From: Shimia marina
Lineage (GTDB): Bacteria; Pseudomonadota; Alphaproteobacteria; Rhodobacterales; Rhodobacteraceae
Direction of reading: 5' to 3'
DNA: 64,000 bases
Assembly: GCF_001458175.1 (NCBI RefSeq)
Contig: NZ_CYPW01000027.1
Span: 190,390-254,389, forward strand
A model generated the notes under the pieces. It searched no databases, was not told the DNA's origin, and saw nothing but the letters and a program-made list of their open reading frames with translations. Of the stretch, positions 1-64,000 are shown piece after piece (positions within the stretch are counted from its first letter, which is position 1; each line of letters opens with the position of its first letter). A program made the position numbers and the translations under genes.

Positions 1-390
1 GGCGGGCTGGTGCAGGCGGCGATTGTAGATATGCACTGCGAAGCCACGTCTGAAAAAATGGGCATGGGTCATTATTGCGATGGCCGCGTGAGCCTTGTGG
101 TGGGAACCCACACGCATGTGCCAACCGCAGATACGCAAATCCTGCCCGGCGGCACCGCCTTTCAGGCCGATGCTGGCATGTGTGGTGATTACAATTCGGT
201 CATTGGCATGGAAAAGGCAGAACCCATGCGCCGCTTTGTCACCGGCATGCCCAAAGCGCGGTTCACCCCGGCATTGGGGGAGGCGACGCTTTCAGGTGTC
301 TATGTAGAAACCGATGACCGCACCGGCGCGGCAACCCGTATCGAAATGGTGCGTCAAGGCGGGCGGCTGAGTCAGGCCGGGCCTGCCTGA
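1..390 (+). CDS. YmdB-family metallophosphoesterase (C-terminal part)
   Basis: Only the last 129 codons are present; the reading frame is open from base 1, so the true start lies upstream. The residues show the C-terminal half of the TIGR00282/YmdB metallophosphoesterase family: the metal-binding GTHTHVPTAD segment, then GTAFQADAGMCGDYNSVIGM and a conserved end about 85 residues later. Known family members hydrolyse 2',3'-cyclic nucleotides in the cytoplasm and have been linked to RNA turnover and biofilm regulation. The product is followed by a strong GC hairpin. The family call is secure; the physiological substrate here is inferred. Confidence 0.85.
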   Translation, partial: GGLVQAAIVDMHCEATSEKMGMGHYCDGRVSLVVGTHTHVPTADTQILPGGTAFQADAGMCGDYNSVIGMEKAEPMRRFVTGMPKARFTPALGEATLSGVYVETDDRTGAATRIEMVRQGGRLSQAGPA

Positions 391-452
391 GCCTCCTGAG
401 TTTCTGTCGCGGATCTTTCATCGATTCTTTCTTGCCAGGCCAATCACGACCA

Positions 453-477
453 CGCGCGCCACGGATGTTGGCGCGCG
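453..477 (+). terminator. GC-rich hairpin after ymdB
   Basis: A perfect 9-bp inverted repeat, CGCGCGCCA and TGGCGCGCG with a 7-nt loop, lies 62 bases after the ymdB stop. There is no following T-run, so it is a weak or Rho-assisted terminator, or an mRNA 3'-end stabiliser. The rest of the gap to the next gene shows nothing else. Confidence 0.45.
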
Positions 478-619
478 ATGCCCGACTTATGCTCAAATCC
501 TTCAGAGCACCGCATGCGCACCACCGTTGGACGTGCTTTGCTCCTGCGTCACTGCGAAAATGGCTTGTTCGACTTGAGGGCCATGGTAGAACTTCTCCGC
601 TGACAAGAGCAGGACAACT

Positions 620-2398
620 ATGGATCTTTTTGCGTTTTCTCAAACCACACAGGCTGTTCTGGCCCTGCTGACCGTAGCGGGCATGTTTGTGCTCTTTCTG
701 AAGGAAGTCTACCCGACTGAAGTGGTGGCCATCGGCGGCGTGGCGCTGCTCCTGTTTCTGGGGGTCTTGCCCTATGAGGCGGCGCTGGGTGTCCTGTCCA
801 ACCCGGCACCTTGGACCATTGCGGCCATGTTCATCGTCATGGGGGCGCTGGTGCGGACTGGCGCGCTTTCGGCTTTCACGCAACTGGCTGATGGGCAGGC
901 GCAGAAGCGCCCGGCCGTGGCCATTGTCATGTTGCTGGTGTTTGTGATCGTCGCTTCGGCCTTTGTGTCCAACACGCCGGTGGTTGTGGTGATGATCCCC
1001 GTGTTCACCCAATTGGCACGTACCTTGGGAACGTCTGCGTCCAAGCTTCTGATTCCACTCAGTTATGCCGCCATCTTGGGCGGCACTCTGACGCTGATCG
1101 GCACCTCGACAAACCTCTTGGTAGATGGGGTTGCAAGGGAGCAGGGGCTGACACCGTTCAGCATCTTTGAGGTCACCCCGCTTGGCATCATCCTTGTCGC
1201 TTGGGGCATGCTCTATCTTTATGTATTTGGTCGGCGGCTTCTGCCGGAACGGGCCAGCATGGCGGACATGCTCTCCAACCGCAGCCAAATGAAGTTCTTC
1301 ACCGAAGCGGTGATCCCGCCGGAAAGCAACCTTGTGGGGCGCGAAGTCTCCGGAGTGCAGCTTTTTAAACGCGACGGAGTGCGCCTGATTGACGTGATTC
1401 GTGGCGACACCTCGCTGCGCCGCAACCTCAAAGACGTAACGCTTCAGGTGGGCGACCGCGTGGTGCTGCGCACCAAAATGACCGAGCTTTTGAGTTTGCA
1501 GCGCAACAAATCACTCAAGCGACTGGATCAGGTGGGCGCTGTGGAAACCACCACGGTCGAAGCGCTGATCACGCCGGGCTGTCGTATGGTGGGGCGCCGC
1601 CTTGGCTCGCTGCGCCTGCGCCGTCGCTATGGTGTCTATCCGCTGGCCGTGCACCGTCGCAATCAGAACATCGGTCAGCAGCTTGATCAGCTGGTGGTGC
1701 GCGTGGGGGACACGCTGCTGCTTGAAGGCGCCCCGGAAGACATTCAGCGTCTGTCTTCGGATATGGATATGGTGGATGTCTCGCACCCGTCAGAGCGGGA
1801 ATACCGCCGCGGCCATGCGCCAATTGCGCTTGGTGCGATGGCAGGGGTTGTGGTGCTGGCCGGACTGGGGCTTGCACCCATTCTGCTCTTGTCCCTTCTG
1901 GCGGTGGCCGTTGTGTTACTGACGCGGTGTATTGATGCGGATGAGGCATTTTCGTTTGTGGATGGGCGCTTGCTGTCGCTGATCTTTGCCATGCTGGCCA
2001 TTGGTGCCGCGCTGTCGCATTCCGGGGCGGTGTCGCTGATTGTGAACGGCCTTGCCCCAGCTTTGCAGAATCTGCCGCCCTTCCTGCTGGTGTGGGCAAT
2101 CTACCTGCTGACCTCTGTGTTGACGGAACTTGTGTCAAACAATGCCGTGGCCGTGGTTGTGACCCCAATTGCCGTAGGTTTGTCTCAGGCCATTGGCGTG
2201 GATCCCCGCCCACTGGTGATTGCGGTGATGGTGGCGGCCTCCGCCAGTTTCGCCACCCCGATTGGATATCAGACCAACATGCTGGTGTTTGGGCCCGGCG
2301 GCTATAAGTTCACCGATTTTATGCGTGTGGGTATTCCGCTCAACCTGTCGATTGGTTTGCTGGCCTCGGTGCTCATTCCTATGATGTGGCCGCTGTGA
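620..2398 (+). CDS. SLC13-family permease with two TrkA-C domains
   Basis: A 592-residue inner-membrane anion symporter of the SLC13/DASS (CitMHS-like) type. Hydrophobic segments occupy residues 5-215 and 400-592. They carry the paired family signatures SNTPVVVVMIP in the first half and SNNAVAVVVTPIA in the second. The central soluble part, about residues 220-390, holds two consecutive TrkA-C (RCK_C) ligand-binding domains. This is the YfbS/SAC1-like arrangement seen in putative sulfate or dicarboxylate transporters. The ATG follows an AGCAGGA ribosome-binding site. It is monocistronic, with a GC hairpin at about 2464-2481 after it. Substrate is not determinable; sulfate or an organic anion is the usual guess. 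Confidence 0.85.
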   Translation: MDLFAFSQTTQAVLALLTVAGMFVLFLKEVYPTEVVAIGGVALLLFLGVLPYEAALGVLSNPAPWTIAAMFIVMGALVRTGALSAFTQLADGQAQKRPAVAIVMLLVFVIVASAFVSNTPVVVVMIPVFTQLARTLGTSASKLLIPLSYAAILGGTLTLIGTSTNLLVDGVAREQGLTPFSIFEVTPLGIILVAWGMLYLYVFGRRLLPERASMADMLSNRSQMKFFTEAVIPPESNLVGREVSGVQLFKRDGVRLIDVIRGDTSLRRNLKDVTLQVGDRVVLRTKMTELLSLQRNKSLKRLDQVGAVETTTVEALITPGCRMVGRRLGSLRLRRRYGVYPLAVHRRNQNIGQQLDQLVVRVGDTLLLEGAPEDIQRLSSDMDMVDVSHPSEREYRRGHAPIALGAMAGVVVLAGLGLAPILLLSLLAVAVVLLTRCIDADEAFSFVDGRLLSLIFAMLAIGAALSHSGAVSLIVNGLAPALQNLPPFLLVWAIYLLTSVLTELVSNNAVAVVVTPIAVGLSQAIGVDPRPLVIAVMVAASASFATPIGYQTNMLVFGPGGYKFTDFMRVGIPLNLSIGLLASVLIPMMWPL

Positions 2399-2594
2399 CG
2401 CAAACGGCAGGGCTCCCGCGCCGGGTTTGTGGCCTGACGGCCCCTTCACCGCCTTGGGCCCGGCTCCGCTGTGCGGAGCGGGAGGAAATAGGGCTGGAGG
2501 GGCGCGCAGGGATGGTGTTTGGCCTGTTGCTGCGATGCCGTGAAGCTGTTGCGTGCCGCGCGCCGCATTAATCTCTCGCTTTGCGTGTATGGCG

Positions 2595-2638
2595 CATCTC
2601 TTCACCGCCGCGATACCGTTGGGATACCGACGTGAAAC
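2595..2638 (-). repeat. 11-bp iterated repeat array 1
   Basis: Read on the minus strand there are four contiguous 11-base units: GTTTCACGTCG, GTATCCCAACG, GTATCGCGGCG and a degenerate last unit GTGAAGAGATG. The same motif recurs at 16168-16222 and 44194-44226. The array begins about 54 bases beyond the lpdA terminator, in the same direction. Function unknown. Confidence 0.6.
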
Positions 2639-2691
2639 CGCAGCGGTTTTTTACAACCGCGAGGGTGTTAACCTTTTGAGATGTTCTCAAG

Positions 2692-2718
2692 AAAAAACGC
2701 GCCCCTAAGGCGCGTTTT
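2692..2718 (-). terminator. Rho-independent terminator of aceE-aceF-lpdA
   Basis: AAAACGCGCC...GGCGCG stem with a TTAG-type loop, followed on the minus strand by a run of six T. It sits 26 bases after the lpdA stop and ends the pyruvate dehydrogenase operon. Confidence 0.85.
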
Positions 2719-2743
2719 GTTGCCGGCGAACACAGGGTGTCGC

Positions 2744-4474
2744 TTACTTTTTCTTGCGGGGCGGCATGAGGTCCGTGATCGTGCCTTCAAACATCTCTGC
2801 GGCAAAATTCACTGTCTCACTCAGCGTTGGGTGCGGGTGAATGGTATGGCCTAGATCCACCGCATCTGCGCCCATTTCAATGGCCAGCGCCACCTCGGCA
2901 ATCAGGTCACCCGCGTTTGGCCCAACGATGCCAGCACCAATCACGCGCTCAGATTCTTCGTCGAAAATCAACTTTGTAAGACCTTCAGAACGGCCCAAGC
3001 TGAGCGACCGGCCGGAGGCAGCCCAAGGGAAGACACCCTTGCCAACCTTCAACCCTTCGGCCTTGGCTTGTGTCTCGGTGACACCCACCCAGGCAACCTC
3101 TGGATCAGTGTAGGCCACCGAGGGAATCACCCGCGCATCAAAATGGCGTTTGTGCCCTGCGGCCACCTCTGCGGCGACTTTGCCTTCATGCACCGCTTTG
3201 TGGGCCAGCATGGGTTGCCCAACCACATCGCCAATGGCAAAAATGTGAGGCACACCAGTGCGTTGCTGGCTGTCCACCGCAATGAACCCACGTTCATCCA
3301 CTGCCACACCAGCGGCAGCTGCGTTGATTTTTGCACCATTTGGGCGACGGCCCACCGCAACAAGAACTTTGTCAAAAGTATCAACCACTTCGCCCTTGGG
3401 CCCTTCCATGGTGACCTCAAGGCCAGCGTCCGTTGCATTAACCGCAGTGACTTTGGTTTTGGTTAGGATCGCCTCATAGCGCCCTTCAATCCGCTTGTGC
3501 AGCGGCTTGACCACATCCTTGTCAGCCCCGGGAATGATCTGATCCATGAACTCGACAATGGTCACTTTGGAGCCAAGTGCGTCATAAACCGTAGCCATCT
3601 CGAGCCCGATGATGCCGCCGCCCAGCACCAGAAGGCGCTCTGGCACGTCTTCCAGCTCCAGCGCACCGGTGCTGTCGATCACGCGCGGATCGTCATGCGG
3701 AATGAAGGGCAGGGTGACAGGCTCAGACCCTGCCGCGATCACACATTGGTCAAAGCTGACGGTGGATTTTACGCCGTCTTTGTCCACTTCGATCATATTG
3801 GGGCCGGTGAAGCTGCCATAGCCGTTCACAACCTGCACCTTGCGGGCTTTGGCCAGACCGCCAAGGCCGCCAGTGAGCTGTTTCACAACGCTTTCTTTCC
3901 AGCCGCGCAGCTTGTCGAGATCGACTTCAGGCTTGGCAAAGCTGATGCCGTGATCGCCCATTTCTTCTGCTTCAGTGATGACTTTCGCCGAGTGCAGAAG
4001 CGCCTTGGAGGGGATACAACCCACGTTGAGACAGACACCACCAAGGGAGCTGTCTTTTTCAATCAGCACAACTTTCTTGCCCAGATCCGCCGCGCGGAAG
4101 GCTGCTGTGTAGCCGCCAGGGCCAGAGCCCAGCACCACCACTTCGGCATGCACATCACCGGCACCTGTTGCGGTGCCAGTCGCGGCCACGGTTTGTGGTG
4201 CTGCGGGCGCCGCCGGAGCTGCGGCCTTAGGAGCTTCTTCTGCGCCTTCGGCGTCCAGAACGATGATCAGGCTGCCCTCAGAGACATTGTCGCCTTCGGC
4301 GACTTTGATTTCTTTCACCACACCTGCGGCAGGGGAAGGCACTTCCATGGTGGCCTTGTCGCTTTCCAGCTCGATCAGCGGGTCTTCTGCGGCGACGGTG
4401 TCGCCAACAGAGACCAGAACGGAAACAACGGGAACTTCGGAAAAGTCACCAATATCAGGTACTTTGACGTCCAT
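2744..4474 (-). CDS. lpdA: Dihydrolipoyl dehydrogenase (E3) with N-terminal lipoyl domain
   Basis: A 576-residue FAD flavoprotein that reoxidises dihydrolipoamide with NAD+ as the E3 part of pyruvate dehydrogenase. Residues 1-80 form a lipoyl domain with the lipoylation site ESDKATMEV (Lys40). An Ala/Pro-rich linker follows to about residue 107. Then come the FAD-binding GSGPGG at 116-121, the redox disulfide GGVCLNVGC (Cys148 and Cys153), an NAD fold with GGGIIG, and the C-terminal HPHPTLSE containing the catalytic His. Most E3 enzymes are about 465 residues and lack the lipoyl domain; the fused form is known from Ralstonia-type and Neisseria operons. Last gene of aceE-aceF-lpdA, 14 bases after aceF. 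Confidence 0.95.
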
Positions 4475-4488
4475 AATGAAGTCCTCCC

Positions 4489-5742
4489 TTAGAGCATCAG
4501 GCGACGCACGTCGCTCATCAGGTGCTTCAGCGTGGCACAGAAACGCGCCGCCAGAGCGCCGTCAATCGCACGGTGGTCATAGCTCAGAGACAGCGGCTGC
4601 ATCAGGCGTGGCTCAAACTCTTCACCGTTCCAGACCGGCGCCATTTTGGAGCGGGTCAGGCCGAGAATGGCCACTTCAGGCGCGTTCACAATCGGGGTAA
4701 AAGACGTGCCGCCAATGCCGCCGAGGCTGGAGATGGTGAAGGTCGCGCCGGACATGTCGTCGCCCTTCAGCTTGCCTTCGCGGGCCTTGGCGGAAAGCTC
4801 CATCAGGTCTTTGGAGATTTCGATGATGCCTTTGCGATCCGCATCTTTGATCACCGGAACCACCAGACCATTGGGCGTGTCCGCTGCAAAGCCGATGTTG
4901 TAGAAATCCTTCTTGATCAGCTTGTCACCGTCCGGATGCAGCGAAGAGTTCACTTCCCAGTGCTGCTTCAGCGCAGAGACAGAGGCTTTGATAACAAAGG
5001 ACAAAAGCGTGACGCGGTAGCCGTCTTGCTTGGCCTGTGCATCCAGCTCACGGCGGTAGCCATCCAGCTCAGAGATGTCGGCTTCTTCGTTGTGCGTGAC
5101 ATGCGGAATGTTGAGCCAGCTGCGGTGCAGGGCCGGGCCGGAGATCTTTTTGATCCGGGGCATGTCGACATCTTCGGTGGGACCGAATTTGGAGAAATCC
5201 ACCGCTGGGATCGGTGGAATGCCCATGCCGCCTTGCGCCGCACCAGCAGGCGCTGCCGCTGTTGTGGTGGACTTCAGGAAGGCGGTGACGTCTTCGCGCA
5301 GAATGCGGCCTTTGCGGCCTGAGCCGTTGACCTTGGCCAGATCCACATCCAGCTGACGTGCAAAGGCGCGCACAGACGGGGAGGCATGTGCTTTGCCAAA
5401 TCCAGCGTCTGTTACAGCTGCCGGGGCGGGGGCAGGAGCCGCGGGTGCGGGCGCTGCAGTTGGTGCCACCGTCGGAGCTGCCTCAGCTTTTGGTGCATGT
5501 GCCGCCTCTTCTGCTTCCAACAGAAGAACCAGCGATCCTTCGGAGACCGTGTCGCCCTCCGCCACTTTGATTTCTAGCACCTTGCCCGCAGCAGGAGAGG
5601 GCACCTCCATTGTGGCTTTGTCGCTTTCCACTTCGATCAAAGGGTCTTCGAGGGCAACCACATCGCCGGGGCTGACCAGAACAGAGACAACCGGCACATC
5701 CGAGAAATCGCCGATGTCGGGAACTTTTACTTCAACAGTCAT
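4489..5742 (-). CDS. aceF: Pyruvate dehydrogenase E2, dihydrolipoyllysine acetyltransferase
   Basis: A 417-residue E2 core that transfers the acetyl group from lipoamide to CoA. It has one lipoyl domain (residues 1-80, Lys42 in ESDKATMEV), nearly identical to the lipoyl domain of the neighbouring E3. A Pro/Ala-rich swinging linker follows. The peripheral subunit-binding domain spans about 113-147 and starts at [16 protein letters not shown]. The catalytic domain ends with the active-site motif SYDHRAIDG (HxxxDG). E. coli AceF has three lipoyl domains; this has one, and the E3 carries another. It lies 24 bases downstream of aceE, so one transcript is expected. Confidence 0.95.
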
Positions 5743-5766
5743 TTGATTTTCCTCCTGAAATCCCGA

Positions 5767-8421
5767 TCACACCAGGCGCGGGTTCGGCTTGGCGCCGTCG
5801 ATGTCGTATTTGCTCAAGGCGGCCTCAAGGTCTTTCTTGGTCACAGAGCCGTCGCGGTAGAGATCCACCATGGCAGCTGCGGCGATGTGGTTGGCATCCA
5901 CCTCAAAGAAGCGGCGCAGGTTTACGCGGCTGTCAGAGCGGCCAAAACCGTCTGTACCCAGAACCGTATAGCGGCCCGGCACACAGGTGCGGATCTGCTC
6001 TGCGTAGTTTTTCATGTAGTCTGTCGCGGCGATCACCGGACCTTTTGCTTTGGCAAGTTGTTCCGCAACAAAGGACACTTTTGGCTCCGCCAGCGGGTTC
6101 AGGCGGTTGTGGCGGGCCACATCCTGACAATCCCGTGCCAGCTCGTTGAAGCTCGTGGCAGACCAGATTTCAGCAGTCACACCAAAGTCTTCCTTGAGCA
6201 TCTCTGCGGCCTTCATGACCTGCACAAGAATGGTGCCAGAGCCCATCAGCGTTACATGCTTCTTGGTCGGTTTCTTCACCTCTTGGAAGCGATAGAGACC
6301 TTTGATGATCTCCTCTTCCACACCCATTGGCATATCCGGATGGACGTAGTTTTCGTTCATTAGGGTCAGGTAGAAGAACACATCTTCCTGATCTTCATAC
6401 ATGCGTTTCAGGCCATGCTGCACGATCACCGCAACTTCGTGCTGGAAGGTTGGATCATAGCTGACACAGTTTGGAATGGTGCCTGCGAGGATATGGCTGT
6501 GGCCGTCCTCATGTTGCAGACCTTCACCATTGAGCGTGGTCCGCCCTGCGGTGCCGCCGAGCATAAATCCGCGCGCCCGGCTGTCGCCTGCCGCCCAGGC
6601 CAGATCGCCGATCCGCTGGAAGCCAAACATGGAGTAGTAGATGAAGAAGGGGATCATCGGCACGCCATGGTTGGAATAGGACGTTGCCGCCGCAATCCAA
6701 TCGGCCATGGCACCGGCCTCGTTGATACCTTCCTGCAGAACCTGACCAGAGGTCGATTCTTTATAATACATCATCTGGTCGGCGTCTTCGGGCGTGTAGT
6801 TCTGCCCTTCAGGGTTATAAATCCCAACAGAGCGGAACAGGCCTTCCATACCAAAGGTGCGACTCTCGTCTGGCACGATGGGCACAACGTTCTTGCCGAT
6901 CTGCTTGTCCCGCAAGAGTGTGGTCAGGATACGCACAAAGGCCATGGTTGTGGAGATCTCACGTTTACCAGTACCTTTGAGCTGCGCGGAAAACTTATCA
7001 AGTGCAGGGATTTCCATCTTGGCGGATTTGGTTTCCCGCTTCGGGAACTCGCCGCCAAGCGCTTTACGTCGATCTGCGAGGTAGGCCTTTTGCGCGTTGT
7101 TGAGCTTGACAAACGGCGCTTTGGGCAGATCTTCGTCACTCACAGGGATCTCAAACCGATCCCGGAAAGCCCGCAGTTGATCTTCCGCCATTTTTTTCTG
7201 CTGGTGGGTGGTGTTCTGGCCTTCGCCAGCACTGCCCATACCATAGCCTTTGACGGTCTTGATCAGCAGGCAGGTTGGCATGCCTTTGGTGTCTGTAGCG
7301 CGTTTGAATGCGGTGTAAACCTTTTGTGGGTCATGGCCGCCACGGCGCAGGGCGAAGATCTGTTCATCAGTCCAGTCTTTGACCAGTTCCGCCGTTTCTG
7401 GGTATTTGCCAAAGAAATGCTCGCGGATGTAGGCGCCATCTTTGGATTTGAAGGTCTGATAGTCACCGTCAACGGTTTCATCCATCAACTGACGCAGCTT
7501 GCCGGAGGTGTCTTTCTCCAGCAGTTCATCCCAGCCTTTGCCCCAAAGCAGTTTGATGACGTTCCAGCCCGCACCGCGGAAGTCGCCTTCCAGTTCCTGC
7601 ACAATTTTGTGGTTACCGCGCACGGGGCCATCCAGACGCTGCAGGTTGCAGTTCACCACAAAGATCAGGTTGTCGAGGCCTTCACGCACGGCAAGGTCAA
7701 TCGCGCCACGGCTTTCTGGTTCGTCCATCTCACCATCGCCGAGGAAACACCAGACTTTCCGATCAGCCATATCAATCAGGCCGCGGTTGTGCATGTATTT
7801 CATGAACCGGGCCTGATAGATCGCCATCAGAGGGCCGAGGCCCATGGATACCGTTGGGAACTGCCAATAATCGGGCATCAGCCAAGGGTGTGGGTAAGAG
7901 GAAAGACCTTTGCCGTTCACTTCAGAGCGGAAGTTTTCCAGCTGCTCTTCGGTCAGACGGCCTTCCATAAACGAGCGTGCGTAAATGCCGGGAATCACGT
8001 GCCCCTGGAAGAACACGAGGTCACCGCCATGAATCGCTGACTTGCTGCGCCAGAAATGGTTCAACCCTATATCATACATCACCGCGGAGGAGGCGAAGGA
8101 GGCGATGTGGCCGCCATATTCGCTGCTCTCTTTGTTGCGGCGCACCACTGTTGCCATCGCATTCCAGCGGTTGATGGTGCGAATGCGCCATTCCATATCC
8201 AGATCGCCAGGAAAGTCTTCCTGATCATCGGTTGGAATGGTGTTTTGGTAGGGGGTCGTCGCTGAGAAGGGGAGCGTCGCACCGGCCGCTCTGGCCTGTT
8301 GGACTGCTTTATCAAGCAGGTAGTGCGCTCTGTCCGGTCCGTCCCGTGCGATCACGTCCTCAATGGCGTCTTGCCACTCTTGGGATTCTACCGGGTCGAT
8401 GTCTGGAAATTCATTCGCCAT
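5767..8421 (-). CDS. aceE: Pyruvate dehydrogenase E1, homodimeric type
   Basis: An 884-residue thiamine diphosphate enzyme that decarboxylates pyruvate and acetylates the lipoyl groups of AceF. The thiamine diphosphate/Mg2+ motif GDGEMDEPES is at residues 228-237, and FQGHVIPGIYARSF, typical of AceE, is at about 138-151. Length matches the alpha2-type E1 of gamma- and betaproteobacteria rather than the split PdhA/PdhB enzyme common in alphaproteobacteria. First gene of the operon; the leader carries two palindromes (8463-8476 and 8498-8512). The ATG is preceded by a GGAGGAGACG-type ribosome-binding site. Confidence 0.95.
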   Translation of the reverse strand: MANEFPDIDPVESQEWQDAIEDVIARDGPDRAHYLLDKAVQQARAAGATLPFSATTPYQNTIPTDDQEDFPGDLDMEWRIRTINRWNAMATVVRRNKESSEYGGHIASFASSAVMYDIGLNHFWRSKSAIHGGDLVFFQGHVIPGIYARSFMEGRLTEEQLENFRSEVNGKGLSSYPHPWLMPDYWQFPTVSMGLGPLMAIYQARFMKYMHNRGLIDMADRKVWCFLGDGEMDEPESRGAIDLAVREGLDNLIFVVNCNLQRLDGPVRGNHKIVQELEGDFRGAGWNVIKLLWGKGWDELLEKDTSGKLRQLMDETVDGDYQTFKSKDGAYIREHFFGKYPETAELVKDWTDEQIFALRRGGHDPQKVYTAFKRATDTKGMPTCLLIKTVKGYGMGSAGEGQNTTHQQKKMAEDQLRAFRDRFEIPVSDEDLPKAPFVKLNNAQKAYLADRRKALGGEFPKRETKSAKMEIPALDKFSAQLKGTGKREISTTMAFVRILTTLLRDKQIGKNVVPIVPDESRTFGMEGLFRSVGIYNPEGQNYTPEDADQMMYYKESTSGQVLQEGINEAGAMADWIAAATSYSNHGVPMIPFFIYYSMFGFQRIGDLAWAAGDSRARGFMLGGTAGRTTLNGEGLQHEDGHSHILAGTIPNCVSYDPTFQHEVAVIVQHGLKRMYEDQEDVFFYLTLMNENYVHPDMPMGVEEEIIKGLYRFQEVKKPTKKHVTLMGSGTILVQVMKAAEMLKEDFGVTAEIWSATSFNELARDCQDVARHNRLNPLAEPKVSFVAEQLAKAKGPVIAATDYMKNYAEQIRTCVPGRYTVLGTDGFGRSDSRVNLRRFFEVDANHIAAAAMVDLYRDGSVTKKDLEAALSKYDIDGAKPNPRLV

Positions 8422-8462
8422 GCGGCGTCTCCTCCACTGAAATCCGCGTTTTCCCCTTTATA

Positions 8463-8476
8463 GTTTAATATTAAAC
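8463..8476. promoter_or_regulatory. AT-rich palindrome upstream of aceE
   Basis: GTTTAATATTAAAC is a perfect 14-bp palindrome, 42 bases upstream of the aceE start codon and standing out in GC-rich surroundings. It is a candidate operator for a dimeric regulator of the pyruvate dehydrogenase operon. The regulator is not in the window. Confidence 0.45.
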
Positions 8477-8497
8477 AAAAAGGCTAGGGCGTGAATT

Positions 8498-8512
8498 GCA
8501 TGGGTCCCATGC
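8498..8512. promoter_or_regulatory. Second palindrome upstream of aceE
   Basis: GCATGGGTCCCATGC, a 7-bp inverted repeat around a single T, lies about 77 bases upstream of aceE. It may be an operator or part of the leader structure; no known consensus is matched. Confidence 0.3.
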
Positions 8513-8569
8513 GTCGGGTGCAGGGCTGGCGAGTAGATCAATTTGGCTTAAATGAGTGTGCAATTGGCC

Positions 8570-8598
8570 AAAAAAATAGGGGGCCGAGGGCCCCCTTT
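8570..8598 (-). terminator. Terminator of the xanthine/uracil permease transcript
   Basis: GGGGGCC/GGCCCCC stem with a GAG loop. On the minus strand it is followed by ATTTTTTT. It lies 26 bases after the permease stop and ends the permease transcript, possibly with read-through from the purine genes upstream. Confidence 0.85.
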
Positions 8599-8623
8599 GA
8601 GAGTGTTCTGTGCCTGTCGAGGG

Positions 8624-9961
8624 CTAGCTATCTTCTTGTGGCAGTACCAAATTTAGTACAATGGCGCAGAGTGCCGTCGGTGCCACCGCAGACGTCATGA
8701 GCGTTTTCACCACACCCGGCAGGTATTGCACGGCTGTTGGAACAAGATTGAGCCCGAGGCCAACTGCCAGAGAAACGGCAATAATTACCATGTTGCGACG
8801 GTTCATCTCGACTTCGGTCAGGACGTTCAAGCCTGCTGAGGCCACCATGCCAAACATCACGATGACCCCACCACCCAGAACAGGAAGTGGCATGGAGGCG
8901 ATGACAGCACCGATTTTTGGCATCAAGCCACATAGGATCAGCACAAGCCCTCCAATTGTCACCACATGGCGGCTCATAACGCCGGTCATACCAACAATCC
9001 CAACGTTTTGAGAGAAGGAGGTGTTGGGCAAACCGCCAAAAACACCAGCGATGGCAGTGCCAAGGCCATCGGCATAGGTTGCCCCCTGAATTTCTGCGTC
9101 GGTTGCATCACGCCCTGCGCCCGCTTTGGCTGTGGCGGAAGCATCGCCGACGGTTTCAATTGCTGAGACAACAGACACCAGCGTCACAGCAATGACGGCG
9201 CCAAAGCTGAATTCAAACCCGTATGGCAGTGGGGTGATGCCGGTAATCCATGAGGCTTTTCTGACGGCTGCAAAGCTGACCATCCCGAGGGCAAAGGCAA
9301 GCATGTAGCCGGCCAAAAGTCCCACAAGAATAGCGGCGCTGGAGAGGGCTCCCTTTGTGTAAAACTTGAGCACCAACGCCACCACGATCACAGTCAGAGC
9401 CACAGACCAGTGTTTCAGGGAGCCAAAACTCTCAGCTTCCATCTGGAAAGACGCTGCGCCACCTGCAGCATATTTGATTGCGACTGGGATCAGATAGAGA
9501 CCAATGGCCAAAATGACGAGGCCGGTCACCAGTGGTGGGAAAAGCCACCGCAATTTTCCAATGACAGATCCCAAAGCAAAATGGACAATCCCGCCGATGA
9601 TGCATGCGGTCAGTGCAACGCTCAGCCCCTGTGTCGCTGCGACGCCAGCCAACACGCCTACAAAGGCAAAGCTTGTCCCCTGCATGATCGGCAGGCGCGC
9701 ACCGATGGGGCCGATGCCTACTGTTTGGAAAAGAGTCGCAATGCCTGCAAAAAGCATTGCCATCTGGATCAAGTAGATTTGCTCAGGTCCGCCAAAGGCC
9801 AGCCCTGCGGCACCTGCTACGATGATTGATGGCGTCACATTGGAGGCAAACATTGCCAAGACATGCTGAAACCCGAGAGGGATCGCTTGCCCCAATGGGG
9901 GAGTGATGTTCGGGTCTGAATAGGTCCCTTTGATTAGTGTCGTTGTAGCTGTATCAGCCAT
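8624..9961 (-). CDS. NCS2-family xanthine/uracil permease
   Basis: A 445-residue inner-membrane purine or pyrimidine symporter of the nucleobase:cation symporter-2 family, with about 12 to 14 hydrophobic segments. It contains the family's QGTSFAF-type motif (IMQGTSFAFVGVLAG) and the downstream segment GLPNTSFSQNVGIVGMTGV with the conserved Asn and Gly residues. It sits 85 bases after allA in the same direction, with urate-degradation genes beyond. Xanthine or urate is therefore the most likely substrate (XanQ/UacT-like). The ATG follows CAGGAGAAGGAAA. Confidence 0.88.
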   Translation of the reverse strand: MADTATTTLIKGTYSDPNITPPLGQAIPLGFQHVLAMFASNVTPSIIVAGAAGLAFGGPEQIYLIQMAMLFAGIATLFQTVGIGPIGARLPIMQGTSFAFVGVLAGVAATQGLSVALTACIIGGIVHFALGSVIGKLRWLFPPLVTGLVILAIGLYLIPVAIKYAAGGAASFQMEAESFGSLKHWSVALTVIVVALVLKFYTKGALSSAAILVGLLAGYMLAFALGMVSFAAVRKASWITGITPLPYGFEFSFGAVIAVTLVSVVSAIETVGDASATAKAGAGRDATDAEIQGATYADGLGTAIAGVFGGLPNTSFSQNVGIVGMTGVMSRHVVTIGGLVLILCGLMPKIGAVIASMPLPVLGGGVIVMFGMVASAGLNVLTEVEMNRRNMVIIAVSLAVGLGLNLVPTAVQYLPGVVKTLMTSAVAPTALCAIVLNLVLPQEDS

Positions 9962-10020
9962 TTTCCTTCTCCTGTCGGTCGTTGCGCCCTGCTGTTTCTT
10001 TGAACAGCTTTATGGCTTTC

Positions 10021-10039
10021 GATCAGGGTTTCCCTGATC
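10021..10039. promoter_or_regulatory. Inverted repeat between allA and the permease
   Basis: GATCAGGG and CCCTGATC separated by TTT form a perfect 8-bp stem 8 bases after the allA stop. No T-run follows, so it is more likely a processing or partial termination signal than a full terminator. Confidence 0.35.
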
Positions 10040-10046
10040 TTAGCGT

Positions 10047-10535
10047 TTAATCCGACACGATTTCATAGGGCGTGTCGAACCAAAATTCTTCTAGGTTCGC
10101 GCTATCGCCTATACGGTCCACAACGGCAAAGAGGCGGGGCGCGGAGAGCGGCGTTAAAACGCCATGCCATGTATTTCTGTGAAAGTTGATGCCCTGTCCC
10201 GGTGCGGTAAGGAATGCTTGCGGCACTCCGGGTTGTCCGCCCAAATCTTCAGCAACAATGACCAGAAATGCATGTTCACTCATCGGTATGAAAGCTTGCG
10301 ACCCCTCCGGGTGCCGCTCAACCATGTCGAGTGTGTAAGGGAGGCTGCGTGGCGTCGCACTGAACAGGGAAATGCCGGCGCAACCTTCAGGGCCAAAATC
10401 CAGCTTTGCCAGATCGTGGTGGCGCCCGCACATGCCTTGGTTGATGATTTTATCCGCAGTGTCCTTCAATGCGATCACGTCTCCGAAGGGCGCGAACAGC
10501 TCTTTGGTCAGAGTACGAACCTGGATTTGCGTCAT
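10047..10535 (-). CDS. allA: Ureidoglycolate lyase
   Basis: A 162-residue cytoplasmic enzyme of the AllA family, which splits ureidoglycolate into glyoxylate and urea at the end of the allantoin pathway. Recognisable family segments are FAPFGDVI near the N-terminus, the middle FIPMSEHAFLVIVA, and the FHRNTWHGVLTPL region with the conserved His. Length agrees with E. coli AllA (160). The start beginning MTQIQVRT was chosen because it overlaps the puuE-uraD stop by ATGA, implying translational coupling; an upstream in-frame ATG would run into that gene. Confidence 0.88.
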   Translation of the reverse strand: MTQIQVRTLTKELFAPFGDVIALKDTADKIINQGMCGRHHDLAKLDFGPEGCAGISLFSATPRSLPYTLDMVERHPEGSQAFIPMSEHAFLVIVAEDLGGQPGVPQAFLTAPGQGINFHRNTWHGVLTPLSAPRLFAVVDRIGDSANLEEFWFDTPYEIVSD

Positions 10536-11947
10536 GGCAGAACGTCCAGCAGACGGAATTCCGCGATGCGTTCTACCTGACGGCACGCTTCGTCAAACTC
10601 CGCCTCGCTGTCATTGGCGATACGTGTTTCAAAAGCCGCCATGATAGAGGCTTTGGTGTGATCCCGTACTGCGATGATAAATGGGAAACCATGTTTTGCG
10701 ACATAATCGGAGTTGAGTGTGGTGAATTTTTCGCGTTCTGCATCCGTCAACATGTCCAGGCCCGCGCTCGCCTGTTCTGATGTGCTTTCAGTGGTTAAGC
10801 GCCCGGCTGCGGCCAGTTTTCCGGCCAAATCGGGGTGCGCCAGCAAAACGCCTAGGCGTTCTTCTTCACTGGCTGAGCGGAACATGCGGCAAAGCGCATT
10901 GTGAACACCTGCGGCACAATCATGGGCGGGGCCGAGTTCCAACTCAAACGCCCGCTCTGCAATCCATGGAGAGTGTTCGAAGATACCGCCAAAACGCTCG
11001 ATAAACCGGGCTTTGTCCATTTGGCTTGGGCGCTCCATACGGGCAGCGGGGTGCGTTGTTTGCCAATGTTTGGCAATCTCCAGCCGTCGTGGCGTCCAGA
11101 CGCTGTCAAAGCCTTGAATGTAGGAAATGAACTGTTTCAAAGCCGCGAGTTTTCCCGGGCGCCCCACAAGACGGCAATGCAACCCAATGGACATCATCTT
11201 GGGCGCGCCGTCTTCGCCTTCGGCATAGAGCACGTCAAAGGCATCCTTAAGGTAGGTGTAGAAATCCTGCCCGGTGACCCAGCCGGGGGCGGTGGCAAAG
11301 CGCATATCATTGGCTTCAAGCGTGTAGGGGATAATCAGTTGATCCCGATCCTCAACTTCCAGCCAATAAGGCAGATCGTCATCATAGGTGTCAGAAATAT
11401 AGTCAAAGCCACCTTCTTCTGCGACCAGACGCACGGTGTTTTCAGAGCATCTGCCCGTATACCAGCCTCTTGGGCGTTCACCGACCACTTCGGTATGTAA
11501 TCGCACAGCTTCTGCGATGGCGGCGCGTTCTTCGGCTTCGGGCATGTCTTTGTGTTCGACCCATTTGAGGCCGTGGCTGGCGATTTCCCAATCCGCGGCT
11601 TTCATGGCCGCGACTTGTTCGGGATTGCGGGCCAAGGCCTGTGCCACGCCATAGATCGTGACGGGAATATCGGCGCCAGAGAACAGTCGATGCAAGCGCC
11701 AGAAGCCCGCACGCGCGCCATATTCATAGATCGATTCCATATTCCAGTGGCGTTGTCCGGGCCATTGTGCCGCGCCGGGAATGTCTGACAGAAACGCTTC
11801 TGAGGCGGCGTCACCGTGCAGCACACAGTTTTCTGCACCTTCCTCATAGTTGAGCACAAATTGAACGGCGATTTTCGCACCATTTGGCCAGGCGGCATGC
11901 GGTGCATTGGGGCCGTAGCCCCGCATGTTGCGGACGTAACGTGTCAC
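10532..11947 (-). CDS. puuE: Bifunctional allantoinase PuuE / OHCU decarboxylase UraD
   Basis: A 471-residue fusion. Residues 1 to about 300 are a polysaccharide-deacetylase-like allantoinase (PuuE type, not metal-amidohydrolase type) with NYEEGAENCVLHGD, WEIASHGLKW and WYTGRCSENT segments. It opens allantoin to allantoate. Residues about 306-471 form a 2-oxo-4-hydroxy-4-carboxy-5-ureidoimidazoline decarboxylase, with FEHSPWIAERA, HPDLAGKLA and TSEQASAGLD. It makes S-allantoin. The fusion therefore joins two consecutive steps. It is the first gene of an operon with allA and the permease, transcribed away from the divergent uraH. Confidence 0.92.
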   Translation of the reverse strand: MTRYVRNMRGYGPNAPHAAWPNGAKIAVQFVLNYEEGAENCVLHGDAASEAFLSDIPGAAQWPGQRHWNMESIYEYGARAGFWRLHRLFSGADIPVTIYGVAQALARNPEQVAAMKAADWEIASHGLKWVEHKDMPEAEERAAIAEAVRLHTEVVGERPRGWYTGRCSENTVRLVAEEGGFDYISDTYDDDLPYWLEVEDRDQLIIPYTLEANDMRFATAPGWVTGQDFYTYLKDAFDVLYAEGEDGAPKMMSIGLHCRLVGRPGKLAALKQFISYIQGFDSVWTPRRLEIAKHWQTTHPAARMERPSQMDKARFIERFGGIFEHSPWIAERAFELELGPAHDCAAGVHNALCRMFRSASEEERLGVLLAHPDLAGKLAAAGRLTTESTSEQASAGLDMLTDAEREKFTTLNSDYVAKHGFPFIIAVRDHTKASIMAAFETRIANDSEAEFDEACRQVERIAEFRLLDVLP

Positions 11948-12100
11948 GTGGATGGCTCCCTCGGAATTCTGTCATTATGTTCTATCTAAAGAAAATACGT
12001 AGGACTTTCTTTTTATTCATGAAAGAGTTGTTGGCACTGTGGCTCTGCTCAAACGGTATGCAGGCGCGTTAGAAAAAGACAAAATATGGAAGGACGCAAC

Positions 12101-12457
12101 ATGGCCGGATATTTGACAACCCATGTCTTGGACACCGCGCGAGGATTGCCCGCAGAGGGCATTCGTATTGAGCTTTATCGACTCACGGAAAACGCCCGCG
12201 ACAAAATTGCCGAGACGGTCACCAACGACGATGGCCGAACTGATGCGCCGATTTTGCCCAAAGACGATTTTAAAACAGGATCTTATGAGTTGGTCTTCTA
12301 TTGCGGTGACTACCTGCGCTCGACAGGGCAAGCAGGAGCTGCGCCTCTGTTTCTGGATGAGGTCCCCATCCGGTTCGGAATGGCGGATGCCGAGGCGCAT
12401 TACCATGTTCCACTCTTGCTGTCGCCTTACGGGTATTCCACCTACCGAGGGAGTTAA
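12101..12457 (+). CDS. uraH: 5-Hydroxyisourate hydrolase
   Basis: A 118-residue transthyretin-like enzyme that hydrolyses 5-hydroxyisourate to OHCU, the step after urate oxidation. It shows the N-terminal [13 protein letters not shown] signature and ends with the diagnostic YSTYRGS tetramer motif. The ATG at 12101 was chosen because it follows GAAGGA at the right spacing; an earlier in-frame ATG has no ribosome-binding site. It is divergent from puuE-uraD. Its TAA overlaps the convergent LysR stop on the shared TTAA. Confidence 0.93.
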
Positions 12458-13380
12458 GTGTCTTTGTCAGGTTGGCTGGCAAGCAGAGCTGCTTGAACGC
12501 GTGGGGCCATAAAGTCGATCAGGAGCCGTGTTTTCGGGTCCTGATGGCGTCGATGTGTATAGAGCAGCGCCATCTGGATGGGGATGGGCGGCGTTTCTTG
12601 AAGTACTGGCACCAAGGCGCCGGAAGAGAGGTGTTCGGCAATTTCAAAGGCCGGTTTGAGCGTGATCCCATATCCATCCAGCGCCCAATTTGTCAGCACA
12701 TCGCCATCATCTGACTCAAATGGACCTTTGACGGCAAATCTTTGAAGGCCGTCCTCGGTCTGAAGCGGCCATTGGAACTCTGGCGCGCCGGGGTAGCGCA
12801 GATTTAGACAGTCATGCGTACCATTGGTGAGCTCATGGGCTGAGGCTGGTAGGCCGCGTCGCTTTATGTAGTCAGGGGCGGCGCAGAGTAGGCGCGGACA
12901 GTCAGCAATCTTCTTGATGCGCAAAGTGCTGTCTTCTGGCACGCCAAGGAAAAACGCGACATCCAGACCTTCGGCCGTCAGATCCAGTTTGCGGTCTGAG
13001 AGACGTAGTCGAAGGTCTATCAGAGGGAATTCCTTTTTAAATTCAGGTATAAGCGGCGCAATCAGTCGTCGCCCCACGCCCAGCGGAGCTGCGATATGCA
13101 AAAGGCCTCGTGGGCTTTGTGTGATGGAGTTGACGGCGGCTTCCGCTTCATCAATCGCCGCCAAGATCTTGCAGGCTCCCTCGTAAAATGTATTGCCCTG
13201 TTCTGTGGGATTGAGCTGCCGCGTTGTGCGATGAAACAGTCGAACACTCAGATAATCCTCAAGCTGCGAAATACGTGAGGAGGCAACCGCAGCTGAAATG
13301 CGTTGATCTCGGGCGGCCGCAGACATGCTGCCCAGTTCGTAAACGCGCACAAATGTGCGGATATTGTCGATGTAGGACAT
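12454..13380 (-). CDS. LysR-family transcriptional regulator
   Basis: A 308-residue LysR-type regulator. The winged helix-turn-helix is at residues 1-60 ([34 protein letters not shown]), and the effector-binding domain covers about 88-295. It lies divergent to puuD and converges on uraH, so it is the likely urate- or purine-responsive regulator of the cluster. The 114-bp space shared with puuD contains an inverted repeat at 13399-13417 suitable as its operator. Effector and sign of regulation are inferred from context only. Confidence 0.88.
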
Positions 13381-13398
13381 GGTTTTGTCTTTAGCTAT

Positions 13399-13417
13399 CT
13401 TCAGGATATTCTTGAAG
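13399..13417. promoter_or_regulatory. Inverted repeat between lysR and puuD
   Basis: CTTCA and TGAAG separated by 9 bases, placed 19 bases upstream of the lysR start and 78 bases before puuD. This is the position expected for an autoregulatory LysR binding site. Confidence 0.4.
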
Positions 13418-13494
13418 CTGTTCGGAGTTTTTCACGATAGAGAAGAAAACCGAGGGACGCTAGCGTGCGGCAGCAACTAAAATGAGAGATAGCT

Positions 13495-14727
13495 ATGAAT
13501 GAATTTGCAATCATGTGGGATTGGATGGCCTTTGCGGTGCGTTGGCTGCATGTGATTACGGCAATCGCATGGATTGGGTCTTCATTCTATTTCATTGCCT
13601 TGGATCTCGGTCTGCGCAAAGCCCCGAACCTGCCAGTTGGGGCGCATGGCGAGGAGTGGCAGGTGCATGGAGGTGGGTTCTACCACATCCGCAAATTTCT
13701 TGTGGCACCGGAAGCGATGCCTGAGCATCTGACGTGGTTCAAATGGGAAAGCTACTCGACGTGGCTCAGCGGAGCTGCGCTGTTGATGATCGTCTATTGG
13801 GCGGGCGGAGAGCTTTATCTGATTGATCAGAACAAGGCGGAGTTGGCGCTTTGGCAAGGGATCTTCATTTCGGCGCTTTCCCTAAGCATTGGCTGGCTTG
13901 TCTATGATTTTCTTTGTAAATCTCCCCTAGGCGAGTACCCGACCATCTTGATGGTTTTGCTGTTCGGGCTGCTGGTAGCAATGGGCTGGGGCTACAATCA
14001 AATTTTCACCGGACGCGCCATGATGCTGCACCTTGGCGCATTCACCGCAACCATTATGACCGCAAATGTGTTTTTCATTATTATGCCGAACCAGCGCATT
14101 GTGGTGAAAGACTTGCAGGAAGGGCGCACACCTGATCCCAAGTATGGCAAGATCGCGAAGTTGCGTTCCACCCATAACAACTATCTGACCCTGCCTGTGG
14201 TTTTCCTAATGTTGTCAAACCACTATCCTTTGGCTTTTGCCACCGAATACAATTGGCTCATTGCGGCACTGGTGTTTCTGATGGGCGTCACCATCAGGCA
14301 TTTTTTCAACACGATGCATGCACATAACAAACCTCCGTATTGGACATGGTTGGTGACGGCGATCCTGTTTATCCTCATTATGTGGCTGTCGACTGCGCCG
14401 CTGTCCCAAAGTGATCTTGAGGACGAAGAAGCGCGTGCCATGACCGCATCTGAGCAGATGTTTGCAGAGGCGGAAGGGTTTGAAAATGTGACAGATATTG
14501 TCCTGGGCAGGTGCTCCATGTGCCATGCGCGCGAGCCTGGCTATGACGGTATCCATCGTGCACCGAAGAATGTTCTGCTTGAAACCCCGACCGAGATCGC
14601 CGCTGCGGCCCGCGCGATTTATTTGCACTCTGGCGTGAGCGAGGCGATGCCCCCTGCAAATGTCAGTTGGATGGAGCCAGAAGAACGGCGTGCCATTGTG
14701 GCTTGGTTCAGGGACGCGAGCAGCTGA
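13495..14727 (+). CDS. puuD: Membrane urate hydroxylase PuuD with cytochrome c domain
   Basis: A 410-residue urate oxidase of the membrane type: about eight transmembrane helices followed by a c-type cytochrome domain. The N-terminal RWLHVITAIAWIGSSFYFIALD is typical of the family, with buried His residues that probably bind cofactor. The haem site CSMCH is at residues 340-344 and a MPP-type axial Met motif (EAMPPANVSW) lies near the end. It oxidises urate to 5-hydroxyisourate and passes electrons to the respiratory chain rather than making H2O2. The LysR gene is divergent. The name is not related to the putrescine enzyme also called PuuD. Confidence 0.92.
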   Translation: MNEFAIMWDWMAFAVRWLHVITAIAWIGSSFYFIALDLGLRKAPNLPVGAHGEEWQVHGGGFYHIRKFLVAPEAMPEHLTWFKWESYSTWLSGAALLMIVYWAGGELYLIDQNKAELALWQGIFISALSLSIGWLVYDFLCKSPLGEYPTILMVLLFGLLVAMGWGYNQIFTGRAMMLHLGAFTATIMTANVFFIIMPNQRIVVKDLQEGRTPDPKYGKIAKLRSTHNNYLTLPVVFLMLSNHYPLAFATEYNWLIAALVFLMGVTIRHFFNTMHAHNKPPYWTWLVTAILFILIMWLSTAPLSQSDLEDEEARAMTASEQMFAEAEGFENVTDIVLGRCSMCHAREPGYDGIHRAPKNVLLETPTEIAAAARAIYLHSGVSEAMPPANVSWMEPEERRAIVAWFRDASS

Positions 14728-14794
14728 TTGGGCTGCCTTGCCATTTCTACAGAAGGTTGCTCTTGTGCCTTTGAGAAAATCAAGGGACTGCAGA

Positions 14795-15448
14795 ATGCTG
14801 AAGATGGTTGTTTTTGATCTGGATGGCACATTGGTGGACAGTGCCGCAGACATACAGGTCTCCGTCAATCAGATGCTTAAGGAAGAGGCTTTGCCACCTC
14901 TGGATCTTCCTACGGTAATTTCTTTTGTTGGTAACGGTTTACCTGCGCTAGTGGAGCGTGTGATTGCCCATTTTAGTCTTAAAGAGAGTGATCTTCAGCG
15001 TTTAACGCGGCGTGTTTTGGAGATTTACAGCACTTCTGATTACACGCACACGACGGTCTATGATGGCGTCGTTGCAAGCTTGCAGGATCTGAAAAACCGC
15101 GGGATTGCGCTCGCTGTTTGTACCAACAAACCAGAAGTTCCAGCGCGCCACGTGCTTCAAGCGACTGGATTGGAAAGATTTTTTGATACTGTGGTCGGGG
15201 GCGATACGCTCCCCGTAAGAAAACCCGATCCATTGCCTCTCACAACTGTTGTGGGGGAAGTTGCCATGGCGGATGTCCTTTATGTTGGGGATAGTGAAGT
15301 TGACGCGCAAACCGCAGTCAGTGCAGGTGCGAAGTTTGCTTTGTTTACCGAAGGTTACAGAAAGTCCGCTGTATCAGAAATTCCACACGATTTTGCGTTT
15401 TCGAACTGGCGCGATTTTTGCAAAGTGGCAGGCAGTTCACTTTGTTAA
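14795..15448 (+). CDS. gph: HAD-family phosphatase, phosphoglycolate phosphatase type
   Basis: A 217-residue HAD hydrolase. Motif I is FDLDGTLVDSA with the nucleophile Asp, motif II is CTNKPE, and a Lys in RKPDP and motif III GDSEVD follow. The cap domain falls between residues about 20 and 90. Phosphoglycolate phosphatase removes 2-phosphoglycolate; the family is promiscuous. The start at 14795 follows AAGGGA at 7 bases; the longer frame overlaps puuD and lacks support. It begins 68 bases after puuD and could share its transcript. Confidence 0.82.
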   Translation: MLKMVVFDLDGTLVDSAADIQVSVNQMLKEEALPPLDLPTVISFVGNGLPALVERVIAHFSLKESDLQRLTRRVLEIYSTSDYTHTTVYDGVVASLQDLKNRGIALAVCTNKPEVPARHVLQATGLERFFDTVVGGDTLPVRKPDPLPLTTVVGEVAMADVLYVGDSEVDAQTAVSAGAKFALFTEGYRKSAVSEIPHDFAFSNWRDFCKVAGSSLC

Positions 15449-15555
15449 CTCGTCTGTTTGCGAGGCAATTGATGCGTTTTGGAACTGTTACTTGCCCTGC
15501 TCAAACTATGCTTCTAGGCTGATTTTGAAGGAATAATTTTGAGGGGGAACTCAAA

Positions 15556-16134
15556 GTGAAGTCACTTTTGGGCAAGATCTTGGCGGCTGCTGCATTGTTT
15601 GTTGGCACAACAGCTTCTGCGGAGATCATTAATCTGACACCAGCCGATCCACAGCCGACAGGGCTTAAGCAAGGTCTGTCCGTGGTCTATGCGGTCAATG
15701 ATCGGAAAGTGCGTACTCTGGGGCCAGCAAAGCGCCGCATTGAGCGCTTTGGCGAGCCCGGTAAGCCTTTGGCTGGGTTGAATTATCCGGATAAAGGGAA
15801 AGATGCGGAAGTTCTCACCTCAGGGCGGTCTATATTGGTGTCTGCTATGGTGAATGGCTACATCAAATTTCCGGCTGCGGGCACCTATGGTGTCGAGTTC
15901 TATACAAATGACGGTGCCCAGATCTGGATCAGCGGGCAAACCGTTGGAAAGCTGGATAAAGTTACCGCTTGTGCAAGCGCAGGTCGACCTCAGGTAAACG
16001 TGCCGAAAGCGGGGTGGTATGACATTCAGGTGTTGTATTTCCAGAAGGAAGGTACGGCCTGTTTTGAAAGCGAATGGACACCACCGGGTGGTAAGCGTCA
16101 GCTGATCCCGGACAGTGCATTCGGGTATAAATGA
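15556..16134 (+). CDS. Secreted PA14-like domain protein
   Basis: A 192-residue exported protein. Residues 1-22 are a Sec signal peptide ending TASAEI. The rest resembles a PA14-like carbohydrate-binding beta-barrel: YIKFPAAGTYGVEFYTNDGAQIWISGQTV and GWYDIQVLYFQKEGTACFESEW show the usual pattern of a ligand-binding strand followed by a Trp-rich strand. Two Cys could form a disulfide in the periplasm. The GTG start at 15556 is chosen because GAGGGGG precedes it. It is monocistronic with its own terminator. PA14 assignment is from pattern, not search. Confidence 0.7.
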   Translation: MKSLLGKILAAAALFVGTTASAEIINLTPADPQPTGLKQGLSVVYAVNDRKVRTLGPAKRRIERFGEPGKPLAGLNYPDKGKDAEVLTSGRSILVSAMVNGYIKFPAAGTYGVEFYTNDGAQIWISGQTVGKLDKVTACASAGRPQVNVPKAGWYDIQVLYFQKEGTACFESEWTPPGGKRQLIPDSAFGYK

Positions 16135-16160
16135 AAAGGGGGGCAATGGCCCCCTTTTTT
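16135..16160 (+). terminator. Rho-independent terminator after the PA14-like gene
   Basis: AAAAGGGGG and CCCCC stem with a short loop, followed by six T, starting directly after the TGA. Confidence 0.88.
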
Positions 16161-16167
16161 ACGCGCT

Positions 16168-16222
16168 GTTTATCGTCTGTATCGCGTCAGTATTGCATCG
16201 GTATCACGTTTGTTTTTGTCGG
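16168..16222 (+). repeat. 11-bp iterated repeat array 2
   Basis: Five consecutive units: GTTTATCGTCT, GTATCGCGTCA, GTATTGCATCG, GTATCACGTTT and GTTTTTGTCGG, followed by a GTGAAAAGACC-like tail. It starts 8 bases after the terminator of the PA14-like gene and ends 18 bases before the stop of the convergent metalloprotease gene. Confidence 0.7.
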
Positions 16223-16239
16223 TGAAAAGACCGACAACA

Positions 16240-16914
16240 CTAACGGCAGATCCCCTCGATCTTCACGCCATCCCACGGCAGGGTGACGGCCTGAACCTGA
16301 GGCAAGTCGTCCACGGGGAAATGGTCGTCAAGCAAGTTGCGCAGGCGGTTTGTGCGGGGCGCTTCGGGATCAAGCAATGCGCAGCAGAGGTACTCTTCGA
16401 CAACCGCTGCCTGCTGTTCATAGCCGTAGTCCAAAAACGTTTCGGCGGATGACTCCTCGAATTGGTAAGGGTCGACGCCGCGCTTGTGTTCCTGAGCTGC
16501 CTGCCATGGAGTATATCCCGTGACGTCCCGGTGTTGCCATTGCCAGACGTGTGTCATCTCATGAGCAAAGAACAATGCGGCGCTCATATGAAGCTTTTCC
16601 GGATACTCTGGCAGATAATCGGGCAGGGACCAGCCTTCTGAGGTGAAGAGCTTGTTGAAAAGCACAACACCTGCGGCGGAGGCCGTGATGGTTTTTTCTT
16701 TGGGCTCCGGGTTGATCCGCTCCCGACAGGCCAGACGTGGGCGTTTCTGATAGGTGAAAGTGGCGACGCCAAGCGGCGCGTTTTGACTGATGCGGATCGG
16801 AGTCGTATTCAGCGTCTCGCCTTGGACATCGGCGATGAAGGCTTTCTCACCTTCCGTGAGACTGCGGCCGCAGGAGATCAGAGCGAGTGAGAGAACAAAG
16901 GGCCAGATGCGCAT
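16240..16914 (-). CDS. Putative zinc-metallopeptidase-like lipoprotein
   Basis: A 224-residue protein with a lipoprotein signal (ALISC, lipidated Cys15). The zinc motif HEMTHVWQWQ has His118, Glu119 and His122, and a downstream ESSAETFLDYGYEQQAA may give the third ligand. The HExxH followed by VWQ resembles the DUF4157 (eCIS core) group, often annotated as vgr-related in roseobacters. It is probably anchored in the outer membrane, facing the periplasm. There is no contractile-injection gene nearby, so that link is not supported. Whether it is an active protease is unknown. Confidence 0.6.
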   Translation of the reverse strand: MRIWPFVLSLALISCGRSLTEGEKAFIADVQGETLNTTPIRISQNAPLGVATFTYQKRPRLACRERINPEPKEKTITASAAGVVLFNKLFTSEGWSLPDYLPEYPEKLHMSAALFFAHEMTHVWQWQHRDVTGYTPWQAAQEHKRGVDPYQFEESSAETFLDYGYEQQAAVVEEYLCCALLDPEAPRTNRLRNLLDDHFPVDDLPQVQAVTLPWDGVKIEGICR

Positions 16915-16957
16915 GTCACGACGTTAGCAGCCCCTTTTTCGTGAACAAGGTGAGAAA

Positions 16958-17704
16958 TTACACCAGCCCGTCAATTGTACGCCCAAGACGAAATGGCGCG
17001 GCAAAGGCCACGAGGCAAACAGCAATGGACTGTAAAATGAGAAGGGCACGGCCCGATTGAAGGACGTCCCATGCTCTACGCAGGCTCTCGATCTCAGCGA
17101 TGAGTGCGTCATAGGTCAGAGCCAAAACCCGATAGTCTGCGGCAATTTCCGGGCGGGTGGGTTCCAGATGTTCCAGGGCCATCACTGTTGGCACGTCGCG
17201 GGTGTCGAATGCGAGAAACTCTGCGGCCTCCAGCTCGGCGGCGGCCTTTTCCATCGCAGCACGCTCACGTGCCCGACCAAAGAGCAGTGTGAACCCCTCA
17301 AGAGGTGCCGTGCGCTCGGTAACAGAGACAAAAAGCGGCAAGGCGGTGTTGCCTGCGGAGCTGGCGGAAAGATATTCTACCTTTTCGCAGAGCTTGATCA
17401 AATCCGCGTCTTTTGACCCCACGCAGTAGCGCAGGCGGAAGCGGGCGGCATCAGCATCAAAGGCGCGGCTGGCGGTATAGGCCACGGTCACCTGACGATT
17501 GAGGGCTGTGCTATCATCCTGATAGATCCCGACAGCAATAGCAACAACCGCGCCGAGACCACCAAGGGCCACCCAAATGACATCGGCGACCTCCCATGCC
17601 TTTGATCGATGGGCGAACTTGAACAGCAGCAGCGCACCGATGCTGCCAATAGCAAAGCAAAGCAGGATCAAAGGCAGTTGATAGAGGTTGATGAAGTCGA
17701 CCAT
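16958..17704 (-). CDS. Membrane protein of unknown function
   Basis: A 248-residue protein with two transmembrane helices near the N-terminus (about 8-28 and 42-60), an extracytoplasmic region of about 150 residues and a final helix near 222-240. The middle part contains Cys-bearing segments (RLRYCVGSKDADLIKLCEKVEYL) and an Ala/Glu-rich helical stretch (ERAAMEKAAAELEAAEFLAF) that could be a short coiled coil. I do not recognise a family. It reads toward the metalloprotease gene (44 bases) and may share its transcript. Confidence 0.6.
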   Translation of the reverse strand: MVDFINLYQLPLILLCFAIGSIGALLLFKFAHRSKAWEVADVIWVALGGLGAVVAIAVGIYQDDSTALNRQVTVAYTASRAFDADAARFRLRYCVGSKDADLIKLCEKVEYLSASSAGNTALPLFVSVTERTAPLEGFTLLFGRARERAAMEKAAAELEAAEFLAFDTRDVPTVMALEHLEPTRPEIAADYRVLALTYDALIAEIESLRRAWDVLQSGRALLILQSIAVCLVAFAAPFRLGRTIDGLV

Positions 17705-17877
17705 GGGATGAACCTAGCATCTAAAGGTTGTAACAGGGATCACAGGTGGGTCAGCGCCGGATAGTGTAGCAGCCTTCGCGCTTCGCGTCTTTCCTTGCGG
17801 CTTTGGCTTCCGTATAGATTGACCTAATTGCAGGCTTAAGTCGCTTTCGGGCGCGGGTATTTGAATTGAGGTTGTAT

Positions 17878-18756
17878 ATGATGAAATTATTGTCGATCAC
17901 CAATTGTCAGGGGCCAGCGCTGTTCTGGCGTTTTCTTAAGCCTGGGGCAGCTGATTTTGATGCGCGGTTTCATTTTTTACGTCCAATTCAGGTACATTTG
18001 TTGACCGCTCAAGATGCAGAGAATGCGGCCAAGGTCATTGATGAAGCGGATGTCATTGTGGCGCAGCCCATCGTGCGCTCACCCGTAGATGCGGTCAAAT
18101 ATGATAATCTCAAAGCGCTTTGTGCCACGCAGGGAAAACAGCTTTTTACCATTCCTGCACTGCATTTCTCCGGGCAGTTCGCGTTGGAGCGCACATGTGT
18201 CTGGGATAATGCCTATCCATTTGGGCGGACCGAAGATGAAGCTCTGGTGCGGCTGTTTGCGGCAGGGGCTTCGGTGGAAGAGGCCGCGCGGTTCTATCAT
18301 GAAGAGCCGCTTATGAGCCGTGCAGAGCTGTTGGCGCAGATGGACCGTGCTGTGGATGAGTTTCGCACGCGCGAAGAGAGCTTTGACTATGATATCGCCA
18401 TGTCTGGATTTTACAGCGACAACTGGCGCAAGGCGCGGCTGCATCATGTGAAAGCGCATCCGACGGCCTATGTTTATCGTGATCTATCGATCAAAGTGGC
18501 CGAAATGCTTGGATTGAATGATTTTGATCTGGCCCGTGCAGAGGGGGCTTTGGGCAACAATCAATTTGAACTGCCCCTGAAGCGTTGGGTGATGGACGCC
18601 CTCGATATGGAGTTTGAGCAGCGCGATGATGTGGCGCTGTTTCACAATGAGGCCATTCCATTCACGCAGTTGATCGAGACGCTCTGGCAGTATTATGAAA
18701 CGCAGGGACGCGAGGCTGTGGAGCGGTCTTTGCCGCAGGAAATTCTCAACGTCTGA
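17878..18756 (+). CDS. WcbI-like polysaccharide biosynthesis protein
   Basis: A 292-residue cytoplasmic protein. The N-terminal LLSITNCQG (Cys10) and the following pattern match the WcbI domain family, thought to be acetyltransferase-like enzymes of capsule biosynthesis. A middle portion reads VIVAQPIVRSPVDAVKYDN, and the C-terminal half (DIAMSGFYSDNWRK, HPTAYVYRDLSIKVAEMLGL) also fits. ATG at 17878 or 17881 follows a GAGG; the earlier TTG is unlikely. No polysaccharide cluster surrounds it, so its pathway is unknown. Confidence 0.6.
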   Translation: MMKLLSITNCQGPALFWRFLKPGAADFDARFHFLRPIQVHLLTAQDAENAAKVIDEADVIVAQPIVRSPVDAVKYDNLKALCATQGKQLFTIPALHFSGQFALERTCVWDNAYPFGRTEDEALVRLFAAGASVEEAARFYHEEPLMSRAELLAQMDRAVDEFRTREESFDYDIAMSGFYSDNWRKARLHHVKAHPTAYVYRDLSIKVAEMLGLNDFDLARAEGALGNNQFELPLKRWVMDALDMEFEQRDDVALFHNEAIPFTQLIETLWQYYETQGREAVERSLPQEILNV

Positions 18757-18768
18757 CAGGGCTGCGCC

Positions 18769-19182
18769 TTATCGCGGTGTGGGCGCCAGCCGTTCCCCCG
18801 CCATGCACTCGCCGAAGTGATAGTCATAAAAGTGCTGATCCTGCGCTGCGCCAGCTTCTGAGCCGATGGCGGCGCCGATCATGCCAAAGGCCTCGGCCTG
18901 TTTGCGATCTCTTGTGCCAATGTAGCCAAGCCCCTCGCCAAGGGTGGTGCCGGTACGGCTGCCTTGCTCTGTGCCGCGCATACCGGAGGCCGCGCGGGCG
19001 TATTGATCACAGAAGATCTCGGTGCGCGGTTGATCTTGCGGCCATTGATGCAGGTCCGGCGTCTGGCGTTTGGGAGACGCAGGATGGGAGAGATGGTTGT
19101 TTTGATAGCGTTCACTGTCCGCACGTGCTTGGGCGAGGGCCGAGGAGGGCAGCAGAAGGACGAAGAGGAGGATCAGACGCAT
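18769..19182 (-). CDS. Small secreted protein of unknown function
   Basis: A 137-residue exported protein. The start beginning MRLILLFVLLLPSSALAQA gives a clear signal peptide cleaved near residue 19; the longer frame adds 17 residues without sense. The mature part contains two Cys and a Gly-rich helix-forming stretch (EAFGMIGAAIGSEAGAA), ending in FGECMAGERLAP. No family recognised. It is convergent with the WcbI-like gene (12 bases between stops). Confidence 0.55.
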   Translation of the reverse strand: MRLILLFVLLLPSSALAQARADSERYQNNHLSHPASPKRQTPDLHQWPQDQPRTEIFCDQYARAASGMRGTEQGSRTGTTLGEGLGYIGTRDRKQAEAFGMIGAAIGSEAGAAQDQHFYDYHFGECMAGERLAPTPR

Positions 19183-19218
19183 GGGCGGAGTTTGGCAGTG
19201 AGGCGGCGCAGGAGCAAG

Positions 19219-19247
19219 CCGTAGGGTGCGCATTTAGGCGCACCGTT
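19219..19247 (+). repeat. Intergenic repeat arm, copy 1
   Basis: GCCGTAGGGTGCGCATTTAG followed by GCGCACCGTTG matches the left arm of the element at 19613-19704. The right arm is missing here. Bases 19275-19318 also resemble 19158-19203 around the neighbouring gene's start codon, hinting at a local partial duplication. Confidence 0.55.
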
Positions 19248-19421
19248 GTGGGTGGAGCGCGCGGAGTGTGTCAGGCAGAGGCCGAGGATCTGGATCCGAC
19301 GCATGAGCGGAGTGAGGCAGGGGAGGCCACACTGCACGATGTCATAGTGAGATTTTCCTGACTTGTGAGCGTGTGGGGTATCGTCTTTAAGTTGTGAACT
19401 TTTAACTTAAGGAAGATTAAC

Positions 19422-19607
19422 GTGAAGACTTTGACTATCGTGGTCGCAGCGATCCTTGCGACAACAGGGCCCAGTGATGCTTTGACGCCCAAGATGATTG
19501 TTTCAATGACAACAGATGGTGCGGTGCAGCATGGAGGCGGATGCCGCAAAAGTTCCCCGCCCGGTCAGTGCTGTCATGCAGGTAAGCAGCCGTATCATTG
19601 TCACTAA
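19422..19607 (+). CDS. Small Cys/His-rich secreted peptide
   Basis: A 61-residue peptide starting with GTG after AAGGAAG. Residues 1-21 look like a signal peptide (MKTLTIVVAAILATTGPSDA). The remaining 40 residues carry three Cys and four His in GGCRKSSPPGQCCHAGKQP and a final YHCH. The HAG-x-QPYHCH ending is shared by many small exported proteins of unknown function and by excalibur/YHYH-like tails. It could bind a metal. It is flanked by the intergenic repeat, so its promoter context may be a recent assembly. Confidence 0.5.
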   Translation: MKTLTIVVAAILATTGPSDALTPKMIVSMTTDGAVQHGGGCRKSSPPGQCCHAGKQPYHCH

Positions 19608-19612
19608 GTAGG

Positions 19613-19704
19613 CCGTAGGGTGCGCATTTATGCGCACCGTTGTCGGGGGGATCAGTGGCGTGTGGCGTTGAAAGGATGGTGCGCAGTGAATGCGCACCCT
19701 ACGG
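19613..19704. repeat. Inverted-repeat intergenic element, copy 2
   Basis: Perfect 14-bp terminal inverted repeats CCGTAGGGTGCGCA (19613-19626) and TGCGCACCCTACGG (19691-19704). Inside each is a second TGCGCACC or GGTGCGCA pairing. It could fold as a long hairpin. It starts 5 bases after the small secreted peptide's stop and looks like a dispersed, nonautonomous repeat of the REP/MITE kind. Confidence 0.65.
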
Positions 19705-19750
19705 GAGGCAGTGCCCTGAGTAGGCTGGTTCCCATTTTCGTTCTGGCCAT

Positions 19751-21709
19751 TTACACATCCAACTCCTCCACAAATCGGGCATTTTCCTGAATGTACTGGA
19801 AGCGTTTTTCGGGCTTTTTGCCCATCAGATCTCCCACCAGCGCGTCGGTTTCGCCGGGTTCGTCCTCGTCAATTGTCACGCGGATCAGTTTGCGGGAATT
19901 TGGATCCATCGTGGTCTCTTTGAGGTCTTTGGCATCCATCTCGCCCAGACCTTTGAAGCGGCTCACGTCGATTTTGCCTTTGCCGCCGAGGCCCTTTTCC
20001 AGCCACTCGTTTTTCTCGGCCTCATCCACACAGTAGACACGTTTTGCGCCCTGGGTGAGGCGGAAGAGCGGGGGGCAGGCCATGTAGAGGTGGCCCGCGT
20101 CGATCATTGGGCGCATCTGGGTGTAGAAGAAGGTCATTAGCAGCGCGGCGATGTGGGCGCCGTCCACATCCGCGTCGGTCATGATGATGATCTTGTCATA
20201 ACGCAGATCGTCGACGTTGAATTTGGTGCCAAGCCCGACGCCAAGCGCCTGGGTCAGGTCGTTGATTTCCTGATTGGTGCCAATCTTGGAGCTGGCCGCG
20301 CCAAGCACGTTGAGGATCTTACCGCGCAGGGGCAAGAGCGCCTGTTTCTTGCGATCGCGTGCCATTTTGGCAGAGCCACCCGCGGAGTCCCCCTCGACGA
20401 TGAAAAGCTCGGTGCCTTCGCGGTTGGTGGCAGAACAATCCACCAGCTTGCCGGGCAGGCGCAGCTTCTTGGTGGCGGTTTTGCGGGCGGTTTCTTTCTC
20501 CTGACGGCGGCGCAGGCGCTCTTCGGCGCGCAGCACGAGGAAGTCGAGGATCGCGCCGGCGGATTTGGTGTCGGCGGCCAGCCAGTTGTCAAAGTGGTCG
20601 CGCACGGCGTTTTCCACCAGACGCTGGGCCTCCACTGTGGCGAGGCGGTCTTTGGTCTGGCCGACAAATTCGGGTTCGCTGATGAAGCAAGAGACCAGCG
20701 CGCAGCCGCCGGTGATCAGATCGTCGCGGGTGATCTGGGCGGCTTTCTTGTTGTTCACCAGCTCGCCGTAAGCCTTGATGCCTTTGAGCACGGCGGCCCA
20801 GAAGCCCGACACATGGGTGCCGCCTTCTGGCGTGGGGACGGTGTTACAGTAAGACTGGATGAAGCCGTCGCGGGACGGGGTCCAGTTGATGGCCCATTCG
20901 ACCTTGCCCGGCGTGTTGAAGCGCTCCTGAAAATCCACGGTGCCCGCAAAAGGCTGTTCGGCGTAGGTGGTCGCCTTGTCCATGGTTTCTTTGAGATAAT
21001 CCGCCAGACCGCCGGGGAAGTGGAAGGTGGCCTCTGTTGGGGTTTCGCCATCGTCAATGTGGGTTTTCCAACGGATTTCAACGCCCGAGAAGAGATAAGC
21101 TTTGGAGCGTATCGACTTGAAAAGACGGGCAGGTTTGAAACGGTGGGAGCCAAAGATCTGCTCATCCGCGTGAAAAGTCACGGTTGTGCCACGGCGGTTG
21201 GGCGCTGCGCCGACTTTCTCGACTTTGCCCTGCGGAATGCCACGAGAGAAACGCTGCTCATAGAGCTCTTTGTTGCGCGCAACCTGCACAACCATTAAGT
21301 CCGAGAGCGCATTCACCACGGAGGCACCCACGCCATGCAGACCGCCCGAGGTCTGATAGGCTTTGCCAGAGAACTTGCCGCCCGCGTGCAGGGTGCAGAG
21401 AATGACCTCCAGAGCCGATTTGTCTGGGAACTTGGGGTGGGGATCCACTGGGATGCCACGCCCGTTGTCGCGCACCGTCAGGGAATAGTCCTCATGCAGC
21501 TCGACCTCGATGCGATTGGCGTGGCCTGCCACGGCCTCGTCCATCGAGTTGTCGAGGATCTCAGCGACCATGTGGTGCAGCGCGCGCTCATCGGTGCCGC
21601 CGATATACATGCCCGGACGTTTTCGGACAGGTTCCAGCCCCTCAAGGACTTCAATGGAAGAGGCGTCGTAATCGGTCGGCTGGGTTTCGGCCAGAAGGTC
21701 GTTGGGCAT
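19751..21709 (-). CDS. parE: DNA topoisomerase IV subunit B
   Basis: A 652-residue type IIA topoisomerase ATPase subunit that with ParC decatenates daughter chromosomes. The GHKL ATPase domain holds EILDNSMDEAVAG, DNGRGIPVD and GGLHGVGASVVNALS. The Toprim domain has FIVEGDSAGGSAK and MTDADVDGAHIAALLMTFF. The C-terminus ends RFVEELDV as in ParE. The length is below GyrB (about 800), supporting ParE. It is monocistronic and divergent from ppk2. Confidence 0.95.
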   Translation of the reverse strand: MPNDLLAETQPTDYDASSIEVLEGLEPVRKRPGMYIGGTDERALHHMVAEILDNSMDEAVAGHANRIEVELHEDYSLTVRDNGRGIPVDPHPKFPDKSALEVILCTLHAGGKFSGKAYQTSGGLHGVGASVVNALSDLMVVQVARNKELYEQRFSRGIPQGKVEKVGAAPNRRGTTVTFHADEQIFGSHRFKPARLFKSIRSKAYLFSGVEIRWKTHIDDGETPTEATFHFPGGLADYLKETMDKATTYAEQPFAGTVDFQERFNTPGKVEWAINWTPSRDGFIQSYCNTVPTPEGGTHVSGFWAAVLKGIKAYGELVNNKKAAQITRDDLITGGCALVSCFISEPEFVGQTKDRLATVEAQRLVENAVRDHFDNWLAADTKSAGAILDFLVLRAEERLRRRQEKETARKTATKKLRLPGKLVDCSATNREGTELFIVEGDSAGGSAKMARDRKKQALLPLRGKILNVLGAASSKIGTNQEINDLTQALGVGLGTKFNVDDLRYDKIIIMTDADVDGAHIAALLMTFFYTQMRPMIDAGHLYMACPPLFRLTQGAKRVYCVDEAEKNEWLEKGLGGKGKIDVSRFKGLGEMDAKDLKETTMDPNSRKLIRVTIDEDEPGETDALVGDLMGKKPEKRFQYIQENARFVEELDV

Positions 21710-21915
21710 TCGCGGGCTGCTCTTGTTGGTGTTGCTTGGGGGGCATTATGTCAGGGCGTCGCGTGAGGGGGAAGGGGGGAAAGCATATGCGAGCCTTTGG
21801 CTGAGGCCAGATGCGCTGTCGCGCGTATGGGCAGTATAGATGTGGTGCGCCGTGGCGGTGCTCGTGCAATTTCAGAAAGCGGTCGCGTAAAAGGTGTATG
21901 GAATGTGACAGTTTC

Positions 21916-21929
21916 TTGACGTGTATCAA
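21916..21929. promoter_or_regulatory. FnrL-like box upstream of ppk2
   Basis: TTGACGTGTATCAA matches the FNR/FnrL consensus TTGAT-N4-ATCAA at nine of ten positions. It is centred about 69 bases before the ppk2 start. The remaining part of the 281-bp gap from parE shows no gene. Confidence 0.5.
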
Positions 21930-21990
21930 GGTGCGTTGTGGGCGGTGGTGTTACGTGCAGGTCAAACACCGTTGTAATCAGGAGACGCAT

Positions 21991-22959
21991 ATGACCACAC
22001 CTACCGAAGCCGCGATGATGGAGCAGAAAGTTGAGACCACAGCGGAGGTACAGGGCACCGTAGATACAGCTGTCAAAGACAGTGCGCCGGCCTCTCCTCG
22101 CAATGTGACGGCTGAGGAGCTGCGTCGCTCTTTTGAGAAGGGCGAGTATCCCTATGCAAAGAAACTGTCGCGCCGTGCCTATGAAGCGGAAAAGGCCAAG
22201 TTGCAGGCCGAACTGCTCAAGGTACAGTTGTGGGCTCAGGAGACTGGTCAGAAGTTTGTCATGCTTTTTGAGGGGCGCGACGCGGCCGGTAAAGGTGGAA
22301 CGATCAAGCGTTTTACCGAGCATTTGAATCCTCGTAATGCACGGGTTGTTGCGTTGAACAAGCCAACCGATGAAGAGCGTGGCCAATGGTACTTCCAGCG
22401 CTATATTGATCACCTGCCGACGGCTGGCGAAATGGTCCTGTATGACCGCAGCTGGTACAATCGCGCCGGTGTTGAGCGGGTCATGGGGTTCTGTGAACCT
22501 GGCGAATATCTGGAGTTTATGCGCCAGACACCTGAGCTTGAGCGGATGCTGGTGCGCTCTGGGATCCGTCTTTACAAATATTGGTTCTCGGTCACGCAAG
22601 ACGAGCAAGCACGCCGGTTCAAATCCCGTGAGACCGATCCTTTGAAGCAGTGGAAACTGAGCCCCATTGATAAGGCGTCGCTCTCAAAGTGGGGTGACTA
22701 CACCGAAGCCAAAGAGGCGATGTTCTTCTATACAGACACAGCGGATGCGCCTTGGACCGTGATCAAATCCAACGATAAGAAGCGCGCGCGTTTGAACTGT
22801 ATGCGCCATTTCTTGAGCACATTGGACTATCCGGGCAAGGATCTTGATGTCGCACAGCCTGCGGATCCTTTGATTGTAAATACGGCTAGCCATGTGATTC
22901 ACCAGTCAGAGCACATTCTGGGCTCTGCATTGCATCCAGACAGCAGAAAAGTTCGCTGA
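21991..22959 (+). CDS. ppk2: Polyphosphate kinase 2, class I
   Basis: A 322-residue kinase that moves phosphate between polyphosphate and nucleoside diphosphates. The Walker A motif GRDAAGKGG is at residues 95-103 and the Walker B/lid region YDRSWYNR at 151-158. NKPTDEERGQWYFQRY and the C-terminal DLDVAQPADPLI are also typical. An N-terminal extension of about 40 low-complexity residues precedes the core. The ATG at 21991 was chosen because CAGGAGACGC precedes it. The upstream FnrL-like box suggests oxygen-linked control. Followed by a perfect palindromic terminator. Confidence 0.9.
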   Translation: MTTPTEAAMMEQKVETTAEVQGTVDTAVKDSAPASPRNVTAEELRRSFEKGEYPYAKKLSRRAYEAEKAKLQAELLKVQLWAQETGQKFVMLFEGRDAAGKGGTIKRFTEHLNPRNARVVALNKPTDEERGQWYFQRYIDHLPTAGEMVLYDRSWYNRAGVERVMGFCEPGEYLEFMRQTPELERMLVRSGIRLYKYWFSVTQDEQARRFKSRETDPLKQWKLSPIDKASLSKWGDYTEAKEAMFFYTDTADAPWTVIKSNDKKRARLNCMRHFLSTLDYPGKDLDVAQPADPLIVNTASHVIHQSEHILGSALHPDSRKVR

Positions 22960-22979
22960 TTGGTTTGATTACGCAAAGG

Positions 22980-23005
22980 CAGCCAAAGCTTTAAAGCTTT
23001 GGCTG
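22980..23005 (+). terminator. Palindromic terminator after ppk2
   Basis: A perfect 26-bp palindrome: CAGCCAAAGCTTT at 22980-22992 and its complement at 22993-23005. It lies 20 bases after the ppk2 stop. The T-tract is poor, so efficiency is uncertain. Confidence 0.55.
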
Positions 23006-23075
23006 TCTGGCAATGTTCGGTGATTTAAGCCGCGTTGGCGCATGACGTGATGGCCAGTCGATACATTTGATGACA

Positions 23076-23089
23076 TTGAACATGTTCAA
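23076..23089. promoter_or_regulatory. Palindrome upstream of the MATE exporter
   Basis: TTGAACATGTTCAA, a perfect 14-bp palindrome, lies 43 bases before the MATE start codon. It is a candidate operator; no regulator gene is adjacent. Confidence 0.35.
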
Positions 23090-23132
23090 CAGCTCTCTTG
23101 CTCTGTTCAAATAACAGGCATAAGGCTGACGT

Positions 23133-24536
23133 ATGAACACGCCAGTACAGAACTTCAAGCCGACGCCGATGCCCACCGCAGATCATGTACGGGCCTTGCT
23201 GCGTCTCGGACTGCCCTTGATTGGTGGGCATGTTGCTCAGTTTGCCATCGGGCTGACGGACACAATCATGTTGGGCTGGTATTCGGTTGAGTCTCTGGCT
23301 GCGGTTGTGCTGGGCAGCACATTTTTCTTTGTGATCTTTATCCTTGGGTCTGGCTTTGCAATTGCTGTGATGCCTTTGGTTGCGGAAGCGGATGCTGAAG
23401 GTGATGAGCAGGCTTTGCGTCGGGTGACGCGCATGGGGCTTTGGCTGTCGTTGATCTTCGGCGTGATAGTGCAACCCCTTTTCTTCTTGTCACAACCGAT
23501 CCTCCTTGGGCTACAACAAGAACCGGAAGTGGCCGAGCTTGCACAGGCTTATTTGCGTATCGCTGGGCTGGGTCTGATCCCGGCGCTTTTGGTGATGGTG
23601 TTGAAGTCCTATTTGGCTGCGCTTGAGCATACCAGCGTGGTGTTCTGGGTCACACTTGCTGCTGTGCCTGTGAATGTTGTTGTCAATTACGGTTTGATCT
23701 TTGGCAATTGGGGACTGCCTGAAATGGGCGTGCGCGGTGCGGCGATTGCCTCCATAATTGTGCAGTTTGTGTCGCTGGCAGGTGTGATCCTTTACGCGGT
23801 GCGCGCCTTGCCTCAACATGTGCTGTTTGCACGGATCTGGCGTCCTGATTGGGAAGTCTTTGCGCAGGTGTTTCGCCTTGGTCTGCCGATTGGTTTGACC
23901 AATTTGGCGGAGGTGGGCTTGTTTGCGGCCTCGTCTTTGATGATGGGGTGGCTGGGCACCATTCCTCTGGCGGCACATGGCATTGCCCTCCAATTGGCCA
24001 GCCTGGCCTTCATGGTACATCTCGGTTTGTCCAATGCGGCAACTGTGCGGGCCGGGAATGCGCTGGGACGAAAAGATGCTGATCATATGGCGCGTGGCGC
24101 GTGGGTTGCGATCGTCATGTCACTTTCGATCGCATTTATCGCTGTGACGCTATTCCTGCTGTTTCCAGAACAACTGCTGGGGTTGTTCATCGATCCTGAA
24201 GAAACACAGCGGGAGGCCATTCTCGCGATTGGTGTCGGGCTGCTTTATACTGCGGCCCTGTTTCAGGTGGTTGATGGCGCGCAGGTCATGGCCTTGGGGT
24301 TGTTGCGGGGGGTGCAGGACACACGTGGTCCGATGGTGATTGCTGCGGTGAGCTACTGGATCATCGGCGTGCCTTGTGCCTATGTGCTCGGCTTTGTGGT
24401 TGGCCTAGGCGGGCAGGGGGTCTGGCTGGGGCTTGTGGTCGGTCTGACTGCGGCGGCCATTTTGTTGATGGCACGGTTCTGGATCACGGATCTGAGCCGT
24501 TTGCGCAAACGCTTTGCCGAAGGAAAAAGCGGCTAA
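23133..24536 (+). CDS. MATE-family multidrug efflux transporter
   Basis: A 467-residue inner-membrane exporter of the NorM branch of the MATE family, with 12 predicted helices in two homologous halves. Typical segments are PLIGGHVAQFAIGLTDTIMLGW near the N-terminus and the second-half counterpart LPIGLTNLAEVGLFAASSLMMGWLG. A gate-like LGLLRGVQDTRGPM is near residue 388. It exports cationic compounds using a Na+ or H+ gradient. It is alone on its strand, with a converging hypothetical gene downstream. Confidence 0.9.
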   Translation: MNTPVQNFKPTPMPTADHVRALLRLGLPLIGGHVAQFAIGLTDTIMLGWYSVESLAAVVLGSTFFFVIFILGSGFAIAVMPLVAEADAEGDEQALRRVTRMGLWLSLIFGVIVQPLFFLSQPILLGLQQEPEVAELAQAYLRIAGLGLIPALLVMVLKSYLAALEHTSVVFWVTLAAVPVNVVVNYGLIFGNWGLPEMGVRGAAIASIIVQFVSLAGVILYAVRALPQHVLFARIWRPDWEVFAQVFRLGLPIGLTNLAEVGLFAASSLMMGWLGTIPLAAHGIALQLASLAFMVHLGLSNAATVRAGNALGRKDADHMARGAWVAIVMSLSIAFIAVTLFLLFPEQLLGLFIDPEETQREAILAIGVGLLYTAALFQVVDGAQVMALGLLRGVQDTRGPMVIAAVSYWIIGVPCAYVLGFVVGLGGQGVWLGLVVGLTAAAILLMARFWITDLSRLRKRFAEGKSG

Positions 24537-24557
24537 GACTGCGACGAAAAGTGCGCG

Positions 24558-24962
24558 CTATTTTCCCTTCAGAAGCCGATCGGCCTTCTTTCGGACCAAT
24601 ACGGATCTGAGATCGTGCATCGTCAGTAAAAGGGCATCGGTGACGTCTTCAAGCTGCTCAGGCGTTGCCTTGGACTGTGCCCATTGCGCCGTCAGATTGA
24701 GGTGATCCACCGTGCGCAGAATATCGTCAATGTCACGGCGCGCAAGCAAGGCGCGCCGCTCCTCCATCCACTCCTGAATTGCCGTCTGGTCTTCTGCCGA
24801 GAGTTTGCGATCCCCTTGCGGTTTTACGTCACCATTTTTGACGTTCACCACGGCGATCTGATCCATCTCAATACGACGATGGCGATTTTGGGTGTCAACG
24901 CGAAACACCATTGCGCCATTTTCCCGTATCCGGAAGTAGTAATCTGGCAGGTCGCCACTCAT
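24558..24962 (-). CDS. Conserved hypothetical protein
   Basis: A 134-residue soluble protein, no signal peptide or membrane helix. The first 50 residues read as a small beta domain (YYFRIRENGAMVFRVDTQNRHRRIEMDQIAVVNVKNGDV). The rest is strongly helical and charged (EDQTAIQEWMEERRALLARRDIDDILRTVDHLNL). It starts 23 bases after the aspartate aminotransferase stop on the same strand, so co-transcription is likely. I do not recognise a family. Confidence 0.65.
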   Translation of the reverse strand: MSGDLPDYYFRIRENGAMVFRVDTQNRHRRIEMDQIAVVNVKNGDVKPQGDRKLSAEDQTAIQEWMEERRALLARRDIDDILRTVDHLNLTAQWAQSKATPEQLEDVTDALLLTMHDLRSVLVRKKADRLLKGK

Positions 24963-24985
24963 GATGAAGTCCTCATGGTCCGGTA

Positions 24986-26224
<1,239 letters not shown>

Positions 26225-26274
26225 TTAGGGTGCGCGGGAATGCCGTTCAAGAAAGAAGCGCCGGAGAGCCGAAA

Positions 26275-26691
26275 ATGCCCCAAGATCAAGTAGAAGAGAT
26301 GCCGGAACAGGCGCTTTCTGAAGACTATTGGTACGGAGGCGACGTTGCGACCTTCGGCGATCGCCTTGCGGCGGCACGGGAAGCAGCCGGGCTCAAGCCC
26401 GGTGAGTTCGCCAAACGGCTTGGCGTCAAGAAAAGTACCATCATAGCTTGGGAAGAAGACCTGAGCGAGCCGCGCGCCAACAGGTTGTCCATGATGGCAG
26501 GGCTTTTGAATGTTACTGTGGGATGGCTTTTGACCGGAGATGGTGAAGGTGTTGACCTTTCCGATGGGAGCGACAGTTCAGAGGCCGGTCTGGTTGCCAT
26601 TATGACGGAAATTCGCAATATTCGCATGAGTATGAAGCGCGATCTTGAGCGTTTGGCACGGCTGGAAAAGTCGCTGCGCAAAAAGGTTTGA
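26275..26691 (+). CDS. XRE-family helix-turn-helix regulator
   Basis: A 138-residue DNA-binding protein. The Cro/C1-type helix-turn-helix covers residues about 26-80 (FGDRLAAAREAAGLKPGEF, RLGVKKSTIIAWEEDLSEPRANRL). An acidic linker and a C-terminal helix with heptad-like spacing (IRNIRMSMKRDLERLARLEKSL) follow, suggesting coiled-coil dimerisation. ATG at 26275 after GGAGAGCC. Its stop lies two bases before the sdhE start, so the two are translated together. Target genes unknown. Confidence 0.85.
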   Translation: MPQDQVEEMPEQALSEDYWYGGDVATFGDRLAAAREAAGLKPGEFAKRLGVKKSTIIAWEEDLSEPRANRLSMMAGLLNVTVGWLLTGDGEGVDLSDGSDSSEAGLVAIMTEIRNIRMSMKRDLERLARLEKSLRKKV

Positions 26692-26693
26692 AC

Positions 26694-26981
26694 ATGTCTG
26701 ATCTGTCCCAGTCCCAGCCGCAGGAAACTTACGAGAATCGTCTCAAGCGGATGAAAATGCGTTCGATGCGCCGTGGCATAAAAGAAATGGATATCATTCT
26801 GGCGCGTTTTGCCGATGAAAACCTTGCAGAAATGGATGCACAGGCTCTGGATCTGTATGATGCTCTTTTGCATGAAAATGATCAGGATTTATATCAATGG
26901 GTTACGGGGCAAAAGCCCGCCCCTGATGCCTATGATGGATTGATTTCGCGCATTTCTACGACGATCAGCGGGCCAAATTGA
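26694..26981 (+). CDS. sdhE: Succinate dehydrogenase FAD assembly factor
   Basis: A 95-residue small protein of the SdhE/DUF339 (yeast Sdh5) family, which promotes covalent flavinylation of SdhA. The diagnostic motif appears as MRRGIKEMDIILARF with the RGxxE core. The tail DQDLYQWVTGQ matches the family. ATG at 26694 lies directly after the XRE stop. Coupling with a regulator rather than with sdh genes is the only odd point. Confidence 0.92.
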   Translation: MSDLSQSQPQETYENRLKRMKMRSMRRGIKEMDIILARFADENLAEMDAQALDLYDALLHENDQDLYQWVTGQKPAPDAYDGLISRISTTISGPN

Positions 26982-27072
26982 CGCGAATTTGTGACGTCTT
27001 TTGGATGGTTTAACCTATTGTTGGGCTTTTTCCGTCAGTCTTGTTCCTTAGATAAGCTGACGGAGTAAAAGA

Positions 27073-27570
27073 ATGAGCTTTCATTCATCAATGGAAAACG
27101 GGACAGAGCAGTCGTTCATGGCTGACTATCTGGACTCGTTGGCGCTTGTTGAGCGTCTTCACCGGCTTTTGCTGGATGTGATCAAGGATGAGTTCGAGCG
27201 GGTTGGTGTGATAGAGATCAACGCAGTGCAGGCGCTGCTGTTGTTCAATATCGGCGACAATGAAGTGACCGCAGGCGAACTGAAAACACGCGGATACTAT
27301 CAGGGCTCTAATGTGAGCTACAACCTCAAGAAACTTGTGGATGCAGGCTATATGCATCATCAACGCTGCGAGATTGATCGCCGGTCTGTACGCGTGCGTC
27401 TCACCGATCGCGGTCGTGAGATCCGTGACGTGATTTCCGCCCTCTTTGCGCGCCATGCGGAAGGGTTGCAGGCCAAAGGTGTGCTCGGAGAAGACGGTAT
27501 TGAGCAGATCACCCACGCGTTGCGCCGTGTTGAGCGCTATTGGACCGACCAGATCCGATACATTTACTAA
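27073..27570 (+). CDS. ldtR: MarR-type winged-helix regulator, LdtR-like
   Basis: A 165-residue winged-helix protein with pattern ALLLFNIGDNEVTAGELKTRGYYQGSN, VSYNLKKLVDAGYMHHQR and RRSVRVRLTDRGREI, closely resembling LdtR of Rhizobiales and Liberibacter, which controls L,D-transpeptidase genes and cell-wall properties. The wing contains the DRRSVRV strand. ATG at 27073 follows GGAGTAAAAG. It is monocistronic with its own terminator. No L,D-transpeptidase gene lies in the window; targets are inferred from the family. Confidence 0.78.
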   Translation: MSFHSSMENGTEQSFMADYLDSLALVERLHRLLLDVIKDEFERVGVIEINAVQALLLFNIGDNEVTAGELKTRGYYQGSNVSYNLKKLVDAGYMHHQRCEIDRRSVRVRLTDRGREIRDVISALFARHAEGLQAKGVLGEDGIEQITHALRRVERYWTDQIRYIY

Positions 27571-27831
27571 GGTCGCCCGGACACCCTAGAACGGGGATTC
27601 CGTAGCTTTTGCGCGCCGCCCACAGAAGGGGCAAGGCGCGCCGTTTCCGTTTGTCATTCTATATGTTTTGTAAGCTTTAGAGCTTCAGCCGTTCCCGAAG
27701 CCCCGCACGCATCTCTGGGTGTGAAATTTGCTTTGAGGCAAACACAGAAACTACCCTTGCAAGCTTGCGCTGTATCGCAGTTCGCAGCCCTCAAGGGGCT
27801 CTCCTGGCTCAATGGCAGCTTGTGCTAGGCA
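27571..27831. other. 261-bp convergent intergenic region
   Basis: Holds the ldtR terminator at its left and a weak AGCCC/GGGCT hairpin near 27790-27810 that may end the gloA transcript. No gene seen. Confidence 0.5.
27611..27641 (+). terminator. Terminator after ldtR
   Basis: GCGCGCC (27611-27617) pairs with GGCGCGC (27635-27641); a T-rich stretch CGTTTCCGTTTG follows. Confidence 0.65.
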
Positions 27832-28260
27832 TCACCAATGACCGGTACTCTCCATGCTGACCCAAGGTTCAGCGGGAGGTAGGGCATCGCCCTGTTGCAG
27901 CAACTCGATGGAAATGTTGTCAGGGGACCGCACAAAAGCCATGCGGCCATCGCGCGGTGGGCGATTGATAACAACCCCGTTGTCGGCGAGATGCTGACAC
28001 ATTTCGTAAATGTTGCCGACTTCATAGGCGAGGTGACCGAAGTGTCGGCTGTCAGATGGCAAGCCTTCATCCCCATCCCAGTTGTAGGTGAGTTCAAGTG
28101 GCGCGTCGTGATCGCCATCTGCGGCCAAATACACCAGAGAGAAGCGGCCTTCATCGCTGTCATAGCGCTTGATTTCTTTGAGGCCGAACAGCGCATAAAA
28201 CGCCATTGAGGCCTCCAGATCCGCAACCCGGACCATTGTGTGAAGGTATTTCACGTGCAT
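27832..28260 (-). CDS. gloA: Lactoylglutathione lyase (glyoxalase I)
   Basis: A 142-residue metalloenzyme that converts the methylglyoxal-glutathione hemithioacetal to lactoylglutathione. It has two vicinal-oxygen-chelate repeats: HTMVRVADLEASMAFYALFGLK and, after the loop, GHLAYEVGNIYEMCQHL. LELTYNW and FVRSPDNISIELLQ provide conserved Glu and His ligands. The ATG at 28260 starts MHVKYLHT, the usual family N-terminus. Divergent from thyA across a 229-bp gap with no further gene. Confidence 0.9.
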   Translation of the reverse strand: MHVKYLHTMVRVADLEASMAFYALFGLKEIKRYDSDEGRFSLVYLAADGDHDAPLELTYNWDGDEGLPSDSRHFGHLAYEVGNIYEMCQHLADNGVVINRPPRDGRMAFVRSPDNISIELLQQGDALPPAEPWVSMESTGHW

Positions 28261-28489
28261 GTTGGTTTCCTTTGACTCGTTTCGCCACATAAGACCAGTT
28301 AGCGCCAACGTTGGCCAGAGCCTTCGGTGCGGGGCAAACATTTGATCGCTTGCGAAAGAGGGGCATGTGTTTGTTGCTGTCTTCTGGCTTTGCTGCTGAA
28401 GACATCGCCTCAAGAAATGGTGGAATAAGTCGTGCAGACTGATATTTGTTCAGGTAAGAAATGCCGCGCAGTTGAGAAAGAGGTGCTAA

Positions 28490-29269
28490 GTGCAGCAATA
28501 TCATGATGCTTTGAGCACCATTCTGGAGCACGGAGAACGATCAACAGATCGTACGGGCACTGGGACGATCTCCTACTTTGGTCTACAGGCGCGCTATCCA
28601 TCTTCGGAAGGTTTTCCTTTGGTGACCACCAAGAAGCTCTACTTGCGTGGGATCATTTACGAGCTGCTTTGGTTCCTCGCAGGGGATACGAACATCAAGT
28701 ATCTGCAGGAAAATCGGGTCACCATATGGGATGAATGGGCCGATGAAAATGGAGATCTCGGGCCGGTCTATGGTAAGCAATGGCGCGACTTTGGTGGTGT
28801 TGACCAAATTGAGACGCTGGTTGAGATGATCAAAACCACGCCTGACAGCCGGCGCCTGATTGTGAGTGCCTGGAATCCGGTGGATGTGCCGAACATGGCG
28901 CTACCGCCTTGTCATACGATGTGGCAGGTTCGGGTTTTGAACAACAAGCTGCACCTGCAGCTTTATCAACGTTCCGCGGACATGTTTCTTGGAGTGCCAT
29001 TCAACATCGCATCTTATGCGATTTTGCAGCATATGTTGGCACATGTCACCGGCTATGAAGTGGGGGATTTCGTGCATTCCATCGGGGATGCGCATATCTA
29101 CTCCAACCATATGGAGCAGGTGCAGCTCCAGCTTTCACGCAGCCCAAAGGCTTTGCCAGAGTTGAAAATCAAGCGACAGGTGCCTTCGATTTTTGACTTT
29201 ACCTATGAGGATTTTGAGATTGTTGGATATGATCCTGACCCCGGAATACCGGCCCCGGTGGCGGTATAA
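28490..29269 (+). CDS. thyA: Thymidylate synthase
   Basis: A 259-residue enzyme making dTMP from dUMP with methylene-tetrahydrofolate. The catalytic Cys141 is in [10 protein letters not shown]. The folate and nucleotide sites appear as [35 protein letters not shown] and DAHIYSNH. The start is GTG at 28490, agreeing with the family N-terminus (MQQYHDAL). The gene is followed by folA after 3 bases, an operon that regenerates the dihydrofolate it produces. Confidence 0.96.
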
Positions 29270-29272
29270 GGC

Positions 29273-29749
29273 ATGATTACACTGGTTGTTGCGCGCGCCG
29301 AAAATGGAGCAATTGGTCGGGATGGCGATATTCCTTGGCACATTCCTGAGGATCTGAAGACTTTTCAGCGCGAAACCCTTGGTGGCGCGTTGATTATGGG
29401 GCGGAATACCTGGGATAGCCTGCCGGTGAAGCCGTTGCCCAAGCGCTTCAACATCGTCGTGTCGTCGCAACCCGATGTTGCAGAATGTGTCGCGCCATCG
29501 GTTGCAGATGCGGTGGCACTGGCGACTGCGCAGGGTTATGATCGGATCTACGGCATTGGAGGGGCGGGGATTTACCGCGAAATGCTGGATATCGCACATC
29601 GGCTGCTGATCACGGAAGTTGCTATGAAAGTGGATGATGCCGATACATTTTTCCCGGATTTCGACACCAAAAACTGGGATGTGATTTCGCGGCGGCCTTT
29701 AGAGGGCGCTCAGATACCGTGTGAGGTCTGCGAGTACATTCGGCGCTGA
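29273..29749 (+). CDS. folA: Dihydrofolate reductase
   Basis: A 158-residue NADPH-dependent enzyme reducing dihydrofolate. Characteristic segments: IGRDGDIPWHIPEDLKTFQ (active-site acid replaced within PEDLK, usual for the family), GGALIMGRNTWDSLP, and IYGIGGAGIYREML for NADPH binding. It immediately follows thyA, so both are expressed together. Nothing unusual. Confidence 0.95.
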   Translation: MITLVVARAENGAIGRDGDIPWHIPEDLKTFQRETLGGALIMGRNTWDSLPVKPLPKRFNIVVSSQPDVAECVAPSVADAVALATAQGYDRIYGIGGAGIYREMLDIAHRLLITEVAMKVDDADTFFPDFDTKNWDVISRRPLEGAQIPCEVCEYIRR

Positions 29750-29863
29750 GACAATTCGTTGAGAAACGGTTTGTCTCTACTCGTGTATTTGACAGGCATC
29801 GCGTGCTGGTCCTAGGGTGATTTCCATTAACCAAGTTATTGCTATCACCGGAGCTCATGTCTC

Positions 29864-30160
29864 ATGACGCGCTTTTTTCTTTTGGCCGTTACGGCCCTTG
29901 TTACCCTGTCTGCACCGGGCCATGCGCAAAACTGGAGCTCGAATGCTCCGCAAATTGGCCCTGTTAATCAGCCTGAGGGGGTTTTGTTGCATCCTTATCC
30001 CGCACGGGAAAACTACTGCCCATACGGGTTGGAGCCTATTACAGTGGGCGGAGTGATTTGCTGTGGCACAGCTAACACATCAGAGCCCTATGTTAATCGA
30101 GCCGGACGTTCAGCGTATCGTCATTCAAGCTGCCCTCCGGGCGCCAAGGGGTGCTCCTAA
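29864..30160 (+). CDS. Small secreted cysteine-containing protein
   Basis: A 98-residue protein with signal peptide (MTRFFLLAVTALVTLSAPGHA, cut near residue 22). The mature 76 residues have five Cys: NYCPYGLEPITVGGVICCG, SSCPPGAKGC. They could form two disulfides in the periplasm. No family recognised. It starts 114 bases after folA, probably on a separate promoter. Confidence 0.55.
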   Translation: MTRFFLLAVTALVTLSAPGHAQNWSSNAPQIGPVNQPEGVLLHPYPARENYCPYGLEPITVGGVICCGTANTSEPYVNRAGRSAYRHSSCPPGAKGCS

Positions 30161-30239
30161 TCCTATTGAGCATTGCCCTTAGTCTGACGGCCTCTCAAGT
30201 GTGAAAAGGAAAGGGGCGCGTAATTGCACCCCATTCCCA

Positions 30240-30446
30240 TCAAAGCAGTTTGAGTTCGCCGGCCATGTCCCGGCCATCTCGCCCTTGGGTCATTTCAAAC
30301 TCGACTTTTTGATTGTCGGACAGGCCCTTAAGGCCGGACCGTTCCACAACGGAAATATGTACAAATACATCTTTCCCGCCTTCTTCTGGCTCAATGAATC
30401 CAAAGCCTTTGGTGGTGTTAAACCATTTTACGGTACCGCGTGGCAT
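30240..30446 (-). CDS. cspA: Cold-shock protein (CspA family)
   Basis: A 68-residue single cold-shock domain with both RNA-binding motifs, KGFGFIEP (RNP1) and VFVHISVVE (RNP2). It acts as an RNA chaperone. The ATG at 30446 has an ideal AGGAGAA; an in-frame upstream ATG would add seven residues. The leader contains a CCGGG/CCCGG hairpin at 30478-30495 that could influence translation. Whether expression is cold-induced cannot be told. Confidence 0.93.
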
Positions 30447-30655
30447 ACCGTTCTCCTCTATATTCATTTTAGTCTATCCGGGGACAAAATCCCGGAGGAA
30501 CAAAAATCTCTTTTCCCGCGTGCATGAAGCGGATTGTTGAAACCAATGCACCCTTCAAAGGATTGCACGCTCTTGTCAAAAATCAAGCAAAACCGCAGTG
30601 AAATTTAAAATCAACTCGGCTATGCCGTCTAGGGCGCTGACTAGGAGTGAGAAAG

Positions 30656-30970
30656 ATGACGATCGTCTATGGTCTAAAGAACTGCGATACCTGTCGTAAG
30701 GCTATGAAATCTTTAGGAGAGGTGGATTTTGTAGATGTACGAAATACGGGTGTTCCCGAAGAAATTCTAAATTCCGCATATGAGCAATTTCAAGACTCAT
30801 TGGTGAATAAAAGATCAACCACCTGGCGAAATTTAGGCGAAGATGAGCGCGAAGAGGCCCCAATCTCCCTTTTGATGCGCCATCCGACACTGATGAAACG
30901 TCCACTAATTGAGCAAGATGGTAAATTTTTCCTAGGTTGGACGAAAGAAATTGAGGCTGAATTGACCTAA
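30656..30970 (+). CDS. ArsC/Spx-family reductase-like protein
   Basis: A 104-residue thioredoxin-fold protein of the ArsC/YffB family. The active site CDTC is at residues 10-13 (GLKNCDTCRKA). Downstream, KRSTTWRNL and LMKRPLIEQDG match the substrate-side segment, with a conserved Arg before PLI. The ATG at 30656 has GGAGTGAGA. It is slightly shorter than the usual 112-118 residues. There are no ars genes around it, so a generic thiol role (YffB-like) is more likely than arsenate reduction. Confidence 0.8.
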   Translation: MTIVYGLKNCDTCRKAMKSLGEVDFVDVRNTGVPEEILNSAYEQFQDSLVNKRSTTWRNLGEDEREEAPISLLMRHPTLMKRPLIEQDGKFFLGWTKEIEAELT

Positions 30971-30976
30971 AACGCA

Positions 30977-31003
30977 AAAGCCCGCGCATCTGCGCGGGCT
31001 TTT
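30977..31003. terminator. Bidirectional terminator between ArsC-like gene and doxX
   Basis: AAAAGCCCGCGCA and TGCGCGGGCTTTT form a 13-bp stem around TC. It can end both the plus-strand ArsC-like gene and the minus-strand bufferin operon. Confidence 0.9.
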
Positions 31004-31029
31004 CGTATTGATGGAGGGTCGGGATTTCC

Positions 31030-31554
31030 TTATTCTGACGCGCGTTTGCCAAAAATGGCGTCTACAGAAATTGGGCCTGCGCCTTTGAACACGAGTACCG
31101 CGAAGAGCAGCACCCACATGGCACGCTGATCAATCAGGCCTTGAGCGCTGTCAAAGAAACCACCCAGCGCAACGCCATGGCCTGTCACATCCACGATGGT
31201 TTGTACGATGATAAATCCAATCATCCCGAAAGCGGCGACCCGTGTGAGCAGGCCGATGACGATCAAGACGGGTAAAACAAACTCTGCAATGGTGCCTGCC
31301 AGAATGACAATCCGTTGAAAGAAGCTCATTTGGGTTACATCCCAAAGCACAGCTTCTGCGGCTTTCGGGAAGATTTGTCCGAAGGCTCCAGACGAAGGGG
31401 AGAAGATTGAGCCGTCAATTTTGAGCAGGGCTGAGTTCCAGAAATAGAAAAACAGGACGGCGACAAAAGTCAGGCGTGCCAATGTCGGTACCAGCCAATC
31501 AAGGCGATTCAGCCTATCCAGAAGGTCGGTGTATTGCGAGATAAGGCGTGTCAT
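31030..31554 (-). CDS. DoxX-family membrane protein of the bufferin operon
   Basis: A 174-residue inner-membrane protein with four hydrophobic helices (about 25-45, 78-100, 103-125, 140-160). It matches DoxX/SURF4-like pattern: LARLTFVAVLFFYFWNSALLK, and the Leu/Val-rich EFVLPVLIVIGLLTRVAAFGM. DoxX proteins commonly close bufferin and related MNIO operons, where a redox or membrane role is proposed. Here it is 12 bases downstream of the bufC-like gene, and is the last gene before a terminator. Confidence 0.82.
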   Translation of the reverse strand: MTRLISQYTDLLDRLNRLDWLVPTLARLTFVAVLFFYFWNSALLKIDGSIFSPSSGAFGQIFPKAAEAVLWDVTQMSFFQRIVILAGTIAEFVLPVLIVIGLLTRVAAFGMIGFIIVQTIVDVTGHGVALGGFFDSAQGLIDQRAMWVLLFAVLVFKGAGPISVDAIFGKRASE

Positions 31555-31566
31555 GAGACTCTCCGG

Positions 31567-32319
31567 TCAGCTAGGGACGTCAAAAGATGTGAGGGCGTTG
31601 CCGGTCAGCAGAAGGCCCAGAGTTGCACCAAGATCAAAACCTTCGTCGGCCTCGGTTCCAAATTCTGCGGCGGTGCCAAGCTTGGCACCCGCCATAAGGG
31701 CTGTGACACATTCATATGCGCCGGGTGGCAGCACATGGGGCAGCGGATCATATTCAGGCCGTAGGATCAGCACATCCTGTGCCACTGCCGCAGGCTTGGG
31801 GCCATCCTGCATGTTGAAAGCCCAGATGGCGTGGATCGGCCAGGAGGAGCGTTGCACGGAGACGGCTGGGGCGAAATTGGCTGTGATGTCCACCAGCTTA
31901 TCCTGTGGAATTTCAGCGAGTGTTTCCGGGGCCACACCGGTGCTGTCTGCGGCATGATAGGAACGGCGCAGGCCCAGCTCCAAACGGGCGACATCGCCCA
32001 GATAGCCCAAATGCGCCAGAGGTTCGAAGCTCTCCAGAAAAGTTGGGAAGTCAGCACCGTAGTGCATCATCATGGGAGATGTGGGCGGGAACTGCCGCAG
32101 AAAAATGCCCGCAATTGCATTGAAATTTTCCTCGCCAAGCAATTTGGCAATGGTTGGAAAGCCTGTAGCGAGCGCTTCGCTGAGCGAAACGGCCACGTTG
32201 TTGCGATACACATCAAAACGCCGCCCCGCGGGCTGACCAATGGCATCAGAAAGTCCAAGAGGGCGCTCTTGCGCACCATCAAAGATGGCATCTCGGAATG
32301 TGGTCTGCGTGACTGTCAT
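31567..32319 (-). CDS. bufC: MNIO partner protein, DUF2063 / BufC-like
   Basis: A 250-residue protein with the N-terminal DUF2063 (HvfC/BufC putative DNA-binding) domain at about residues 8-95: FRDAIFDGAQERPLGL, RFDVYRNNVAVSLSEAL and FPTIAKLLGEENF. A second, less conserved domain follows to the end. In characterised systems this partner presents the precursor to the MNIO enzyme (RRE-like). Its ATG overlaps the bufB stop by 4 bases (ATGA), so the proteins are made in step. Confidence 0.85.
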   Translation of the reverse strand: MTVTQTTFRDAIFDGAQERPLGLSDAIGQPAGRRFDVYRNNVAVSLSEALATGFPTIAKLLGEENFNAIAGIFLRQFPPTSPMMMHYGADFPTFLESFEPLAHLGYLGDVARLELGLRRSYHAADSTGVAPETLAEIPQDKLVDITANFAPAVSVQRSSWPIHAIWAFNMQDGPKPAAVAQDVLILRPEYDPLPHVLPPGAYECVTALMAGAKLGTAAEFGTEADEGFDLGATLGLLLTGNALTSFDVPS

Positions 32320-33173
32320 GACATTACCTTTGACAGCGCTTTATCCGCGCGCAGGGCCTCTGCATGCAGAACAGTCCATTCCGGTACATCGGTGTCCCAT
32401 TCGATCAGAATAGGGCGGGGGCCGGACAGGGACAGCGTATGGTCCAGCAAAGCCCAAACCGGATCCACAACCGGGGCGCCATGGCTGTCGATGAGGAGAG
32501 GTTTGCCATGATCATCTTCGTCTTCATCATGGCCGCCGAGGTGAATTTCTCCGACTTTCTCAAGCGGGTAGTCGGCGATGTATTGTTTCGGATCATAGTT
32601 CAGATTGGTGGCGGAGACAAAAACGTTGTTTACATCCAGCAACAAACCACAGCCCGTACGATTAGACACTTCGCGCAGAAAATCCGGCTCTGACCATGTG
32701 CTTTCGTCAAACGCCAGATAGCTGGAGGGGTTTTCGAGCATCATTTGACGGCCCAGCGTTTCCTGCAGGAGATCAATGTGATCCGCCACACGGTTCAACG
32801 TGTCTTGTGTATAGGGCAGGGGCAGCAAATCGTTCAGAAAAGCGCCCTCATGTGTGCTCCATGCAAGATGCTCCGAAAACACAGTTGGGTTCAGCCAATC
32901 TACCAGATGTTTGAGGCGGGCGAGGTGATCGGCATCAAGTGCCCCTTCGCCGCCAATCGACAGTCCGACGCCATGTACTGAGATTGGAAAGCGTTCTGAC
33001 AATTGGCGCAGTTGTGCAATCGGCCGACCGCCATCTCCCATGTAGTTTTCTGCGTGGATTTCCAGCCAGCCCACGGTGCCAGGATTTTCGATCAGGCTGG
33101 TATAGTGTTGTGGTTTGTATCCCACGCCTGGTCGGTTTGGCAGGTGATCTGGAGAGTGTTGAGCATCAAACAT
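32316..33173 (-). CDS. bufB: MNIO-family (DUF692) multinuclear iron oxidase, BufB-like
   Basis: A 285-residue TIM-barrel oxidase of the MbnB/DUF692 (MNIO) family. Candidate iron ligands and active-site residues are all present: His67 in ISVHGVGLS, Glu101-His102 in FSEHLAW, Glu147 in MLENPSSY, Asp180 and Asn183 in LLDVNNV, His211 in IHLGGH, Asp229-His231 in IDSHG, and Glu258 in LIEWD. MNIOs modify precursor Cys residues using O2; bufferin homologues make thiooxazole-type rings. It lies 10 bases after the second precursor gene. Function is strongly supported by context. Confidence 0.92.
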   Translation of the reverse strand: MFDAQHSPDHLPNRPGVGYKPQHYTSLIENPGTVGWLEIHAENYMGDGGRPIAQLRQLSERFPISVHGVGLSIGGEGALDADHLARLKHLVDWLNPTVFSEHLAWSTHEGAFLNDLLPLPYTQDTLNRVADHIDLLQETLGRQMMLENPSSYLAFDESTWSEPDFLREVSNRTGCGLLLDVNNVFVSATNLNYDPKQYIADYPLEKVGEIHLGGHDEDEDDHGKPLLIDSHGAPVVDPVWALLDHTLSLSGPRPILIEWDTDVPEWTVLHAEALRADKALSKVMS

Positions 33174-33183
33174 GGCAGCACCT

Positions 33184-33486
33184 TTAGGCAGGCAAATCTC
33201 TGGTCAGGGCTTCAAGGGAGGGTGTGCGCGGCGTTCCGTCAGCCATATCGGGCAGGTCCAAATTCAAGCAGGTGCCCTCATCAACCAATGTCCAGGCATC
33301 GCCTTGATAGTCGACAGTGGAGGTGCCTGCACAAGATGTGCCAGGCCCTGCTGCGCAATCATTTTTTCCGGCTAAGGAAATGCCAAAACACTTTTCTTTC
33401 TTGGCCGCTTCAGCAGGTGCTGCCTGAAGTGCAAGAGCAGCTGAAATCGCTCCTAGAACAGAGATTGTCTTGGCGGAATGAGCCAT
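33184..33486 (-). CDS. bufA: Bufferin-type RiPP precursor (DUF2282), copy 2
   Basis: A 100-residue exported precursor. A Sec signal peptide covers residues 1-28 ([21 protein letters not shown]). The four conserved Cys are at 33, 44, 52 and 73, in [30 protein letters not shown] and GTCLNL. This is the DUF2282 bufferin layout: EKC, a lysine-bounded spacer, CAxGPGxxCAG and a final GTC. Known bufferins bind Cu after modification of Cys by BufB and buffer copper in the periplasm. It precedes bufB by 10 bases. The paralogue upstream is over half identical. Confidence 0.9.
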
Positions 33487-33577
33487 TTGGGGGGTCCTTT
33501 ATGCTGCAGTTGTGAGTCGTTTGAGATCTGAACTGTCAGCAGTCTATCAAAATTCTGTCGGTTTAGGGGACAGGAGG

Positions 33578-33607
33578 GCGAAGCCCCGAAACGGGCCGGA
33601 GCTTCGC
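33578..33607 (-). promoter_or_regulatory. Hairpin between the two bufferin precursor genes
   Basis: On the minus strand GCGAAGC pairs with GCTTCGC, extended by TCCG/CGGG with one wobble, giving an 11-bp stem and an 8-base loop. No T-run follows, so it is not a classical terminator. It lies 10 bases after the first precursor's stop and 92 bases ahead of the next. It may protect the 3' end of the first precursor mRNA or partly stop transcription, raising its dose. Confidence 0.55.
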
Positions 33608-33616
33608 AAAATAGGC

Positions 33617-33922
33617 TTAGCTCTTTGGCAGGTCGCGATCCAGCACTTCCAGGGAGCCGACGCGGGGTGTGCCGTCTGCCAGTGCGGGCAGTTCCATGTC
33701 TACGCAGGTGCCAGCATCAACCAGTTTCCAAGCGTTGCCCTGATAGTCAACGGTGGAGGTGCCGGCGCAGGTGGTGCCTGGACCCGCGGCGCAATCGTTG
33801 GCGCCTGCCAGAGACACGCCATAGCATTTTTCTTTGCCTGCTGCAGATGCGGTGGTGGCATGTGCGGTCAGTGCTGCGGCAACGGCGCCTGCTACGGCGA
33901 TGGTTTTGACAGTCTTGGACAT
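33617..33922 (-). CDS. bufA: Bufferin-type RiPP precursor (DUF2282), copy 1
   Basis: A 101-residue precursor, first gene of the operon. Signal peptide 1-28 ([20 protein letters not shown]). Cys33, Cys44, Cys52 and Cys73 sit in [30 protein letters not shown] and GTCVDM, exactly aligned with the second precursor. The ATG at 33922 follows GGGAAGAGATATT. The tail shares [15 protein letters not shown] with its paralogue, so the two probably arose by tandem duplication. The upstream 190 bases hold an inverted repeat and the promoter. Confidence 0.92.
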
Positions 33923-34022
33923 AATATCTCTTCCCTTTGATACGGTTGAACTCGGCCCGCCGCGAAGCTGTTTGCGCCGGGGCATGACCAAACAATAGCC
34001 CTGCAATTGTGCATACTTCCAG

Positions 34023-34061
34023 TAACGGGGCTGTGTGTCACGGATGCGTTAGCAGCCGTTA
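34023..34061. promoter_or_regulatory. Imperfect inverted repeat upstream of the bufferin operon
   Basis: TAACGGGGCTG (34023-34033) pairs with CAGCCGTTA (34053-34061), two bases unpaired, about 100-140 bases upstream of the first precursor start. It may be an operator or a divergent ECF-type promoter region. No matching sigma-factor gene is in the window. Confidence 0.35.
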
Positions 34062-34113
34062 CGGTTTCGTGAAGATTCCAGCGCAGGAAGGTTAGAATTC
34101 CCTTAAAATGAAA

Positions 34114-34144
34114 CAGGCGCGCCCGGTTTCCCGTAACGCGCCTG
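34114..34144 (-). terminator. Terminator after thrS
   Basis: CAGGCGCG (34114-34121) and CGCGCCTG (34137-34144) form the stem; the minus strand continues TTTCATTTTAAG. It lies 21 bases after the thrS stop and separates it from the bufferin operon. Confidence 0.75.
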
Positions 34145-34164
34145 CTGAAATGTTGCAAAAGCTG

Positions 34165-36114
34165 TTAGGCCAGATCGGGCGGCGTTGCCTCTTGTGACAA
34201 TTGGCTCACGATTTCGTCCAAAGGCTGGACTTTGCTTTGTTTTTCCCCAAGACGACGGGTGGAAACTGTCCGCTCTTCCACTTCCTTTTTGCCGATGGCA
34301 AGGATCACAGGCACTTTGCCGACAGAGTGTTCGCGGACTTTGTAGTTGATCTTTTCGTTGCGCAGGTCAGCTTCGGCGCGCACGCCTGCTGCCTTGAGCG
34401 CCTCAACCACTTCCAGACAATAGTCATCTGCATCTGAGACAATGGCGGCGACGACCACCTGACGCGGAGCCAGCCAGAACGGCAGTTTGCCGGCGTGTTC
34501 TTCGATCAAGATCCCGATGAAACGTTCAAAGGAGCCGAGTGTCGCGCGGTGTAGCATAATGGGGCGGTGTTTTTCGCCATCTGCACCAATGTAGGTTGCA
34601 TCAAGACGTTCCGGCAGGTTTGGATCCACCTGCAGTGTGCCGCATTGCCAGTTCCGCCCGATAGCGTCGGTCAGAGTGAATTCAAGTTTTGGACCATAAA
34701 AGGCACCTTCGCCTTCCAGGATTTCAAACTCGTGACCAGCCGCGTTGCAGGCATCACCAAGTGCTTTTTCTGCGTAATCCCAGCTTTCCTCTGACCCGAT
34801 ACGCTTTTCGGGGCGTGTGGAGAGCTTGATGGTCCAGTCATGAAAGCCAAGATCGCCATAAATTTCTGCAAGGAAGTCGATGAACTTCTTGGTCTCAGAC
34901 GTAATTTGATCTTCGGTGCAGAAAATATGGCCGTCATCTTGAGTAAAGCCACGCACACGCATGATACCATGCAATGCCCCTGAGGGCTCATAGCGGGCGC
35001 AGGAGCCAAATTCGGCCATTCGCAGAGGCAGATCGCGATACGATTTCAGACCTTGATTGAAGATCTGCACGTGGCAGGGGCAGTTCATGGGCTTAAGCGC
35101 GTTGACCGCTTTTTCACGTGCGTGGTCTTCGTCCACTTCGACGATGAACATGTTTTCTTGATACTTGTCCCAGTGACCGGAGGCTTCCCAGAGCTTGCGG
35201 TCCACCACCTGCGGTGTGTTGACTTCGACGTAGCCGCCAGAGCTTTGCTTGCGGCGCATGTAGTCTTGCAAGGTTGTGTAGACGCGCCATCCATTTGGAT
35301 GCCAGAAAATTTGTCCGGGTGCCTCTTCCTGCATATGGAACAGGTTCATTTCGCGGCCCAGTTTGCGGTGGTCGCGTTTTTCGGCCTCTTCCAGCATGTG
35401 CAGGTGGGCTTTGAGGTCTTCTTTGTTCTTAAAGGCCAGGCCGTAGATACGTTGCAGCATCTGGCGATCACTGTCACCACGCCAGTAGGCGCCTGCCACG
35501 GACATCAGCTTGAAGCCATCTGCCGGGACCTGACCTGTGTGGGCGAGGTGCGGGCCGCGGCAGAGATCCTGCCAGTGGCCGTGCCAATACATGCGCAGAG
35601 GCTCGTCACCCGGAATGCTGTCGATCAGCTCCACTTTGTAAGGCTCATTATTGGCCTTGTAGTGTGCAATCGCCCGGTCACGTTCCCAGACTTCGGTGGT
35701 CACAGGCTCACGCTTGTTGATGATTTCTTTCATCTTCTTTTCGATGAGACCGAGATCTTCGGGGGTGAAAGGTTCTTCGCGGTCAAAGTCATAGTACCAG
35801 CCATGCTCGATCACCGGGCCGATGGTGACTTTGACGTCTGGCCAGATTTCCTGCACAGCGCGGGCCATGATGTGGGCGCAGTCGTGCCGGATCAGCTCCA
35901 GCGCTTCGGCGTCATTGTCTTTGAGGGTGTTGATCGCAATGGACGCATCCGCATCAATCGGCCAATGCAGGTCCCAATGCTGGCCATCCACGGTTGCGGA
36001 GATGGCTTTTTTGCCAAGGGAGGTGGAAATGGATGCTGCGACCTCAGCAGGGGTCACGCCGCTCTCGTAAGAACGTGCATTGCCATCGGGGAAAGAAAGA
36101 GAAATTTCGGCCAT
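34165..36114 (-). CDS. thrS: Threonine-tRNA ligase
   Basis: A 649-residue class II aminoacyl-tRNA synthetase. Residues 1-61 are the TGS domain, followed by the editing domain with HDCAH (His77, His81). The catalytic core has [12 protein letters not shown]-like sequence ([11 protein letters not shown]), [19 protein letters not shown] (motif 2) and [17 protein letters not shown] (motif 3). The anticodon-binding domain closes the protein ([10 protein letters not shown] to the end). [12 protein letters not shown] at 36114 is the correct start; the longer frame adds 11 residues without support. Confidence 0.96.
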
Positions 36115-36273
36115 CAGCCTCAAGCTCCTCGTCAGTTTGGCGCCCACGGAACGCCCGGTTGCGGGTATATGGTTCGCCCGCTTTCTGAACCTTAGGCCAA
36201 GTCAAGTCAAGCGGGGTTTATCCCGCGCAAACAGAGGGCTAAGGTTCGGGGAAATCAGGGAGAGAATTCCGAC

Positions 36274-37032
36274 ATGAGCGTTACGCAATTCTATGACACG
36301 CCGCAGGGACGCCGCATTGCCTATCACAAAAGTGGCAGTGCTGGTCCGACCATTGTTTTCTTGGGCGGGCTGAAATCCGATATGGAAGGCACCAAGGCAG
36401 TGCACCTGGAGGCATGGGCCAAAGCGCGAGGTCAGGCCTTTCTGCGGTTTGACTATTCTGGACACGGTGAAAGCAGCGGCCGTTTTGAAGAGGGCTGCAT
36501 TGGCGATTGGCACGAAGATACATTGGCTGCTGTTGCTGCGTTAACACAGGGGCCTTTGGTGGTTGTCGGCTCTTCAATGGGAGGATGGCAGGCGCTGCTG
36601 TTGGCCAAAGCCATTCCGGAACGTATCGCGGGCATGGTGACAATTGCCGCCGCGCCTGATTTTACGGAAGACAGTTATTGGGCCGGGTTTAGTGAAGCCC
36701 AGAAAGCGGCCTTGGAGCAGGATGGGCAGGTGGAGTTGCCCTCTGATTACATGGACCCGTATATCGTCACCAAGCGGATGATCGAAGATGGGCGCAAGCG
36801 ACTTTTGTTGCGGGAGGCTTTGACGCTGCCATTTCCGACACGTTTCTTGCAGGGAACAGCCGACGAGGCCGTGCGCTCCGAAGTGGCCTATCGTCTTTTG
36901 GACCATGCCGAAGGGGCGGACATTCAACTCCTTATGGTCAAGAACAAGGATCATCGATTTTCCGATGAAGATTGTCTGGCGTTGATTGAGCAGAAGGTCG
37001 AAGAGGTGATTTCTGCTTCGGTCATAGAATAA
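36274..37032 (+). CDS. Alpha/beta hydrolase, ABHD10-like
   Basis: A 252-residue serine hydrolase. The nucleophile motif is GSSMGG (VVVGSSMGGWQALLL); the oxyanion region reads VFLGGLKSDMEGTKA; FDYSGHGESSGRF is typical of the ABHD10/palmitoyl-thioesterase-like group. The acid and His appear as FLQGTADEAV and KDHRFSDE near the end. It acts on small esters or acyl-thioesters in the cytoplasm. It is alone and divergent from thrS. Substrate unknown. Confidence 0.82.
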   Translation: MSVTQFYDTPQGRRIAYHKSGSAGPTIVFLGGLKSDMEGTKAVHLEAWAKARGQAFLRFDYSGHGESSGRFEEGCIGDWHEDTLAAVAALTQGPLVVVGSSMGGWQALLLAKAIPERIAGMVTIAAAPDFTEDSYWAGFSEAQKAALEQDGQVELPSDYMDPYIVTKRMIEDGRKRLLLREALTLPFPTRFLQGTADEAVRSEVAYRLLDHAEGADIQLLMVKNKDHRFSDEDCLALIEQKVEEVISASVIE

Positions 37033-37196
37033 GATGCCTCATGTGCTGACGGCCATGTCTGGGAAGTGACTACAGTCCAATCTTTGCGTTATCTGCAGAG
37101 CGGGGCTTTCGATGGAAGGGTTATTCACCAGCATAGGTTGACCTGAGTGATGGCTGTGTCAAAGGTGCGCTACAGAAGATAGTAGGTGGGGGAAAC

Positions 37197-37910
37197 ATGA
37201 TGCAGGAACCGATTGTATTTTTGCCGGGTATGATGTGTGACGCGCGGCTTTATGCACATCAGTTGACCGAACTTGGCAAAGATCATCCTGTCATGGTGGC
37301 CCCCATTACCCACGGTGAGCGTATCAGCGATATCGTGTCCTCCATTTTGCCAAACTTGCCTGCAAAGTTTGCCTTGGCTGGCTTGAGCATGGGGGGCATT
37401 GTTGCGATGGAGATTCTGCGTAAAGCGCCTGAACGCATAACGCGTATCGCTTTGATGGACACCAACCCTCTGGCCGAAACTCCGGCGAGTGCGGCGACTT
37501 ACGAACCTATGATTGTTGGTGCGCGCAGCGGCCGGTTAGATGAGGTGCTCGCCGGCTTCATGCGGCCAGAGTATCTGGCTCCCGGTTTGCAACGCAATGA
37601 GATCCTCGCGCTGGTTCAAGATATGGGACGTAATCTGGGGGCTGATGTTCTGATCCGTCAGGCGCGCGCTCTTCAGCGGCGTGCAGATCAGCAGGGTGTT
37701 TTGCGCCGCTGCAAATGCCCTGCGCTTGTCTTATGCGGTGAGTATGACGGTTTAACGCCGCCCAAGCGCCACAGCTTTATGGCGGAGTTGATTCCCTATG
37801 CGCGGCTGGAAGTGATCAAAGAGGCGGGTCATTTGCCCGTCTTGGAGCAACCGGAGGCAACTACAGCGGCCCTTAGGGCTTGGATGCAGCAGCCTCTGGT
37901 TTTGCAATAG
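37197..37910 (+). CDS. Alpha/beta hydrolase, nucleophile GLSMGG
   Basis: A 237-residue serine hydrolase. Its nucleophile elbow is ALAGLSMGGIVAMEIL, with the oxyanion start VFLPGMMCDARLY, the acid in LVLCGEYDGLTP and the His in EAGHLPVLEQPEAT. This resembles the MenH/RutD type of short hydrolase with a simple lid. It starts with two ATG codons after GGTGGGGGAA. It is 164 bases after the previous hydrolase and shares its direction; operon unproven. Substrate unknown. Confidence 0.8.
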   Translation: MMQEPIVFLPGMMCDARLYAHQLTELGKDHPVMVAPITHGERISDIVSSILPNLPAKFALAGLSMGGIVAMEILRKAPERITRIALMDTNPLAETPASAATYEPMIVGARSGRLDEVLAGFMRPEYLAPGLQRNEILALVQDMGRNLGADVLIRQARALQRRADQQGVLRRCKCPALVLCGEYDGLTPPKRHSFMAELIPYARLEVIKEAGHLPVLEQPEATTAALRAWMQQPLVLQ

Positions 37911-38003
37911 GCGCGTTCAGCTACGTGACGGCGGCGTGCTTTTGCACATGCCCTTCCGGGGCCAATACGCAAAAGCAAGCCAAATTTAGCGTCTGCAGTC
38001 GTA

Positions 38004-39230
38004 TCAGGTGCCGTAGGCACGCGATGATCCCATAACATCCTGTGCAGCTCCTGTGAGAGCGTCTGCAATCACATTCAGTTCCTCACGTGTGAGACGTGCA
38101 GGCAGCCGCACGTCGCAGGCGCACATGAGCATGGCGCGGGTTTGGGGAAGCTCTTGCTTTTCAGGAACAAATTGCCAGTTCCAGAAGGCACGCGCATTGT
38201 CAGTGGATTGTCCAAAAACCTGCACTTTCACACCGCGTGCGTTGGCGGCCTCTTGGAACGCAAGGATTTGTGCGTTGTCCATGCCTTCCAGATTGAACTG
38301 GATGGAGTCCGGCGCGCGCTCTTCTGGGGCGAGCTTTTCAGGCACTTGCAGCCATTGAGACGCATTGAGCAGGTTTGCAACATAATCATGGTTGGTGCGG
38401 CCGTCCCGCACACGGCGAGTAACCTCACCCAACTGAGGGCGTATGACCACCGCCGCGAGGTTGGAGAGACGCAAGTTGTAGAGTGGCAGTTTATTTTGCC
38501 ACCGTGCAAAAGCTTCGGCCAATTCTCCGGTGTTGTCGCCCTCAGGCGCTTTATGCTTTTTCCAATTATGCTCATAGGCGCCAGACATAATCACAGCACG
38601 GGCGATCAGATCGGGGTCGTCCGATACCATGATGCCCCCTTCACCAGAGTTTACCAGCTTGTAGGACTGGAAGGAGAAGCACCCAACTTTGCCGATGGTG
38701 CCAATGTTCTGGCCATGCCAGGTTGTGCCAAGGCTATGTGCTGCATCTTCAATCACCGGGATATCACGTGCTTCGCACAGCGCCATGATCGTATCCATAT
38801 CAGAGGTATGGCCGCGCATGTGACTGATGATAACCGCAGAAATATTGTCTTGCAGGCGTTTTTCAAAATCTGCGATGTCGATGCGATAGTTGGCGCCAAC
38901 TTCACAGAGCACAGGCACCAGATCGGCGTGCACAACAGAGGAAGGCACGGCAGCAAAGGTAAAGCCCGGCAAAAGCACCCTTGCATCGCGCGGCAGGCCG
39001 AGAGCCTTCAACGATAAGAACAGCGCAGCGGAGCAGGAAGACACGGCCAGCGCATATTTGCTGCCCAGCAAGGCCGCAAATTCGGCTTCCAAAAGGGCAA
39101 CCGGTGCATTTTCAGCCGCTGTGTAGCGAAACAGATCCCCGGTTTGCAGAAGGCGTTCGATCTCGGCGCGCGCAGCTTCCGGGATCGGCTCGGCGTCATA
39201 AACATTGGGAGGAAGTGTCATAGTTTTCAA
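38004..39230 (-). CDS. DegT/DnrJ/EryC1-family aminotransferase
   Basis: A 408-residue PLP enzyme of the DegT/DnrJ/EryC1/StrS sugar-aminotransferase-like family. The cofactor motif is CFSFQSYKLVNSGEGG (Lys191), with EDAAHSLGTTWHG binding PLP phosphate upstream. It also shows YALAVSSCSAALFLSLKAL and FTFAAVPSSV. Such enzymes usually make amino sugars, but here the gene follows gamma-glutamylputrescine oxidase at the end of the putrescine block. It may transaminate an amine- or amino-acid-derived aldehyde; that is inference. Confidence 0.75.
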   Translation of the reverse strand: MKTMTLPPNVYDAEPIPEAARAEIERLLQTGDLFRYTAAENAPVALLEAEFAALLGSKYALAVSSCSAALFLSLKALGLPRDARVLLPGFTFAAVPSSVVHADLVPVLCEVGANYRIDIADFEKRLQDNISAVIISHMRGHTSDMDTIMALCEARDIPVIEDAAHSLGTTWHGQNIGTIGKVGCFSFQSYKLVNSGEGGIMVSDDPDLIARAVIMSGAYEHNWKKHKAPEGDNTGELAEAFARWQNKLPLYNLRLSNLAAVVIRPQLGEVTRRVRDGRTNHDYVANLLNASQWLQVPEKLAPEERAPDSIQFNLEGMDNAQILAFQEAANARGVKVQVFGQSTDNARAFWNWQFVPEKQELPQTRAMLMCACDVRLPARLTREELNVIADALTGAAQDVMGSSRAYGT

Positions 39231-39288
39231 CTTTCTTAAGTTGGGTTTTCAAAAATATAAAACAATGAAGGTTGGCAAACCAGTTAAA

Positions 39289-39304
39289 ACACCGCGCGCG
39301 GTGT
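39289..39304. promoter_or_regulatory. GC palindrome before the DegT-type gene
   Basis: ACACCGCGCGCGGTGT is a perfect 16-bp palindrome between puuB and the DegT-type gene, 59 bases before its start. Followed on the minus strand by TTTTAAC, it could be a weak terminator of puuB or an operator. Confidence 0.35.
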
Positions 39305-39362
39305 GAAAATTTCATGACGAATGGGAAAACCGGCGAAACTATGCTCAGCCGGGAAGGGGCGC

Positions 39363-40667
39363 TCAGACTCCCAAGCGATCTCGCATGGCATACCATGTCA
39401 TGGCCAAAGCCAAGAGAGGGCTGCGCAGTCGAGCACCGCCGGGAAATGGCGTTGCTGGCACGCGCGCCATTGTGTCAAAGCCTTCGCTTTCACCACATAG
39501 CGCCATGGCCATGAGTTGGCCCGCATGTGTGGCGGTGCCGACACCATGTCCGCTATAGCCCGATGCCGTCAGCACGTTGGGCCGGAGACGGCGCAGATAG
39601 GGCATGCGTTTCATGGTGATTGCCAGTGTGCCGCCCCAAGCATAGTCGATGCGCACGTCCTTAAGATGCGGGAAAATCTCCAACATGGGTTTGCGCACGG
39701 TTGCGGCGATGTCAGCGGGAAACCGATAGCCGTAGCTTTCGCCACCGCCGAACAATAGCCGGTTGTCATGGCTGAGGCGGAAGTAGTTGACGACGAATTT
39801 GGTATCTGCAACCGCGACGTCCTGTGTCAGCACTTTGACGGTGTCCGCCCCCAGAGGTTCTGTGGCGGCGATAAAATTGTTGATGGGCATCACACGGCTG
39901 GCCACTTTGGGTTCAAGCCCGCCGAGATAGCCGTTGCAGGCCAAGATCAGCTGATCTGCTGTGACTTTACCGGTTTCGGTTTGAATTGCGACCCGCGACC
40001 CGGCCTCAATTTTCGTGACCTGACTGGCCTCATATATCAGGGCGCCCGCGTCATCCGCTGCCCTGGCCAGACCCAGAGCAAATGCCAAAGGGTGCAAATG
40101 CCCTGCGCCCATATCAAGCGAGCCACCGACATATTTGGGGGAGGGGCAAAGCGCCGCCATCTGGGCCTGATCAAGCGGCTGGATTTGATCGTAGTTGTAG
40201 CGGTTTTGCAGGTGCTCAACATAGGTGTGTTCGGCGGCGACGTCCCGTTTCGTAAACCCTGCATGCGCAATGCCGGGTTTGTAATGACAGGCGATGTCGT
40301 GTGTGCTGATCAGCGCTTTGACGCGGTCTTTGGCGTCTTCCGCAAGATCCCAGAGCTTGCGTGCATCATCCGCACCCATGAGTGTTTCGAGATCATCCTG
40401 CTCCATACGCTGGCCGCTGCCAAGCTGCCCGCCATTGCGGCCTGACGCGCCAAAACCAACGCGATGCGCCTCTAGAAGCACCACCTTGCGACCAGCTTGC
40501 GCAAGGTGAAGTGCCGCAGACAGCCCGGTGAAGCCCCCACCGATGACGCAAACATCGGCGCGGATATCCGCTGTTAAGGCGGAGAACTTAGAGAGCGGCT
40601 GTGTCGTCGCTGCATACCAGCTTTGAGGGTAATGCCCTTTTTTATCATTGGCATATAGCAAGTTCAT
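39363..40667 (-). CDS. puuB: Gamma-glutamylputrescine oxidoreductase
   Basis: A 434-residue FAD amine oxidase of the DAO family. The dinucleotide-binding site is DVCVIGGGFTGLSAALHLAQAG (residues 38-59), and RVGFGASGRNGGQLGSGQR follows with the flavin-contact pattern. The C-terminal PNVLTASGYSGHGVGTATHAG closes the active site. It oxidises gamma-glutamylputrescine to the aldehyde in the putrescine-to-GABA route. It follows the PuuA-like ligase by 24 bases on the same strand. Confidence 0.88.
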   Translation of the reverse strand: MNLLYANDKKGHYPQSWYAATTQPLSKFSALTADIRADVCVIGGGFTGLSAALHLAQAGRKVVLLEAHRVGFGASGRNGGQLGSGQRMEQDDLETLMGADDARKLWDLAEDAKDRVKALISTHDIACHYKPGIAHAGFTKRDVAAEHTYVEHLQNRYNYDQIQPLDQAQMAALCPSPKYVGGSLDMGAGHLHPLAFALGLARAADDAGALIYEASQVTKIEAGSRVAIQTETGKVTADQLILACNGYLGGLEPKVASRVMPINNFIAATEPLGADTVKVLTQDVAVADTKFVVNYFRLSHDNRLLFGGGESYGYRFPADIAATVRKPMLEIFPHLKDVRIDYAWGGTLAITMKRMPYLRRLRPNVLTASGYSGHGVGTATHAGQLMAMALCGESEGFDTMARVPATPFPGGARLRSPLLALAMTWYAMRDRLGV

Positions 40668-40691
40668 CAGAGCGCTTTCTCAGAGATACTC

Positions 40692-42050
40692 TTACACGTT
40701 GAGCAGCAGGTGTTCCCGTTCCCAGGGCGAAATGACCGATAGGAATTCTTCATATTCGGCGCGCTTTACAATGGAGTAGACGCGGCAGAAATCAGGCCCA
40801 AGGACTTCATGCAATGAGGTTGCTTGATCAAAGAGGTCCAGCGCGCCGCCAAGAATGCGGGGAATGGCTTCTTCGCCATCATAGGCGTCGCCCTTGAACT
40901 GCTTGTCGGGACGCTCTTGCTCGATGAGGCCAAGATAGCCGCAGGCGAGAGAGGCTGCGATGCCAAGATAGGGGTTGCAGTCCATGCCCGCGATGCGGTT
41001 TTCCACCCGGCGGGCTTGGGGCGACGAAATAGGAATACGAATGCCGGTGGTGCGGTTGTCACGTGCCCATTCCAAGTTGATGGGGGCGGCGTGATCGCGC
41101 ACGTAGCGACGATATGAGTTCACATAGGGTGCCAGCACAGCGATGGCTGCGGGCAAGTGATTTTGCAAGCCTGCGATAAAGTGGAAAAACGCATCCGTAT
41201 CGCCGCCTTGCGGACCAGAAAAGATGTTCTGGCCCGTTTCGATATCGATCACAGAGTGATGGATATGCATTGCGCTGCCGGGCTCATTCTCGATGGGTTT
41301 GGCCATGAAGGTGGCATAGCAATCATGACGCAGGGCAGCTTCGCGGATCAGGCGTTTGAAATAGAACACCTCATCGGCGAGTTTGACCGGATCGCCATGC
41401 ACCATGTTGATTTCGAGCTGACCGGCGCCGCCTTCCTGCGTGATGCCGTCAATTTCAAATCCCTGCGCCTCGGCAAAATCATAGATGTCGTCGATGACTG
41501 GACCAAACTCATCTACTGCGGTCATGGAGTAGGCCTGACGTGCGGCGGCGGGGCGGCCAGAGCGGCCCATCATTGGCTTGATGCCTTGTGCCGGGTCCGT
41601 GTTGCGGGCCACGAGGAAGAATTCCATCTCAGGCGCGACAACAGGCTCCCAGCCTTTGGCGCGATAGAGATCCACGACCCGTTTCAGAACATTGCGTGGG
41701 CTGAATGGAACTGGGATGCCGTCCGTGTCAAAAGCGTCGTGAATGACCTGAAGCGTCCAGTCACCTGTCCAAGGTGCAGCAGTCGCCGTGCTCCAGTCGG
41801 GGCGCAGGATCATATCCTTTTCGATGAAGCCATCCTCGCCGGCTGCTTCTCCCCAATCCCCTGTGATCGTTTGATAAAAAATCGAATCTGGCAGGTGGAA
41901 ATATTCCTGTCGGGCGAATTTGCTGGCAGGAACGGCCTTGCCACGGGCGATGCCGGGTAGGTCTGAAATGATACATTCGACTTCGTCAAGCCGGTGCCCT
42001 TCGAGATAGGCGCGGGCAGCTTCGGGGGTTTGGGATAGCCAGTCGGTCAT
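40692..42050 (-). CDS. puuA: Glutamate-putrescine ligase (glutamine-synthetase fold)
   Basis: A 452-residue glutamine-synthetase-like ligase. It shows PEMEFFLVARN (metal/glutamate site), EGGAGQLEINMVHGDPVKLADEVF, MAKPIENEPGSAMHIHHSV and RDNRTTGIRIPISSPQARRVENR. These match the gamma-glutamylpolyamine synthetase branch rather than GlnA; the long adenylylation loop of GlnA is absent. It couples glutamate to putrescine with ATP. Its ATG overlaps the stop of the GATase gene by 4 bases, and puuB follows. Confidence 0.88.
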   Translation of the reverse strand: MTDWLSQTPEAARAYLEGHRLDEVECIISDLPGIARGKAVPASKFARQEYFHLPDSIFYQTITGDWGEAAGEDGFIEKDMILRPDWSTATAAPWTGDWTLQVIHDAFDTDGIPVPFSPRNVLKRVVDLYRAKGWEPVVAPEMEFFLVARNTDPAQGIKPMMGRSGRPAAARQAYSMTAVDEFGPVIDDIYDFAEAQGFEIDGITQEGGAGQLEINMVHGDPVKLADEVFYFKRLIREAALRHDCYATFMAKPIENEPGSAMHIHHSVIDIETGQNIFSGPQGGDTDAFFHFIAGLQNHLPAAIAVLAPYVNSYRRYVRDHAAPINLEWARDNRTTGIRIPISSPQARRVENRIAGMDCNPYLGIAASLACGYLGLIEQERPDKQFKGDAYDGEEAIPRILGGALDLFDQATSLHEVLGPDFCRVYSIVKRAEYEEFLSVISPWEREHLLLNV

Positions 42051-42730
42051 CGGGGCCTCTCTTGACGGAAGAAATCTGCAAATTGATCTGCAATTGTTTG
42101 GCTTGCGGTCGGCTCATCAAGCTGGTCGATGGCGGCTTCCAGAACCTCGTCAGGAACAACGCCGCGGCCGCGCGTATTGATCAAGCCATCGACAAAATCA
42201 GCTGAAAATTCAGGGTGCGCCTGAACAGTCAATGCGCGGTCACCGTAGAGGATTGCGGCGTGTTGACAGAAGTCGTTGCATGCAATTGTGGTGGCACCTG
42301 GAGCAAGTTCGACAACCTGATCCTGATGCCAGGCGTTCATGGCCAGTTTGGTGCCGGAAAAGTCATAGGTCTGATGACCTACAGCCCAGCCGCCGTCAAA
42401 TTTTTCTACTTTGCCACCAAGAGCTTGGGCGATGATTTGATGGCCAAAACAGACGCCGACCATGGGGATGTTCATGGTCACTGACTCGCGGATGAAATCC
42501 TCAAGCGGCGGGATCCAGTCGTGATCTTCATAGACCCCATGTTTTGACCCAGTGATCAACCAACCATCTGCGTCTGTTACAGAATTTGGAAATTCCCCAT
42601 CCACAACCTTATAGCCGTCAAACTCAAAATCCTGTCCTGAGAGAAGGGATTTGAACATCGCGATATAGTCGCCGTAGTGGGGTTTAAGCTCCTCAGGGGC
42701 GTGGCCGGTCAGTAGGATGCCGATTTTCAT
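42047..42730 (-). CDS. Class I glutamine amidotransferase-like protein
   Basis: A 227-residue GATase-fold protein. The nucleophile is Cys94 in GVCFGHQIIAQALGG, and a His-Glu pair appears in VQAHPEFSADFV. Length and sequence are of the GMP-synthase-like GATase1 type (PF00117), not the C26 peptidase PuuD of E. coli. In its position between two glutamyl ligases it may release GABA from gamma-glutamyl-GABA. Its promoter carries the AATTTGATCAAATT palindrome shared with the ligase upstream. Confidence 0.8.
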   Translation of the reverse strand: MKIGILLTGHAPEELKPHYGDYIAMFKSLLSGQDFEFDGYKVVDGEFPNSVTDADGWLITGSKHGVYEDHDWIPPLEDFIRESVTMNIPMVGVCFGHQIIAQALGGKVEKFDGGWAVGHQTYDFSGTKLAMNAWHQDQVVELAPGATTIACNDFCQHAAILYGDRALTVQAHPEFSADFVDGLINTRGRGVVPDEVLEAAIDQLDEPTASQTIADQFADFFRQERPR

Positions 42731-42740
42731 ATGTCACCAG

Positions 42741-42754
42741 AATTTGATCAAATT
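42741..42754. promoter_or_regulatory. AATTTGATCAAATT palindrome before the GATase gene
   Basis: Perfect 14-bp palindrome 11 bases before the GATase start codon, followed by a GGTGACA-TATG leader. A near copy precedes the next gene upstream (44123-44136) with the same leader. Likely a common operator. Confidence 0.55.
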
Positions 42755-42789
42755 TAGCGTAGCGTTGCGACAGGGTTGACGCAAGCGTG

Positions 42790-44106
42790 TCATACACGTT
42801 CGAGGTAGGTTTTCCACTGGGCCTCAGGTGCAATTGCTGCCAGTTTACGCATCTCTTGTCGCTTCGTCATGATCAGATTTTCGATCAGCTGCTTGGGCAG
42901 GCAGCGCGCGATAAAGGCATCCGCTTCAAACAGCGCAATGGCATCTTCCCAGCTTTGAGCCAACTGCGGGTGGTCTTGCTCATAGGCGCTGCCTTTGGCT
43001 GGAGCAGGGGGCGTGAGACCTTCATCAATGCCTTCGATGGCAGCGCCAAGAATGGCTGCGAGCATCAGGTATGGGTTCACATCGCCTCCGGCGACGCGGT
43101 GTTCAATGCGCCGTGCGGCGCTGGGGCCGCCGGGAATGCGGATGGCGGCGGTGCGGTTTTCATAGCCCCAGCAAATAGACGTGGGTGCATGGGCCCCGGG
43201 TGCAAAACGATCATAAGATGGCCCATTGGGGGCAAAGATCAGAGTGGAGGCTTGCATCGCGGCAAGGCAACCAGCCACAGCAGAGCGCAAAAGATCTGAG
43301 CCTGCCTCGGTGCCATCATCAAACACATTGTTGCCGTCTGCATCGACCACAGAGAAATGAACATGCATGCCGTTGCCGGCATCATCAAGGTAAGGCTTGG
43401 CCATGAAGGTGGCCGCAAAGCCGTGATTGCGGGCCGTTGCGCGCAGCAAATACTTGATCAGCAAAGCATCATGCGCGGCTTTCATGGCATCCTGATGGTT
43501 CAGAGTGACTTCAAATTGTCCAATGCCACCTTCGCTGGTCATGGTCTGCAGCGGGATGCCCATGGCCGCTGCGCCATCGTAGATATCAGTGAAGAACGCA
43601 TCAAACGCATCCAATTCTGCGACACTCAGGATTTCTGCAGCTTCGACCTGACGGCCGTCTCTGGGGTGGCGCGGTGGGGTGATTGCGTCGCCGCTGTCAT
43701 CCACCAAGGTGAACTCCATTTCCGTGGCCGCAACCACGCTCCAGCCGCGCTGTGCAAATCTGTCCAAAACAGCTGCAAGCGCCTGAATCGGGTCACCTAG
43801 AAAGGGCGCGCCGTCTTCTGTGTTAAGGCACATTAAGACCAGTTGCGAAGATGTCGCGAGCCAAGGCATTGGCACTGCGCCCCGACATGTTGGGAGCAGG
43901 ACACCATCCTGATCTCCGCTTTCAAACACCAGTGGGCTGTCTTCAATATCACAGCCCCACATGTCCAGATTAAGTGCAGAGAGTGGCAGGCGGGCGCCGC
44001 CTTTCTTGAGCTTTCCCAAATGTGCTGAAGGCAGGCGTTTGCCGCGCAGCTGGCCATTCAGATCCACCGCGCCGATACGGAAAGTTGCGCTATGTGCCGA
44101 AGTCAT
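42790..44106 (-). CDS. Second glutamine-synthetase-like ligase
   Basis: A 438-residue glutamine-synthetase-family protein. It shows ATEMEFTLVDDSG, MTSEGGIGQFEVTLNHQDAMKAAHDALLIKY, MAKPYLDDAGNGMHVHFSVVD and ENRTAAIRIPGGPSAARRIEHRVAGGDVNPYLM. It is only distantly like the neighbouring PuuA. It probably ligates glutamate to another amine. It is first of the putrescine-type genes after the ABC transporter, with the palindrome 44123-44136 in its leader. Confidence 0.85.
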   Translation of the reverse strand: MTSAHSATFRIGAVDLNGQLRGKRLPSAHLGKLKKGGARLPLSALNLDMWGCDIEDSPLVFESGDQDGVLLPTCRGAVPMPWLATSSQLVLMCLNTEDGAPFLGDPIQALAAVLDRFAQRGWSVVAATEMEFTLVDDSGDAITPPRHPRDGRQVEAAEILSVAELDAFDAFFTDIYDGAAAMGIPLQTMTSEGGIGQFEVTLNHQDAMKAAHDALLIKYLLRATARNHGFAATFMAKPYLDDAGNGMHVHFSVVDADGNNVFDDGTEAGSDLLRSAVAGCLAAMQASTLIFAPNGPSYDRFAPGAHAPTSICWGYENRTAAIRIPGGPSAARRIEHRVAGGDVNPYLMLAAILGAAIEGIDEGLTPPAPAKGSAYEQDHPQLAQSWEDAIALFEADAFIARCLPKQLIENLIMTKRQEMRKLAAIAPEAQWKTYLERV

Positions 44107-44122
44107 GTGTCACCATTTCAAT

Positions 44123-44136
44123 AATTTGATCAAAAT
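44123..44136. promoter_or_regulatory. AATTTGATCAAAAT palindrome before the second ligase gene
   Basis: One mismatch from the palindrome at 42741-42754, 17 bases before the start codon and followed by GGTGACA-CATG. The spacing between palindrome and start codon differs by six bases. Confidence 0.55.
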
Positions 44137-44193
44137 ATCAGGGGCGTTGTTTGAATTGTCCAGCGATATTTTAACCTGAAAAATGCGATGTCG

Positions 44194-44226
44194 GTATTGC
44201 GTCTGTATCGCGTCGTTATTGCGTAG
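44194..44226 (+). repeat. 11-bp iterated repeat array 3
   Basis: GTATTGCGTCT, GTATCGCGTCG and TTATTGCGTAG in perfect 11-base phase, preceded by a looser ATGCGATGTCG (44183-44193) and followed by GTGTCAAAAAT. It begins 15 bases past the terminator of the ABC operon (reading on the minus strand). Confidence 0.65.
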
Positions 44227-44240
44227 GTGTCAAAAATGCA

Positions 44241-44271
44241 AAAGCGCCCGGCGTTAACCATCGGGCGCTTT
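44241..44271 (-). terminator. Terminator of the ABC transporter operon
   Basis: AAAGCGCCCG (44241-44250) pairs with CGGGCGCTTT (44262-44271); TGCATTTTTGAC follows on the minus strand. It lies 27 bases after the last permease gene's stop. Confidence 0.85.
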
Positions 44272-44297
44272 GCAAAATTTTCGGATTTTAGGCGTCT

Positions 44298-45104
44298 CTA
44301 GCGCAGAAGGTTTGGACGGACGCGCAGCTTCTTCACCGTGTTTTGCGGCAGATGGCGATTGAGGCGTTTGTTCACCAGACCAAAGATCCAGATGATCAGC
44401 AGCGTCAGCAGGATGAAATAAAACGCCAAGATTGGATAGGGCACAAACGGGTTGTAGGTTTTATCCGCGAAGTAGCCTGCATAGTAGAGCGCGTCGCCTT
44501 GCTGGCGCCATGCGGGGAAGCCGGAAAAATACACCAGCGTGGTCGCATGAAACAGGAAGATGGCTTCGTTGGTATAGGCGGGCCATGCAAGGCGCATCAT
44601 GGTTGGGAACATGATGCGGCGATAGCGATACCAGCCTGTAAAGCCATAGGCATCTGCAGCTTCCATATCCCCCTTGGGGATGGAGCGCAGCGCGCCATAG
44701 AAGATTTCCGCCGAATAGGCCGATGTGTTCAGGAAAAGCACAAACAGCGCACCAATGGCCGCAGAGGACAGCGGGTTGAAAATGGGCGACACGCTTTTGA
44801 GCGAGAGGAACAGAAAATAGGCAAAGAAGAACTGAATGAACAGCGGGCTGCCACGGAACAGGAAGATGAACCACTCTGCTGGTTTGCGCGCCCAGCGACT
44901 CTGAGAGTTCTTGGCCACCGCGAGCAGATTGGCAAAGACAAAGCCGGAGATCACCGCAAGCACGCCAAAGTAGACATTCCAGATCATGCCGGAACCGATC
45001 AGAGTGAAGTGCTCACAGAGGGTAAAGTCCGACCGGGGCAGAAGGCGTTCGCCGTAGCCCAGCGAACGGAAGGCATAGGCCTGAATGGTCTCGATACAGC
45101 TCAT
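44298..45104 (-). CDS. Amino-acid ABC transporter permease (HisM type)
   Basis: A 268-residue inner-membrane permease of the polar-amino-acid family. It has five or six helices and the ATPase-contact loop EAADAYGFTGWYRYRRIMFPTMMRLAWPAYTNEAI, which matches the EAA motif. Its start overlaps the previous permease stop by 4 bases (ATGA). With the other three genes it forms a complete HisJQMP-type importer. Substrate is inferred to be a basic or amide amino acid, or a putrescine-type amine given the adjacent catabolic genes. Confidence 0.88.
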   Translation of the reverse strand: MSCIETIQAYAFRSLGYGERLLPRSDFTLCEHFTLIGSGMIWNVYFGVLAVISGFVFANLLAVAKNSQSRWARKPAEWFIFLFRGSPLFIQFFFAYFLFLSLKSVSPIFNPLSSAAIGALFVLFLNTSAYSAEIFYGALRSIPKGDMEAADAYGFTGWYRYRRIMFPTMMRLAWPAYTNEAIFLFHATTLVYFSGFPAWRQQGDALYYAGYFADKTYNPFVPYPILAFYFILLTLLIIWIFGLVNKRLNRHLPQNTVKKLRVRPNLLR

Positions 45105-45913
45105 GCCGCGCTCCCTGCTTTGCGTTGGGCTTCGCCATCAACCGTGGCCTGACCGTGTGAGAGACGTTTGGTGATGCGCGCCAGTGCGATTTCAGACACG
45201 CGTGTGAACAGGAGATAGAAGATCAGCAAGGCAAGGAAGTACCACATGCGCCAGTCGCCATGTGGGTAGTCGGTGAAGCGCGCGGTTTTGGATGCGCCCA
45301 AATCCCGGGCCCAATAGACGATGTCTTCGACACCCAGCAGGAACAGGAGTGGAGTGGCCTTGATCAGCACCATCCAGAGGTTGGACAGGCCGGGCAGTGC
45401 GTAGATCCACATCTGCGGCATCAAGATGCGCCAGAAGGTCTGGCGCGGTGTCATGCCGTAGGCTTCGGCGGTTTCAAGTTGGGCCCGGGGCACGGCCTGC
45501 ATGGCGCCAAAGAGCACGTTGGCGGCAAAGGCGCCAAAGACGATCGCGAAGGTGAAAACCGCGAGCCAGAAGCCGTAGATTTCATGCACCCATTGTGGCG
45601 AGCTGCTCAGTGGCATTTTGGCGATGTCACAGACGAGGAACTCGCTGCCCTGTCGGACGGGTTCACTCCAATCGGGACATTTGACCTTGTGGCGCAGGAA
45701 CTCGATGCCCTGATCCAATGCGATGACGAAGAACAGGAAGAAGGCGATGTCGGGCACGCCGCGTACGATGGCGATGTAGCCTTTGCCAAACCAGCGCAGC
45801 ATGAAGAAGCGAGCGCGGGCGGCGATAGCGCCGCCGAGGCCGAACAGCAGCGCTGTGGGGGCGGTGACGGCCAAGAGAAGCAAAACAGTGCCAAATGAGG
45901 CATAGAAGGCCAT
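45101..45913 (-). CDS. Amino-acid ABC transporter permease (HisQ type)
   Basis: A 270-residue permease of the same family, with an EAA loop TAEAYGMTPRQTFWRILMPQMWIYALPGLSNLW and N-terminal helices (ASFGTVLLLLAVTAPTALLFGLGGAIA). The ATG at 45913 follows GGGAAGCAT; the longer frame reads through without a start signal. It pairs with the HisM-type permease, overlapping by 4 bases. Confidence 0.88.
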   Translation of the reverse strand: MAFYASFGTVLLLLAVTAPTALLFGLGGAIAARARFFMLRWFGKGYIAIVRGVPDIAFFLFFVIALDQGIEFLRHKVKCPDWSEPVRQGSEFLVCDIAKMPLSSSPQWVHEIYGFWLAVFTFAIVFGAFAANVLFGAMQAVPRAQLETAEAYGMTPRQTFWRILMPQMWIYALPGLSNLWMVLIKATPLLFLLGVEDIVYWARDLGASKTARFTDYPHGDWRMWYFLALLIFYLLFTRVSEIALARITKRLSHGQATVDGEAQRKAGSAA

Positions 45914-46065
45914 ATGCTTCCCGGTGGTGAGATAGCAACTGAGCCAAGGCAGACTGTTCAGGACAGACGGATCTGAGCAATAGGCAAAAATGGCTGGCCT
46001 CGTTCGTTTCGCGTGAAAATTTGTGGAGCAGGAAACGCCCACGGTATGGGGGGAAGGGCGGTTGG

Positions 46066-46092
46066 AAAAGGGGGAGCAGCGCCCCCCCTTTT
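46066..46092 (-). terminator. Hairpin after the substrate-binding protein gene
   Basis: AAAAGGGGG (46066-46074) and CCCCCCTTTT frame a short loop. Located between the binding protein and the permeases, it probably allows partial read-through so the binding protein is made in excess. Confidence 0.7.
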
Positions 46093-46114
46093 ATCGTGTT
46101 CGCATGGGGAAGGC

Positions 46115-46822
46115 TTAGAACTGGCCTTCGATTTCCCATTTTGCGAGCAGCTCGTTGAGCGTGCCGTCTGCTTTCATGGAGGCGATGGCCGCGTCAAACT
46201 TGCCGCGCAGTTCGTCATCGGATTCACGGAAGGCCATGCCGATGCCGCCACCGAGGTAAACGTCGCTGATGAAGACCAGTTCGGATTCTGCAACGATTGG
46301 TGCAAGGAAGTCTTTGTCTGCCAGAACTGCGTCCACTTCACCCGCGTTCACAGCGGCGACGGTTTCGTCTGGGGTTGGGAATTCAACGAGAGTTGCGCCC
46401 GTGGTGGCCACATGTCCGGATTGGATGGTGCTGGTCTGAGCGGCAACCACGGCGGAGTTCACGTCCACATCAGCAGAGAGTGCTGCGTATGCGGAAGGAG
46501 ATGGCTGGGTGTAGCCCTGAGTGAAGTCCATGGTCTCTTCGCGCTCATCGGTGATGGACATGCCTGCGATGATGGCGTCGTAGTTGCCGGACTGCAGGTT
46601 TGGCACGATGCTGTCCCAGTCGTTGGTAACCCACTCACAGGTCAGCTCTGCGCGTTTGCACAGCTCGTCGCCCAGCTCGCGCTCAAAGCCGTCCACTTCG
46701 CCTGCGTCGTTGATGAAGTTGTACGGAGGGTACAGACCCTCGGTGCCCAGACGGACGGTCTCGGCCATGGCAACGCCCGCGGTCAGTGCAAGGGCGGCGG
46801 TGCTCAGGATCAGATTTTTCAT
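46115..46822 (-). CDS. Amino-acid ABC transporter substrate-binding protein
   Basis: A 235-residue periplasmic protein. Signal peptide 1-20 (LILSTAALALTAGVAMAETV). The SBP_bac_3 domain shows GTEGLYPPYNFINDAGEVDGFE and CEWVTNDWDSIVPNLQSGNYDAIIAGMSITDER, with the Asp/Arg pair that binds the alpha-amino and carboxyl groups. This matches the HisJ/ArtJ group for basic amino acids. It is 25 bases downstream of the ATPase gene, second in the operon. Confidence 0.88.
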   Translation of the reverse strand: MKNLILSTAALALTAGVAMAETVRLGTEGLYPPYNFINDAGEVDGFERELGDELCKRAELTCEWVTNDWDSIVPNLQSGNYDAIIAGMSITDEREETMDFTQGYTQPSPSAYAALSADVDVNSAVVAAQTSTIQSGHVATTGATLVEFPTPDETVAAVNAGEVDAVLADKDFLAPIVAESELVFISDVYLGGGIGMAFRESDDELRGKFDAAIASMKADGTLNELLAKWEIEGQF

Positions 46823-46847
46823 AGTATTGCTCCCTATGGTTTGGTTG

Positions 46848-47621
46848 TTATGTGGCGGTTGAAGACAGGAACTGTTTCAACCGCTCGGATTTCGGGTTTC
46901 CGAACAATTCGTCCGGGGCGCCTTCTTCTTCGATGAGGCCTTGGTGCAAAAACACAACGTGGTCAGAGACATCACGGGCCATCTTCATGTCGTGTGTGAC
47001 GATCATCATGGTACGGCCCTCTTCGGCCAATGCCTTAATTACACGCACCACCTCCTGCTCCAGCTCGGGGTCAAGCGCGGATGTGGGCTCATCAAACAGC
47101 AGGGCTTCCGGTTCCATGGCAAGGGCGCGGGCGATGGCTGCGCGCTGTTGCTGGCCGCCGGAGAGCTGCGCGGGGTAAGCGTCGTGTTTGTCGGCGATCC
47201 CGACTTTGTCCAGATAGGCGTGTGCGGCCTCTTCGACCTCCGCCTTGTCGCGGCCCAGAACAGTGACGGGGGCTTCCATCACGTTTTGCAGGATGGTCAT
47301 GTGGGACCAGAGATTGAACTGCTGAAACACCATCGACAGATTTGTGCGGATGCGCAGGATCTGTTTGGGGTCGGCGGGCTGGCGGGCATGGCCGCTGCCT
47401 CTCCACGTGACGGGCTCTCCCTTGAAAAGGATGTCGCCCTGCTGGCTGTGTTCCAGAAGGTTGGCGCAGCGCAGAATTGTGGACTTACCAGACCCGGAGG
47501 AGCCAATCAGCGATACCACATCGCCGCGGTGCGCAGTGATATCCACGCCCTTAATGACTTCAAGATTGGCATAAGCCTTGTGCAGGTCGCGAATTTGCAG
47601 AACGGGTGTGGCGTCGTTCAC
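46848..47621 (-). CDS. Amino-acid ABC transporter ATP-binding protein (HisP type)
   Basis: A 257-residue ABC ATPase. Walker A GSSGSGKST is at residues 40-48, the signature LSGGQQQR and Walker B LLFDEPTSALDPE follow, and the switch His is in MIVTHDMKMARDV. The start at GTG 47621 is chosen because GGGGAC precedes it; the longer frame starts with an unsupported TTG. It heads the operon and powers the two permeases. Confidence 0.88.
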   Translation of the reverse strand: MNDATPVLQIRDLHKAYANLEVIKGVDITAHRGDVVSLIGSSGSGKSTILRCANLLEHSQQGDILFKGEPVTWRGSGHARQPADPKQILRIRTNLSMVFQQFNLWSHMTILQNVMEAPVTVLGRDKAEVEEAAHAYLDKVGIADKHDAYPAQLSGGQQQRAAIARALAMEPEALLFDEPTSALDPELEQEVVRVIKALAEEGRTMMIVTHDMKMARDVSDHVVFLHQGLIEEEGAPDELFGNPKSERLKQFLSSTAT

Positions 47622-47817
47622 TGTGTCCCCATCGGTGTCGGGTTGATCTTGGAGCCCAAATAGGACTGAAAATTTGCGCAATTGCAACTTTCAAAAGGGC
47701 GGCTCAGAGGCCAAGACGGACGTTTTGGCTGCCCAACTTACCAAATGGTTAAGAGTTGAGCGGATTTGATCCAGCGTCATATGTGCTTTCCTCAAGGGCT
47801 GCCAGTCTTTGCAGATC

Positions 47818-48102
47818 CTATTCTGCTTGCGGCCTGCGCGTTCGCTCTATTGCCTTGCGTATAAGGTGAAGCGCGTTGCGCGAAGTGCTGTCTTCTAAGG
47901 TTATGAAAAATTGGGAAAAGCTACGCATCTCTGCCATATTCCCACCCTCCGTCAAACTGGCGATGAAATGGGCGAGGTGGCGATGAATATTTTGGCAATA
48001 GTCTTCCTGATGAGACGTTTCTGCATGAAACTTGCCCCATTTTCGACGAATCGCAGGGACCGCTAAAGGCTGAGGCTCCGATTCGCCGGTTTGGGTCGTC
48101 AC
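47818..48102 (-). CDS. Possible small protein of unknown function
   Basis: A 94-residue reading frame if it starts at GTG 48102. It contains HAETSHQEDYCQNIHRHLAHF and FFITLEDSTSRNALHLIRKAIE, with no signal peptide. The start has only a weak ribosome-binding site, and the open frame continues 48 codons into the TerB gene, so it may be chance. The rest of the 196-bp gap to the ABC operon shows nothing. Confidence 0.35.
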   Translation of the reverse strand: MTTQTGESEPQPLAVPAIRRKWGKFHAETSHQEDYCQNIHRHLAHFIASLTEGGNMAEMRSFSQFFITLEDSTSRNALHLIRKAIERTRRPQAE

Positions 48103-48133
48103 ACTATCACCAGTGGTGCTCAGGCAGGTGTGC

Positions 48134-48574
48134 CTAGCCGCGTTTTTCCACCCGTTGCCGGGCCCGGGCGCTGTCCATGTCGGAAACACCCAGAAGGTTG
48201 GCCGCCAGACGCAAAAGAGCATCCTCGCGCGCATCCCTTGCGTCATCTGCCAGCACCACCTGCCACATGGCTTCGATCACAGAGATGCGGTCCTCTAGCG
48301 GCACTGCATCCTTAATGGCGCGGGTGAAGCGCACCGTATCAGGGGCCTCTGCTTCAAGAGCTTCTGCCTCTTTGCGCAGCGAGGTTGCTTCAAAGGGGCT
48401 GAGCCCGTAGCGCTCTGTGACGATACGTTCGATGCGAGTGGCCTCTTGTGGATCGTAGTCCCCATCAGCGCGGGCAATACGCACCAGAAGGGCGCCAAGC
48501 GCCAACCTGGCATCAGTGTCTGTCAGGGGATCTGAAGCGGGCGCCGTCAGGCGTTTGAGAAAGTCAGCAAACAT
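48134..48574 (-). CDS. TerB-like protein, paralogue A
   Basis: A 146-residue soluble helical protein of the TerB (tellurite-resistance B) family. It has the family opening LALGALLVRIARADGDYDPQEATRIERIV, followed by YGLSPFEATSLRKEAEALE. The start at 48574 (MFADFLKRL) is the typical one. A clear paralogue sits at 55193-55621 on the far side of the dct genes. TerB-type proteins can be metal-binding or scaffold proteins; no other ter genes are present. Confidence 0.82.
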   Translation of the reverse strand: MFADFLKRLTAPASDPLTDTDARLALGALLVRIARADGDYDPQEATRIERIVTERYGLSPFEATSLRKEAEALEAEAPDTVRFTRAIKDAVPLEDRISVIEAMWQVVLADDARDAREDALLRLAANLLGVSDMDSARARQRVEKRG

Positions 48575-48720
48575 AACAGAGGATGTAAGCCGGGACAGGC
48601 GGCCGTGCAACCTTGCAGGTGCGGGGACGTTCAGGCGGGGAAAGGGGGCGCGGTGGCTGAGCCAGAAAGGGGACTTCGGCATTTCCTATTGGGGTTTGCT
48701 CCGATAGCTTGCGGGACGAT

Positions 48721-50499
48721 ATGCCCGGTTTGGGGATGACAAAGGTGGACGACCCAATGGCGCGTGTCTCTCTCACGGTTTCTCTTCTGCTTACGCTTTG
48801 CGTTGGCTTTGCTGTCAATCGCGCGGCCTTTCAGTATTTTTCCGCGGAGGAGCTGGCGAAAGCGGAGGGGCAACTTTCTCTGTATCGTTCCACCGTGATT
48901 GCCGAACTTGAGCAACACAGTCATCTGACCCATGTTTTGGCACAAGACAGCTATGTGGTCGACGCGCTGGCAGGGCAGAGCACGTTTGTGCTGAATGCGC
49001 GTCTTAAGGATTTTTCGGATAAAGCGGGATTGGATGCGATTTATCTTATGACCGCTGAAGGCATTACGATCGCGGCTTCCAATTTTGATACGCCGACCTC
49101 TTTTGTGGGGCAGGTCTATGCGTTTCGCCCTTATTTTCAAAACGCTTTGCGTGGCGAGCAGGGGCGGCTCTACGCGATTGGAGCGACAACTGGTTTGCCG
49201 GGGTTCTTTCTGGCGGATCCTGTGTTTGCGGGGGCAGATGTCCGTGGTGTTGTGGCGTTGAAAAAGAGCTTTTCAGGGTTGGAAGACAGTTGGCGGCGGG
49301 CAGGGGAACAGGTGATTTTGGCCAATGCACAGGGGGTTGTTTTGCTGGCGTCCGATCCCGATTGGCTTTATCGCACCTTGACCCCATTGGATGCGGAGCA
49401 GAAGGCGGCCATTCGCGCCGCAAGACAGTTCCCCGGTCAACCACTTGATCCGTTAAGCTGGCAGAAGACCTCGCCAGATCGCGCTGAAATTTTGGGGGAA
49501 GAACGTCTGCATCTTCTGGCACAGGATTTGCCGGATGGCTGGCAGTTACATTATTTTGCCAGTGATGAGCAGGCCGTGACCCGCAGTTGGTTGGCGACCG
49601 CAGTCGTTGTGGTTTTGGCGGGCATCCTGCTGATCGTGTTTCAGGTGCAGCGGGCGCGCCGTATTGGTCGGGCGTTGCGCCGTTCAGAGCAAGAGGAGGC
49701 GCAGCTGCGGCAGGCCAATGCGCAGCTTGCCGTGGAAGTCGCGGAGCGTAAGACAGCAGAGGCGCGGCTCAAATCCACTCAGAAGGAACTGGCGCAAGCC
49801 AGCCGTTTGGCGGCATTGGGGCAATTGTCGGCATCGGTGACCCATGAGTTGGGACAGCCGATCGCTGCGATGCGCAACCATCTGGCGGCGGCGGAGATGA
49901 ACCCTAAGGGGGCGGAAAGGCTGGGCAGCAATATTGCGGGGCTGGTTACACGTATGGAAGGCATTACCAGACAGTTGAAGTTCTTTGCCACGAGTGGCCA
50001 TGAAGGCTTTGAGGTTTTTGAGTTGCGCGCAGCTGTAGAAGCGGGGCTGGAACTTGTGGCACCCAATATCGAGGCAGGCGAGATTTCGGTGCAGTGTGTG
50101 TGGCCCCAAGAGGTGCTGCGGGTGCGTGGGAACCGGTTGCGGATCGAACAGGTGGTGACGAATATTCTGCGCAATGCCTGTGACGCGATGGAGGATATGG
50201 CGCAGGCGGAATTGCACATTCATGTGTTTGCAAAGGAGAATTGCGCGGTGTTTTCGGTGGCAGATACGGGGCATGGCTTGGCTGGGGCTGCGTTGCAGGA
50301 TCTTCAGGAACCCTTTGTCACGACACGAGAAAGCGGGCGGGGCATGGGGCTTGGGCTTGCGATTTCAGCCACCATTGTCAAAGATCACGGAGGCGACATG
50401 CAGGCGTGGGACCGTCGGCATGAGGCTCAAGAAGGTGGTGCCATCTTTGAGGTGCGTTTGCCGCTGGCTGGGGCAGGGCATGGGCTTGACCGCATGTGA
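48721..50499 (+). CDS. dctB: C4-dicarboxylate sensor histidine kinase DctB
   Basis: A 592-residue membrane kinase. A first helix (SLTVSLLLTLCVGFA), a periplasmic Cache/PAS-like sensing domain of about 250 residues, a second helix (SWLATAVVVVLAGILLIVFQV), a coiled-coil region and the kinase follow in order. The phosphoacceptor is His375 in VTHELGQPIAAMRN; the ATPase has NILRNACDAMED (N-box), VADTGHG and ESGRGMGLGLAI. The start is uncertain among ATG 48721, 48736 and 48757. Its end overlaps no gene; dctD starts 30 bases later. It likely senses the substrate of the following TRAP transporter. Confidence 0.87.
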   Translation: MPGLGMTKVDDPMARVSLTVSLLLTLCVGFAVNRAAFQYFSAEELAKAEGQLSLYRSTVIAELEQHSHLTHVLAQDSYVVDALAGQSTFVLNARLKDFSDKAGLDAIYLMTAEGITIAASNFDTPTSFVGQVYAFRPYFQNALRGEQGRLYAIGATTGLPGFFLADPVFAGADVRGVVALKKSFSGLEDSWRRAGEQVILANAQGVVLLASDPDWLYRTLTPLDAEQKAAIRAARQFPGQPLDPLSWQKTSPDRAEILGEERLHLLAQDLPDGWQLHYFASDEQAVTRSWLATAVVVVLAGILLIVFQVQRARRIGRALRRSEQEEAQLRQANAQLAVEVAERKTAEARLKSTQKELAQASRLAALGQLSASVTHELGQPIAAMRNHLAAAEMNPKGAERLGSNIAGLVTRMEGITRQLKFFATSGHEGFEVFELRAAVEAGLELVAPNIEAGEISVQCVWPQEVLRVRGNRLRIEQVVTNILRNACDAMEDMAQAELHIHVFAKENCAVFSVADTGHGLAGAALQDLQEPFVTTRESGRGMGLGLAISATIVKDHGGDMQAWDRRHEAQEGGAIFEVRLPLAGAGHGLDRM

Positions 50500-50528
50500 G
50501 CACACAACGTGCAAGAAAGAGATATAAC

Positions 50529-51869
50529 ATGAGTGAGACCGGCAGATTCAGCCTTTTGATTGTGGATGACGACAAGGGCATGCGCCAATCCCTTCTGGAG
50601 TTGATGGGCGCGGCTGGTTGGCAGGCGGAGGCGGTGGCGCGGGCGGATAAGGCGCTGGAACGGCTTAAGGTGTTGACCCCGGACGTGATCCTGTCGGATG
50701 TGCGGATGCCGGGCATGACGGGCATGGAGCTGTTGGCGCGGCTGCATCCGGAGCTGTCGCCGCCGCTGGTGTTGATTTCGGCGCATGGCGATATTCCTAT
50801 GGCGGTGGAGGCCATGCAGGCCGGGGCCTATAGCTTTGTTGAAAAACCCTATGAACCACGGCGTCTGCTGAGCATTCTGACCCATGCGGCTGAACAGAGC
50901 CGGATGCGGGCGCGCAATGCCCAGCTTAAGGCGCGTTTGTTTGAGCTTTCAGGGCTTGATCGCGTGTTGATGGGGCAAACCCCTGTTGTCGCGGAACTGC
51001 GCGAGGAGGTTCTGGATCTGGCGCCAATGGACGGTGCGGTGATGATCCTTGGGGAAACCGGCACGGGCAAGGAACTGGTGGCGCGAGCGTTGCATGATTT
51101 GGGGCCGCGCGCGGATCGTCCCTTTCTGGCGATCAACTGTGCGGCCTTGATGCCTGACAGTTTTGAGGCGGAGATGTTTGGTGTTGCGCAAGGGCCGGAA
51201 GGGCGGTTGCAGGCGGCGACGGGCGGTACGCTGTTTTTGGATGAAATCGCCTCATGTCCTCCTGTGGTGCAGGCCAAATTGTTGCGGGTGATTGAGGATC
51301 AGCAGGTGTTTCCCGTGGGGGGCGCTGTGCCGGTGGCGGTGGATTTACGTGTGATGTCTGCGACCAATGAGGACGTGGAGCAGGCCGTTGCAGAGGATCG
51401 TCTGAGGCGGGATCTCTTGTTCCGGCTCAACACTTTTGTGATGCAACTGCCACCGCTGCGCCAGCGCCGGGATGATGTGATGCTCTTGGCGGCGCATTTT
51501 TTGGAGGATTACGCGCGGCTGCACGAGATTGGGGCACCTGCGCTGGATCATGAAGATGCGGCGACGTTGATGGCACATGACTGGCCGGGCAATGTGCGGG
51601 AGTTGCGCAATGTCTGTGCGCGGCGTGTGATGCTGGCACGGCGTGGTGGCGGCAGCATGGCAGCGGCCCTGACACAGGATCGCGGCGGAGAGGATGTGCC
51701 GGATACCCTGCGCGAGGCTGTGGCGGCCTTTGAGCGGGAGCTGATCGGCAAGGCGATCAAGGCGCATGAAGGGCGTATGGATGCCGCGGCAGAGGCGCTG
51801 GGCATTGGGCGGCGGACGCTGAACGAAAAGATCGTCAAATTGGGCTTGGATAAGGCGGCCCTGTTATAG
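50529..51869 (+). CDS. dctD: DctD-type response regulator lacking the GAFTGA loop
   Basis: A 446-residue response regulator. Receiver domain 1-125 with Asp57 in ILSDVRMPG; AAA+ domain with Walker A GETGTGKE (175-182), Walker B GGTLFLDE (232-239), RLNTFVMQLPPLRQRRDDV and WPGNVRELRN. A Fis-type helix-turn-helix (AAEALGIGRRTLNEKI) ends it. Between EMFG and the Walker B region the sequence reads VAQGPEGRLQA instead of KGAFTGA, so the loop that contacts sigma-54 is missing. Known examples without it (R. capsulatus NtrC) activate through sigma-70. dctPQM follow. Confidence 0.88.
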   Translation: MSETGRFSLLIVDDDKGMRQSLLELMGAAGWQAEAVARADKALERLKVLTPDVILSDVRMPGMTGMELLARLHPELSPPLVLISAHGDIPMAVEAMQAGAYSFVEKPYEPRRLLSILTHAAEQSRMRARNAQLKARLFELSGLDRVLMGQTPVVAELREEVLDLAPMDGAVMILGETGTGKELVARALHDLGPRADRPFLAINCAALMPDSFEAEMFGVAQGPEGRLQAATGGTLFLDEIASCPPVVQAKLLRVIEDQQVFPVGGAVPVAVDLRVMSATNEDVEQAVAEDRLRRDLLFRLNTFVMQLPPLRQRRDDVMLLAAHFLEDYARLHEIGAPALDHEDAATLMAHDWPGNVRELRNVCARRVMLARRGGGSMAAALTQDRGGEDVPDTLREAVAAFERELIGKAIKAHEGRMDAAAEALGIGRRTLNEKIVKLGLDKAALL

Positions 51870-51911
51870 TGCGCGTTGAAGCCTGACATGAAAGTAATTT
51901 AGTTAAATTGT

Positions 51912-51937
51912 CTGCTCTGCGGATTTCCGCAGGGCAG
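51912..51937. promoter_or_regulatory. Inverted repeat between dctD and dctP
   Basis: CTGCTCTGCGGA and TCCGCAGGGCAG, 11 of 12 paired around TT, 93 bases before the dctP start. It could be the DctD operator. No sigma-54 consensus (TGGC-N8-TTGC) was found in the gap. Confidence 0.45.
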
Positions 51938-52030
51938 GGGCAGTGGACTGCGCAAAATCTCTCATTGGCAAAGGGCGCGCTCTTCTTGCATGCTGTGTCA
52001 CATAATGACTTACGCAACCGGGAGGAAATC

Positions 52031-53047
52031 ATGCGTAAACTGATGAGCCGGACCGCCGTGGCGGCCCTGTCTATGGCATTTGTCACCGAAGCAATGGCAA
52101 CCGAATGGAATGTCTCTCTCTGGGGCAAGCGTCGGGCGTTCACCGAACATGTTGAAAAGCTGGCTGAACTGGTGAGTGAGAAAACCGGCGGTGAGTTCAC
52201 TTTGAACATCAGCTACGGTGGCCTGTCCAAGAACCGCGAAAACCTTGATGGCATTTCCATTGGGGCCTTTGAGATGGCGCAGTTCTGTGCCGGTTACCAC
52301 CGTGATAAGAACCGCGTAATCACTGTGCTGGAGCTGCCGTTCCTGGGTGTGGCCAATCTGGAAGAAGAACTGGCTGTTTCCAAAGCCGTTTATGGCCACC
52401 CAGCGGCGACAGAGGAAATGGAGCAGTGGAATGCCATGCTGCTGATGACCTCGCCGATGCCGCAATATAACCTTGTAGGTACCGGAGAACCCCGTGACGC
52501 GCTGGCCGATTTCGACGGTATGCGCGTGCGTGCGACCGGTGGTTTGGGCAAAGCCTTTGAAGCAGTGGGTGGTGTGCCAACCTCTGTGACCGCAACCGAG
52601 GCCTATCAGGCGATGGAAAGCGGTGTTGTGGACACGGTTGCCTTTGCGCAGCACGCACATTTGGCCTTTGGCACCATCAACCAAGCAGACTGGTGGACCG
52701 CCAACCTGAACCCCGGCACCGTGAATTGCCCGGTGGTCGTGAATATCGATGCCTATGACATGTTGTCTGATGAGCATCGCGCGGCACTGGACAGCTCCGT
52801 TGATGAGGCGCTGGCGCATTATGTTGCGAACTATGGCACCCTGCTTGAGAAGTGGGACAGCGTTCTGGAAGAAAAAGGTGTTCAGAAGGTGGAGATCGAC
52901 GACGGGGTGATCGCGGAATTCCGCGCCAAGGCCGCCGACCCGATCCGCGCCGCTTGGATTGCGGATATGGAAGCGCAGGGCCTGCCGGGGCAGGACCTTT
53001 ATGATCTGGTTGTAAAAACCCTCGAAGATCATCGCGCAGGCAACTGA
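52031..53047 (+). CDS. dctP: TRAP transporter substrate-binding protein DctP
   Basis: A 338-residue periplasmic solute-binding protein. Signal peptide residues 1-23 (LMSRTAVAALSMAFVTEAMA). The ligand-binding Arg is expected in GMRVRATGGLGK, with a downstream SGVVDTVAFAQHAHLAFG. The ATG at 52031 follows GGAGGAAATC. It delivers a C4-dicarboxylate or related acid to DctQM. A read-through hairpin follows, so the binding protein is likely made in excess. Confidence 0.9.
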   Translation: MRKLMSRTAVAALSMAFVTEAMATEWNVSLWGKRRAFTEHVEKLAELVSEKTGGEFTLNISYGGLSKNRENLDGISIGAFEMAQFCAGYHRDKNRVITVLELPFLGVANLEEELAVSKAVYGHPAATEEMEQWNAMLLMTSPMPQYNLVGTGEPRDALADFDGMRVRATGGLGKAFEAVGGVPTSVTATEAYQAMESGVVDTVAFAQHAHLAFGTINQADWWTANLNPGTVNCPVVVNIDAYDMLSDEHRAALDSSVDEALAHYVANYGTLLEKWDSVLEEKGVQKVEIDDGVIAEFRAKAADPIRAAWIADMEAQGLPGQDLYDLVVKTLEDHRAGN

Positions 53048-53064
53048 TAAAAATAAAAAAATTA

Positions 53065-53090
53065 GCGGCCTCGGTAAGTTCCGGGGCCGC
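53065..53090 (+). terminator. Attenuating hairpin between dctP and dctQ
   Basis: GCGGCCTCGG pairs with CCGGGGCCGC around TAAGTT with one wobble. No T-run. This placement is typical for partial termination after a binding-protein gene. Confidence 0.6.
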
Positions 53091-53116
53091 AGTGTATCTG
53101 ATCTAGGGGGATGGAC

Positions 53117-53752
53117 ATGGCCGGTAGTTCCGCCGTGCTTGAAGATGACAGCCTGCTCAGTCGGCTGGATCGTCACCTGCTCAAGCTTGAAACATTTTTT
53201 GCCCTGCTCAGTGGGCTTGCCGTCTTCAGCCTGATGTTTCTGGCGGCCTATTCGGTGGGGGGGCGCAAGTTCTTTGCGGCACCGCTGTCAGGCTATGTTG
53301 ATTACATTGAGGTGCTGATGCCGCTGATTGCGGTGATGGGGATCGCCTATGTGCAGCGCGATGGCAGCCACATCCGCATGGATATGGTCATTGGGAAGCT
53401 GAAGGGCCGTGCGCTTTGGGGGGCTGAGCTGCTGTCTGTGGTGTTGATCCTGCTTTTGATGATTGCGTTGACCATGGGCAGCTGGGCGCATTTTGAGCGC
53501 TCTTTTGATTGCGCGCGGCCGCTGTGTTCGCGCGACAGCTCGATAGACATTGGCCTGCCGATCTGGCCCTCCAAGCTGATTGTGCCGGTGGCATTTTCGG
53601 TGATGTGCCTGCGCCTTGGTCTGCAGGTCTGGGGCTACGGACGAGCGTTCTTGCTGAACCTGCCAAGTCCCGTTGCGGTGCCGCTGGTGCAGTCGATCGA
53701 AGAACAGGCCCGTGCAGAGGTCGATCAGCTTGGGGATGCTGACAATGGATAA
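53117..53752 (+). CDS. dctQ: TRAP transporter small permease DctQ
   Basis: A 211-residue four-helix membrane subunit. Helices are near residues 35-55, 70-85, 105-130 and 150-170; LPLIAVMGIAYVQRDGSHIRMDMV-like sequence (MPLIAVMGIAYVQ, GSHIRMDM) is typical. The start at ATG 53117 has AGGGGG six bases upstream; the ATG at 53111 would have none. Its end overlaps the dctM start by 8 bases. Confidence 0.88.
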   Translation: MAGSSAVLEDDSLLSRLDRHLLKLETFFALLSGLAVFSLMFLAAYSVGGRKFFAAPLSGYVDYIEVLMPLIAVMGIAYVQRDGSHIRMDMVIGKLKGRALWGAELLSVVLILLLMIALTMGSWAHFERSFDCARPLCSRDSSIDIGLPIWPSKLIVPVAFSVMCLRLGLQVWGYGRAFLLNLPSPVAVPLVQSIEEQARAEVDQLGDADNG

Positions 53753-55172
53753 TATTACAATTGGCCTTTGGGTCACCGGCGGCATGCTGTTGCTTGTGGT
53801 GTTGGGCATGCGCGTGGCTTTCGCAGCTGCCTTGGCTGGCTTCATCGGCATCGTGTGGATTTTCTGGGCGAAAATGGGCTATGCACCGGAGCGCTTTCTG
53901 TTCTGGAATGAGCGGCGTGAGATCTGGGACGGGGCGCTGGGGAAATCCATCGCCATTGCGGGCTCCGTGCCCCACTCGAAAGTCTCTTCTCAGGCGTTGA
54001 GCCTTATCCCGACCTTCATCCTAATTGGCTATCTCGCCTATTATGCCAAGCTGACCACGGCGCTGTTTGATGCAGCCAAAAAGTGGATTGCCTGGGTGCC
54101 GGGTGGTCTGGCAGTGTCCACTGTTTTTGCCACCGCAGGTTTTGCGGCGGTGTCTGGCGCTTCTGTGGCGACGGCGGCGGTATTTGCGCGGATTGCCATC
54201 CCGGAGATGTTGAAGGTGGGCTACAACAAGCAGTTCGCAGCGGGTGTGGTGGCGGCTGGGGGCACTTTGGCCTCGCTGATCCCGCCCTCAGCGATCCTTG
54301 TGATCTATGCGATCATTGTGGAACAGGACGTGGGCAAGCTCTTGCTAGCGGGGTTCATTCCCGGTGCCTTCTCCGCTGTGGTCTATGGCGCGATGATCAT
54401 TGGCATTGCCATGATCTTCAAAACCGTGGGCCCGCCGGTGAGTGGTTTCACATGGCGTGAGCGTTTTGCCGCACTGCCGCCCGCGCTGCCGATTGTGGCG
54501 GTGGTCGTGATCATCATTTTCTTTGTCTACAACCCCTTTGGCGATGCCTGGGGCACACCGACAGAGGGCGGGGCCGTGGGGGCGTTCATTGTCTTCCTGC
54601 TGGCGCTGCTGCGTGGGATGCGGTGGCCGGAGCTGAAGTCTGCGCTCTTGGACACGGCCAAGCTGACGGTGATGATTTTCACCATCATCTGGGGGGTGCT
54701 CATCTATGTGCGCTTCCTTGGGTTTGCAGATCTGCCGGGGGCGTTTTCGGATTGGATCACCAGTCTTGAGATGTCGCCGTGGCTGATCTTGATCTGTATT
54801 CTGCTGGCTTATGCAGTGCTGGGCATGTTCATGGATGCCATTGGCATGCTGCTTTTGACGTTGCCGGTGGTCTATCCTGCGGTGATGGCGCTGAATGGCG
54901 GCGAGGCCGTTGCAGCGGCGGACAGCACATTTGGCATGAATGGCACGATGTGTGCGATCTGGTTTGGTATTCTGGTGGTGAAGATGGCGGAGTTCTGTCT
55001 GATCACCCCGCCGATTGGGCTCAACTGTTTTGTTGTGGCTGGCGTGCGTGATGATCTGACAGTTCAGGATGTCTTTAAGGGCGTGACACCCTTCTTTATC
55101 GCGGATGCCGTGACCATCGCGCTTTTGGTGGCGTTCCCGTCCATTGTGCTCTGGCTGCCGAGCCTGGCTTAA
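53745..55172 (+). CDS. dctM: TRAP transporter large permease DctM
   Basis: A 475-residue transport subunit with about 12 hydrophobic segments. The family motifs are GSVPHSKVSSQALSLIP near the N-terminus, and later FATAGFAAVSGASVATAAVFARIAIPEM and GGTLASLIPPSAILVIYAI. It co-transports the substrate with Na+. MDNITIGL at 53745 was taken as the start. An insertion of about 40 residues near the front is larger than in the standard DctM. Confidence 0.9.
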   Translation: MDNITIGLWVTGGMLLLVVLGMRVAFAAALAGFIGIVWIFWAKMGYAPERFLFWNERREIWDGALGKSIAIAGSVPHSKVSSQALSLIPTFILIGYLAYYAKLTTALFDAAKKWIAWVPGGLAVSTVFATAGFAAVSGASVATAAVFARIAIPEMLKVGYNKQFAAGVVAAGGTLASLIPPSAILVIYAIIVEQDVGKLLLAGFIPGAFSAVVYGAMIIGIAMIFKTVGPPVSGFTWRERFAALPPALPIVAVVVIIIFFVYNPFGDAWGTPTEGGAVGAFIVFLLALLRGMRWPELKSALLDTAKLTVMIFTIIWGVLIYVRFLGFADLPGAFSDWITSLEMSPWLILICILLAYAVLGMFMDAIGMLLLTLPVVYPAVMALNGGEAVAAADSTFGMNGTMCAIWFGILVVKMAEFCLITPPIGLNCFVVAGVRDDLTVQDVFKGVTPFFIADAVTIALLVAFPSIVLWLPSLA

Positions 55173-55192
55173 AAATGCCGGTGTGGCCCCGT

Positions 55193-55621
55193 TTAGGCGG
55201 GGCCAGCCGGGCTGTCTTCGGGTTTGATGCCCAACATGGCTTCGATCTCATGCAGGCTTTCATCTTCGACTGGAAGATGCTTTCCATCCGCTTCGATCAC
55301 CTGAAATAGCTTATGCGCCACTTCCAGCCGGTGCGGATAATCCACGGTTTCGCGGATCAACAGCGCGAAATCCGGCGTGCCGGGCGCTGCGCTTTCGAGT
55401 TTTTCGCAGGTCGCGCGCAGTTTCGCGGCTTCGATCGGGTTGAGGCCGAATGTCTCGCTCAGAATACGGTCAATTTCACCAATTTCGAGCGCATGGTAGG
55501 AATTGTCGGATTTTGCCACACGTACCAAAAGGGCACCGAGCGCCAGTTTTTCGTCGGGTTCGGGGAGGGGCTCTGTATCGGCGGTGCCGCGCAGGCGGGC
55601 AAGCAGGTGATCCCAGATCAT
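55193..55621 (-). CDS. TerB-like protein, paralogue B
   Basis: A 142-residue TerB-family protein, clearly related to the one at 48134-48574: LALGALLVRVAKSDNSYHALEIGEIDRIL and FGLNPIEAAKLRATCEKLE align with it. It converges on dctM, 20 bases between stops. Its start overlaps the DUF1330 gene's stop by 4 bases. Function unknown. Confidence 0.82.
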   Translation of the reverse strand: MIWDHLLARLRGTADTEPLPEPDEKLALGALLVRVAKSDNSYHALEIGEIDRILSETFGLNPIEAAKLRATCEKLESAAPGTPDFALLIRETVDYPHRLEVAHKLFQVIEADGKHLPVEDESLHEIEAMLGIKPEDSPAGPA

Positions 55622-55911
55622 CCGTCATACCCCTCAATGATCACGATATCCCCTGTGCTGACCGGGGTGCGCAGGGCTTTGGCGGCTTGGTAATCTTCGG
55701 AATGATAGCATTCAAGCGCTGCCTGGTATGAGGGAAATTCAATCACCACATTGCGGCTGCGCGCGCTGCCTTCAGGTGTTTCAAAGGCGCCCCCACGGAC
55801 CAGAAAACGCGCGCCATAGTTGGCAAATGGTTTGGCGTTGGCGGTGATGTATTTCTGGTAGCCCTCAACGTCGTCGACGTCCACGCGTCCGATCCAGTAC
55901 CCTTTGGCCAT
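55618..55911 (-). CDS. DUF1330 family protein
   Basis: A 97-residue dimeric ferredoxin-like fold protein. DVDDVEGYQKYITANAKPFANYGARFLVRGG, VVIEFPSYQAALECYHSEDYQAAKALR and STGDIVIIEGYDG are the DUF1330 signature segments. The family is of uncertain enzyme activity. Four-base ATGA overlap with the TerB-like gene makes them one unit. Confidence 0.9.
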   Translation of the reverse strand: MAKGYWIGRVDVDDVEGYQKYITANAKPFANYGARFLVRGGAFETPEGSARSRNVVIEFPSYQAALECYHSEDYQAAKALRTPVSTGDIVIIEGYDG

Positions 55912-56043
55912 GCAGCTCTCCCTTTGGCTATTGTTTTATAGGGCAGAGTGCCAAGCGGCATCGGGATTGGCAAGCGCTGGTGCAGAGGGAAGCTCTATGT
56001 TGTTTGAAGCTGTTGCGCACAATCAAATGGGCGTTGCATGTAT

Positions 56044-56073
56044 GGCAAAGGCAAGCGGTCGCCTGCCTTTGCC
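56044..56073. repeat. Inverted repeat downstream of the large repeat-protein gene
   Basis: GGCAAAGGCA (56044-56053) pairs perfectly with TGCCTTTGCC (56064-56073), loop of 10. It lies in the 275-bp gap after the DUF1330 gene start and the large gene's stop. Confidence 0.5.
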
Positions 56074-56098
56074 GTGATGTGTTTATAGCGTTTCGGGC

Positions 56099-56163
56099 TT
56101 CTCGTGAGACACGAATACCCTGCCATGCCTATGGCATTCTCGGGACGTTCGTGTCGCGAGAGG
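56099..56163. repeat. Nested inverted repeats with a three-tier stem
   Basis: Outer arms TCTCG/CGAGA and ACACGAA/TTCGTGT, a middle CCC/GGG pairing, and an inner GCCAT-GCCT-ATGGC hairpin. It lies 24 bases beyond the stop of the 1074-residue protein, so it may be its terminator, a structured RNA or a repeat element. Confidence 0.5.
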
Positions 56164-56186
56164 GTTCAGGTAAAACCCGCAACGCT

Positions 56187-59100
56187 TTAGGCCATGAAAT
56201 CAAACCCGAGGTCGGTGAGCTGGGTCATCAGCGCGCTGTCCTCATCCAAGATTGGATTGTTTGCGGCGGCTTCAAAATTGGCCCGTGTCAGGTCTTCTGC
56301 TTGCAGACCCAGCAGGGTGGTGATGTTGCCGCCGTTGCCGAGCACTTCGATTTCAAGGTTGCCATCCACTTCACGAATGTCCAGATGGTCGCTGTTCAAC
56401 GCATTGAAATCAAAGGTGTCCGCAGCGGGATCGAAGCCCTCGATTTGGGTTTGTGCGCCCCAGTTCCAATCGATTTCGACCCGATCTGCATCGGCACCAA
56501 GCACCAGAGTATCGCCCGGGGTTGGCGTGGGTGTGCTGCCACCTGTGGCGCTGTCAGAACCGCCCGTCTCGTTACCATCGTTTCCAGATTCCCCCGTATC
56601 GGTAACGCTTGAACCAGTTATGTCGCCTGTGCGGGTCTGGAAGCCATCGGTTGTGGCGCCTGCTGGGGCTTCTGGCGTCAGCAGCACGGTGCGGTCCACC
56701 AATGTGACGTCATTCTGGTCAAACCCGAACGGGGTTTCCAGATTGTCTTCCATCACCTGATCAAAGTGGAATTCGACCAATCCGGGGATGAGATCTGCTT
56801 TGGTGACACCCGTGAAGGTAAAGCTTTGACCGCTCGGCAGGGTGGAGATCACCAGACCTGCATCGCTGTCTTCCACCGAAAGGCGCTCGCGGGTGCCGAA
56901 GTAGAGGAAGCTGATTTTCATCGTGGCTGGGTCGAAATTGTCGATGACCTCGGCGCGGCCGTATTCATGGCTGCGGATATAGACGGTATCATCTTCACGG
57001 GGCCCAACGCCCTGTTCCCAAGAGATCACACCCCCCATATCCTGACGGAAGTGTTCGTTCCCGACCACGCCAAAACTGTCGATGGTGACATCCTGATAGG
57101 TGACGCCCTGCACGATCTGCGCGGCGTCAGACCATGGGCTGTCGATCACGATCTCGCCTGCCAGCGATTTTGTGACGATCATGCCGTGAACAGATGTGCC
57201 GCCAAAATCGAGTTGGTCCACAGACGGGTCAAAATCGGTGATGTCATCAGCGTTGCTGTCGGCCCGGAAAACACGGCCGCCCGCATCGGTGTTGCCGGTC
57301 ACGTCGGCGGGGTTGGAGCCATCTGCGTCATAGGTCAGCGTGTAGCCGCCCTCTGCCGGGGTTGAGATTTCTGTGCCCAGAACATTGGCAATTTCGTTGA
57401 GAACATCCTGATTGTCGGCTGAGAAATTGGCGATTGAAAGGTCGCTTAATCCAAAGCCTGTGAAGATGGTCTGTGTTGTGGTGCCATCTGCGGTGATGGC
57501 AATGCGCACGGTCAAACCAAGGGCATCGCCGGATTCTTCGAAGATTTCGAAGTCTGTTGAAGCCACATCGGAGCTGATTTCAATGACGTCGCCCATGGCC
57601 GGCATGAAACCATCGATAACCTGCGCCGGACTGTCGTAGGTCAGGGTCACATGCATGTGGGTGTGACCGCCGTGCCCGCCATCTCCACCGCCGTGTCCAC
57701 CGTCGCCGTGTCCGCCGTCACCATGGCCACCGTCGCTGCCGCCGTCGCCGTTGCCGCCGTGGCCGTTGTCGCCGTCATCTGCGCTGATCAATGTGGCGAG
57801 CTCTGCGCGTGCCGTGGCATCCAAGGCGTTGATGTTGGCCGCGTCCAGCATGGCAAGCGTAACACCCTGCAGCGTCAGCGTTTGATTGTTGGATGGTATA
57901 GAGATCACCACAGAGCCGCCCACTTCGGCGACCTCCAGTGCGTCTGCCCCGATCCAGTCAAAGAAGAGGGTGTCACTGTTTGGATCAAAATCGGTGATGA
58001 CTGTGTTAGCCCCATAGGCCCAGGTGATCACGACATCTGCATTGGCTTTGGTGATGGCTGGATTGTTGAAATCTTCGGCAGTTCCCTCTGGTGTTGGCGC
58101 AGGATCTGTGCTGCCATCGCCATCGCCATCGCCATCGCCATCGCCATCGCCATCGCCATCGCCATCGCCATCGCCATCGCCATCGCCATCGCCAGATCCG
58201 TCCCCATTGCTGGAACCATCACCGCTTCCGTCGCCGTTTCCATCCCCATCACCGGAGCCATCTCCACTGCCAGATCCATCGCCATTGTCGCCAGACCCTG
58301 AGCCGCTGCCGTCTCCGATTAGAGCCAGAATTTCTTCTGCGGCGGTGCTGTCCAGAATGGTGAAATTGGCCGCAGACAGATCTGAAAGCGAGACCCCAAC
58401 AAGGGTGAGAGATTGTTGATTTGAGGGTACGGAGAATGTGGTGGACCCACCAGTTTCGGTGATCTCCAGATCTGCAGCGGAAATCCAATCGACAAAGATG
58501 GTGTCACTGGATGGGTCAAAATCGGTGATCTGCGTGTCTGCCCCATAGGACCATGTGATCACGACATCTGCGCTGTCTTTTGTGACATCAGCCGTTCCGC
58601 CGGAGCTGTTGCCGCCAGAGGCACCGCCATCCCCGCCGGTGTCGCCCCCTGTATCGCCGCCGCCGGTGTTACCGCCGGGTGTGCCAAGGCCTTCATCCCC
58701 AGTTTTGCGATCTTCAAAAAAGGCGATCATATCAGCGACAGACGGACTGTTGTAGCCGCCAAACTGGTCGATGTATTGCAGGATCGAAGTGCCATATTCA
58801 TCTGTTGAAACCGCGCCGCTGAGCAGAAGGTTCAACGTGCCGTAAGCGCCGCGCAGGTGGGCGGCAGCAAGAATGCCCGTGAGTGTGAGCTCGACTGTCA
58901 CCGTCGCGCCCGAACCGTCTGTGTAGGTGGTGGTCTGACCAATGAAATCATCCAGATTTTTACCGGCGTTGGTCAGCCCGTTTTCGATGATTTGCAGGTT
59001 CAGGCCAAAGGCTTCCTGAATGGCTACGGTCTGCGCCTCTTTGGTCATGAATTCCTCAAGAGAGGTCACGCCATTCTTACCTGTCCAAGTGCCATCCCAT

Positions 59101-59411
59101 GTATTGGTCGATGCGCCGTTGCCATAGAACTGGTCGTCATCGTAATAGCCAAGGTCAATCAGCAAGGCTTCGCCAAACTGAAATCCAACAAAGCCAAGGG
59201 AGTTGGTCGAACGATAGGCCATGGCCTCCCATTCACTGTCGCTCAGATCGCCCCAGCTGTTGTAGCCGGGGAAGAAATCGGTGACAGGGCCGCCCGCCCA
59301 TGTATCGAGCTGCCAGTCCTGAATGACCCCATCGTTGTATCGGTCGCGATCCCAACCTGACTCAAACGCCAGAAGCGCAGAGAGGAAATCGGTGAATGTT
59401 CCGTTGGACAT
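56187..59411 (-). CDS. Large repeat protein with lysozyme-like N-terminus and Asp-Gly linkers
   Basis: A 1074-residue protein without Sec signal, perhaps exported by type I secretion. Residues 1-230 form a distinct domain ([37 protein letters not shown]) that vaguely resembles lysozyme-like folds. Then come beta-repeat domains sharing the pattern VxITWxYGAxTxITDFDPxxDTxxxDWI at about 282-367, 459-548, 590-680, 690-940 and 968-1074. Linkers are unusual: a Gly/Asp run at 375-435 with 13 perfect Asp-Gly steps, and a His/Gly stretch at about 549-590 ending HTHMH. The C-terminal [12 protein letters not shown] may be the export signal. I do not recognise the family. Confidence 0.65.
58113..58190 (+). 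repeat. (GCCATC)13 in-frame hexanucleotide repeat
   Basis: Thirteen perfect copies of GCCATC (78 bases). On the coding minus strand they encode consecutive Asp-Gly pairs in the large repeat protein. The 6-base unit keeps the frame, so slippage would alter linker length without breaking the protein. Confidence 0.95.
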
Positions 59412-59486
59412 TGTGAGTGTGCTTTCGTCTTAGAGTGGATAACCGCACGCTCAACGGCTGTGCGGATTCAGACCCAAGCACGAAAC

Positions 59487-60572
59487 TTATGTTGGCAGGC
59501 GGCCATTCTTTTTAGAAATTCCGCCATCGGCAAAAGCTTGCAAATTCTCCCCCTGTATCAGCGGTTTTCTGTCGACCGCTGGAGTACGGCCTGTCCAGCG
59601 CCGATAGGCCTGTGTGAAGCTGCTTTGGTCTGAAAAACCACATAAATGTGAGGTTTCAGCAAGCGATAGGTAGGGATCGGCCAGAAAGGCCTGTGCAAGT
59701 TTAAATTGCGTATTTGAGACCAATTCTCGGAAACTTGTGCCTTCTTTCAGAAGCCTGCGATTCATTGTGCGCTCAGACAGACCGATTCGTTCTGCCGTAT
59801 CTGCCGCTTTGGGGCGGCCATGGGCCATGCCGCGCAATAGCTGCTTTTGGACGGTCTCTGCGAGGGAGACGGGGGCTGTATTGGTGGATTGCAACAGCAC
59901 ATCGCCATAGCTTGTCAGATGCCCGAGGAGATGGGCGTCGGCATCGCGAATTGGTGTGTCTAGCATTCGCTTGTCAAAGCGAAGATAGGAATGCTCTGTC
60001 TCCAGCTTGACCGAACACCCAAAGATACCTGCAAGTTCAGCCTGACCGTGTTTGCGTAAATGAGCGAAGCCCACTTGTGCGACCAAAACCGACTGATTGG
60101 TTGCGGTGCGAAACGCTCCTAATAGGGCAGCCAATGCAAACTCTATCAAATGCGTGTCCAGGGTCAGATCGGGGCCAATACCGTCTACAACCAGATCTAC
60201 GTGTGATGTGTTCTCAAGAAGGTTTACCCGCGCACGTGGGCGGGTGACCGGGGTAAATTTTTGCACATGACAGAGCGCGTCGTACAGTGTTTGAGAGTTG
60301 AACAGAATGTAGGTCAACAGGGCGGTGTTGTGCGGATTGATCGCGGTGCCGATCTCAGCACCTACAAAAGGAGCATTCAGACGCTCTGATAGGAAGTCTA
60401 AGACTTTTGTTTCAGCACCTCTCGGTACAGAGGCGCCTATTTCCTGCAATGCTGCTGACGGCAGTTTGGCAGCGGCGAGGGCGTCGGTGGCGTGTTCGGC
60501 CACATATGGCAGCGCAAGTACGGAGCGCAGCCAGTGATTGGGCACCTGATCTTTGGTGTCGTTTGTGTACAT
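59487..60572 (-). CDS. AraC-family transcriptional regulator
   Basis: A 361-residue regulator with an N-terminal Arabinose_bd-type ligand domain (VPNHWLRSVLALPYVA, RVNLLENTSHVDLVV) and a C-terminal AraC HTH (ADTAERIGLSERTMNRRLLKEGTSF, SLAETSHLCGFSDQSSFTQAYRRWTGRTP). The start at ATG 60572 is a choice; ATG 60587 and 60689 are open too, the last overlapping the EamA gene by 47 bases. It follows the EamA gene on the same strand and may regulate it or the nearby large gene. Confidence 0.85.
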   Translation of the reverse strand: MYTNDTKDQVPNHWLRSVLALPYVAEHATDALAAAKLPSAALQEIGASVPRGAETKVLDFLSERLNAPFVGAEIGTAINPHNTALLTYILFNSQTLYDALCHVQKFTPVTRPRARVNLLENTSHVDLVVDGIGPDLTLDTHLIEFALAALLGAFRTATNQSVLVAQVGFAHLRKHGQAELAGIFGCSVKLETEHSYLRFDKRMLDTPIRDADAHLLGHLTSYGDVLLQSTNTAPVSLAETVQKQLLRGMAHGRPKAADTAERIGLSERTMNRRLLKEGTSFRELVSNTQFKLAQAFLADPYLSLAETSHLCGFSDQSSFTQAYRRWTGRTPAVDRKPLIQGENLQAFADGGISKKNGRLPT

Positions 60573-60642
60573 GAGCGCTTTCATGGCTGCGGCTGATGGA
60601 TTTGTGGCAAATTGCCAAGCCTGTCGAGCCTTTGCAAGAGCG

Positions 60643-61566
60643 TCAGCTGTCTCTGGTGGAGCCACGTTTGGCCAACCATCTGCCATCAAGAACGATCAAG
60701 CCAATTGCGAGCAGGAGAAAGCCTGCAAAAGCACGGGGCGGCAGAGACTCGTTTAGAAACAAGGCGCCTAGGACAATCGCAAATGGTGGGATCAACAACG
60801 TGACCACCAGCAGGTTCCCGCTGCCGGCAGAAGCGAGAATGCGGTAGTAGAGAAGGTATGCGCCTGCGGTGCCAAATACCGCGCCATAGGTGATGGCGGC
60901 CCATGTGGCACTGCCCAGAGAAAGTGTGAGCGGGGCTTCGATATAGTGCGCCAGAGGTGTTGCAATCACGGCGGTACAGGTCAGCATGCCGGCGGCTGCG
61001 ATCAGCGGCGACACGCCTGTGAGATGTTTACGTGCCCATATCCCGGCGAAGCCATAAGACAGCGTTGCTAGCAAGGCTGCGATCTGTGCCAGAGAACGTG
61101 GATCAAAGGCGGTCAGGTGCGAAAACCCAATGGCGGTTGCGACGCCGAGAAAGCCCAAAGCCACGCCCATAGTCTTTGTCATTGTCAGGCGTTCATCTGG
61201 CAGAAAGAGCGCCGCTAGCAGGATCCCGAAGAAGGCTGTGGCCGCGTTGAAAATGGAGGCCAGCCCACTTTCTACGGTGAGCTGTGCAAAGTTCAGCAGG
61301 CTAAAGGGGATTAGATTGTTCAGCAGTCCCATCACGCAAAACACCATCCAGAGGCGCGGGCTGAGGGAGATAGAGGTTTTGCGAAAGATTGCCAGACACC
61401 AGAGCAACAGGGCGGCCCAGACTGTCCTGTGGGCCACCAAGGTGATCGGGCCGATTTCAAAAAGCGCGATGCGATTTGAAAAGAACACCCCGCCCCAGAG
61501 TGCCGCAAGCAGGATGAGATCACGCCAGCTTTGGGCGGAAAGCGATTTTTGCACAGTATCAGACAT
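60643..61566 (-). CDS. EamA-family DMT transporter
   Basis: A 307-residue inner-membrane protein with ten helices in two EamA repeats. The first begins LAALWGGVFFSNRIALFEIGPITLVAHRT and the second GFAGIWARKHLTGVSPLIAAAGM, ending IALGALFLNESLPPRAFAGF-like (VLGALFLNESLPPRAF). DMT exporters move amino acids and metabolites. Substrate unknown; the AraC gene downstream is a plausible regulator. Confidence 0.9.
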   Translation of the reverse strand: MSDTVQKSLSAQSWRDLILLAALWGGVFFSNRIALFEIGPITLVAHRTVWAALLLWCLAIFRKTSISLSPRLWMVFCVMGLLNNLIPFSLLNFAQLTVESGLASIFNAATAFFGILLAALFLPDERLTMTKTMGVALGFLGVATAIGFSHLTAFDPRSLAQIAALLATLSYGFAGIWARKHLTGVSPLIAAAGMLTCTAVIATPLAHYIEAPLTLSLGSATWAAITYGAVFGTAGAYLLYYRILASAGSGNLLVVTLLIPPFAIVLGALFLNESLPPRAFAGFLLLAIGLIVLDGRWLAKRGSTRDS

Positions 61567-61621
61567 GTGTTTTGTCTAAAGCGGTTGCCAGCCCAAGGCA
61601 CTCCGAAACATGCGCAAAGAA

Positions 61622-61649
61622 AAACCCCGCCTGTTTGAAGGCGGGGTTT
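61622..61649 (-). terminator. Terminator after the first FadL-type gene
   Basis: AAACCCCGCC and GGCGGGGTTT form a 10-bp stem with an 8-base loop, 22 bases after the stop at 61671. It faces both the porin and the EamA promoter. Confidence 0.8.
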
Positions 61650-61670
61650 GTGAATGTCGTGGTGCGAAAT

Positions 61671-62777
61671 TTAGAAACGCACACCGACACGTACACCAAC
61701 GGCCCATAGGTCATTGTCCGTGAAGTCCACGCGCTGACCGCCAGAGGCGGGGATTTCAAAATACTGATCGCCCAATTGCGCGTAAGTCAGACCTGCTGAA
61801 AAGTTCAGGTGTTCACTGAGCGCATAGGTGCCGCCCACTGTCAGGCTTTGGTAGCCAGTGGTGGGGGAGAGCAGGGAGGTTGTTGGCTTGGCCGCTTCGG
61901 TTTCATAGCCAAGGCTCACCGCGAGTGACAGCTTGTCGGTGATTTCGCGACCAACGCCCAGGCTGTAGGTGAAAATATCGTCGGTGAAATCCACCCAAGT
62001 GCCTTGTGGCGTGGTAAGGTTGAAGCCTTCCCAGCCAACCCATTTTACGCTTCCGAAAAGCAGGGTTTTGGGGGCAATGCCGGTCTGGAAATCCAAATTG
62101 ATGGATTCTGGAAACTCCACATCAAAACTCTGCGCGCTGGCCGGGCCGAATTGGGGCAAGCCTTCGGGGGTAAGCCCCGTCAGAGGTGCGTATGTTGCGT
62201 CAAAACCATTGTCAAAGCTGCTCCAGTAGGTGAGCGCGACGCGTAGGGCGATCTCTGGTTTTTCATAAGCAAGACCAACCACGCCGCTCCAGTCAAATTG
62301 CGTTTTGCCCTCAAGGAAGCCAGTTGCAAAGGATGGACGCGGAGAAGACAGGATTTCGCCCTCGGTTTTCACGCCACGCAGACCGCCGTGGAGGCTGAAG
62401 CCATTGTCAAATTCATATTGCACGAGGCCAAGCAAAGATCGGGAGTTGATTTCAGCAAACCCCGGCACAAAAGGACCGTTGGTGTAGCGCACATGGGCGC
62501 CATAGGGCCTGTCGTAAATCAGTGCGACGTCGATTTTATCCGTGATCTCGTGTTTGTAGCTGAAAGAAGGAGTGCTGTAGGTTTCAACCACATCATAGGA
62601 GTTTCCCACCGCAGAGGTTCCGTCCACGCGCGGACTCGTGGTGATGAATGTCACCTGAAGATAGTCGCCTTCTTCAAAGAGGATGTTGACCCCCTGTCCT
62701 GAGCGATCAAGGCCCCCTGCTTGTGCCACTCCTCCAACCATTGCAAAGGCAATGGCTCCCTTAAGTGCTTGCTTCAT
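61671..62777 (-). CDS. FadL-type outer-membrane transport protein, copy 1
   Basis: A 368-residue outer-membrane beta-barrel of the FadL/OMPP1/TodX family. Signal peptide 1-22 (GAIAFAMVGGVAQAGG). Mature portion starts LDRSGQGVNILF, as in FadL. Beta strands are seen in SLLGLVQYEFDNGFSLHGGLRGV and GLAYEKPEIALRVALTYWS. The C-terminal WAVGVRVGVRF ends with aromatic Phe, as needed for BAM insertion. Such proteins import hydrophobic compounds such as long-chain fatty acids or alkanes. Tandem paralogue upstream. Confidence 0.88.
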   Translation of the reverse strand: MKQALKGAIAFAMVGGVAQAGGLDRSGQGVNILFEEGDYLQVTFITTSPRVDGTSAVGNSYDVVETYSTPSFSYKHEITDKIDVALIYDRPYGAHVRYTNGPFVPGFAEINSRSLLGLVQYEFDNGFSLHGGLRGVKTEGEILSSPRPSFATGFLEGKTQFDWSGVVGLAYEKPEIALRVALTYWSSFDNGFDATYAPLTGLTPEGLPQFGPASAQSFDVEFPESINLDFQTGIAPKTLLFGSVKWVGWEGFNLTTPQGTWVDFTDDIFTYSLGVGREITDKLSLAVSLGYETEAAKPTTSLLSPTTGYQSLTVGGTYALSEHLNFSAGLTYAQLGDQYFEIPASGGQRVDFTDNDLWAVGVRVGVRF

Positions 62778-63023
62778 GGTTCTGTCCCGTTGAAATTTTT
62801 ATTTCTGAAGCAGATAGATACAAGGTGACGCGGAGGTCAACGATGACTTCGGGCTGGGAAAGGCATGACCTCGCGTTACGTGATCGCGCTGCACAGCAGA
62901 TACCAAAGTGCTGAATTTTTTAATGATAGCAGATGTGTGTCGTGGCTATCGTGACTGAGCCGTCCGAGTCCGTTGCCGGCTTAATTCAAGTTTTGAAAGT
63001 TGAGTTTCAAACGGTCTAAAAGA

Positions 63024-63049
63024 AAAGCCCCACCGTGGGGTGGGGCTTT
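63024..63049 (-). terminator. Terminator after the second FadL-type gene
   Basis: AAAGCCCCAC and GTGGGGCTTT form the stem, 21 bases after the stop at 63070. It separates the two porin transcripts. The remaining 290 bases between them show no gene. Confidence 0.85.
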
Positions 63050-63069
63050 GAAATTGAGCGATTTTTCTA

Positions 63070-64000
63070 TCAGAAGTGGAAACCGATCCGGACGCCAAAA
63101 CCGATGGCATCGCTGTCTTGATAATCGTACCGGCTTCCTGGAGGAAATGGCGCACTCGGAGACAAAAACTGGTCTCCAAGTTTCGCATAGGTGATACCAG
63201 CCGACAACGATACTTCTTCGTCCAACTGATAGGTGCCAGCGATACCAATGCTCTTGGAGCCTGTGGATGGGCTGAGCGCGGTGTTTGTGGGCCGTGTGCC
63301 TGGCTCTTCGTATCCGAAGCGCAGCGCAAGTGACAGCTTATCATTGATCCGGCGTGCAATACCGAGGTTGTACGTGGTTACATCATCTTGGAAGTTGACC
63401 CAGGGGGCTGGTTCCTCTGCAGTGGTTACATTAGTGCCTGCGAGACCAACCCAGCGGATTGAGCCAAACACCAATGTATTTGCCGCGACGCCGGTTTGAA
63501 AATCCAAGTTTACGCTTTCAGGGAAATCCACGGTCAGATCGCGTGCGTCTGGATTGCTGCCGTCGCGCTCGGCGCGTGTACCAGACAGGTCTGACGAAAT
63601 CTCGCTATTGTAGGTAAGAGCGACACGCAGGGCGATTTCAGGCTTTTCGTAGGCAATGCCCACGACACCGCCAATGTCAACCTTACTACTGACATCCAGC
63701 TCACCCAAAGCACTATTGATAATTCCGTCAACTTCTAGAAGGCGGATACCGCCGTGAACGCTGAAGCCGTTGCCAAGTTGATACTGAAGCAAGCCGGTGA
63801 GTGCGTTGGTGTTGACCTCTGCCATGCCGCCTGAGAGCAAGTTGCCATTGAGCCCGTAATCCACATGCGCCCCAAAGGGGTTGTCATAGATTACAGCAAT
63901 ATCCAGCTTGTCGTTGACTTCATGTTTATAACCTAACGAAAAATCCGAGTAGGTTTGCGCAATGTCAAATGCACTTGGTGTCGGCGCGATGGGCCCACCA
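63070..64000 (-). CDS. FadL-type outer-membrane transport protein, copy 2 (partial)
   Basis: The last 310 codons of a porin whose 5' end lies beyond the window. It aligns throughout with copy 1: KHEVNDKLDIAVIYDNPFGAH compared with KHEITDKIDVALIYDRPYGAH, GLLQYQLGNGFSVHGGIRLLE, VGIAYEKPEIALRVALTY, SVNLDFQTGVAANTLVFGSIRWVG, and the final GFGVRIGFHF. The frame stays open to base 64000. It is the same family and likely import function. Confidence 0.87.
   Translation of the reverse strand, partial: GGPIAPTPSAFDIAQTYSDFSLGYKHEVNDKLDIAVIYDNPFGAHVDYGLNGNLLSGGMAEVNTNALTGLLQYQLGNGFSVHGGIRLLEVDGIINSALGELDVSSKVDIGGVVGIAYEKPEIALRVALTYNSEISSDLSGTRAERDGSNPDARDLTVDFPESVNLDFQTGVAANTLVFGSIRWVGLAGTNVTTAEEPAPWVNFQDDVTTYNLGIARRINDKLSLALRFGYEEPGTRPTNTALSPSTGSKSIGIAGTYQLDEEVSLSAGITYAKLGDQFLSPSAPFPPGSRYDYQDSDAIGFGVRIGFHF

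Follow-up and report, generated by a model that had tools for sequence, protein, structure and literature searches.

We identified a five-gene operon on the minus strand of the window (the whole 64,000-nucleotide stretch of Shimia marina DNA analysed here) which, judging from its sequence and by analogy with characterised relatives, is very probably (about 0.85) a Buf1-type bufferin operon with a conserved promoter-operator, an intercistronic hairpin and a peptide chemistry extrapolated from those relatives. The operon is an ordinary member of a known, published and widespread family, in which tandem precursors are already in print (PMC12452194), and its regulatory features are the testable addition. 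No paper among the literature matches listed, which covered few subscription journals, described an operator or a hairpin for operons of the bufferin type, and the excerpts of a copper proteome study of a related roseobacter (PMC6308992) do not name DUF692, DUF2282 or DUF2063.

Gene content and conservation of the operon

The five genes, each starting with ATG and all on the minus strand, encode two DUF2282 bufferin precursors, bufA1 (33617..33922; 101 aa; PF10048, E 2.3e-24) and bufA2 (33184..33486; 100 aa; PF10048, E 4.7e-23), the predicted bufferin maturase BufB of the MNIO (DUF692) family (32316..33173; 285 aa; PF05114, E 5.4e-104; 3BWW, E 4.8e-42), its DUF2063-RRE partner BufC, of PME type 1 (31567..32319; 250 aa; PF09836, E 1.9e-23), and a DoxX-like membrane protein (31030..31554; 174 aa; PF07681, E 9.2e-05). 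The Pfam cut-offs were passed for DUF2282, MbnB_TglH_ChrH and DUF2063, and the DoxX-like protein scored slightly below its own (23.4 bits against 23.6). All five genes had been proposed at these positions in a sequence-only reading of the window, along with a 10-nt gap between bufA2 and bufB, a 4-nt ATGA overlap between bufB and bufC and a 12-nt gap between bufC and the DoxX gene, and each of these was recovered. The description of a single tight operon in that reading applies from bufA2 onward, but not to the junction between bufA1 and bufA2, which spans 130 nt and contains a 12-pair hairpin. The same reading was silent on this first junction, its hairpin and the conserved site upstream of the operon.

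The order precursor, MNIO, DUF2063 and DoxX, with the DoxX gene last of the four, was found in all 80 loci retrieved by tblastn with the MNIO as query (the best 80 of 478 confirmed; some genes of the fetched loci are cut by contig ends), indicating that the arrangement is not due to chance. We additionally identified thrS 5' of the operon in 79/79 named loci by direct tblastn, indicating that the operon has been inherited as a block and that these relatives are not independent.

The proposed bufferin type was upheld at the level of the enzyme, which scored 371.4 bits against the NCBIfam equivalog NF050167 'MNIO family bufferin maturase' (cut-off 310) and fell below the cut-offs for HvfB, ApyH, MbnB and ChrH, and at the level of the precursor family, its four cysteines, the DUF2063-RRE partner and the gene order, all of which agree with Buf1 bufferins as described in PMC12452194.

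Precursors, maturase and partner protein

Both precursors carry cysteines at positions 33, 44, 52 and 73, as the sequence-only reading had noted, and exactly four cysteines were present in 124/124 precursor sequences, a count that includes duplicates and was obtained with a collecting motif that itself demands the first three. The translations, judged by eye, begin with a putative Sec signal comprising a basic start, a hydrophobic stretch and A-x-A. The bufA2 product resolved within a deep Shimia A2 clade (support 100/95), and each of the 14 distinct Shimia tandem operons tabulated has 10-32 nt between bufA2 and the MNIO gene. On these sequence grounds, we consider bufA2 to be an old Shimia paralogue, situated between the hairpin and the MNIO gene. 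The Shimia tandem offers a natural substrate pair for asking what an MNIO tolerates beside a modified cysteine.

The expected metal-ligand residues of the MNIO, previously reported as complete, are represented by candidate ligands that were the same in all 81 MNIOs compared (H67, H102, E147, N182, N183, H211, H215, D229, H231 and E258). D229, H231 and either N182 or N183 were paired by eye through 3BWW with HvfB D242, H244 and N175, the roles of which are described in PMC13419390. The ligand roles of the remaining residues are assigned after MbnB.

For BufC, the AlphaFold2 model (mean pLDDT 91.6) matched TglI (8hci_A, 8hi7_A) and NGO1945 (3dee) best among solved folds, and these were the only folds under E 0.001; the BufC alignment comprised 38 of the 80 relatives and the window sequence. 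On the basis of PF09836 and this model, BufC is assigned as a DUF2063-RRE partner protein, with the known MNIO partners TglI and NGO1945 nearest to its model.

A conserved site upstream of the first precursor

We identified a predicted operator of 29 bp at 34023..34051 (minus strand), recognised by motif conservation and consisting of two tandem 14-bp palindromes, TNACG-N4-CGTNA as read on the minus strand, 15 bp apart. The motif was present ahead of the first precursor in 94/98 distinct upstream regions (104 regions less six repeats, with L046 excluded as its contig ends inside the precursor) and missing from four, L027, L075, L082 and L083. A predicted -10 hexamer, TATTGT (33992..33997, minus strand), lies at a fixed distance from it: a TAnnnT hexamer was found 24 or 25 nt past the operator in 82 of the 94 regions, compared to a mean of 2.3 and a maximum of 9 in 200 shuffles of the tails. 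A plain sigma-70 promoter was rejected, as none was listed at this place and the -35 is poor, the latter suggesting that an activator is likely. RNA structure was likewise rejected as the origin of the conserved block, with dyad columns 14 and 40 unpaired (mostly G with G).

The predicted operator is the sole exact match in its own genome. Across 248 genomes of the family, the exact pattern occurred at one site each in 36, against one for a backward-pattern control, and 33 of these 36 sites precede a DUF2282 gene. The strict pattern stands ahead of DUF2282 in only 33 of the 178 family genomes that have a DUF2282 gene, indicating that much of the family has a looser or different operator, or none. 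An operator matrix, from which the stand-alone copies L110 and L111 were excluded, gave no matches above 20 bits elsewhere in 762,296 bases of loci, the same loci on which it was trained. Two exact matches were left as chance: in G189 within the first codons of what appears by eye to be a LysR-type regulator-like gene, and in G136 adjoining an aldehyde-dehydrogenase-like frame. If confirmed, the operator would provide a route to the bufferin regulator in a common marine bacterial group.

Search for a regulator

NrsF is the anti-sigma partner of SigF in Caulobacter. A search of 25 genomes of the genus, with a threshold of E 0.001, detected the Caulobacter positive control but no NrsF, and the best match in the Shimia marina genome itself (14.2 bits, E 0.057, cut-off 26.8) fell in a 730-aa open frame. 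The SigF consensus of Caulobacter, GTAACC-N16-CGAA (PMC3511200), also misfits the conserved block, and SigF control was rejected on both grounds.

No consistently linked regulator was present among the three ORFs upstream of the operon in 79 loci (14 largest groups), where by eye an ArsR-like protein was encoded by the third ORF, at a distance of about 2.7 kb, in seven loci and a two-component pair occurred in two. Downstream, the 12 largest groups, from three ORFs in each of 78 loci, contained none recognisable by eye. The window itself contains a MarR-type gene at 27073-27570, 3.5 kb from the end of the operon.

A hairpin between the first precursor and the next gene

The hairpin within the bufA1-bufA2 junction (33578..33607, minus strand) has 12 pairs and a 6-base loop and is followed by CCTCCTGT, without a T-tract. 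Stems with 8 or more pairs were found 3' of the first precursor in 74/81 operons, compared to 12/81 for an upstream control stretch and 191/1620 shuffles, and the 5' arms were of 61 different kinds. L098, one of the 14 distinct Shimia tandems, has a perfect stem of only 5 pairs. The window gave no match to known Rfam elements at gathering scores. If confirmed, the hairpin would offer a simple reason why a single operon yields unequal amounts of a stoichiometric metal sponge and a catalytic enzyme.

Proposed mechanism and alternative explanations

By analogy with relatives, in which thiooxazole chemistry is known (PMC12452194, PMC13097082, PMC13419390), BufC would bind each precursor at its signal-peptide end and hand it to BufB, whose mixed-valent iron pair would convert the two central cysteines (44 and 52) to 5-thiooxazoles, while the outer pair (33 and 73) would form a disulfide; the product, exported by Sec, would then bind surplus Cu(I) in the periplasm. 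A regulator at about -66 to -38 would drive the promoter, and the hairpin would leave more bufA1 message than bufA2-bufB-bufC-doxX message, yielding a stoichiometric copper sponge in excess over the catalytic enzyme, with the bufA2 product at about the level of the enzyme. We propose tentatively, at slightly less than even odds, that Rhodobacteraceae place these operons under a dedicated regulator other than SigF/NrsF, acting at a once-per-genome double palindrome just upstream of a weak -35, that the hairpin sets the ratio of precursor to enzyme, and that in Shimia a second, diverged precursor inserted on the enzyme side gives two bufferins at two levels from one operon.

Two rival explanations concern the hairpin. 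It may be a partial transcription terminator that some polymerases pass, a minority possibility of some weight that agrees with G+C-rich stems (median 11 pairs) and with the 14 of 81 operons having at least five T in the eight bases after the hairpin. So few T-rich tails indicate that the general mechanism is not one of simple intrinsic termination. Most tails, including CCTCCTGT of the window, have no T-tract, and the window hairpin, which is not a canonical intrinsic terminator, is also absent from the predicted terminator-like sites. Segmental mRNA stability, familiar from the hairpins of the puf operon, requires no T-tract and is an alternative to termination. A copper-dependent translational switch is improbable, even though the layout of a small exported Cys protein, a hairpin and an enzyme gene is shared with cutFOG of Rhodobacter, in which a stem-loop between CutF, a small exported sensor, and cutO masks the cutO ribosome-binding site until opened by a stalled ribosome (PMC9973294), and even though the short distance from stop codon to hairpin (median 14 nt) would allow a stalled ribosome to open it. 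The bufferin hairpins end a median of 25 nt, and at least 17 nt, ahead of the next start codon, leaving the ribosome-binding site free; no proline-rich stalling tail was seen by eye at the BufA ends, and where precursors are in tandem, what follows the hairpin is a second precursor gene.

The second precursor and the metal were each open to another explanation. That bufA2 is a relic, or performs a different job from bufA1, is suggested by drift at the residue preceding Cys44, which is Gly in 14 of 18 A2 rows and Asp in 17 of 18 A1 rows (three of the 18 operons being one genome fetched from two collections), and by the lack of a tandem pair in 11 of the 25 genomes of the genus. We consider this unlikely, given that the four cysteines and GPGT are retained by all A2 copies, that a clade of such depth persists in the other 14 of 25 genomes, and that the bufA2 product of the window itself has Asp before Cys44. 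Copper as the ligand is suggested by membership of the bufferin family. A role for the peptide with another soft metal or in general envelope stress would recall Caulobacter, where dichromate and cadmium induce DUF2282 operons driven by SigF (PMC3511200), and the 'gig' operons, which take their name from gold (PMC12452194); it is nonetheless improbable, since copper binding and improved growth under copper stress have been reported for those Buf1 bufferins that have been characterised and for further thiooxazole peptides (PMC12452194, PMC13097082).

Comparison with known systems

The closest published systems are the Buf1 operons, such as Caulobacter CC3254-3257 (PMC3511200, PMC12452194), which have the same order of DUF2282, MNIO, DUF2063 and DoxX genes, the last being frequent and not obligatory in such operons, and the same four conserved cysteines. 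Shimia differs from Caulobacter in having two precursors split by a hairpin, in the lack of a detectable NrsF (0/25 genomes) and in an upstream site that is a double palindrome and not GTAACC-N16-CGAA.

The oxazolin/captophorin operons (HvfABC, FonABC) likewise combine an MNIO with a PME type 1 partner, have a signal-peptide precursor (Hvf) and use the 5-thiooxazole chemistry that is predicted for Shimia. Their precursors, however, carry EGKCG repeats that the Shimia translations do not have, and the Shimia MNIO scored 239.5 bits against the HvfB equivalog, below its cut-off of 360. Methanobactin MbnABC and 3-thiaglutamate TglHI share the MNIO family, and the latter also the fold of the TglI partner (8hci), but their precursor family differs and the Shimia MNIO reached only 62.6 bits against the MbnB equivalog (cut-off 325).

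Finally, Rhodobacter capsulatus cutFOG similarly places a hairpin between the gene of a small exported copper protein and an enzyme gene (PMC9973294). The two arrangements differ in the position of the hairpin, which in cutFOG hides the next ribosome-binding site and in the bufferin operons typically ends 25 nt (median) before the next start codon.

A bufferin operon and its components

The five genes recognised in the sequence-only reading are real and lie on the minus strand between 31030 and 33922: two DUF2282 precursors, bufA1 (33617-33922) and bufA2 (33184-33486), the MNIO gene bufB (32316-33173), its DUF2063 partner bufC (31567-32319) and a DoxX-like gene (31030-31554). The cysteines at 33, 44, 52 and 73 are present in both precursors as claimed, and the junctions are as that reading gave them, although it left out the 130-nt gap between bufA1 and bufA2. 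Both precursors were assigned to DUF2282, the MNIO to MbnB_TglH_ChrH and the partner to DUF2063, all over the Pfam cut-offs; the DoxX-like protein scored just below the cut-off for DoxX. Against the NCBIfam model "MNIO family bufferin maturase" the MNIO scored 371.4 (curated cut-off 310), and it fell below each of the cut-offs of the HvfB, ApyH, MbnB and ChrH models. By sequence, 3BWW (E 4.8e-42) is the closest MNIO of solved structure, and ten candidate ligand residues are identical in all 81 MNIOs compared. Among solved folds, the AlphaFold2-predicted structure of BufC (mean pLDDT 91.6) matched only TglI and NGO1945 (3dee) at E < 0.001, both of which are named among the partner proteins of MNIO enzymes in the available text of Antoine et al. 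(PMC12452194). The identification as a bufferin operon was right, and its membership of a known kind is well supported; the part worth following is its regulatory anatomy.

Two other features of the window were noted. At 29864-30160, on the opposite strand and 0.9 kb past the DoxX end of the operon, lies an ORF of 98 aa with five cysteines, a signal-like start and no Pfam match. A cluster at 39363-44106 encodes a DAO-type oxidase, two glutamine-synthetase-like proteins and a class-I amidotransferase, a gene content that suggests a gamma-glutamyl amine or polyamine pathway.

Distribution of the operon and duplication of the precursor

Among named relatives of the MNIO, the best are from Shimia. 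Its own genome holds one MNIO over the cut-off and two DUF2282 genes, all within this operon, and DUF2282 is present throughout the genus (25 of 25 genomes) and in 178 of the 248 family genomes. In the 80 best of 478 MNIO-query loci, the order precursor-MNIO-DUF2063-DoxX was found in 80/80 and a tandem precursor pair in 4/80; all 79 testable loci of this set have thrS upstream on the same strand. Judged by position, 14 of the 25 genomes of the genus carry the tandem pair; outside the genus, two DUF2282 copies were found in 4 of 246 other family genomes (G031, G124, G228 and G256), those of G256 sitting on two contigs. Tandem-precursor operons have already been reported, in the available text of PMC12452194.

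A maximum-likelihood tree was built from 111 different precursors on 100 columns (few, according to the tool's warning). In it the Shimia A2 proteins, that of the window included, form with two stand-alone third copies one clade (support 100/95), separate from every A1 and single precursor in the tree; the Aliiruegeria pair (L076) branches apart from it. Cys44 is preceded by Asp in 17 of 18 A1 rows, and in the 18 A2 rows by Gly (14), His (2) or Asp (2), the window A2 retaining Asp; three of the 18 operons compared represent one genome fetched from two collections. Exactly four cysteines occur in 124/124 precursor sequences, duplicates included, under a search motif that itself demanded the first three.

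In G023 and G004, two genomes of the genus (loci L110 and L111), the third precursor lies on another contig, has NHC before its second cysteine and branches within the A2 clade; the genus upstream alignment contained no operator ahead of it. Separately, 246 of 72,556 records in a plasmid collection encode a partial BufA1 match, none covering 80% of BufA1; these include 60 Escherichia, 17 Klebsiella and 8 Salmonella plasmids, and 106 of the 246 are predicted to be conjugative.

A predicted operator upstream of the first precursor

Alignment of the genus upstream regions revealed a conserved block, which an iterated matrix located in 94 of the 98 distinct upstream sequences of the fetched loci. 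It can be read as a tandem pair of TNACG-N4-CGTNA palindromes at a 15-bp distance, the first base being relaxed in the second palindrome, and it ends directly upstream of the -35 region. Ten of its columns are identical in at least 93 of 94 sequences and the 4-base spacers are variable; this free spacer variation is the internal control for operator conservation. The loci are related and each is inherited as a unit, so that the 94 matches cannot count as independent. Across the 762,296 bases in these loci the matrix gave 94 matches above 20 bits, all upstream of the first precursor, of which only the absence of matches elsewhere is informative, since the matrix was trained on the same loci. 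In 82 of 94 cases the block is followed, 24 or 25 nt on, by TAnnnT (shuffled tails: mean 2.3, maximum 9). In the window, the predicted operator lies at 34023-34051 (minus strand) and a predicted -10, TATTGT, at 33992-33997 (minus strand).

The exact operator pattern occurs once in the window's own genome, at the bufferin operon; with two mismatches allowed, one further place was found, against 9 for the backward-read pattern. Across the family, 36 of 248 genomes contain the exact operator, at one site each (backward control, 1), and 33 of these sites lie upstream of a DUF2282 gene, 31 by table and those of G172 and G105 on individual reading. In G087 (L117; another genus) the exact operator lies at 2020-2048, between precursor and MNIO; the precursor's own upstream region has just a degenerate copy (4.2 bits), and the upstream neighbour is, by eye, a lipase-like gene, not thrS. 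In G136 and G189 it lies in or beside other genes. Among 142 genomes taken across the class regardless of DUF2282 content, two of them of this genus, the exact operator was found in 0 of the 140 from other families. Because the strict pattern precedes DUF2282 in only 33 of 178 DUF2282-bearing family genomes, and is present in 55 of 94 even among matrix-matching loci, the predicted operator must be looser or absent in many family members.

By spacing, the predicted site would span -66 to -38, which together with a poor -35 suggests that the regulator binding there may be an activator. No regulator was found as a regular neighbour, the most frequent recognised one being an ArsR-like protein (7/79 loci).

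Upstream of the operator, at 34076-34089, a near-palindrome, TTCCAGCGCTGGAA (in the window TTCCTGCGCTGGAA), is conserved in many Shimia loci and absent from several others, e.g. L087, L095, L097, L099 and L100. Its likeness to a site of the copper sensor CueR is only loose.

A hairpin after the first precursor

Counting perfect pairing with G-T allowed in 81 operons (that of the window plus 80 relatives), we identified 74 in which the gap behind the first precursor contains a stem of 8 or more pairs, compared with 12/81 for a control stretch upstream of the precursor and 191/1620 shuffles; the median stem over all 81 is 11 pairs. In the weak-stem operons L025, L032, L045, L049 and L054 the folded stems are interrupted by a bulge or mismatch, in L057 the hairpin lies further downstream, and in L076 there is no hairpin of note. 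Among the 74 stems there are 61 different 5' arms, which single-linkage clustering at 75% identity sorts into 13 groups (largest 39), indicating that pairing is preserved despite sequence change. Median distances are 14 nt from the stop codon to the stem and 25 nt from the stem to the next start; just 14/81 have a T-rich tail.

Where an operon has a single precursor, the hairpin lies between that gene and the MNIO. In the tandem operons of Shimia its place is between A1 and A2, where 13 of 14 distinct gaps have a stem of 10 or more (5 in L098), and the A2-MNIO gap is 10-32 nt. From this position, before the MNIO in singles or between A1 and A2-MNIO in tandems, we take the hairpin as a putative device for precursor excess, which would act via segmental mRNA stability or partial termination.

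Comparison with known systems

The peptide chemistry and copper buffering of the window operon are presumed from its relatives. In the available text of the cited papers, the central cysteines of Buf1 carry the modification and a disulfide links the outer pair, and copper buffering is reported for the bufferin family (PMC12452194); a 5-thiooxazole is assigned for bufferin 1, with alkylation NMR support for other captophorins (PMC13097082); and in oxazolin biosynthesis the active mixed-valent iron state requires the partner protein and the signal peptide has a leader-like role (PMC13419390).

The Caulobacter operons are described as driven by SigF, which NrsF holds (available text of PMC3511200). 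The motif upstream of the window operon differs from that case, and NrsF was found in 0 of the 25 genomes of this genus. The hairpin has a parallel in Rhodobacter cutFOG, as far as the available text of PMC9973294 describes it, although the Rhodobacter loop masks the ribosome-binding site that follows it.
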